32,844 bases of DNA from Desulfobulbaceae bacterium (GTDB lineage Bacteria; Desulfobacterota; Desulfobulbia; Desulfobulbales; VMSU01), in assembly GCA_015231515.1 (NCBI GenBank), contig JADGBM010000027.1, forward strand, positions 1 through 32,844, given 5' to 3'. The stretch's first letter is position 1, and the number at the start of each line of letters is the position of its first letter. Under the pieces are notes generated by a model. The model did no database searches. It was not told where the DNA came from and was given only the letters and a program-made list of their open reading frames with translations. The position numbers and the translations under genes are program-made. Shown here piece after piece: positions 1 to 32,844 of the stretch.

Positions 1-116
1 CAAATCGTCATCAACCTGATTAAGAATGGTTATGAAGCCATGGATAGCCCGGATCTTTCAGAGAGAAAACTCTCAATTGCAACAGCCTTGCAACATGGCT
101 CCCCGGCCCAGGTTGT
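1..116. repeat. 116-bp exact direct repeat, copy 1
   Basis: Bases 1-116 match 2678-2793 without a mismatch in the same orientation. The two sequences diverge at base 117 (c) versus 2794 (g). The repeat may extend further left, beyond the window. Perfect identity of coding sequence over 116 bases means a very recent duplication or an assembly artefact. Confidence 0.9.
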
Positions 117-123
117 CAAATAA
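1..123 (+). pseudogene. Fragment of histidine kinase ATPase domain, 3'-truncated
   Basis: Reading frame 1 from the window edge gives a stretch identical to residues 496-534 of the kinase at 1193-3013, including its N box (NLIKNGYEAM). It then leaves the kinase sequence at base 117, adds one lysine and stops at TAA 121-123. The G1 and G2 boxes are missing, so this copy cannot form a working ATPase domain. Whether a longer kinase copy continues to the left is not visible. It is either a truncated duplicate of the kinase or an assembly join at a contig end. Confidence 0.6.
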
Positions 124-618
124 TGCATCACCAGCTGGAGCCCTGAAATCTTCAATCATCAAATGTATCTGGCTATAATTAGTGGAAAAAGTGTGCGAAA
201 CGGCAACCCAATTGCCATTAGAAATTGGCAAGTTAGTTACCCCTGGGTAATTATTAGTGCCAAGTAGCCATGTGTGGGTACCATTATTTCTAATACCGTC
301 AGGGTCAATTCCGACAAACCCCCCGCCATTGGTTGATGAACCAACAGGTGAAAAATAGTCAAATTCGAGCGTGAAGGTACCAGGCACAACAACATCAATA
401 AAACTAGACATCGTGAAGGCATCACCAGCACTATAAGTCGAACTAAAACTCAGGGCTTTATTACCATTTGATTCAGTTACAATTTGTCCATGAGTTTCAT
501 TCCAATTAGTTAATCCTGATTCGAAATCATCCTCAAATAGTAATGTTGCACTAGCAACACCAGCAATGCCAACCAGGAATAACCCAGTTGCCAATCCTAC
601 TAAAAGTTTCTTATTCAT
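73..618 (-). CDS. PEP-CTERM-like exported protein with replaced C-terminus
   Basis: The ATG at 618 follows a good ribosome binding site (AAGGAG). Residues 1-24 are a classic signal peptide ending in VASA, of the type common in PEP-CTERM proteins. The rest, about 145 residues, is a low-cysteine, Gly/Asn/Thr-rich beta domain ending in DALFDN. Proteins of this type usually continue to a PEP-CTERM sorting signal: a PEP motif, a hydrophobic helix and a basic tail. Here the last 11 residues (after FDN) come from antisense reading of the duplicated kinase fragment, and no sorting signal exists. I infer that the original 3' end was lost at the repeat junction near base 116. No exosortase gene is in the window. 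The function is unknown; an extracellular or surface role is likely for the intact form. Confidence 0.65.
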   Translation of the reverse strand: MNKKLLVGLATGLFLVGIAGVASATLLFEDDFESGLTNWNETHGQIVTESNGNKALSFSSTYSAGDAFTMSSFIDVVVPGTFTLEFDYFSPVGSSTNGGGFVGIDPDGIRNNGTHTWLLGTNNYPGVTNLPISNGNWVAVSHTFSTNYSQIHLMIEDFRAPAGDALFDNLGRGAMLQGCCN

Positions 619-1192
619 TTCTTCTCCTTTTCCCTTGTTTAATATTTCTACTGTTTATCTTAAAATTATCTATTTTCAAGATGTCTTACGGCCTTCATAA
701 GCGAAGATGCTAATTTGACTGAACATACAACTACGTTAATAACGCAATTTTCATACCGGCACAGGCAAAAAACTAATTATTAGCTAAAAAGTAATGCATA
801 AGCAGGGATATAAACTGACAATACTAGTGGCTGTTGATTTGCTGATTTTACGGGGAAATTACGTATATTCGGATATTTTGTACGGAATGCCGGAAAAACG
901 GAGGGAAGCAATCATAATGCTGGACTAAAATTATCAGTCTTCTGAGTTAAGATTTGATGTTCTGCTCTTAAAAATCATCAAAGTTACGCTGTTCCATAAG
1001 CAGTTTGTCTGGAAGAATTGAAAATTAACAAAATAAGCTATTGTCCGTCTATTTCAACCTACATCATGCATGACTTACATATTTATCAGGCCATAAATTC
1101 CTTCTGCTTGCGAAAATGTCTGGTTTTGCATATCCTTTGTAATATTGGCGGGTTGCCCATCAAGTCATTAGTCTAATCTACCTGAAGTCTTC
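619..1192. other. Divergent intergenic region, no gene seen
   Basis: This 574-base AT-rich stretch separates the minus-strand PEP-CTERM-like gene from the plus-strand kinase. It should hold both promoters. I see no convincing sigma-70 or sigma-54 pair, no riboswitch and no tRNA. The short palindrome ctaattattag lies near 772-782. No ORF in it has a ribosome binding site. Confidence 0.5.
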
Positions 1193-3013
1193 ATGAGGGA
1201 AGAATTGTCACCTACATCATCCAGCCCCAGCCCAACTCCGTGGCGTCCAAGCATCACCATCTATTTCTCTTCCGTAAACTTGACTCTCCTCTGTCTTCTT
1301 TTTCCCACCATCAGCATCTTTTTTTTCTATCAGGTATCGACCTTTCGAGACAGCCAACTTGAGCGAACTATCCACCTCATGCAAGAGAACCTCCGGCATT
1401 ACGGCATCGCCACCACCCGCAGTCTGGCTCTGAGCACTGAAGAGGCCCTGGCTGGCTATGACTATACTTTTTTAAACGACCTGCTCCATGCGGAAGTAAG
1501 CAACAACCCGGGACTTGTTTATGTCATGGTCGCAAACAACAAAGGAGAGATCATTGCCCATAATCAGCGAAATATGATCGGCACAGTCATGAGTGATAGC
1601 CTCTCCCTCCAGGCACAAGCCATTCTCCAAAATGATTTTATGCCTTTTAATTCTGCCCACTCCAATCAAAATAATTTGACATACAAAAGCATTACAGGCT
1701 CTGCAAAACAAAACAACCAACCCATTCCCGTCTTAGAGATTGTGATGCCGGTCCATAGCGGCAATGAAGTGACCGGCATCCTGCGCTGCGGCCTTTCCTT
1801 GAAAGAACTGGAAGATGAAATTAAAAAAACCCAGACTGAATGGGACCAGAAGATGTCTCAGTTCAAAAAATCATTTATCATAATCACCTTCATCTTCATT
1901 ATTTTCGGTCTCATGGTGACCTCTTTTTTTAGCCGTTTTTTAATTCGTTCAACCAAGACCCTGAGTAATGGCGCCTACCAGGTGGCTGAAGGCGATTTGA
2001 CCCATGAAATTTCCAGGGAAAAAATGTTTTGCCGCGAATTTGTCAGTTTTTCCGAGGTATTTAATGACATGACGCGCCGGTTGCGGGTTTCCCTGGAGGA
2101 GCTCGACAACTACAACCGGTCCTTAGAGCACAAGGTCAGCGAGAGAACCAGAGAGTTACGTGAAGCCCAAAGTGAACTCCTGCAGCAAGCCCATGAGGCC
2201 GGTATGGCTGAGATGGCGGTTGGCGTCCTCCATAATATCGGCAATGCCATCACCCCTGCTAAGGTTGACGCCGCTTTGCTGCAACGCCGTCTGCGAGACT
2301 CCGCTATTCGGACCAATCTGCCCAAGGCATTCGAAAAAATTCATGCCGCACTCGAACACCCGGGTCAACTCTCCGCTGAAGATAAACAGCGATTGCTAAC
2401 AATTATCAAACTCCTGCCCAAAGGAATTATAGAAGAATATGACCAGGCAATCATAGAATTGAATAAAATTTGTACAAAGCATGAACATATAGAAGGAATA
2501 ATCTGCCTGCAGATGAGATATGCCCGCCTTATAGGGGAAGAAGAGAGGATAAACCTGAACCGGGTTGTCAATGATGCCCTGACAATGTTGGCTGATTCGT
2601 TGACCCACCGTGCCATAACACTTGACGTTCAACTTGCCGAAATTCCACCAGTACGAATTGAACAAGCCAAGATGATTCAAATCGTCATCAACCTGATTAA
2701 GAATGGTTATGAAGCCATGGATAGCCCGGATCTTTCAGAGAGAAAACTCTCAATTGCAACAGCCTTGCAACATGGCTCCCCGGCCCAGGTTGTGTTGTCG
2801 GTCAGTGACACGGGCTTCGGCTTTGACCAGGAAGAAGAGAAAAAATTGTTTCAGTTCGGGTACACGACAAAGGTAACAGGGTCCGGGTTCGGTCTTCATT
2901 CTTGCGCCAATTTTCTCATTGCTCACAATGGCACCCTCTCCGCCTACAGTACTGGAAAGGGACAAGGGGCTAAATTTGTGGTAAAACTTCCAGCCATTAC
3001 CGAAGAGTCATAA
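1193..3013 (+). CDS. Membrane sensor histidine kinase (CACHE-like sensor, HAMP)
   Basis: A 606-residue transmembrane kinase. The first membrane helix is at about 21-47, followed by a periplasmic sensor of about 180 residues resembling a single CACHE fold. The second helix is at about 227-246, then a HAMP-like linker and a coiled coil at about 300-335. The kinase core has the phosphoacceptor His347 in LHNIGN, an N box at 500-509, G1 (DTGFGF) at 539-544 and G2 (GSGFGLH) at 563-569. The LHNIGN H box marks a subgroup of orphan kinases. The ATG at 1193 has no clear Shine-Dalgarno sequence, so the start is tentative. The gene is followed by a hybrid kinase and two binding proteins in the same direction, suggesting a shared signalling pathway. 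Part of it (2678-2793) is duplicated at the window start. Confidence 0.85.
   Translation: MREELSPTSSSPSPTPWRPSITIYFSSVNLTLLCLLFPTISIFFFYQVSTFRDSQLERTIHLMQENLRHYGIATTRSLALSTEEALAGYDYTFLNDLLHAEVSNNPGLVYVMVANNKGEIIAHNQRNMIGTVMSDSLSLQAQAILQNDFMPFNSAHSNQNNLTYKSITGSAKQNNQPIPVLEIVMPVHSGNEVTGILRCGLSLKELEDEIKKTQTEWDQKMSQFKKSFIIITFIFIIFGLMVTSFFSRFLIRSTKTLSNGAYQVAEGDLTHEISREKMFCREFVSFSEVFNDMTRRLRVSLEELDNYNRSLEHKVSERTRELREAQSELLQQAHEAGMAEMAVGVLHNIGNAITPAKVDAALLQRRLRDSAIRTNLPKAFEKIHAALEHPGQLSAEDKQRLLTIIKLLPKGIIEEYDQAIIELNKICTKHEHIEGIICLQMRYARLIGEEERINLNRVVNDALTMLADSLTHRAITLDVQLAEIPPVRIEQAKMIQIVINLIKNGYEAMDSPDLSERKLSIATALQHGSPAQVVLSVSDTGFGFDQEEEKKLFQFGYTTKVTGSGFGLHSCANFLIAHNGTLSAYSTGKGQGAKFVVKLPAITEES
2678..2793. 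repeat. 116-bp exact direct repeat, copy 2 (inside kinase)
   Basis: This is the parent-looking copy of the repeat at 1-116. It lies inside an intact kinase reading frame and covers the N box and the sequence after it. The segment between the copies (117-2677) holds the PEP-CTERM-like gene and the 5' four-fifths of the kinase. Confidence 0.9.
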
Positions 3014-3135
3014 AGAACCCCTTTCCCCAGAGGGTATTTTGTGATACAAAAAAAATGTATCTATTCAGGTTGATGGGGCCTTCAGGTTGAAGGCTGTCAG
3101 CCAAAGCAACACGAAACATTCAATATTGGAACACC

Positions 3136-5217
3136 ATGGTTGACACAAATCAAAAGATACTTGTCATTGACGATGACCAAGAGATATGGAAGGCCTATAA
3201 AAAGGTTCTTGAATACCGGAGTCTCCCAGAAACTTCCACCGGCAAGCAACTTGCCGCCCTGTTGACAGAAGGGATAAACACTCCTGGCCCAGAGTCCCCA
3301 CACCAACCTCACTTTGAACTTAGTTACGCCTCCCAGGGCCAAAATGGCTATACAATGCTGAAAGAGGCTGCCGCCTGCGGCAGCCCTTATTCTGTAGCCT
3401 TCATCGATATCAGGATGCCTCCCGGCTGGGACGGGATGGAGACTGCCGCCCGCATCAGGCAGTTCGACCCCAATGTCGAAATTGTTATTGTCACGGCCTA
3501 TACAGACCGTTCACGGGAAGAGATTGTCAGAACGGTAGGGGCGCCGGAAAAGTTGCTTTTCTTACGCAAGCCCTTCGACCCGGAAGAGCTTTTCCAACTG
3601 GCCCTCTCTTTAAGTGAAAAATGGCGGCTCGGTCATATGGAGGAAATAGCCAGGGCCGCCCTGAGCGAGTCTGAAACCCGGTTCCGCTGCTTAGTTGAAA
3701 CAACTCCTGATTTTGTCTGGGAAATGGACATTCAGGGAAAGTACATCTATTGTTCTCCGGCCTGCGAAAGGATTTACGGTTTCCGGCCTGACGAGTTGAT
3801 GGGACAACCATTTTATACAAAATTACTGCCGCAGAACAGGGCCGAGGGCTACCGAAAATCCTTTGAACAAGGGTTAGTAGACTTTGATTTTCTGGCAGGA
3901 GCACAGGGCCACTGCTGGCAGAACCGAGACGGTTCCGAGGTGCATATCGAATCAAGCGCCACCCCAATCATCGATGAACAGGGCCAACTCACAGGATTCA
4001 GGGGGATTGACCGCAATGTTAGCGAGCGCAACAGGATCCTTGCCGAGAAAAAAAGTCTTGAAGAACAGTTCAGGCAGGCCCAGAAGATGGAAGCCCTTGG
4101 CACCTTGGCCGGCGGTATTGCCCATGACATGAACAACCTCCTCACTCCCATCCTGGGCTATGCCGAGATGAGCCTTATTGACGTTCCACCGGACACCCCC
4201 TTGTTCAATGGCTTAAAAACTATTTCCCAAAGTGCCAGCAAAGCCGCAGACCTTATCAGCCAGATCCTGATCTTCAGCCGAAAAAAGAATTTTACCCCTG
4301 CCATTCTTGAGCTGAATACTGTTATTCAGGAGTGCACTAAAATGCTCTCAAGAATGATCAGAGAAGACATTGATCTCCAATTTACATTGACGGAGCACTC
4401 CTGGCCGGTCTTTGTTGACAAGGGACAGATAGAGCAAGTTCTGATCAATCTGGTGGTCAACGCCCGCGATGCAATCCATGGCAACGGTACAATTGTCGTG
4501 AGCACCGCCAACGTTTCAATCCCACCTGACCAGATGATAACGGACACCAACAAGAGTACTTTTTGCGGTGATTATGTGGTCCTTGCTGTTCGTGATACAG
4601 GGTCGGGCATAGAATCGGAGATCCTTGAAAAGATTTTTGAACCATTTTACACCACCAAGGAGGTGGGAAAGGGCACGGGTCTGGGTCTGGCGACGGTGTA
4701 TGGTGCCATCCATGAATTTGATGGCCATATTGTTATCGACAGCACCCCCAACCAGGGAACAACATTTAACCTCTATCTGCCCCGCTCACAGGATGGGCCT
4801 CGACAAAAGGCGCCTGAGGCAATAAGTCCAGCTGTCGTTGGCGGCACAGAAACCATCCTGGTCGTTGAGGATGACCCGACCGTTCAGCGTCTGGCTGTAG
4901 CCGTTTTACAGGAACTAGGGTATCTGGTTTTATGCGCCGACAACGGTATTTCGGCACTGACAGAATTTGATTCTGCCGATGGCAACATCGATCTTCTCGT
5001 CTCTGATGTGATTATGCCCCTGCAAAACGGTGGAGACCTGGCGGCAACCCTTAGAGAAAGGAGTCCTGACCTGCCAGTACTTTTTTTCAGTGGCTACCCC
5101 AAAGACATTGCCCCACAGCATCTGTTGAGCTCTTCAAACACCAGTTTTATCCAAAAACCTTTCAGTACCCGCGACTTTGCCGCAAAGGTCCGAGACATCC
5201 TCGACTGGAAGCAATAA
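3136..5217 (+). CDS. Hybrid histidine kinase REC-PAS-HisKA-HATPase-REC
   Basis: A 693-residue soluble protein with no membrane segment. The N-terminal receiver (about 7-165) has an IDDD acidic pocket, Asp91 in FIDIRMPP and a KPF motif at 145-147. It carries an insertion of about 30 residues after the first helix, so it is longer than a normal receiver. A PAS domain spans about 180-295. HisKA has His330 in AGGIAHDMNN, the N box has Asn442, G1 is DTGSGI (487-492) and G2 is GTGLGLAT (513-520). The C-terminal receiver (573-690) has Asp624 and Lys674. The protein can both receive and send phosphate, as expected for a relay hub. It lies 122 bases after the membrane kinase, which may feed its N-terminal receiver. 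No DNA-binding output domain is present. The output may be the single-domain regulator at 7171-7569; this link is inference. Confidence 0.88.
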   Translation: MVDTNQKILVIDDDQEIWKAYKKVLEYRSLPETSTGKQLAALLTEGINTPGPESPHQPHFELSYASQGQNGYTMLKEAAACGSPYSVAFIDIRMPPGWDGMETAARIRQFDPNVEIVIVTAYTDRSREEIVRTVGAPEKLLFLRKPFDPEELFQLALSLSEKWRLGHMEEIARAALSESETRFRCLVETTPDFVWEMDIQGKYIYCSPACERIYGFRPDELMGQPFYTKLLPQNRAEGYRKSFEQGLVDFDFLAGAQGHCWQNRDGSEVHIESSATPIIDEQGQLTGFRGIDRNVSERNRILAEKKSLEEQFRQAQKMEALGTLAGGIAHDMNNLLTPILGYAEMSLIDVPPDTPLFNGLKTISQSASKAADLISQILIFSRKKNFTPAILELNTVIQECTKMLSRMIREDIDLQFTLTEHSWPVFVDKGQIEQVLINLVVNARDAIHGNGTIVVSTANVSIPPDQMITDTNKSTFCGDYVVLAVRDTGSGIESEILEKIFEPFYTTKEVGKGTGLGLATVYGAIHEFDGHIVIDSTPNQGTTFNLYLPRSQDGPRQKAPEAISPAVVGGTETILVVEDDPTVQRLAVAVLQELGYLVLCADNGISALTEFDSADGNIDLLVSDVIMPLQNGGDLAATLRERSPDLPVLFFSGYPKDIAPQHLLSSSNTSFIQKPFSTRDFAAKVRDILDWKQ

Positions 5218-5316
5218 TTGTTTTTTTAGGCGCACCTCAATTGACAGAGTTAGTAAAAAGAACTAAGTTGCAGCTACTGTTATTTTGACGAAACCTCCAC
5301 TACAGGCAAGGTTAAG

Positions 5317-6192
5317 GTGTTTGTAGGATGGAGAGGAATAATCATCTCGCGTCAAGCATTACCCCTGCGTATCATGACAAATCGCCTCCCACTCCTTGCT
5401 TTTGCAATTATTCTTGGTCTGCTTGTCTTCCTGGTCGGCAGCTCAGGTGACCTAAGACACGGCTTTGCAGACCGTGGGGAAAAATTCTATTACTTCAATC
5501 CTGACTCTCCCCAAAGTAATATGTCCCGCTTAAAGGTAGAGATGGATTCTTTCCTCAAAGAGGCAAATTTCGCCTTCTCGTTTACCCCTTTTGCCCGTTT
5601 TAGTGATTTTGATCGTCTCAGCAAGGTTGTGCCACCAAATTTTGTTCTGTTGCCCCAGTGGTATTTTGAGGAGAACCGGGAAAAGATGCAATTTATCCCT
5701 CTCCTCATCCCAACCCGTAATGGCACCACCTCCTACCGGAAATTATTACTCACATCTAAAAACTCGGACACCACGCTCTCAACCCTTTCAAAAAGGACCA
5801 TCGCCATGACCTTTCTGGGAACCGATGGCTATTCAGGTCTGGGCAAGCTGCTTCTTGCCCAGCACCACATAAACGTCAATGATGTTAACATCATCGTGAC
5901 CCCCAAGGATTCAGATGCACTTTTCGCGCTGGTCCTGGGCCAGGTCGACATGGCTCTGGTGAGTGAAGAGAATTTAGCAAGTATTGGCAAGGTCAATCCA
6001 ATAATTTCGGAATCAGTTCGGACCTTGACAGAAACCATCCCAATATCCCTGCCGGTATTGTGTTATAGAAAAGGAACAATAACGCTAGAAAAAGTAGAAG
6101 AGATGAAAAAGCTCTTTTTAGGAAGTAATAAGAAAGCAGTCGCAATCATGGACATATTACAATTCGATGGCTGGCAAGAATATTATAATTAG
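5317..6192 (+). CDS. Periplasmic substrate-binding protein, PhnD-like
   Basis: About 291 residues if the GTG at 5317 is used. An internal ATG at 5374 gives a cleaner N-terminus with a signal peptide or membrane anchor of about 25 residues (MTNRLPLLAF...). Neither start has a strong ribosome binding site. The body resembles the PhnD/SsuA/transferrin-like binding-protein fold: a two-lobe protein with the family-like stretch FLGTDGYSGLGKLLL followed by a PKDSDALFALVLGQVDMALV segment, as in domain 2 of PhnD. No permease or ATPase gene accompanies it. Sitting behind two kinases and overlapping a second binding protein, it is more likely a ligand sensor for signalling than a transporter part. The ligand is unknown. 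Confidence 0.65.
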   Translation: MFVGWRGIIISRQALPLRIMTNRLPLLAFAIILGLLVFLVGSSGDLRHGFADRGEKFYYFNPDSPQSNMSRLKVEMDSFLKEANFAFSFTPFARFSDFDRLSKVVPPNFVLLPQWYFEENREKMQFIPLLIPTRNGTTSYRKLLLTSKNSDTTLSTLSKRTIAMTFLGTDGYSGLGKLLLAQHHINVNDVNIIVTPKDSDALFALVLGQVDMALVSEENLASIGKVNPIISESVRTLTETIPISLPVLCYRKGTITLEKVEEMKKLFLGSNKKAVAIMDILQFDGWQEYYN

Positions 6193-7114
6193 GGTGGCAA
6201 TCATCCTCCTGTTTTGGCTCTTTGTCGTTCCTTCCGGGGCAAAAGAGCAGACCTCTATTGCTGTCCTTCTCAGCAGCTCTGAGGATATCTATGCCGAGAC
6301 AGCAGCCGCCTTTGCTTCTGAGGTGGGGCTTCCTGTGCATATCTATAATCTGCAGGGTGATGTGAAAAAAAACCCAGACCTCAAGAAAGAACTCTTCGCC
6401 GATAAGCCCAGTCTGATTTTTGCCTTGGGGGCCAAAGCTGCCTATGTCGCAAAACTGTGGACAAAGGATACGCCGGAGATCAAGGTCATTTTCTCAATGG
6501 TTCTCAACTGGCAACAGTACCATCTCCTTGAGGGTCAGGACAATGTTGCCGGCATTGCCGCCGAAGTCGCACCCGGCACCCAGTTTGTCAACCTGACCAC
6601 GATCATGCCAAAAATCAAACGGATTGGGGTTATCTACAGTGAAGAGAACTCAAGCCAGATTATTGCCGACGCCAGGCAGAAAGCACGGGTCCTTGGCGTG
6701 GAGCTTGTGGCAATTCCCATCGACCGTCCCGAGGCCTTCCAAACGGCCTACAAAAAGATCCGTTGGCAGCTTGATGCCTTCTGGGTCCTTAATGATCCGA
6801 TCACATTCAGCCTTGAAAACATGGCATGGCTGGCGGAAAAATGCATCAAGGATCGGTTAATCTGCCTTGGTCAGTCGGAAAATATTGTAAAACAGGGATT
6901 ATCCATCTCGGTTAACACGGAGTCAAGAGACATCGCCAGTCAGGCCGCCTCACTGGCACGAAACATTCTGCTCGGCAGCCAGAATGTGAAAGAAATAGGG
7001 GTGATGCCACCCTTGGGTACTAATATTGCCATCAACATCAAAACCATCGGCAAAATTGGTGTCCAAATAGATCAACTCACCCTTAATATGGCCACCACGA
7101 TTTTTGACGAGTAG
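6167..7114 (+). CDS. ABC-type substrate-binding protein (TrpX/PF04392-like)
   Basis: A 315-residue exported protein whose ATG (6167) lies inside the end of the previous gene (26-base overlap), so the two are translationally coupled. Residues 1-25 form a signal peptide ending in PSGA. The rest has the two Rossmann-like lobes of the PF04392 binding-protein family: an LIFALGAKAA segment, a stretch with NVAGIAAEV, a VIYSEENSSQ hinge region and a VLNDPITF segment. Members are usually linked to ABC transporters for amino acids or similar small molecules, but none is encoded here. Together with the PhnD-like partner and the kinases, I infer a sensory module. The ligand cannot be predicted from sequence. 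Confidence 0.75.
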   Translation: MAGKNIIIRVAIILLFWLFVVPSGAKEQTSIAVLLSSSEDIYAETAAAFASEVGLPVHIYNLQGDVKKNPDLKKELFADKPSLIFALGAKAAYVAKLWTKDTPEIKVIFSMVLNWQQYHLLEGQDNVAGIAAEVAPGTQFVNLTTIMPKIKRIGVIYSEENSSQIIADARQKARVLGVELVAIPIDRPEAFQTAYKKIRWQLDAFWVLNDPITFSLENMAWLAEKCIKDRLICLGQSENIVKQGLSISVNTESRDIASQAASLARNILLGSQNVKEIGVMPPLGTNIAINIKTIGKIGVQIDQLTLNMATTIFDE

Positions 7115-7170
7115 TCCCCAAAAGAGCGCTCAAAGTCTGTCCGCAAAGAAAGAAGCTTGCTCTCCTCGCC

Positions 7171-7569
7171 CTACGCCAACAAACCAAGTTCCCGAAGCTG
7201 GCCTTGAAGTACGCCGGTAGTGACCGGTTTAGTCAAATAGGCGTTACATGCCCCTCTCCCGTATGCATCAACAATATTGCCGCTGTCGGCCAGTGCCGTT
7301 ATCATAACCACCTTGACCCGATCAGCGGCGGCAATGCCGGTACTCACCTCAATTTCGCGAATCTTCGTTAAGGTCTCTTGACCGCCAAGTTCAGGCATCA
7401 TAATATCGAGACAAATCAAGTCATATGGTTCCTGCCGAAACAGAGCTTCTTGAAATTTATCCACCGCTTCCACACCATTCATTGCCTCATGGGTGGTCCC
7501 GTAACCTGACATCACATCCTTCAACAATTCACGACAAATCGACTCATCTTCAACAACAAGTGTTTTCAT
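7171..7569 (-). CDS. Single-domain response regulator (CheY-like)
   Basis: A 132-residue receiver with no output domain. Acidic pocket Glu7/Asp8 (VVEDE), phosphoacceptor Asp55 (LICLDIMMP), Thr91 and Lys114 (LTKP) are all present, so it should be phosphorylatable. I chose the ATG at 7569 because a GGGGAGG site lies about nine bases upstream; a longer frame reaching 7707 would overlap the enzyme gene. It starts 25 bases after the ThDP enzyme stop codon and is probably co-transcribed with it. It is convergent with the binding-protein/kinase block, so it is a plausible phosphate acceptor for the hybrid kinase. That partnership is inference. Confidence 0.85.
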   Translation of the reverse strand: MKTLVVEDESICRELLKDVMSGYGTTHEAMNGVEAVDKFQEALFRQEPYDLICLDIMMPELGGQETLTKIREIEVSTGIAAADRVKVVMITALADSGNIVDAYGRGACNAYLTKPVTTGVLQGQLRELGLLA

Positions 7570-7594
7570 TCCGTGCATCCTCCCCATAGATTCA

Positions 7595-9307
7595 CTACCC
7601 AAAATGTTTATCAACTGTGGCAATTCTGCTGTGAATAGGCGGCACAACCAGATCATCAATCCACACATCCAAGACCGTTGGTCTACCGCAAGCAATAATA
7701 TCATCAATCAATTCCTGGCTCAGGGGATTGTCCATATCAATCCGAATGCCTCTTGCTCCGAGCCCTTCCGCTACCTTTACGAAATCCACCCGTGTAAAAC
7801 GGGACGGCAATCCTTCCGGTATCGGCTTTTTAAAGAGCCGACGCCCATGATACACCATCCCCAACATGGCATTATTAAAAACCACCCAAATAACCGGCAC
7901 CTTATGCTCAACTGCGGTGGCCACCTCAAACCCATTCATCAGAAACGAGCCGTCACCCACCATAGCCACCACCGTCCGGTCTGGCACCGCGAGTTTAGCG
8001 CCAACCGGCGCCGCAACGGCATACCCCATTGAACCAAATCCCAACGAGACAAAAAAAGAGTAGGGCTTACAAATGACCATGTGGCGGATGGCCCAGGCCA
8101 TGGTAGTGCCGATATCGGCAAAATAGATGGTGTCGGCGGGGCAATAGTGCTGCAGTTCCATAACTAAGCGCTTGGGATGGTAGAGATTTTCTCTGGTACT
8201 GATATCCTCCTTAACGATGGAGTGCCTCGCCTTGATTTTAGCAAGGTTCCCTGCCACATTCTCAGATGACCGTGCCGTACTCCTGGCCGATCGTTCATCC
8301 ACAATGGCCTTGCTGAGCTCTTTAAGGTTCATGCGGGCATCACCGACCAGACCCACCGAGGCACAGTAATTCCGACCAATTTTCTCAGGATCGATATCAA
8401 TGTGGATAAGATGGTCAGCTGGGCCGATCCGCTCATCCCATCCACTGGTCATCATCTCGCTAAAACTGGTACCAACCCCCAGGAGAACATCAATATCTTC
8501 TCCGGTAATATACTCTTTTGCCACCGGGTTTCCGGCAAAACCGAGCACTCCAAGGGAAAGAGGGTGGTTTTCAGGGAATACCCCTTTGGCCTTTGGTGAG
8601 GTAGCCACCGGCACCTGAAGGAGTTGGGCCAATTCAAGGAGTTCATAGGCGGCCCTTGACATTACAACACCCCACCCGGCAATAATAACCGGTCGTTTGG
8701 CCTTAACCAACAATTGGGCCGCCTTTCGGACCGCTTCCTCATCAAAGAGCCTGGTTGTAGACAGAAGGGTACAAATCCCCTGGTCGGTAACATCTTTTTT
8801 CATTAAATCAGTGGGCAGATTCAGGTGGGTCGGCCCGGTCGGGCCGGTCATGGCCAGACGTACCGCCTTTTGCAGCATATACTGAGCCCGGCTCTCGGTA
8901 ATCAGCATGCCGCTGTACTTGGTAAAATTTCGAAAAATATTGGTAATATTCACACCTTCCGCACCGGACTCCTGGATCGCCCCCTTTCCAAAGACCGAGA
9001 TGGCAACCTGGCCGGTAAGGGCCAACACCGGAACGTAGTCGGCGGAGGATGAAGCCAGGCCGTTGATCAAATTCGCGGCACCCGGCCCGGCCGTCGCGGT
9101 ACAAACACCAAGTCTGCCGGAAATCCTGGCAAAGCCGTCGGCCATAAAGGCCGCACCCTGCTCATGCTTGGCGATAATTGGTTTAATACCCGCCGTATTT
9201 TCATAGAGGGCCACATTAAGGTCTTCAATGGCCCCACCCGGAACCCCAAAGATATATTTGACCCCGAAATCACCCAACAACTTGATCATTAAGTCTGCAG
9301 TATTCAC
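7595..9307 (-). CDS. ThDP-dependent enzyme, acetolactate synthase large-subunit family
   Basis: A 570-residue protein with the three-domain ThDP fold: Pyr domain with catalytic Glu49 (KHEQGAAF), central Rossmann domain (about 190-330), and PP domain with the ThDP/Mg motif GDGSF (451-455) through Asn478-Asn479. The length fits acetohydroxyacid synthase catalytic subunits. The GTG start at 9307 follows AAAGGAG. The family also includes sulfoacetaldehyde acetyltransferase, oxalyl-CoA decarboxylase and other pyruvate-using enzymes. The usual small regulatory subunit (ilvN/ilvH) is absent and the next gene is a response regulator, so a biosynthetic ilvB role is not certain. The region around residues 106-120 differs from the standard family signature, which may mean another acceptor substrate. 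Confidence 0.75.
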   Translation of the reverse strand: MNTADLMIKLLGDFGVKYIFGVPGGAIEDLNVALYENTAGIKPIIAKHEQGAAFMADGFARISGRLGVCTATAGPGAANLINGLASSSADYVPVLALTGQVAISVFGKGAIQESGAEGVNITNIFRNFTKYSGMLITESRAQYMLQKAVRLAMTGPTGPTHLNLPTDLMKKDVTDQGICTLLSTTRLFDEEAVRKAAQLLVKAKRPVIIAGWGVVMSRAAYELLELAQLLQVPVATSPKAKGVFPENHPLSLGVLGFAGNPVAKEYITGEDIDVLLGVGTSFSEMMTSGWDERIGPADHLIHIDIDPEKIGRNYCASVGLVGDARMNLKELSKAIVDERSARSTARSSENVAGNLAKIKARHSIVKEDISTRENLYHPKRLVMELQHYCPADTIYFADIGTTMAWAIRHMVICKPYSFFVSLGFGSMGYAVAAPVGAKLAVPDRTVVAMVGDGSFLMNGFEVATAVEHKVPVIWVVFNNAMLGMVYHGRRLFKKPIPEGLPSRFTRVDFVKVAEGLGARGIRIDMDNPLSQELIDDIIACGRPTVLDVWIDDLVVPPIHSRIATVDKHFG

Positions 9308-9457
9308 GAATGCCTCTCCTTTGTGGTAATTTTCCTTTTTCCCACATTTATCTTCACATAACTACCAGCAGCTGGTAAATAGTTTTTCATCATTTCCCCC
9401 CCAGTTTTTTTCACAGCACATGCTATTGAGATGCTCTACCACAAAGGAGCAGTTATT

Positions 9458-10549
9458 ATGTTTACGTTTTATTATCGATCAGTTATCACCAGCTGGAAGA
9501 TCTATGGTCTTGGCAAGGTTTTTTTTGCCCACTTAATCGGTGAATTCTTCTTAAGAAGTATTGCCTTTACTTGTCTAGCCCTGGACAACATTTTTTTCCC
9601 TGATTTCCAAAAGAAAAAGGTTGTCCGGCCCATCTTTATCATCGGCCATCCCAGAAGCGGCACCACCTTCCTCCACCACCTGCTCACCTCTGGAAAAAAC
9701 ACAGTGGCCTTTAAGGCCTGGCACCTGCTCTTTCCGGCGCTTTGCGCCCGAGTCCTGCTTAAGCCCCTGGTTAACTCACTGGTAAAAAAAGGGAAAAGCG
9801 AAATCATGCCGGACTGGACCGGCCACCAGATGGCCCTGGAGAAGACCGACGAAGAAGAGATGCTCTTCCTGCATACCTACGACACCCAGTTTATCCCCAT
9901 CGGCATCCTTGGCTTTGATGACCGGGAGTATCCGGAACTTCGTTATAATGACCAGCAACCTTACGAATACAGGATGAAGTCCATGCGCTTTCTGGACGGC
10001 TGCTTCAAGCGGCAAATCCATTACACCAGCAAGCAGCAGATCATTGCCCAGACCCACTTTTCAACCCACCGGCTTAAGACCATGCTGGAGTTTTACCCGG
10101 ATGCCAAATTTATTTACATCCTGCGCAGCCCCTATCATGTGGTGCCATCCTACCTCTCCCTTCTACACAACTCCATCAAGTTCCGCTGGGGAATAGAGCC
10201 GGTGCCGGAGGAGATCCTGCAGCGCTATTACCAACGGCGTTACCAGGCCATCATCGATCTCTACCGCTACTTTGACACACTGCAAAAAAACAATAAACTC
10301 CCCTCAGATCGGGTTATGGTGTTGCCCTACGATCTGCTGATTTCAGATCTGACAGGAGCAGTACAAAAAATTGTCGATTTTACAGGAATCGAATTTGATG
10401 ACCATCTCCGGCAGCAGGTGACTCAAAGGGCCGGCAGCCAGAAAAAATATCAAAGGAAACATCAAGTCATGGACCTCAAGGAGTTCGGGCTGACAGAAGA
10501 AATGATCACCAGGGATTTTGACTTTATCTTAAAAAAAAGCGAATCATAA
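9458..10549 (+). CDS. Sulfotransferase family protein
   Basis: 363 residues from the ATG at 9458, which has an AAAGGAG site eight bases upstream; an in-frame codon at 9431 lacks one. The 5'-phosphosulfate loop is IIGHPRSGTTFLHHLL (residues 61-76). A 3'-phosphate-binding segment ILRSPYHVVPSYLSL lies near residue 220, and the C-terminal KYQRKH...LKEFGLTEE block is typical of Sulfotransferase_3-type proteins (PF13469). The N-terminus has a hydrophobic amphipathic stretch, perhaps membrane-associated. It should transfer sulfate from PAPS to a hydroxyl or amine of a glycan, lipid or small molecule. It is divergent from the ThDP enzyme and shares a 150-base promoter region. The acceptor is unknown. 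Confidence 0.85.
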   Translation: MFTFYYRSVITSWKIYGLGKVFFAHLIGEFFLRSIAFTCLALDNIFFPDFQKKKVVRPIFIIGHPRSGTTFLHHLLTSGKNTVAFKAWHLLFPALCARVLLKPLVNSLVKKGKSEIMPDWTGHQMALEKTDEEEMLFLHTYDTQFIPIGILGFDDREYPELRYNDQQPYEYRMKSMRFLDGCFKRQIHYTSKQQIIAQTHFSTHRLKTMLEFYPDAKFIYILRSPYHVVPSYLSLLHNSIKFRWGIEPVPEEILQRYYQRRYQAIIDLYRYFDTLQKNNKLPSDRVMVLPYDLLISDLTGAVQKIVDFTGIEFDDHLRQQVTQRAGSQKKYQRKHQVMDLKEFGLTEEMITRDFDFILKKSES

Positions 10550-10571
10550 TCTTAGCTTCGCAGCGGATACT

Positions 10572-11284
10572 TTAATCGGCAGAGGGAAATGCCACTCCCT
10601 GCTGGGCGTACCCCCCGTCAAGATCGACAACCGCCCCTGTCATCCAGGAGGCCTGATCAGATACCATAAATCCGGCAAGTTCGGCAATATCCTCTGCCCT
10701 GCCCACCCGACCGAGGGGATGATATTGCCCGAAACCAGCCATGAGTTTGGCCGACTCTTCCTTTCCAAATCTTTGCGCATGGTCGCCTGTCCCAAGGCTC
10801 CCTTAATTACACTGTACAGGGGCAAGCCAAGCATATGACGGCTGGCGGCGGCCGAACCGATATTGACGACAATCCCCTTTGAAACCTTTAAATATGGGAA
10901 GGCGCGAACAGTGAGTTCAAGCGTGTTGGTCAGATTGGCGTTAATCCCGGCTTGCAACTGCGCGTAGGCCATATCCTGTAAAGGCATGGGCACAATTGAA
11001 GGCCTGCTCAGTGCATTATTGACCAGGATATCCAGCCCGCCATGCCTTTCGTCAATCAGTGCGAGCAAAGGCGCAATTGTTGATTGGTTGTCGATATCAA
11101 AACAGCACGGAAAGGCTTGTCCCCCGCACTTAACTATTTCCTCCGCTACCCTTTCCGCCGAGGCCAATGTGCGACTGGTAATTGCCACGCGGGCGCCAAG
11201 ACTGGCAAGGTGAAGGGCGATTCCCTTGCCGATCCCGCTTGAACTTCCTGTGACCAGGGCTATTCGGCCATGTAACTTTTTCAT
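10572..11284 (-). pseudogene. Broken short-chain dehydrogenase/reductase
   Basis: From ATG 11284 the frame encodes a standard SDR N-terminus: TGSSSGIGKGIA cofactor loop, a DID motif, NNAL, and catalytic Ser then Tyr-x-x-x-Lys (YSVIK). After GALGQAT the open frame goes off-family and stops at 10640. Another frame resumes typical SDR C-terminal sequence (QRFGKEESAKLMAGF, then HPLGRVGRAEDIAELAGFM and GAVVDLDGGYA) and ends at TAA 10572-10574. Besides the shift, the expected RVNAIAPG-type segment of about 25-35 residues is missing, so an internal deletion rather than a one-base sequencing error is likely. It is the last gene of the TonB receptor/citrate-synthase-like operon, 14 bases after its neighbour. 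ATG 11284 was preferred to the adjacent TTG. Confidence 0.75.
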
Positions 11285-11298
11285 CAAAGTTCCCTTTC

Positions 11299-12120
11299 TT
11301 ACTCTCTTGCGGGAAGTGGTCTTGGCGCAATACCCTGGTAATCAATATCATTGCATTGCAGCGGGAAAAATGCCTCAGGAGGGTTGTCAGCCGCCTCGGC
11401 ATAACAGGCATGAACACCGGAATTCACCATCATGCTAGATATTCGATATATTTCTGTAGCATTAAAGCCTAAATCACAAAGAAAAGCCGTAAGGTATCCA
11501 GCTAAGTTCATACTTTCGTTGAATTTTTCACCAATGACTGCCTCAAGTTCGAGTGCAAGTTTAAGATGATCTCCTTTGCCGAAGTCTAATTGCTTTGCAG
11601 TTCGTAACATTGCCGCGACGCGCTCATCTCCTTTAGCCACGGGACGCCCATACCCAACGATGTTTGGAGGAGAAGTCGGACGACGTTGATGTTTACTTAT
11701 AATCTCCTCAGCTGAGAGGCCATTCTTGTGCATTTCCAGGGCCTCTGATATAAAATTTGTTGCCGCTAAAAGTGTGCCCGGCCCATACATATTTGAATCA
11801 GATGCAAGAGTCCCACTGCAAACCGCAGCAACTGGTGAACAGCGTAGTGTTCCAGCTAAACTGCCGATCTGATTACACCACACTCGGGCATCAGGCCAGC
11901 TCAGGCAAATAAAGAGTGCCTCAAACCAGTCTGCAATCCTACGCTCAGGCAAACGACCAGTAACATTAAGGATTAGAACCTGAAAAAACGTTGTGCTTCC
12001 CACCAGATCATCCAACATGGAATAGCCGCAATTATAAACAGCCTCGCCAATTATCCAGCCGCCCCTCTTAGTGAGTATTCGACCCCGAAGGCTATCCCAG
12101 AAAGAGGTATCAACTCCCAT
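11299..12120 (-). CDS. Citrate-synthase-like protein, second of pair
   Basis: About 273 residues from ATG 12120, directly behind the stop of the first paralogue (TAA 12122-12124). An in-frame ATG at 12162 would overlap. It belongs to the citrate synthase fold family: a SGTLASDSNMYGPGTLL block, a VGYGRPVAKGDERV block where normal enzymes have GFGH-P, and a late CDLGF segment. By eye the two catalytic histidines align with Tyr and Arg, so standard citrate synthase chemistry is doubtful. The length is near that of citryl-CoA lyases (about 270 residues) rather than the roughly 370-430 of citrate synthases. It may pair with the upstream homologue as a heteromer. The gene is richer in AT than the TonB receptor gene of the same operon. 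Confidence 0.65.
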   Translation of the reverse strand: MGVDTSFWDSLRGRILTKRGGWIIGEAVYNCGYSMLDDLVGSTTFFQVLILNVTGRLPERRIADWFEALFICLSWPDARVWCNQIGSLAGTLRCSPVAAVCSGTLASDSNMYGPGTLLAATNFISEALEMHKNGLSAEEIISKHQRRPTSPPNIVGYGRPVAKGDERVAAMLRTAKQLDFGKGDHLKLALELEAVIGEKFNESMNLAGYLTAFLCDLGFNATEIYRISSMMVNSGVHACYAEAADNPPEAFFPLQCNDIDYQGIAPRPLPARE

Positions 12121-12121
12121 G

Positions 12122-12955
12122 TTATTTCCCGGCGGCTTCATCAATAACGTAATTTTTTTCATCCAGAAAAGGCATGCTGGAGATAGGTTTGTTCAACATC
12201 TCCAGGCTATGAGCTAATAATCCAGGTGCACACATAATTTGATACAACCCGCCCCCCGCCCTTGGAGGCAAACCGAGGTCACAGAGAACAGCTCCAGCAA
12301 GACCTGTACTCAACCAACCCATTTCATGCGGTTTCAAAACATTAACAAAATCATTCCCCCACTTAATAGCAGGGCCACATGCAGACAATTTACTTAATAT
12401 CAAGGATATTTCTTGAGCTAAAGGATCAATCCCACCAAAACGAGAGCCAAAACCTGGGGCAATATGCCAATCGCCATCACTCTCACCACCCTTTTTTTCC
12501 ATCAAAAGAGTATTGGCAACCAAATCGGGAGACAATTTCATATTCTTCCGAAAAAATCGAATACTCTCCTCAACCTCTTCAGCCCCAAGGTGTTTACCGC
12601 TCAAAACAGAGAGAGAAATTGGCAAAAGATGTACTGGCTTTGTACGGCTCACAGCTGCATTCATCCCAGCCCTTGTGGCAGGATTCCTAGGACCGAGATT
12701 GATCAACGCAACCATTAATGTTTCTAAAAGCTTTCCTTGCGCTCGGGTCGGTAACTCGCCGGTAAAAAGAAGATAAAGCACGTCTACATAACCACGATTC
12801 TGAATAAGTTCCAATTGATCGTAGCCGTGGCATAGACATTTTTCGGCTAAATATGGGTTAGTGGAAGAAGGCAATTCATTCCAGATTTTTGTAACAGTCC
12901 TGACATTAAATCCTTCTGATGCTCTTTTCGCTTCCTTGATTTGTTTTCTTGCCAT
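12122..12955 (-). CDS. Citrate-synthase/citryl-CoA-lyase-like protein, first of pair
   Basis: 277 residues, starting at ATG 12955, eight bases after the TonB receptor stop. Family features are an SGKHLGAEEVEES block (His kept, matching the HGGA region), PGFGSRFGGIDPLA (normal enzymes have GFGH, here Ser) and CDLGLPPRAGG followed by APGLLAHSLEM, where the usual Arg is replaced by Cys. So one catalytic histidine seems kept and the second lost. The short length fits the citryl-CoA lyase group. It is followed by a second, more degenerate homologue and a broken SDR. I infer a two-subunit enzyme with unusual acyl-CoA chemistry or a non-catalytic partner. A role in the reductive TCA cycle is not supported by the neighbours. 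Confidence 0.7.
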   Translation of the reverse strand: MARKQIKEAKRASEGFNVRTVTKIWNELPSSTNPYLAEKCLCHGYDQLELIQNRGYVDVLYLLFTGELPTRAQGKLLETLMVALINLGPRNPATRAGMNAAVSRTKPVHLLPISLSVLSGKHLGAEEVEESIRFFRKNMKLSPDLVANTLLMEKKGGESDGDWHIAPGFGSRFGGIDPLAQEISLILSKLSACGPAIKWGNDFVNVLKPHEMGWLSTGLAGAVLCDLGLPPRAGGGLYQIMCAPGLLAHSLEMLNKPISSMPFLDEKNYVIDEAAGK

Positions 12956-12963
12956 AACTTAGA

Positions 12964-15090
12964 TTAATAGCTCCAGCGCACTTCCGCCCAGACTGCCCGG
13001 CTCTCCATTGGGTAGTCATTGGTAATATAGGCCCCGTAAGCTCCGGCACCGGCAACATACGGGCTAGACTCCCGGATATCCTCGTTAAAGAGGTTCCGTA
13101 CCGCTAGGGCCAGATCCACACGGTCAAGGACATTGGTACGCCGCAGAGTCAGGTTGACAAGCTCATAATCTTCAATATCTGGCCGGGGATCGCCGCTGGC
13201 CCGGCGCCGACCGGCCACCCAGTAAAACTGGCTATCCAGAGACCAGTCATTGGCAAAGGTCCAATGGGGATTGACATACAATTGCTGGGAAGGGGCATCG
13301 TTGGTGAGCTCACCGGTTTGCCGATCCTTGGAGCGCTGAAAGGCGTAGTTACTGCTGACTCGTAAGCCCTCCGCTACCTGCCATTCGGCTTCCACCTCAA
13401 AACCTTGCCCCTCCTGGTCCTTATAATTCTGGGCCTGTAAGATGCCGGGCGTGGCCGGATCAGCGACATATTCAATCAGGCCGTCAATGGTGTAGGTAAA
13501 AAGGTTGAGCTTAGTGCTCAAGTTGGTGGTGGGCTGATAGTCAAAGGCCAACTCATAGGTGTCAATGGTCTCCGGTTTCAGGTTCGGATTCCCCTTTGCC
13601 TGAGCGTTGTTCTGGAAATACTGCTCGCCAAAACTTGGCGCCCGGTAGGCCCGGCCGTACATAAGCTTGGTGGTCAGGTCATAGCGGGTCTCCCAGACCA
13701 GAGCGGCCCTGGGATTGGTGGTGGAACCGAAATCGTCATAATAGTCATAACGCACCCCACCCGTCAGAGTCCATCGTCTGGCAAAGTTCCACTCATCCTG
13801 CACTGAGATATTCCAGAGTTTGCGGCCGTGGTCCTCCATAAAGTTATACGGCGTGTTCTTGATGTTAACCAGTGGTCCATACTGTACCGCTACGCCAGAG
13901 CCAAAGTTCTTAAACTGGTCCGTATCCGTGTCAAAAAACTTCCAGCCCAGAGAAACCCGCCAGAGATGATCGAGTAAGCCTTTATAAAGAGCAGTAGTCT
14001 CCAGGCCGGTGTACTTAGTTTCGGCAATAGGATTGCCCAACATATAGGCCGGATACGTTGGTGTGGTAAGCTCAAAAAAGTTATTGGATTTGTTGTAGAC
14101 CGAATACAGCCGTAGGCTCAGATCCAGATCGTCGCTGAAAAACTTCTTATCCCGATACTCCAGATCACCCATAAAACCGCGACTGTCATTTCCACTGTTA
14201 TAGGTAATCACCTGCGTGGCACCGGGTCCCATACCGGCATTTTCTTGCCAGTAACCATAGAGCTTCAGGCTGAAGTTGTCTTTACGCAAGCCCCAATGGG
14301 TGGTCACCAGATCATACTCGGTATCCAGATGACCGGGGGTGTTGGAAAAGGCGGAAGCCCCGATGGCGTCGAGATAGTCACGACCTACCACCCGGTTGTT
14401 GTCGCCGCTGGTCTTCTGGGTCTCCACACTGCCGTAAAGATCCCAGCCGGCGTAAATGCCGCCGTGCTGGAGCCAGAGATCCGAGGTGTTAAAAGAGCCA
14501 TAGCGCATCCCGGCCTTAGTGCCGTCGATTTCAATGCCGTCCTTGGTAATCACGTTCACCGTGCCGGCAAAGGCGTCCGCCCCATGTACGGCCGAGCCCG
14601 GCCCCCGCACCACCTCGACCCGGGAGATCATGGCCACTGGCATGTGAAAAAGATAGGGACGGGTTCCTGTAATTGTTTCACTCAAAGGAATGCCATTGAT
14701 CAGCAGAAGGACCTGGGGGTTGACACTGGTATGGATGCCGCGGACCGACCAGATGGAAGACATGTAGGCGGAATTGGAGGGGGCGACATGCAGGCCGGGC
14801 ACGGTCTCCAGGATCTCATCCAAGGTGGTGGCCCCGATCTCTTCAATATCCTCCTTACTGATCACCGAGGCAACCGAAGGGGCCAAATGCACAGGGATCT
14901 GGGAGCCAGTGGCGGAAACCAGCAAGCGGTCGGCCCGATAGACATCCTCCTCTTGGGGACCACTGCCAAAGATCTTTTCAAAGGCGGAAATCTCTTCCGG
15001 GGAAACAGCTGACTGGTTGGATTTGGCTCCTGCAACCATTGGATAACTCCCTAATAAGATAGCCGCAGTCATGAGTAGTGCTTTTTTCAT
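12964..15090 (-). CDS. TonB-dependent outer-membrane receptor
   Basis: 708 residues from ATG 15090, which follows GAGGAGAGAAAT; the frame extends five codons further but without a better site. Residues 1-22 form a signal peptide ending in VAGA. The plug domain (about 45-165) has the SVISKEDIEEIG, LDEILETVPGL, RGI, VEVVRGPGSA and NVITKDG family motifs. The remainder is a 22-strand-type barrel with repeated aromatic strand ends and a C-terminal ...RWSY terminal strand. This type imports siderophores, haem, cobalamin or other scarce ligands using TonB energy. It leads an operon with two citrate-synthase-like genes and an SDR remnant, so a link to a carboxylate ligand or siderophore is possible but unproven. 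No TonB/ExbBD or ABC genes are near. Confidence 0.92.
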   Translation of the reverse strand: MKKALLMTAAILLGSYPMVAGAKSNQSAVSPEEISAFEKIFGSGPQEEDVYRADRLLVSATGSQIPVHLAPSVASVISKEDIEEIGATTLDEILETVPGLHVAPSNSAYMSSIWSVRGIHTSVNPQVLLLINGIPLSETITGTRPYLFHMPVAMISRVEVVRGPGSAVHGADAFAGTVNVITKDGIEIDGTKAGMRYGSFNTSDLWLQHGGIYAGWDLYGSVETQKTSGDNNRVVGRDYLDAIGASAFSNTPGHLDTEYDLVTTHWGLRKDNFSLKLYGYWQENAGMGPGATQVITYNSGNDSRGFMGDLEYRDKKFFSDDLDLSLRLYSVYNKSNNFFELTTPTYPAYMLGNPIAETKYTGLETTALYKGLLDHLWRVSLGWKFFDTDTDQFKNFGSGVAVQYGPLVNIKNTPYNFMEDHGRKLWNISVQDEWNFARRWTLTGGVRYDYYDDFGSTTNPRAALVWETRYDLTTKLMYGRAYRAPSFGEQYFQNNAQAKGNPNLKPETIDTYELAFDYQPTTNLSTKLNLFTYTIDGLIEYVADPATPGILQAQNYKDQEGQGFEVEAEWQVAEGLRVSSNYAFQRSKDRQTGELTNDAPSQQLYVNPHWTFANDWSLDSQFYWVAGRRRASGDPRPDIEDYELVNLTLRRTNVLDRVDLALAVRNLFNEDIRESSPYVAGAGAYGAYITNDYPMESRAVWAEVRWSY

Positions 15091-15203
15091 TATTTCTCTC
15101 CTCAATTGCTGTTGAGTAGGTCCGACTTTTACTGGGGGGTGAGCAAATTCAAATTTACAGGAAGAGAGGTCCCGGTATTTCAGATAGTCAAGTCATCTCC
15201 ACC

Positions 15204-15350
15204 TTACAAAGAGTCTAGATGTCCAAAACAACTTAAGTCAAGATTTTTTATGAATAGAGTTGCCTGACAAGGACAACTAGCGCAGCCAGTAGACAACATA
15301 ACAACCAACAAGACAGCGGATAATAGTTTTATGGAGTTCCTTATTCTCAT
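15204..15350 (-). CDS. Small predicted lipoprotein
   Basis: A 48-residue frame from ATG 15350. It has a basic start (MRIRNSIK), a hydrophobic helix and a lipobox-like LSTGC, so Cys at about residue 23 could be acylated. The remainder is short, with several cysteines and no known domain. The ribosome binding site is weak. It lies about 110 bases upstream of the TonB receptor on the same strand. It could be a real small lipoprotein or a chance frame. An upstream extension to 15449 has no signal-peptide sense. Confidence 0.4.
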   Translation of the reverse strand: MRIRNSIKLLSAVLLVVMLSTGCASCPCQATLFIKNLDLSCFGHLDSL

Positions 15351-15605
15351 AGAGAATTCCCATCCCATTCGTGGTTGGGATCTGATTACTCTGTTTAAGA
15401 TTACCATGGGACAAGACACAAGCCCCCCGAAGAATGTAATTTCAGACAAAAAAATAACGAGAAGAATGCAATAACGAAAAATTAATATAATTTAGATCTG
15501 TCAGTTTAAAATATTTTCCACTAAACAGAGCGTTTTGAGGAGATTTTAGTCCAATTGGCTACAACATTTTTTGAGTTATTGCGGATGGCAAAAAGGTCAC
15601 TTAAA
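15351..15605. other. Intergenic, AT-rich, no gene seen
   Basis: This stretch runs from the small lipoprotein candidate to the terminator behind tRNA-Asn. It is AT-rich and I see no conserved motif, ORF with a ribosome site, or RNA structure in it. It presumably holds the promoter for the lipoprotein/TonB receptor transcription unit. Confidence 0.4.
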
Positions 15606-15642
15606 CAAAAAAAAAGGAGTTAACCGAAAACGGCTAACTCCC
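15606..15642 (-). terminator. Intrinsic terminator behind tRNA-Asn
   Basis: On the minus strand a stem of 11 pairs with one G-U (ggagttagccg with cggttaactcc, loop tttt) is followed by a run of T residues (plus-strand A run 15606-15615). It sits just after the tRNA-Asn 3' end, so it should end that transcript. Confidence 0.85.
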
Positions 15643-15651
15643 TATTTTTAC

Positions 15652-15727
15652 TGGCTCCTCGAGCAAGACTCGAACTTGCGACAAGGTGATTAACAGTCAC
15701 CTGCTCTACCAACTGAGCTATCGAGGA
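15652..15727 (-). tRNA. tRNA-Asn (GTT)
   Basis: The minus-strand sequence folds as a full cloverleaf. The acceptor stem is TCCTCGA/TCGAGGA, the D arm has AGCTCAGTTGGTAGAGC, and the anticodon stem GGTGA/TCACC encloses loop CTGTTAA with anticodon GTT. The T loop is GTTCGAGTC. CCA is encoded at 15652-15654. It is followed by an intrinsic terminator. Confidence 0.96.
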
Positions 15728-15857
15728 ACACAAATTATCGCTCAGCAACAGCCGGGCAATATAGCAACTCAGAATTAAGTCGTCAACACTTTTAGAACAA
15801 AATTTTCCCTTGACGTTTGCAGGGGGATAAGCTATTTAGTCTACTTCTGTTTCGTGT

Positions 15858-15935
15858 CGGGGCGTAGCGCAGCCTGGTTAGCGCGCCTGCCTTGGGAGCA
15901 GGAGGTCGAGAGTTCGAATCCCTCCGCCCCGACCA
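15858..15935 (+). tRNA. tRNA-Pro (TGG)
   Basis: A full cloverleaf. The acceptor stem is CGGGGCG/CGCCCCG, and the D arm has GCGCAGCCTGGTTAGCGC. The anticodon stem CCTGC/GCAGG encloses loop CTTGGGA with anticodon TGG. The T loop is GTTCGAATC. The discriminator A and encoded CCA end at 15935. It is divergent from tRNA-Asn with 130 bases between, and is followed by its own terminator. Confidence 0.96.
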
Positions 15936-15955
15936 CACAACTAACCAATTATTAG

Positions 15956-15992
15956 AAGGGGTTACCGATTTAATGCGGTAACCCCTTTTTTT
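15956..15992 (+). terminator. Intrinsic terminator behind tRNA-Pro
   Basis: A perfect 12-bp stem (aaggggttaccg at 15956-15967 with cggtaacccctt at 15976-15987, loop of eight bases) runs into seven T residues. It is placed 20 bases after the tRNA-Pro 3' end. The following stretch to 16277 holds no gene that I can support. Confidence 0.9.
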
Positions 15993-16277
15993 GTGGGGGA
16001 ATTTCAAGTCTCCTTATAAAACAATCGGTTCCCGTCATCCATCCTTTCTTCGGGTTTTTCTGCCTCCAAAAATGCTGTTCAATAATTGACAGTTCGTTAT
16101 TCCTTTGTCCTCAAAAACAAGCAATTTGCTGCAACTAGCTTCGGACAAGCAGCCAACCGAGCAGATAATCTCCATAATATCAGTATGTTATTTAGCACTA
16201 CCAAAAAACAATAAAACTGGCGTTGATTTTGCTAGACAGTAGATTTCACACCGATTCCTACTTACTAGAGGACTACA

Positions 16278-18356
16278 ATGCCGATCCAACCAGTCAGTCA
16301 GCGTCATGACCTGCCAATTCAAAAATATGTAAATCATGGTTCTGTCGCTATCCCCACCTTTGCCAACACCTTAGCCAAAGCTACCAATAATAATTCGATA
16401 GTGACAGCAAACCGCACAGGTGATTCCGCAGGGCCTAAAGATATAATTAAAGTCGGTCAAATATCTGTCCACACGCCCACTGTTTCACATATTCTTCGTA
16501 ACAATGATGACTTTCGCAATAATTCCTGGCAGATCATTAACTCAGAGTTGAATAAGAACAAACAGTTCACCACTATGAAAGATGGGGATTTTCTCTCCAT
16601 TAATCAGGAAACTAAAGAGCTGTTCTGGGAGAAAAAGCCTGCGGTTCAGCCAGAAACCCGTATCGAACGCATACAAAAATTTCTGGGAGGAATGCTCAAG
16701 GATGAAACCGCCAACGTTTCTCTGGGCACTCTAAGCAAAACTCTGCCAACCATCTCTCATGTGGTTAGAAATAACGAAAACATCAAGGGCTTTCACTGGG
16801 ATATTATCCACGCAGATATAAACAAAAACAAACCATACTCAACTATTACTCAGGGCACCAGCGTTAGTATTAACCCCAAAACCCTGGAGTTGGTTTTTAA
16901 AGAGCCTCAGGAACTCAGAGAAAAAGAGAGATCTGTCTTTGAAAAAACAAAAGTCGTGTCTGTCGCTCAAAAAATTTCCAGGTCTGATATTTTAAAAATC
17001 AAGCTACAAGACTTAACACAAAACACCACCGGTCCGTTTATTTTGGGTACCTTATCCAAAGATCAAACCGTATCGCAACTTGTAAGAAATAATCAACACA
17101 CCCGAGATTTATATAAAGAAATTGTCTATTCCGATACCAACAAAGACAAGCCGTATAATAATTTACAACCAGGCACACAGGTTTGTATAGATCCTGTAAC
17201 TTTAGAACTGATTCTCAGCAGATCACTTCCAGATAGAGTGAAAAATAATTCCGCCGCTGAGGCCTGCCCGCCAGCCAAGACTGATAGCGTTTTATCAAAA
17301 AGTGAGCAGTTACAACAGTACGTTTCTAGCCTGGGGGATAACGATGGCCAACCAATCAAAATTGGCAGTTTAAGCAGGGAACTGCCAACTGTCTCACAAC
17401 TGCTTAACAATGACCAACGCTTTACCGGACGCCACTGGGATATTATTTTTTCCAAGGCAAATCATGGCAAACCATTCCAGAGCTTGTTGCCGGGTACTCA
17501 AGTGAGCATTAACCCCGAAAACCTTGAGCTTTTACTGAATGTTTCTTCCGGCCCAGGAACATCCCCGCCAAAGCCATTAATGCAGCATAAAGCCGAACCT
17601 CCTCCAGAACAACCGTTACCATCACAACTAATACAAACACTACAACCCGTTTTAAAGGATGAACTACCACAAACCGAGACTCTACAGGCGTCATCGACCT
17701 ATCAGCATTTGGCCACAGAGGATAAGGCCACGTTATTTCATGATAAACTCGTCTCGTCCGCTAAACAAATGATCGGAAGACCATCTAATGAAGTTGATAA
17801 TTACAAACTTTTATTAAATGGCCTAAAAGAACAGGGGATTGAATACGAAGGAGAAAAAGGGCTTAAAGAAAATCTTGGTCAGTTGGCTTCACTGATGTGG
17901 CTTAACGAATCAACCTTCCATAACGTTAAAGGAATCGTAAAAATAGCCGGTGACACAATCTACACCAAAACCATTGAAAAAAATGCCACCCAGGAACAGA
18001 TGGCAGATTTCACCCATAAAATGACTCGATACCTGGAAAACGGCCAGATTGTCACCTTGTCTACCCCCTCGATTGACCAGTCCGGGATAGTGTCAAATCG
18101 GCAGAAAGAGTGGACGCTGATAAATTCAAATACCATGCAAAATAAAATTAATTATTTCACTGGAAGCGCAAAAATGGTTCATGAAGCACCTCTCAATCAG
18201 AGAATAGCAGACCTGCACACCACAGCCTCAGCAAACAATGAAGATCTTACTGTAACGGTGAGTAAACTTGAGGAAAATGTACTTCGAAATATTGATTCCT
18301 TAGTCGATTCCCAGAAGAAAAACATGGGACTGCTCACAAAATTTCGCAAACCCTGA
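16278..18356 (+). CDS. Four-repeat LysM-like protein with degenerate NlpC/P60-like C-domain
   Basis: A 692-residue protein starting at ATG 16278 after an AGAGGA site. It has no signal peptide. Four repeats of about 60 residues lie at about 58-117, 147-208, 253-313 and 360-421. Each has the pattern IG-x-(I/L)-S...PTVS-x-(L/I)-(L/V)-x-NN, then WDII...N-x-x-KP(F/Y), then PGT-x-(V)-x-I(N/D)P-x-T-LEL, which resembles a LysM-type sugar-binding unit. A linker rich in Pro/Gln follows. The C-terminal region (about 485-620) has a LVSSAKQMIGRP start and a GIVS...WTLINS end, like a papain-like NlpC/P60 hydrolase. The expected catalytic Cys and His positions appear as Asn508 and Ser602. The lack of a signal peptide could mean export by the flagellar secretion route, as for FlgJ-like proteins. 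Function is inferred only. Confidence 0.6.
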   Translation: MPIQPVSQRHDLPIQKYVNHGSVAIPTFANTLAKATNNNSIVTANRTGDSAGPKDIIKVGQISVHTPTVSHILRNNDDFRNNSWQIINSELNKNKQFTTMKDGDFLSINQETKELFWEKKPAVQPETRIERIQKFLGGMLKDETANVSLGTLSKTLPTISHVVRNNENIKGFHWDIIHADINKNKPYSTITQGTSVSINPKTLELVFKEPQELREKERSVFEKTKVVSVAQKISRSDILKIKLQDLTQNTTGPFILGTLSKDQTVSQLVRNNQHTRDLYKEIVYSDTNKDKPYNNLQPGTQVCIDPVTLELILSRSLPDRVKNNSAAEACPPAKTDSVLSKSEQLQQYVSSLGDNDGQPIKIGSLSRELPTVSQLLNNDQRFTGRHWDIIFSKANHGKPFQSLLPGTQVSINPENLELLLNVSSGPGTSPPKPLMQHKAEPPPEQPLPSQLIQTLQPVLKDELPQTETLQASSTYQHLATEDKATLFHDKLVSSAKQMIGRPSNEVDNYKLLLNGLKEQGIEYEGEKGLKENLGQLASLMWLNESTFHNVKGIVKIAGDTIYTKTIEKNATQEQMADFTHKMTRYLENGQIVTLSTPSIDQSGIVSNRQKEWTLINSNTMQNKINYFTGSAKMVHEAPLNQRIADLHTTASANNEDLTVTVSKLEENVLRNIDSLVDSQKKNMGLLTKFRKP

Positions 18357-18472
18357 TCCGGGCAAAAGAGTGGAAATTAAGTTACGAGGTTTCATGCACA
18401 ACATTCTGCCACTGATTTAAACTTGGTCCGACTCTGTACATCTTAATAACCTTTTAATTCTTCCCCATTTCT

Positions 18473-19627
18473 TCAAAAAGGCAACTCCTTCTCCAGATGT
18501 TCAGGAGAACAGACAAAAATCCCTTTTTTTATTTCATAGGGTTCATCAACAGGGGCAACGACCCAGGCAGAGTCAGGCTGGATAGAATCTGTCAGTTCAT
18601 AAAAACCACGAGATGGTTTCGGCGCTTTTGAAAGCTTACACTCAAACAGGTGGCGATGGCCGGACCGCTCTAAAAGCAAATCTATTTCAGCGCCGTTGGA
18701 AGTCCGCAAGAAAGAGGCCTGCCAGCGACTGTGACCATGAATGATATTTTCTATGACAAAACTCTCCCAGGATGCCCCAGCAACAGGATTCGCCAGAAGC
18801 GAGTCATACTCTTCAATATTTAGAAGGCCGTGAAGAATGCCACTGTCTCGCAGATAGATTTTGGGTGATTTCACCAACCTCTTTTTGATATTTGTCTCTG
18901 TTGGAGGCAGCAGGCGAAGCATATATGTCTGCTCCAGGATGGAGAGATATTTCTTCAGGGTGGGAATGGAAAGGTCTGCAGCTTCTGCCAGTTTTTGGTA
19001 GTTCACAGTCTGGCCGTGATAGTGGGCCAGCAGCAGCCACAACCGTTCAATAACCGGAATCGGGATATTAAAACCCAGGCTGGGGATGTCCCGCTCCATG
19101 AATGTTCGGATAAAATCCAGCCGCCAATCAAAACTGTCGGCGTCATTGGCCGCCAGCACACTATCAGGAAAGCCGCCCCGCAGCCAGAGATCAGGCCAGG
19201 AGGAAACTCCGACAACTTCCTTGAGTAAAAATGGGGTGAGATCAAGATAGGCAATCCGACCGGCTAAGGATTCAGTTGATTGCCTGATGAGGTCACGAGA
19301 GGCCGACCCCAGAATGAGAAACCGCCCAGGCCTGCGGTCTCGATCAATTTCAGAGCGGAGAACAGAAAAAAATTCCGGCAGGAGCTGAATCTCATCGAGA
19401 CAGATAAGCTTGTCACGATGACGGTCGAAGAACAGTTCCGGCTCCCCAAGCTTGTTCCGGTCAACCCGGTCCTGTAGGTCAAGATAGACGGCAGAAGCAG
19501 TGTCAAGCACTGTTTTAGCTAAGGTTGACTTGCCGCACTGCCGGGGTCCGAGAATAGCCACAGCGGGAGAGCGGGCTAAAGCCCTGTGCAGATCATTTCC
19601 AGCGGCCCTTTGAATATATCCATGCAT
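18473..19627 (-). CDS. AAA ATPase with DUF4143 domain
   Basis: 384 residues, ATG 19627. Walker A is GPRQCGKST (27-35) and Walker B is LICLDEIQ, with a sensor-like LGSASRD; together these form an AAA_14-type (PF13173) module. A winged-helix-like segment lies near 220-255. The C-terminal DUF4143 (PF13635) part contains a NGAEIDLLL...LFECK motif resembling a PD-(D/E)xK nuclease core. Such proteins occur as single genes, move often between genomes and have no firm function; some are suspected defence or regulatory NTPases. It is separated by about 100 bases from the TrpD-like gene and 116 bases from the LysM-like gene, so it is probably its own unit. Confidence 0.9.
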   Translation of the reverse strand: MHGYIQRAAGNDLHRALARSPAVAILGPRQCGKSTLAKTVLDTASAVYLDLQDRVDRNKLGEPELFFDRHRDKLICLDEIQLLPEFFSVLRSEIDRDRRPGRFLILGSASRDLIRQSTESLAGRIAYLDLTPFLLKEVVGVSSWPDLWLRGGFPDSVLAANDADSFDWRLDFIRTFMERDIPSLGFNIPIPVIERLWLLLAHYHGQTVNYQKLAEAADLSIPTLKKYLSILEQTYMLRLLPPTETNIKKRLVKSPKIYLRDSGILHGLLNIEEYDSLLANPVAGASWESFVIENIIHGHSRWQASFLRTSNGAEIDLLLERSGHRHLFECKLSKAPKPSRGFYELTDSIQPDSAWVVAPVDEPYEIKKGIFVCSPEHLEKELPF

Positions 19628-19725
19628 ATCGATAACACCACTTTATGTTTTACATGGATACTATCACTTTCTCTGCTCAGCTGTCAAAAAAATAATCTAT
19701 ATCCGTTTTATCCTTTTTACCTCCA

Positions 19726-20781
19726 TTAATTTTGAACTTTTTTCCACTGTTCAAGTTTTTCATGGGCAGCACCACTTTCTATGGCAGCTTTGCTTTTTAT
19801 AACACCGTCTTTGATAGAGTCACAAATCCCTGTGATATATAAGATTGCCCCGGCATTTAAACAGGTAAAATCAATACAGGCTGTTGGGCCATTACCCGCT
19901 ATAACGCTGACAAACCGATCTGCCTCGGTCTTGAGATCGTTAGTAGCCGATATCTCATGAAAACTGACACGTTTAACTCCTACTTCTTCTGGTGTTATAC
20001 GATACTCTTTTATTGTCTCACCTTGAAACTCAACCACCATTGTTGCCCCGCACAGCGAAATCTCATCCATGCCATCCCCGGACGCATCATCCAAACCATG
20101 CACCACCATTCCTCGTGTATAGCCGATTTGTGACATTACCTGGGCGCTTGGCATAAGCAGCTTCTCGTTACCAACACCCCTCAACCCAATTGTCGGTCGG
20201 CATGGATTTGCCAGTGAGGCGGCAATATTCAATGTGGAACCAAAGCGGATCTGGCTTAAAATACGACCGAGAGCACCAGGATGAATATGGGGACTCATGC
20301 CATTAAAGAGGCCAATACCCGTCTCTTTGATACTCTTTTCAACCGTGGCGATGTCGCACTCAACATTAACCCCAACAGCCTCCATTATATCAACCGTACC
20401 GCAAAACGATGAAAGGGCCCTGGCACCATGCCTGGCCATTGTTACACCACAAGATGCCGCAACAATGGCCGCAGCGCTACTGACATTGAATGTTGATAGT
20501 TTATCCATTCCCGTGCCGGAATTTTCAACGATCGGGCCTCGAATAGTGCCGGACACATGCACCGTATCAAACTGGTCGATGGCCTCCCAGGCACCCGCGA
20601 TTTCATGGACGGTTTCTCCTTTAGCCACGAGTGCCCCTAAAAAAGCGCCTTGCTGTAAATCTGGTTGTTCGTTGAGCATAACCTCACGGAACATTTCGTA
20701 GGTTTCACTGCGGCAGAGATCCTCACCTCGAATTAACTGTTGAATCTGTCCACCAAATTTTTGAATAGCATCATTGTTCAT
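19726..20781 (-). CDS. Anthranilate-phosphoribosyltransferase-like (TrpD family) protein
   Basis: A 351-residue protein of the nucleoside phosphorylase/TrpD fold. The N-terminal helical domain (about 1-70) is followed by the PRPP region GTGMDKLSTFN (89-99), where TrpD has GTGGD; RHGARALSS (117-125), where TrpD has KHGNRSVSS; MSPHIHPG (162-169); and SLANPCRP (189-196). So the fold and PRPP site seem kept but several substrate residues differ. No other trp genes are near. It starts 29 bases after the zinc-dehydrogenase gene, in the operon behind a cobalamin riboswitch. A role in tryptophan synthesis is therefore unlikely. I infer a phosphoribosyl transfer in a B12-related or B12-replacing pathway, possibly lower-ligand chemistry. 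That is a hypothesis. Confidence 0.8.
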   Translation of the reverse strand: MNNDAIQKFGGQIQQLIRGEDLCRSETYEMFREVMLNEQPDLQQGAFLGALVAKGETVHEIAGAWEAIDQFDTVHVSGTIRGPIVENSGTGMDKLSTFNVSSAAAIVAASCGVTMARHGARALSSFCGTVDIMEAVGVNVECDIATVEKSIKETGIGLFNGMSPHIHPGALGRILSQIRFGSTLNIAASLANPCRPTIGLRGVGNEKLLMPSAQVMSQIGYTRGMVVHGLDDASGDGMDEISLCGATMVVEFQGETIKEYRITPEEVGVKRVSFHEISATNDLKTEADRFVSVIAGNGPTACIDFTCLNAGAILYITGICDSIKDGVIKSKAAIESGAAHEKLEQWKKVQN

Positions 20782-20810
20782 AGGATGTCCTTCCCTCTTT
20801 ATTTTAAATT

Positions 20811-21797
20811 TTAAACACCTGAATCCAGGGTATATAAAAGAACCTTCATGCTGATTTTTTCGGAAACCAGGCGAAGGGCATCCTTGAGCTCCCAGAGCGG
20901 CATTCGGTGTGAGACCATATCGTCAACCTGTATTCGACCATCGGATAATAAAGCTAACGCTTCAACACCGTGCCGGAAGCTGCAGCCATAGGCACCAACA
21001 AGCGTTTGCTCCAGGTAGTGCAATGTATTGAAATCTATAGGCAGGGCACAATCATCCTTAGGCAATCCCGAAAAAACAACCAGTCGCCCCCGCGGTTTAA
21101 GGTGGCCAAGCGCATCCTGGTAAGCGCCCTTATCCCCAACAGCAATGATGCAGACATCATACATCTGATCAGTCAGAGCTGGGGAAAGCTCTTTTGAAAA
21201 CGCGCGTCGTTTTGGATGTGGTTCAATCAGTGTTGCTTCCGCGCCTTTTGCCAGGGCTGCCCGTGACAATAATACTCCAGCTGGCCCACCACCCCAGATA
21301 CCGATAGTTTCGCCTTCTGTCAGACGGGCAAGCTCAAGAGCGTTCAAACAGCATGACAGTGGTTCAGCAAAGACTGCTTGATCGGGTGTTAAATTATCAG
21401 GGACAAGAATCAGGCTTTGCACCGGGGCAACGACATACTCAGCAAAACCACCATCCCGATGAAAACCCATTATCTGCATGCTTTTGCACAGATTTCCAGC
21501 ACCAACAAGACATAGAGGGCACTGTCCACAACTTGTTCCCGGATAGACGTAGACGCGCTGGCCCTCCTTAAAGTTATGTACACCGTCACCAACACCACAA
21601 ATGCTCCCCACCACCTCTTCTCCTGGAATACGCGGCATAACCAGATCGCGATGACCGACTTCAATAATCTTCAGATCAGTCCGGCATAAGCCCGTAACCT
21701 CAACTTTAATCAAAACCTCATCAAATCCCGGTTGAGGAAGATCAAGTGTGCAAACCTCAAAGGAACCGATCTCCTTAACCACAATTGCTTTCATCAT
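20811..21797 (-). CDS. Zinc-dependent medium-chain alcohol dehydrogenase family protein
   Basis: A 328-residue MDR enzyme. Catalytic zinc candidates are Cys38 (GLCRTD) and Glu61 with Glu145 (FAEP). The usual GHE is GEE here, so the zinc-binding His is replaced by Glu60. Structural zinc cysteines are Cys90, 93, 96 and 104. The nucleotide loop is GIWGGGPAG (166-174). It is somewhat short for the family (340-360), with a compact cofactor domain. The start at ATG 21797 follows AAGGGG; ATG 21794 is equally possible. It is the first gene after the cobalamin riboswitch terminator, so its expression should drop when cobalamin is plentiful. Its substrate is unknown; polyol or amino-alcohol substrates are usual for this group. 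Confidence 0.85.
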   Translation of the reverse strand: MMKAIVVKEIGSFEVCTLDLPQPGFDEVLIKVEVTGLCRTDLKIIEVGHRDLVMPRIPGEEVVGSICGVGDGVHNFKEGQRVYVYPGTSCGQCPLCLVGAGNLCKSMQIMGFHRDGGFAEYVVAPVQSLILVPDNLTPDQAVFAEPLSCCLNALELARLTEGETIGIWGGGPAGVLLSRAALAKGAEATLIEPHPKRRAFSKELSPALTDQMYDVCIIAVGDKGAYQDALGHLKPRGRLVVFSGLPKDDCALPIDFNTLHYLEQTLVGAYGCSFRHGVEALALLSDGRIQVDDMVSHRMPLWELKDALRLVSEKISMKVLLYTLDSGV

Positions 21798-21825
21798 TGG
21801 TCACCCCTTGTCAGGTAATAGCAGT

Positions 21826-21872
21826 AAAAAAAAAGGGTTTCAATGGACGCAACTCGTCCATTGAAACCCTTT
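21826..21872 (-). terminator. Riboswitch-linked intrinsic terminator
   Basis: On the minus strand a perfect 18-bp stem (21832-21849 with 21855-21872) with a 5-base loop is followed by a T run (plus-strand A run starting at 21826). It lies between the cobalamin aptamer and the dehydrogenase start codon, so it is the likely expression platform: ligand binding favours termination. Confidence 0.9.
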
Positions 21873-21892
21873 ACCATTAGATTCAATCAAAA

Positions 21893-22065
21893 AAATTCCA
21901 GCAGGTCTTCTGGCTCTCCTGCCCTCCCAACGGCCTTCCCATTCTGTTTTTAACAGAACAGTGGCGCACAGGGTTGAAAGGGGGTTCCTTTACAAGTAAA
22001 GGCAGGATTACAGCGGCGGGACCGCCACGGATTCTAACCGTGTTCCGGGATACTGAAAGGTCAAA
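21893..22065 (-). ncRNA. Cobalamin riboswitch
   Basis: Reading the minus strand, the conserved blocks appear in order. There is a GGTTAGAATCC-type block with GCGGTCCCGCCGCTGTAA, a GCGCCACTG block, a GGGAAGGC block and the closing B12-box-like GCCAGAAGACCTGC. Spacing and order match the cobalamin (AdoCbl) riboswitch family. The strong terminator 21 bases downstream and the dehydrogenase gene behind it show which operon it controls. The aptamer points away from the rubredoxin gene. Confidence 0.93.
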
Positions 22066-22174
22066 TTAATACATTAAAATCTGCCAGACCGTCAACCAGA
22101 TTTTTGTAGCATTTATTTTTGTCATGGATACACTCACAAAATCACTCAAAAGTATTCAAAGGAGGTATCTGAAA

Positions 22175-22333
22175 ATGGAAAAATATGTGTGCAGCGTCTG
22201 CGGCTATACCTATAACCCTGCCGATGGTGACCCTGATACCGGTGTTAAAGCTGGCACAGCTTTTAAAGATTTGCCTGAAGACTGGGTTTGTCCTGATTGT
22301 GGTGCTGGCCTTGACGCTTTTGAAAAAGTGTGA
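22175..22333 (+). CDS. Rubredoxin
   Basis: 52 residues with the four iron-binding cysteines Cys6, Cys9, Cys39 and Cys42 (CSVCGY and CPDCGA), and the conserved Y-x-Y-x-P-x-x-GDPD-x-G and F-x-x-LP-x-x-W-x-CP signatures. The ATG at 22175 has AAAGGAGGT eight bases upstream, which rules out a longer frame from 22124. It is a cytoplasmic one-electron carrier, used in anaerobes for oxygen and superoxide reduction. The gene stands alone between the riboswitch (pointing away) and a convergent hypothetical gene. Confidence 0.95.
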
Positions 22334-22402
22334 GATCCCGTAAGAGAAAGCATAGGGGCCTTTTAGCACTGTCTGCATATAGAGACAAAAAATCTGTACG
22401 CC

Positions 22403-22921
22403 TCAGACAGCGTTACCAGGTGTAAGGTTTTCCCACTCCTCGGGCAAATCGGCATGATCCAACCCCACCTTGCTAAAAAAATCTCTCAAGGTTTCCGGTG
22501 TACAGTTAACAGAACTCCGTTTACCAAATGTGATCACATCCCCCACCTCAACGTTAAAAAAACGCCTCAACCCTTCACATACCGCTTCTGCCATCCGCTG
22601 AAGATCAAGATTTTCTTTTTTAGAAAAGACCATCAGCCGATCCCAGTTGGCAGCACAGCGCTCAAGTCCACGATAAAGGCTTTTGTCTCGATTTTCCACC
22701 ATAAGATCCCTGGAGATAATTCTGCGATACCCCTCGACAACGGCCAGTTTCAGTCTCAGCATATCATCTTCAGACAATATTGCCCCTGGCCCACCAGGAT
22801 CTTCTGTCAGATAATATAGTGAACCATGGTAGGTAACCTCTGGTATCTCACCGCCATTTTCTATGATCAAAACCTCATCATCAAGAAGTTCTTTGATGTT
22901 TACATTCTGTAGAGTTTTCAT
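22403..22921 (-). CDS. Hypothetical protein, 172 residues
   Basis: I do not recognise the family. It is a soluble, acidic protein starting at ATG 22921 with no signal peptide or membrane segment. The N-terminal part is short-stranded (ELLDDEVLIIENGG); the middle is helical and charged (MLRLKLAVVEGYRRIISRDL and on to LERCAANWDRLMVF). The C-terminal part includes RFFNVEVGDVITF. The coding quality looks good: no rare-codon bias and a continuous helix pattern. It is convergent with rubredoxin and divergent from the FlgO-like operon, so it does not clearly share either function. Confidence 0.7.
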   Translation of the reverse strand: MKTLQNVNIKELLDDEVLIIENGGEIPEVTYHGSLYYLTEDPGGPGAILSEDDMLRLKLAVVEGYRRIISRDLMVENRDKSLYRGLERCAANWDRLMVFSKKENLDLQRMAEAVCEGLRRFFNVEVGDVITFGKRSSVNCTPETLRDFFSKVGLDHADLPEEWENLTPGNAV

Positions 22922-23082
22922 AAATAGTTCTAAAAAAGTAAAAGAAAATGTTTAAACTACGTAAAAAGTGTCAAGTTACAGGCTACAAAGTCCGATCAAT
23001 ATTAAGAATTCGATACTATTTTCAGCCAAACAGCTCTGGGTTATACACCAGAAAATAAATTTGTAAAAGGGGTTTAAAACCA

Positions 23083-23802
23083 ATGATTACAAGGATCAAG
23101 GCCCAAAATATAGAATTGAAATTATTGATATTTCACTATGTCTTTTTCACAGCAGTTTTTCTTGCAGCACTGGGTATATTTTTTTTATCGCCCGCACAGG
23201 GCTCCACAGTTTTACACGGTCCGAACACTCAAAATCCCTATCCAATCCCCAAAGCTTTGGTTGATCCAAACGTTGAATACAGCAACCAGGCTGAAGATTT
23301 ATATAGTTCCATACAGGGAATGGCTATTCAACTTTTTCAAAACCTTGAAGATCCAGATCCGGTTGTCGGCGAACTTGCCGAAGGTGTGGCTTTCAGTACT
23401 TTTGTAGATCTTAAGAAATTAACGAGAACCTCATCCTTTGGCCGATACCTCGCTGAACAGTTAATGACAGAATTCCAACAACACGGCTTTTCCGTCATCG
23501 AAGTCCGTAAAAGTACATCTATTCAGGTGCAGGAAAAACGCGGTGAGTTTGGACTTTCAAGAGAGCTCGAAGAAATAGCACCACAGGTTGCAGCCCGAAC
23601 CTTGATTACCGGTACATATACTGTCGCCGGCAACCATATCATGGTCAATGCTAAGCTTGTAGATAACAAAACAGCACAGTTACTATCAAGTGCAACTGTG
23701 CTGTTTCCCAAAAACAGTCTTGCAGAACTTCTGTTAGCTGACAGTGCTTCAGCGTCAGCTAAGAAAAAAGAAGTAACATATATGAAACGTCTAGAATTAT
23801 AA
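23083..23802 (+). CDS. FlgO-domain exported protein 1
   Basis: 239 residues from ATG 23083, after an AAAAGGGG site. An N-terminal membrane/signal segment (about 13-42, ending near SPAQG) precedes a FlgO-type domain (PF17680-like, about 66-210). This has the family pattern: helix, AFSTFVDLKKLTRTSSFGRYLAEQLMTEFQ, an RKSTSIQVQEKRGEFGLSRE strand/helix, then VAARTLITGTYTVAGNHIMVNAKLVDNKT. In Vibrio, FlgO is an outer-membrane protein needed for full motility, but FlgO-like domains occur widely outside flagellar loci. This is the first gene of a four-gene plus-strand operon. Confidence 0.85.
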   Translation: MITRIKAQNIELKLLIFHYVFFTAVFLAALGIFFLSPAQGSTVLHGPNTQNPYPIPKALVDPNVEYSNQAEDLYSSIQGMAIQLFQNLEDPDPVVGELAEGVAFSTFVDLKKLTRTSSFGRYLAEQLMTEFQQHGFSVIEVRKSTSIQVQEKRGEFGLSRELEEIAPQVAARTLITGTYTVAGNHIMVNAKLVDNKTAQLLSSATVLFPKNSLAELLLADSASASAKKKEVTYMKRLEL

Positions 23803-23844
23803 AATCAAAGTTTGATACAATAAAAGAGTGCCTTGGAGGAAAAA

Positions 23845-24660
23845 ATGAAGAAATCAAACGTTCTGTGGTCGTCGGTAGGGTGCCTATGTACAGCTTTTCT
23901 GTTATGTGTGCCTGCCAGTTGGGCTGCTACAGAGATGAAACCAGCCAGCCCAGGTGATATTGCCGGAGTACAGGTCAACGTCACGGTAAGTCAGGATGGC
24001 CCTGCTGGAGCAAAGAAAGAAGCAGCCGACAGTGATCATGTTATCCCGCCAACTGTAGAGCGCGGCGCTGTTGCTGTAAAGGAACAACCACCCGCCAGAT
24101 CAAACCAGCAACCACGGCACCGTATTTATCAGTATATGCCCGACTCTTCAAAATCTTATGGTACAGAGAGCATGCTTTCAGAGCTTTCCAAGGAGGTTGC
24201 CGGCAAAGTTTTTTATCAACTCAAAGATGAAGGGCAAAAAAACCTGACCTCACGAGTTGCAGTAGTTGCAGCAGTGCCTCTCTCTGACTTCAAAAGAGAA
24301 ACTGAATTTGGCAGAATAATTGCCGAATATCATCTCACAGACCTGGCTGACCGTGGAATACGAGTGAAAGAACTGCGACTCGGAAGTGACATCAATATCC
24401 TGCCACAAACGGGTGAGTTCATCCTATCAAGAAATATTGGTGAAATAGCCAACAACTCTCCAGCACTCGACTATGTTGTTGTTTCAACGTTTACCAATAC
24501 CCGAAAAACCCTTATCCTCCAAGGGCGGTTAATATCTCTTAAAACAGGGTTGGTCAAAAGCTCGTGGCGCTACAATCTTCCACTTAACAGAGAGCTTCTC
24601 GGCCTTTTTTACTCAACGGAACAACCATTTACCATAGCTGTCAAAGGTATGGACCAATAA
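23845..24660 (+). CDS. FlgO-domain exported protein 2
   Basis: 271 residues. ATG 23845 has GGAGGA directly upstream; the frame's upstream TTG lies inside that site and is rejected. A signal peptide (1-26, ending SWA) is followed by a low-complexity Ala/Pro/Glu linker to about residue 90. A FlgO-like domain follows (about 110-260), with SDFKRETEFGRIIAEYHLTDL, VKELRLGSDINILPQTGEF, and YVVVSTFTNTRKTLILQGRLISLKTG. It is a diverged paralogue of the gene before it, 42 bases downstream, and probably co-translated. The two may form a heteromeric envelope complex; this is inference. Confidence 0.8.
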   Translation: MKKSNVLWSSVGCLCTAFLLCVPASWAATEMKPASPGDIAGVQVNVTVSQDGPAGAKKEAADSDHVIPPTVERGAVAVKEQPPARSNQQPRHRIYQYMPDSSKSYGTESMLSELSKEVAGKVFYQLKDEGQKNLTSRVAVVAAVPLSDFKRETEFGRIIAEYHLTDLADRGIRVKELRLGSDINILPQTGEFILSRNIGEIANNSPALDYVVVSTFTNTRKTLILQGRLISLKTGLVKSSWRYNLPLNRELLGLFYSTEQPFTIAVKGMDQ

Positions 24661-24676
24661 GGCAAAGGAGAAAAAA

Positions 24677-25207
24677 ATGAAAGGCGTCTATAAAAAGTAT
24701 TTTGTTGTTTTTTGGGTCAGTATCTTCCTTTTATGGTCCGGTTCACACTCAACCGAGGCAAAAGAACTTGGTGGTGAATTTGCCGTTGAAGACCGGCCAA
24801 TAGAGATTGTCTCCTATCAAAGTTACGCTGGGTTGTCGGAATTAGTTTCAATGATCTGTGATGACGCCATTGATCGGTTTCAAGGCTTTTACGGCCCGAC
24901 AGTCGTCACTGTTCGTCCCTTTGCTAGCGCTGACGACACAGCGAAAGATAAAGTATCAAAACTCGGGGTTACCCTTGCAGACCAGATGATCGCCATGGTC
25001 AACAACGACACCCTGGTAATGGCCAATAGCGACCGGAAAAGTTCCGGAGAAAGCTACGAACAAAATCTTTCCGGGGTACTCCAGGAGATAGATGGCTACC
25101 TGAGGGTTCATATCAGTGGGCGAAACGTTGAAGGAAAGCGGGTTTCCTATGTCGCCAACATAGAGATGTCGGAACCAATTTACCGGGCTCTGCACACTTA
25201 CCTTTAA
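24677..25207 (+). CDS. Exported protein, distant FlgO-like
   Basis: 176 residues. ATG 24677 follows AAAGGAG. A signal peptide covers about residues 1-29 (ending TEA). The mature part has a helix (SELVSMICDDAIDRFQ), a VTVRPFASADD strand, LGVTLADQMIAMVNND, and late strands (GYLRVHISGRNVEGKRVSYVANIEM). The order resembles a short FlgO domain, but the similarity is weak. Sixteen bases separate it from the previous gene, so it belongs to the same operon. Function unknown; envelope location likely. Confidence 0.7.
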   Translation: MKGVYKKYFVVFWVSIFLLWSGSHSTEAKELGGEFAVEDRPIEIVSYQSYAGLSELVSMICDDAIDRFQGFYGPTVVTVRPFASADDTAKDKVSKLGVTLADQMIAMVNNDTLVMANSDRKSSGESYEQNLSGVLQEIDGYLRVHISGRNVEGKRVSYVANIEMSEPIYRALHTYL

Positions 25208-25246
25208 AAAAGTAACTTCGTACGCAACCAAACATAGGATCTGACT

Positions 25247-27255
25247 ATGGCTGAAGAAGAAAAAGATGATTGGCTCGATGACTTAGATGGTGACGATGGC
25301 TCCTCTGACCTCGACCAATCCGACATAGAGTCTCTGCTTTCAGGCGATATCGACGATTCCCCTGCTGAAGATGCGGAGGCAGATGAAATAGACTCTGCGG
25401 ACATCGATTCCCTACTCTCCGGTACAGAAGGAGAGATTTCTGCGGCACCAACAGAAGATGCGGGTGATTTTGATCAGTCGGATATAGATGCGTTGCTATC
25501 AGGAACAGACGATGACCTTCCGGCTCCCCCCCCCCCTTGGATACCTCCGACAGCAACGCAGAAGATGCGGGTGATTTTGATCAGTCGGATATAGATGCGT
25601 TGCTATCAGAAACAGAATCCACAGCCGAAAACAAAAGCATCGAAGACCCGGATCAAAATGAAATTGACATGCTCTTTTCCGAAGTTGATGATGGTGATGT
25701 CCCAGAGGGTGATCCATTCCAGGCAGAAGAGATAGATTTTAAAGATGTTATCGGTTCAGATCAAGATGGAGAAGATGTCTCTTTTCTAGATGGAACAGGA
25801 ACAGCGTTTGATGCTGACGAGTTTGGTATCGATGATGATATGCCGGATATTCCTGATCTAGACAGCGATAGTGATGATGATGACCACACATCTCTTTTTG
25901 ATGACGGTAAACAGGAAACAGTTGCCACAGAAGAGGCCACGGCCCTGATGGGCGCAGATGATGATTCTGGCAAAGCTGGTGGAATGTCGCAAAAACTGTC
26001 TATGCTTCTGGCCAACATGCCACCAGCCTTGCAAAACAGAAAAACCCAAGGCATCATTGGCGGCTTTCTACTGGTTGTTATCCTCTTAGGAGCCTTCCTC
26101 TTCAGTGGTGACGAGGAGGGTCAGGATGTGGCCGAACAGGCTGTTGAGGAAAAGGCAGTACTAGCAGAGCAGCCATCACCGCCTAAGAAAATTAACACCA
26201 GTCCTGTCGTTAAAGATGCTGAGTTCAGCATGGCTCAAGGCAACGAGCTGGCTGTAAATTTAACTGCCGAGGATGCCGAAGGGGATGCGCTAAGCTATGA
26301 GATTCTCTCGCTACCACTGTACGGAAAACTCTCAGGACAAGCGCCACATTTAATTTATATTCCCAGCAAAGAGTTCGCCGGCCAAGACAGCTTTATGTTT
26401 CGGGTAAGTGATGGCACCAATATAAGCGAAGCGGCTAACATAAAAATATCCGGGCCAGCGCCACAGATTGCAGTAAATCTGCCACCACAGACAACAGACC
26501 AAACACAAACACCACCAACGAAACAAAGCAAACAAACCGTTAAACCAAAAAAACTGACCATTGCTGCCAAAACCAAGACCTACGAGGTGGACAGCACCAA
26601 CGACATTCTCATTGACTGGGAAGATATCTGGAGTAGTGTCAACTACCTGCCTTTCACCAAAAACGTCGAGATAGATATCATAAGCAGCAACCTGCGTGGA
26701 ACTCTTAGTAAAATTGGATATGGACAAAGCCTCTACGTCCCAGACAAATATTACGGCGGTCAAGAAAAGATAAAGTACCGCTTTAAACTTGGTAAAACAG
26801 TATCAAAAGTTCGGGAACTTAAAATAAGTGTCAAGCTGGGAACACCGCCTCCAACAATCAAACTCGCCAAAATGTTGCCATCATACATGCCGGGTGAAAC
26901 TGTCGTTCTTGATGCTGCTGAATCCCGCGACGAAAAAAGGGATTCTGTAAAGTTCAACTGGAAGCAGATTTCTGGTGTTCCCGTTCAACTGGAGTTTCTT
27001 AATCAGGAGCAGTCCCAGGTTGCCTTTGTCGTCCCGTCTTCATTTAATACTGTTGCCAATCCAGGACCAGTCCTTCGGTTAACAGCTACAGATGAAGACG
27101 GACAGACTGATACACGGGATATACACGTTGAAAGCAAGTCACGAAGAGTATCAGCTATGTGGAGAGGGCTGGCTGGTGGTGGAATTGCTGAAGATCCCTA
27201 TTGCCCCCAAGACAACTGCCTCGGTGGGCTTTTACCAGGGCCTTACGGTGATTGA
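25247..27255 (+). CDS. Acidic single-pass membrane protein with FliM-like motif repeats, frameshifted at C tract
   Basis: As read, the frame from ATG 25247 ends at 25594. A second frame runs on from 25537 to 27255. One extra C in the 11-C tract (25526-25536) would join them into about 669 residues. Both sides carry the same repeat, so they are one gene. The N-terminal cytoplasmic part (about 260 residues) is very acidic and has about five copies of DQSDIDALLSG-type motifs. One transmembrane helix follows (codons at about 26050-26106), then a periplasmic part with a cadherin-like tandem domain (EDAEGDALSYEILSLPLYG...YIPSKEFAGQDSFMFRVSDG) and a later Ig/PKD-like domain. The motif resembles the CheY-binding N-terminus of FliM/FliY (LSQ-x-EIDALL). 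It ends the FlgO-like operon, 39 bases after its neighbour. The role as a response-regulator docking scaffold is inference. Confidence 0.7.
25452..25509. repeat. 58-bp coding direct repeat, copy 1
   Basis: Matches 25559-25616 with one mismatch (25503 g versus 25610 a). It encodes AEDAGDFDQSDIDALLS-type sequence. The offset of 107 is one short of a whole number of codons, matching one missing base in the C tract between the copies. Confidence 0.9.
25526..25536. repeat. Poly-C tract (11 C) at frameshift
   Basis: Eleven consecutive C residues within the acidic domain. With 11 the downstream 570 codons are out of frame; with 9 or 12 they are in frame. It is a likely slipped-strand hot spot, or a sequencing error site. 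Confidence 0.9.
25559..25616. repeat. 58-bp coding direct repeat, copy 2
   Basis: Second copy of the repeat at 25452-25509, on the other side of the C tract. It is read in the downstream frame but gives the same peptide, which shows the two frames were once continuous. Confidence 0.9.
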
Positions 27256-27285
27256 TTGATAGCCTGTTTTACTGTCACGAATAAC

Positions 27286-27963
27286 CTACAGCCTATCCGC
27301 CTGCTTTCTGGCCTTCGCCTTAAGTTCTGCAATAACTTCAGCGTAATTTTCCTGGCCAAAGACAGCTGAGCCGGCAACGAAAATATTTGCACCAGCCCCA
27401 GCAATACTACCGATTGTTTTGGGGCTTACCCCCCCATCTATCTCTATCCCAACATTAAGCCCTTTAGCATCTATTTTTTCCTTTAACCTTCGCGTTTTGT
27501 CTATAACCGACGGAATAAATTTTTGTCCGCCGAAGCCAGGGTTCACGCTCATCAACATAACCAGATCCAACTCTTCAAGGATATAATCAAGGGTGTCAAG
27601 TGAGGTCGCTGGATTTAAAACAGCCCCGGCTTTTTTGCCAAGCGCTTTAATTTTCTGGATGGTTCGGTGCAGATGGTTACATGTTTCGACATGAACCGTT
27701 ATCCAGTCAGCTCCTGCCGCCGCAAAATCATCAATGTATTGATCCGGATTAGAGATCATCAAATGAACATCCAGAGGATGATCTGTAATCTTGCGTACCG
27801 CATCAACGATAAGTGGCCCAATGGTAATGTTGGGCACAAAATGTCCGTCCATCACGTCTATATGAACAACATCAGCTCCTGCTTTAATGACCTGACGAAT
27901 ATCATCACCAAGTCGTGAAAAATCAGCCGAAAGGATGGATGGCGCAATCATTAATTCCCGCAT
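27286..27963 (-). CDS. rpe: Ribulose-phosphate 3-epimerase
   Basis: 225 residues, the normal length. It interconverts ribulose 5-phosphate and xylulose 5-phosphate in the pentose phosphate pathway, in the cytoplasm. The TIM-barrel metal and catalytic motifs are all present: SILSADF, VVHIDVMDGHFVPN, LDVHLMI, MLMSVNPGFGGQKF, and EIDGGV with GSAVFG near the phosphate site. The start is ATG 27963. It lies downstream of the M16 peptidase on the same strand, separated by the heptamer array. It is convergent with the FlgO-like operon, with 30 bases between the stop codons and no clear terminator. Confidence 0.97.
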   Translation of the reverse strand: MRELMIAPSILSADFSRLGDDIRQVIKAGADVVHIDVMDGHFVPNITIGPLIVDAVRKITDHPLDVHLMISNPDQYIDDFAAAGADWITVHVETCNHLHRTIQKIKALGKKAGAVLNPATSLDTLDYILEELDLVMLMSVNPGFGGQKFIPSVIDKTRRLKEKIDAKGLNVGIEIDGGVSPKTIGSIAGAGANIFVAGSAVFGQENYAEVIAELKAKARKQADRL

Positions 27964-27977
27964 ATAAAAACCTCGTT

Positions 27978-28019
27978 TGTTGGCTGTTGGCTGTTGGCTG
28001 TTGGCTGTTGGCTGTTGGC
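27978..28019. repeat. Heptanucleotide tandem array (TGTTGGC)x6
   Basis: Six perfect copies of a 7-base unit, directly upstream of rpe. A diverged array of the same unit on the opposite strand lies at about 28043-28068. Perfect identity suggests recent slippage. It lies outside coding sequence. Confidence 0.92.
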
Positions 28020-28042
28020 TTAGATTGTAATTTTTTTGCCAG

Positions 28043-28068
28043 AAGCTAACAGCTTAATGCTAATAGCT
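28043..28068. repeat. Diverged inverted heptamers, potential hairpin
   Basis: The minus strand reads AGCTATT-AGCATTA-AGCTGTT-AGCT, heptamers akin to the GGCTGTT units at 27978-28019 but inverted. It can fold on itself (ten positions with one mismatch and one wobble) and is followed on the plus strand by a T run, or it could pair with the perfect array. Confidence 0.6.
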
Positions 28069-28077
28069 TTTTTATAT

Positions 28078-30741
28078 TTACTCAGCTCCGACTGTTACCA
28101 TGACATGATGCTCCGGCAGTAAATATTTTTGAGCTACCCGCATAACATCGGCAGCGGTTATTCGAGTTACCTCGTGAATATATTTGTGACCAAAATCCTG
28201 TCCCAGACCATAGGCCTCGCTCAAGGCTATATCCATCGCCTGTGAGCCGTTCGTTTGCAGGCTTAGTTCATAGTGACCGACAATAATATTTTTAGCCTTT
28301 TTCAGCTCCTCATCTGATATTGGCTCGTTGCGCATTCTATCGAGTTCTTTCCATGCTGAATCAATTGCCTCCTGCTTTTTATCCGGGCTGGTTCCGATAT
28401 AAATACCGAGCGAACCCGTATCGACCCCCAAGAGCGTAAAAGAGGAAAGGCTATAGGCTAAACTCTGTTTATCTCTCAACTGTCTGAAAAGGCGTCCGCT
28501 TTGGCCGTTTAAAACAGTTTCTAAAATTTCCAGCGCATAACGGTCTTCGCTCTTAAGGTGTGTGCCGATAAAACCAATAACAATATGAACCTGTTCTCGA
28601 TCACGAGATATTTCAAAGGAAACGGGTTTGTCGGGTACAGCGGGGGCCAAAAACTCCTCAAGATTGTCGCTCTGCTGATCACTGACCCAGCGTCCAAAAA
28701 GTTTTTCAACAATCACATACACCTCATCAGCTCTTACATCACCAGAGATAGCCAGAACAAGATCTTCAGGCTTGGCGTGCTCTTTATAAATATTCTGTAA
28801 AATTTCTGAGGTAAGACCCTGAATAGCCTCTTCTGATCCTAACGTATTGAGGCCATATGGGTGACTTTGAAAAAGCACCCGATTAAACTCAGTAAAAGCA
28901 AGAGCTGCCAGATTGTCTTCCTGTTGCTTTAAAGAGGCAATACGCTCCGGTTTAATTTTATCGGCCTCCGCCTGATCAAATGCCGGACGCAAAAGGACGT
29001 CAGCGACAAGCTTCATGCCATCTTTAAAATATCGCGATAGAAAACTGGCCTTGAGACCAAAGGTGTTTTTTCCATTAAAGCCCGAAATATCTCCAGCCAT
29101 TTCGTGAATCATTAAAGAAAGTTCCCGCGATGTCATGTTTGCTGTGCTCTTGGGTAAGAGCTCGCTTATAAACGCAAACGCACCGTTTGTTTCCAGGGTC
29201 TCTCCCCTTAGCCCGCCAGGAAAAACAGCTCTGATTGAAACAGTCGGTACCTGGTAATTTTCACGAACCAACAGGCGAACACCGTTACTCAAGGTGAAGC
29301 GATGCAGGTTACTCAGGTACGATTCTTTTACCAGCGAGGTTGGAATCGCTGCCTGTGCAGCAACCTCGGCTCTCTCTATTAATGCTGCCAAACTCTCAAC
29401 AGTCAGACCAATATCTGTGCCGTTCGGCGCTAAATAACCGGCAGTTAAGTTCTTGCCGGTAAAGTAGATATTTGCCACTCGCATAAGATCCTCTTTTGTC
29501 ACAGCCCGAACTCTTTCTAAATAATCATCCTCCCGAGGATCACCTGTTAAGGCATTAAACGAGCCAAGCACCCTGGCTTGACCATCAACCCGCTCAAGGT
29601 TAAAAATAAAATCGCTCTCCAGACTTCGCTTCACCCGGTCCAGCTCTTTTTCTTCAACCTGCACATACTTAAACTTAAAAAGTTCCGTTAAAGCAACCTC
29701 CATAGCTTGTTCAATATTTTCTTTATCTAAAGTGGCTGATATTTCAAATAACCCTTCATCTTTTGGGGTGAAAGCGCTGGCACTGATGTTGTAAACAAGC
29801 CCTTTTTCATTTCGAAGCTCATTGTATAACCATGAGGTTTCACCATTACCCAATATACTGGAAAGTACATCTATGATCGGAGTATCCTTATCTTTAAAGG
29901 CAGGAATTGGCAGGGTCATGGCCAACTGCGACTGGTTGACATCTTTTATTACCTTAAAGAGTTTCGGTCCTGTTTTGGGGGGCTCTTTTTGTACCACTCG
30001 TTCTTTTGGTTTGCCTGCCGGTAAGGCCGAAAAAAGCTCCTTAACCTTTTCAATAACCGGTCCTGCAGCTACATCTCCAACAACTACTGCTGTAAAGTTT
30101 TCCGGCACATAATGCTCTCGTAAATAGTGAAGAATATCGTCTCGGGTAAACGATGACACACTCTCCGGTGTACCTATAATGGGCAGACGATACGGATGTT
30201 CATCATAAGAGTTGGTCATCATCTCCTGGTAAAGCATCATTTGGGGCCGGTCATTACGCATATTAATCTCTTCCAGTACGACCTTCTTTTCCCTTTCCAG
30301 CTCATCACTATCAAAGACAGAGTTCAGCACCGCGTCAGTAAGCACCTCCAGCGTCGGCTCCCAAAAACGGGCTGACAAAGTGGCGTGATATACCGTGTAT
30401 TCATAGGAGGTGTAGGCGTTTATCTGCCCGCCCCTTTCTTCAATTTCTGCGGCTATTTGACCCGCACCACGACTTTTTGTGCCCTTAAAAATCATGTGTT
30501 CTATGAGGTGGGTTATCCCGCCCTCTGTGGGCCCCTCATAAATACTGCCTGCCTTTACCCATATTTGCACCGTTACAGCCTTTACACCAGGAACCTCTTT
30601 TACAAGGACTGTCATGCCATTCTCGAGCTTTTCCTTAAACAAGTGGGGCTTTAAGAAGCCCGCCTGAGCAATTTGTGCTGCCATAGTAATCACGTAAAAA
30701 GTTATAAATATTAATGAGAGATATCGTGCTGTTTTTTTCAT
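28078..30741 (-). CDS. M16 family zinc metallopeptidase, double-length
   Basis: 887 residues, ATG 30741 after an AAGGA site. A signal peptide covers residues 1-27. The N-terminal M16 unit has the inverted zinc motif HLIEH (78-82) and a downstream LEEINMRNDRP with the third ligand. The C-terminal half (from about 475) is a second M16 repeat (RFTLSNGVRLLVREN...) without the HxxEH motif, so it is the non-catalytic half, as in pitrilysin-type proteins. It is probably a periplasmic peptidase. It lies 116 bases after lgt and may be co-transcribed with lgt and rpe. Confidence 0.93.
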   Translation of the reverse strand: MKKTARYLSLIFITFYVITMAAQIAQAGFLKPHLFKEKLENGMTVLVKEVPGVKAVTVQIWVKAGSIYEGPTEGGITHLIEHMIFKGTKSRGAGQIAAEIEERGGQINAYTSYEYTVYHATLSARFWEPTLEVLTDAVLNSVFDSDELEREKKVVLEEINMRNDRPQMMLYQEMMTNSYDEHPYRLPIIGTPESVSSFTRDDILHYLREHYVPENFTAVVVGDVAAGPVIEKVKELFSALPAGKPKERVVQKEPPKTGPKLFKVIKDVNQSQLAMTLPIPAFKDKDTPIIDVLSSILGNGETSWLYNELRNEKGLVYNISASAFTPKDEGLFEISATLDKENIEQAMEVALTELFKFKYVQVEEKELDRVKRSLESDFIFNLERVDGQARVLGSFNALTGDPREDDYLERVRAVTKEDLMRVANIYFTGKNLTAGYLAPNGTDIGLTVESLAALIERAEVAAQAAIPTSLVKESYLSNLHRFTLSNGVRLLVRENYQVPTVSIRAVFPGGLRGETLETNGAFAFISELLPKSTANMTSRELSLMIHEMAGDISGFNGKNTFGLKASFLSRYFKDGMKLVADVLLRPAFDQAEADKIKPERIASLKQQEDNLAALAFTEFNRVLFQSHPYGLNTLGSEEAIQGLTSEILQNIYKEHAKPEDLVLAISGDVRADEVYVIVEKLFGRWVSDQQSDNLEEFLAPAVPDKPVSFEISRDREQVHIVIGFIGTHLKSEDRYALEILETVLNGQSGRLFRQLRDKQSLAYSLSSFTLLGVDTGSLGIYIGTSPDKKQEAIDSAWKELDRMRNEPISDEELKKAKNIIVGHYELSLQTNGSQAMDIALSEAYGLGQDFGHKYIHEVTRITAADVMRVAQKYLLPEHHVMVTVGAE

Positions 30742-30857
30742 TGCCGTTTCCTTGAAACCGTTAACTCTACCAAATAAACAAAATAAAACCAGTCGTAATC
30801 AACTTCATAACTATTCAGGTGGCGCCACCCAAAGAGCGAAAACCACTAAAAAGTTAC

Positions 30858-31655
30858 TCAACTTCTTTGATTCTGCGTGATAGACTTTCCCTTTCTCAGG
30901 GCCATAATAAAAAGACCACTCAATATCATAAGACTGCTCAACAGCTGCCCCATGGTGATGTGGTCAAACAAAAAACCAATCTGTACGTCAGGTTGCCTGA
31001 ACAGTTCGACAAACGAGCGGAAAACACCATAAAAAACTAAAAAGAGTGCCACCATATATCCGGAAGGAAACTTTCTGTCTTTTGCAATCCACAACAGACC
31101 AAACAAGACAACACCTTCAAGAAGAGCTTCATATAATTGAGAGGGATGACGCGGCAAAGGCCCGCCACCTGGAAAAATCATGCCCCAGGGAACTTCTGTT
31201 ACTCTTCCAAAAAGTTCAGCGTTAATAAAATTTCCAATCCGCCCAAAACCCAGACCAATAGGTATAGTTACAATATAAACATCCGCTGAAGACCAAAAAT
31301 TCAGCTTGTTTTTCCAGCAAAAAACAATCCCCCCAAGAACCGTTCCAAGAAAAGCGCCATGAAAGGACATACCGCCCTGCCAGGTTGCCAGAATCTCGGA
31401 AGGATGACTGATGTAATAGCTGAAATTATAAAAAAAAACATAGCCTAACCGACCACCAACGATCAGACTAACGATAAGCATAAAGTTTATGTTTTCAAAA
31501 TGTTTTCCAAGCTCTGTAAGTTTATTCTTTTTTATTTGGTACAAAACAAGATAATAGGAGCAAATAAAACCAAGAACATACATAAGTCCATACCAGCGAA
31601 CCTTGGCAGGGCCAATGCTGAAGATAACGGGATCAATTTCCGGAAAAGTTAGCAT
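30858..31655 (-). CDS. lgt: Prolipoprotein diacylglyceryl transferase
   Basis: 265 residues, an inner-membrane enzyme. It moves a diacylglyceryl group from phosphatidylglycerol to the lipobox cysteine of prolipoproteins. About seven membrane helices are visible. The signature GFGRIGNFINAELFGR (136-151) is intact, and His99 in GGMSFHGAFLG matches the essential histidine region. The C-terminal FRSFVELFRQPD block is also family-typical. The start is ATG 31655, with AGGTGA about ten bases upstream. It is divergent from the radical SAM gene and upstream of the M16 peptidase. Confidence 0.97.
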   Translation of the reverse strand: MLTFPEIDPVIFSIGPAKVRWYGLMYVLGFICSYYLVLYQIKKNKLTELGKHFENINFMLIVSLIVGGRLGYVFFYNFSYYISHPSEILATWQGGMSFHGAFLGTVLGGIVFCWKNKLNFWSSADVYIVTIPIGLGFGRIGNFINAELFGRVTEVPWGMIFPGGGPLPRHPSQLYEALLEGVVLFGLLWIAKDRKFPSGYMVALFLVFYGVFRSFVELFRQPDVQIGFLFDHITMGQLLSSLMILSGLFIMALRKGKSITQNQRS

Positions 31656-31675
31656 TTTGTTTTTTCACCTAATAA

Positions 31676-31687
31676 CGTTATATAACG
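31676..31687. promoter_or_regulatory. 12-bp palindrome cgttatataacg between divergent genes
   Basis: A perfect 12-base palindrome lying between lgt (minus) and the radical SAM gene (plus), four bases before the latter's ATG. It may be an operator or chance; only one copy is seen. Confidence 0.3.
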
Positions 31688-31690
31688 AAC

Positions 31691-32844
31691 ATGAAAATCG
31701 ACCTGATTGCTTTTAACTGCAGATACTCACACTCCTGTCTGGCACTTTTTTACATAAGGGGCGAGTTACGAAAACACACGCAAACAGTCCCCGCTATTTG
31801 CCAATTCACCATCAATGACCCTTATTACGACACCTTGTTGAAGATAACCGGAACAGATGCTGATGCACTCTTTTTTTCCGTTTATATTTGGAATTCAGAC
31901 TATATAAAGCGCCTTATTCATGACATAAAAACAGCCGTACCAGAGATCATTATTGTCCTGGGAGGCCCACAAGCTTCTTCTCTTTTTGAAGATATCAGCC
32001 CCAAAGTCACCCTTGTGCGGGGTGAGATTGAGGGGGTTGACCCTTCTTTTTATATCGACTTAGCATTAAAAAATCTTCGTCCTCTTTATACCTGTAAACC
32101 GATGCCTCGTTTTGATTTTCCATATACAGATGATGACTTTGAAAACCAACTCAAAAATAGAAATATCTACTATGAATCTTCGCGCGGTTGCCCCTTCTCC
32201 TGTTCCTACTGCCTTTCTTCTATAAGCAAAGGAATTAACTCTACAGATATTTCAAGAGTAGAAGAAGAACTTTCTATACTTATCAAACAAAAACCAACAA
32301 TCGTTCGTTTTGTAGACCGCACATTTAATGCCGACCCTAAAAGAGCTCTGCAAATTTGGTCATTTATTTTAAAAAATACGCCCCCTTCATCATGCTACCA
32401 CTTTGAAATTGCGCCCGATTTATTTACAGAAGAGATGTTTGCCTTTCTTGAAACAGTACCAAAAGGTCTTTTTCAATTTGAAATCGGCATTCAGTCTATC
32501 AATGTAGACACTTTGACGGCTGTTAATAGAAAAATGGACATTGAAAAGGCCTTTATCACCATAAAAAGACTTCTTTCTTTTAATACAATCCACCTACATA
32601 TAGATTTAATTCTTGGCCTTCCAAACGACTCTGTGCAAAGTTTTCAAAAATCGTTCAGAGCTCTTTTTAAACTGCATCCCCATTACATCCAAATGGGTCT
32701 TTTGAAGGTTCTGCCAGATACAGGTATAGAATCTTCTGCCAAAGAATATTCAATCAAATTCTGTAGGAAACCACCCTATCAGGTTTTATCTACCAAATGG
32801 ATGACCCACTCTGAAATAAGGCATCTTTATCTGTTTGGTGAATG
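31691..32844 (+). CDS. B12-binding-domain radical SAM protein, partial at right edge
   Basis: The frame opens at ATG 31691 and stays open to the window end (384 full codons), so the C-terminus is missing. Residues 1-120 look like a cobalamin-binding-type Rossmann domain (FFSVYIW, then VLGGPQAS and VRGE). The radical SAM cluster motif CPFSCSYC is at about residues 171-178, followed by VRFVDRTFN, EIAPDLF, EIGIQS, IDLILGLP and GLLKVLPDTG. These features match the B12-binding/radical SAM class, which includes DUF4080-type proteins. It lacks a clear Shine-Dalgarno sequence. The substrate is unknown. Confidence 0.9.
   Translation, partial: MKIDLIAFNCRYSHSCLALFYIRGELRKHTQTVPAICQFTINDPYYDTLLKITGTDADALFFSVYIWNSDYIKRLIHDIKTAVPEIIIVLGGPQASSLFEDISPKVTLVRGEIEGVDPSFYIDLALKNLRPLYTCKPMPRFDFPYTDDDFENQLKNRNIYYESSRGCPFSCSYCLSSISKGINSTDISRVEEELSILIKQKPTIVRFVDRTFNADPKRALQIWSFILKNTPPSSCYHFEIAPDLFTEEMFAFLETVPKGLFQFEIGIQSINVDTLTAVNRKMDIEKAFITIKRLLSFNTIHLHIDLILGLPNDSVQSFQKSFRALFKLHPHYIQMGLLKVLPDTGIESSAKEYSIKFCRKPPYQVLSTKWMTHSEIRHLYLFGE

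Follow-up and report, generated by a model that had tools for sequence, protein, structure and literature searches.

We found that a cobalamin riboswitch, a gene for a zinc-type dehydrogenase (ADH), and a gene for a TrpD-like phosphoribosyltransferase (TrpDL) constitute a real and widespread conserved module. The module was recognized in the window, by which we mean the whole stretch of 32,844 nucleotides of Desulfobulbaceae DNA analyzed here. It probably serves cobamide synthesis as an alternative to the BzaF/BzaAB and BluB routes, providing CobT with a base for the lower ligand, and the best reading is that this supply is oxygen independent. An earlier note on this DNA had suggested a possible role of the two genes in making or activating part of a cobamide, for instance, the lower ligand, and four lines of evidence from genome context now support that suggestion well: fusion or adjacency to CobT, exchange with bzaF, mutual exclusion with BzaF within one genus, and riboswitches ahead of the pair across phyla.

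The riboswitch leader and its two genes

The leader and both genes lie on the minus strand of the window. The aptamer (RF00174, positions 21883 to 22072) was detected by cmscan with 62.6 bits, against a gathering threshold of 31.5 (E = 2.1e-13), and the match covers model positions 1 to 189, i.e., the full length. It is followed by a predicted intrinsic terminator (positions 21832 to 21872; pattern scan and fold) made of an 18-bp stem, a 5-nucleotide loop, and a T run, which is presumed to be the riboswitch expression platform. The complete aptamer and 18-bp terminator that the earlier note had read ahead of the two genes are thus both present, and the leader folded more stably than 200 of 200 dinucleotide shuffles (z = -4.59). 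Judging from the layout of the RNA, abundant cobamide would occupy the aptamer and the terminator would halt transcription, while under cobamide scarcity transcription would run past the terminator and ADH and TrpDL would be made. The host assembly, a 3.4-Mb draft of 225 contigs that is 95% complete, has five cobalamin riboswitches including that of the window; the four others lie upstream of a cbiK-like gene, of cobC-cobU-cobT-cobS-cobD/cbiP-cbiB, of btuCDF-like genes with cbiA, and of a bzaF-like gene.

ADH (positions 20811 to 21797, 328 amino acids) is a medium-chain dehydrogenase with the Pfam domains ADH_N and ADH_zinc_N, placed by profile and fold matches alike in the polyol/threonine dehydrogenase branch. 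Cys38, Glu61, Glu145, and the four structural-zinc cysteines were invariant among 35 ADH relatives. Residue 60, in the catalytic zinc site, was Glu in 22 of the 35, the window's protein included, and His in the other 13, showing that the replacement of GHE by GEE, noticed earlier in this ADH, is the trait of one clade and, being stable there, not by itself the sign of a dead enzyme. TrpDL (positions 19726 to 20781, 351 amino acids), encoded on the same strand after a gap of 29 bp, is a predicted PRPP-dependent phosphoribosyltransferase and TrpD paralogue, with the Pfam domain Glycos_transf_3, a match to the TrpD fold, and a clade and motifs of its own. As the earlier note had stated, neither of the two belongs to the standard set of cobalamin genes.

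Scanning a TrpDL alignment against 85,000 species genomes gave 323 confirmed relatives, the best 80 of which were analyzed. These 80 loci were chosen by TrpDL alone, so that adjacency of ADH was not selected for. ADH adjoined TrpDL in 78 of these best 80, and in the remaining 2 TrpDL lay less than 100 bases from a contig edge. The bacteria among the best 80 belong to Desulfobacterota, Geobacterales, Nitrospirota, Kiritimatiellota, Verrucomicrobiota, Actinomycetota, Firmicutes, Chloroflexota, Aquificota, and Spirochaetota, and the archaea belong to Methanomassiliicoccales, ANME-1, Methanosarcinales, Methanothrix, and Methanomicrobiales. The search for TrpD-like genes behind cobalamin riboswitches in other genomes, which the earlier note had recommended, was carried out with an nhmmer profile built from 11 cobalamin riboswitches and was positive: at least 37 of the 53 bacterial loci have a riboswitch directly 5' of the gene that comes first. 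The counts of this census are lower bounds: it misses the riboswitches of loci L256 and L260, which cmscan detected ahead of the pair. One of the 37 (L071) comes from a contig that also supplied a training sequence of the profile. The same profile had no match ahead of the pair in any of the 27 archaeal loci and gave 4 matches elsewhere in 1.06 Mb. A search of plasmids for TrpDL returned ordinary TrpD-level matches only.

TrpDL and true TrpD

One explanation of TrpDL would be that it is simply the host's ordinary tryptophan-pathway TrpD under odd control. The window's protein reaches 251.8 bits against TIGR01245, above the cut-off of 199.05, so that automatic annotation labels it as TrpD, and the host assembly contains TrpB, while no second TrpD was found in it. 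However, this assembly is only a draft, and scores of this type turned out to be bimodal over 27 genomes, true TrpDs having 389 to 419 bits and TrpDLs 240 to 270 (one extra match is a partial gene). A separate TrpD of about 400 bits was present alongside TrpDL in 18 of 20 TrpDL genomes, including the single-contig genomes G078, G083, G129, and G130. As in the host, no second TrpD was found in genome G018, and a draft gap may account for the missing true TrpD in both.

The residues of TrpDL also argue against a role in tryptophan synthesis. The altered motifs to which the earlier note had drawn attention, GTGMD and RHGAR, are present as described, and they are family-wide: GTGMD together with [KR]HG[AS]R was found in 93 of 98 TrpD-like rows, compared to GTGGD and KHGNR in 15 of 15 canonical TrpDs. 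Since these changes are kept across the family, they are not sequencing noise. From TrpD structures, we take the Asn of KHGN and the Arg of the PRR segment to be the anthranilate-binding residues of true TrpD and GTGxD, N-x-S, and DE to be those for PRPP and Mg. The PRPP/Mg residues (GTGxD, N99, S101, and D239-E240) were invariant in 40 of 40 TrpDLs, whereas the Asn of KHGN was Ala or Ser in all 40, and the position aligned with the Arg of the PRR segment was a gap or Leu. The TrpDL pocket has a different conservation, comprising F159-N160-G161-M162-S163, H167, R173, L175, and A/G188-S189-L190-A191. The predicted structure (pLDDT 92.5) superimposes on the TrpD structure 1kgz_B with a TM score of 0.88, and in a tree a very long branch separated all TrpDLs from the true TrpDs. 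No trp genes were found among the neighbors of TrpDL at the loci inspected. The retention of the PRPP/Mg residues, the loss of the anthranilate residues, the deep clade, and the presence of both proteins in 18 of 20 genomes distinguish TrpDL from TrpD, and we conclude from these sequence features that TrpDL is most probably not a tryptophan enzyme. Its identification as the TrpD of the tryptophan pathway was rejected because of the separate true TrpDs and the lost anthranilate residues, and we regard it as highly improbable.

Association with CobT and exchange with bzaF

In Desulfobulbales relatives, the second gene encodes a protein of about 700 amino acids that is a fusion of ADH with CobT (TIGR03160, 426 bits). 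ADH-CobT fusions were also found in loci L138 and L141, and 17 of the 80 loci had a CobT, either of the bacterial type or of the archaeal type (TIGR00303), on the same strand and no more than 4 kb away, two of these being fusions. The catalytic GEG[TS]GA motif is kept in the fused and adjacent CobTs, and most of the fusion-bearing Desulfobulbales genomes have a second, unfused CobT. The other neighbors include cobU-cobT-cobS (L070 and L074), cobD-cbiB (L104), hem and cbi genes (L076), CbiZ-BtuB-BtuFCD (L079, L080, and L085), BtuFCD (L127 and L136, with Aquificota among the BtuFCD loci), and cobD/cbiP.

Cobalamin riboswitches also govern B12-independent isoenzymes. Examples of riboswitch control of this kind are given in PMC8620254. 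The earlier note had considered a B12-independent bypass; in that case, the pair would be induced at cobalamin shortage, following the logic of MetE. This proposal was not supported, since the neighbors are genes of cobamide assembly, uptake, and remodeling and the fusion partner is itself an assembly enzyme; we thus leave it hardly any probability. The fusion with CobT and the conserved PRPP/Mg residues of TrpDL could also mean that the pair serves the phosphoribosyl side of the reaction, either by providing an alternative donor to CobT or by recycling the nicotinate freed from NaMN, nicotinate being an aromatic acid like anthranilate. However, such a role leaves unexplained both the constant presence of the dehydrogenase and the replacement of bzaF described below, and the loss of the equivalents of the anthranilate-binding Asn and Arg makes a carboxylate acceptor less likely. 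We hold it to be quite improbable. A base-supplying function remains our preferred reading.

Within the genus of Trichlorobacter thiogenes, the pair takes the place of bzaF as the leading gene of an otherwise identical operon, and this is the strongest clue to its function. T. thiogenes itself has TrpDL, and no BzaF was found in it. Locus L254 (genome G306) has the order riboswitch-bzaF-cbiZ-btuB-btuF-btuC-btuD, whereas loci L256 (G266) and L260 (G267) have riboswitch-ADH-TrpDL-cbiZ-btuB-btuF-btuC-btuD, and the gene order of locus L257 (G271) is the same as that of the latter two. Among the 15 genomes of this genus, 6 had TrpDL only, 5 had BzaF only, 4 had neither, and none had both. The exclusion has a Fisher P value of 0.044 over the 15 genomes and of 0.002 over the 11 that have either protein, on small counts and with relatives that are not independent; some of the BzaF absences come from drafts, G311 and G314 being incomplete and also without a full ThiC. 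A single clade unites the BzaFs of this genus with those of Desulfobulbales, with 63 to 70% identity within it and 43 to 48% identity to ThiC. A link between TrpDL and the DMB-cobamide produced by Trichlorobacter lovleyi (PMC13390470) was tested and rejected: the genome that carries plasmid pSZ77 (77,113 bp; PMC3403914) has BzaF on this plasmid and has no TrpDL, so that its DMB is uninformative on TrpDL.

The most serious rival is salvage, in which the pair would recover or convert a base or riboside coming from outside or from remodeled cobamides, for example, to give a base for CobT after cleavage by CbiZ. Operons in which the pair stands beside CbiZ and BtuBFCD (Trichlorobacter) or beside BtuFCD (Aquificota) are in line with salvage. 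Many loci, however, are without CbiZ or uptake genes and instead have cobU-cobT-cobS, cobD-cbiB, or hem and cbi genes, as in L070, L074, L104, and L076, and the strict positional swap with BzaF, a synthase, favors synthesis. Salvage is therefore, in our judgment, unlikely, and synthesis of a lower-ligand base is preferred.

Of 46 further TrpDL genomes from outside Desulfobulbales, most had just one ThiC homologue, and none of the ones included in the tree fell into the BzaF clade. BluB passed its cut-off in 1 of 35 TrpDL genomes and was absent at this cut-off from the other 34. With so few bza and BluB matches, ADH-TrpDL is the sole candidate lower-ligand module found in many such organisms. 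The exclusion of BzaF is not general, since TrpDL and BzaF usually coexist in Desulfobulbales, which would fit two bases, two conditions, or a role beside BzaF. For sulfate reducers, 5-methylbenzimidazolyl-cobamides are reported in a 1988 study by Krautler, cited in PMC4303638. In the host, the bzaF copy (C124) is disrupted as assembled, the first 36 or so codons being in another frame and about 100 central residues (147 to 248) being missing, and no BzaF was found in G247 and G248, which hold the closest relatives of its TrpDL. The host may thus rely on ADH-TrpDL.

Proposed chemistry and comparison with known systems

According to the preferred reading, TrpDL would use PRPP to phosphoribosylate an acceptor that is not anthranilate, as suggested by PRPP/Mg residues that are kept and an acceptor pocket that is remodeled and invariant. 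ADH, whose family oxidizes sugars and polyols, would either work on the product of TrpDL, at the sugar, or make its acceptor. The resulting base would then be attached by CobT. TrpD enzymes form beta-N-ribosides while cobamides require the alpha form, and TrpDL can therefore not simply replace CobT. The chemistry that we favor has an aromatic amine as the acceptor and an oxidation of the added sugar, the C1 of which would become C2 of the imidazole. It would amount to a third, oxygen-independent lower-ligand route, found in bacteria and archaea and unrelated to BluB and to the ThiC-like Bza enzymes, in which a TrpD paralogue phosphoribosylates an aromatic amine, with a dehydrogenase converting a sugar carbon into an imidazole carbon. 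This more specific scheme, drawn from analogy, is put forward tentatively, as a possibility with the balance against it.

The module is apparently undescribed. Searches of the openly licensed literature turned up no description of a cobamide module made of a TrpD-like protein and ADH, although one may exist elsewhere; this agrees with the earlier note, which knew of no such system. What comes closest is a figure legend for the cobalamin region of Candidatus Chlorobium antarcticum, which names trpD, DH, and SPE and adds no comment there (PMC8620254); a mention of trpD in PMC12452182 concerns T-boxes. Nor was a cultured organism found that has TrpDL and whose cobamide has been measured. Known lower-ligand routes are those of BluB and BzaF/BzaAB(CDE), together with ArsAB for the attachment of phenolic bases, and among 11,000 bacterial species 42% of the predicted cobamide producers are without known genes for benzimidazole synthesis or phenolic attachment (PMC6461909). 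The cobamide type of many anaerobes is for this reason not known, and the pair provides a two-gene marker and a candidate for part of the gap. Its carriers include methanogens, ANME-1 archaea, sulfate reducers, and relatives of dechlorinators, among which the cobamide type decides whose B12 supports whom. If the proposed chemistry is true, it would represent new enzymology of PRPP transfer and the nonhomologous replacement of a radical enzyme.

BzaF/BzaAB resemble the pair in providing CobT with a base in anaerobes, as proposed here for ADH-TrpDL, in that they can follow a cobalamin riboswitch, and in occupying the operon position of ADH-TrpDL in Trichlorobacter. They share no homology with it, being ThiC-like radical SAM enzymes that act on aminoimidazole ribotide, whereas the pair consists of a putative PRPP transferase and a dehydrogenase. 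BluB shares the proposed role of base supply but is likewise not homologous and requires O2 and flavin; ADH and TrpDL both belong to Pfam/NCBIfam families other than those of BzaF/ThiC or BluB. In the BluB reaction, C2 of the benzimidazole derives from C1' of the ribityl group, to which the proposed origin of C2 from C1 of ribose would be a parallel, and the formation of indole by TrpD/F/C offers a second one. CobT and ArsAB, which activate the lower ligand, catalyze a linked step, with CobT fused to ADH or beside the pair; TrpDL is not homologous to CobT, and TrpDL genomes retain a normal CobT. With true TrpD, TrpDL shares the fold and the PRPP/Mg residues but differs from it by GTGMD in place of GTGGD, by [KR]HG[AS]R in place of KHGNR, by the missing anthranilate Arg, by the absence of a trp operon, and by its own clade. 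Finally, ADH has in common with the polyol-type zinc dehydrogenases (sorbitol, threonine, and galactitol-1-phosphate) the fold, Cys38, Glu61, Glu145, and the four structural-zinc cysteines, and it departs from them by the Glu that replaces the zinc-site His60 in the window's clade and by the fusion of some relatives to CobT.

Host bzaF and trp genes

The host draft genome carries a copy of bzaF, the gene for the anaerobic 5-hydroxybenzimidazole synthase, on contig C124 (locus L010, 5444-6438, minus strand), downstream of its own riboswitch. This copy was found to be disrupted in the assembly, the initial ~36 codons being out of frame with the remainder and ~100 residues being absent from the middle (147-248), and relatives carry intact copies. 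The host copy may be a pseudogene or an error of assembly.

The host trp cluster lies on contig C97 (locus L044, 2921-7243, minus strand) in the order trpE-like gene, DUF559 protein gene, trpB, and trpA. No trpD was detected near this cluster, and the true TrpD, anthranilate phosphoribosyltransferase, was not found in the host draft genome.

Other features of the window

A TonB-dependent receptor is encoded at 12964-15105 (minus strand), with no riboswitch ahead of it; two short ORFs follow, the first of which shows a weak likeness to citrate synthase. On the plus strand, a small rubredoxin-like ORF (22176-22300) starts ~100 bases from the cobalamin riboswitch, which is on the opposite strand.

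Neighbors of the dehydrogenase and TrpD-like genes

At the Aquificota loci, a small radical SAM protein is encoded between the zinc-type dehydrogenase (ADH) and BtuFCD (L127, 2671-3390; L136, 4043-4762) and could represent an additional pathway step. In Methanomassiliicoccales, a gene for a ferredoxin-type 4Fe-4S protein (cluster c8) is recurrently found ahead of the pair formed by ADH and the TrpD-like gene (TrpDL), at L108 (1431-2183) and other loci. In ANME-1/Methanosarcinales, CobT-TrpDL-ADH is adjoined by a divergent gene (cluster c20; L103, 5932-7014, minus strand), whose product has a ribbon-helix-helix domain and an AIR-synthase-like domain, the latter being a weak match.

ADH also adjoins genes of a second, more distant TrpD-like subfamily (L060, 6457-7515; L061, 5374-6432), which harbors the motifs GTGSD and KKGAR and shares ~35% identity with the window TrpDL. 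The operon at L061 reads cobS-cobD/cbiP-cbiB-ADH-TrpDL, and the next gene encodes a membrane protein with a Gate domain.

CobT copies in Desulfobulbales

Three genomes of Desulfobulbales genus g22 (G064, G065, and G066) each encode three or four copies of CobT, the lower-ligand activation enzyme. One copy is fused to ADH in each genome, further copies are present besides, and one adjoins bzaF in G064 and G066. These genomes are useful cases for asking whether different bases have dedicated CobT copies.
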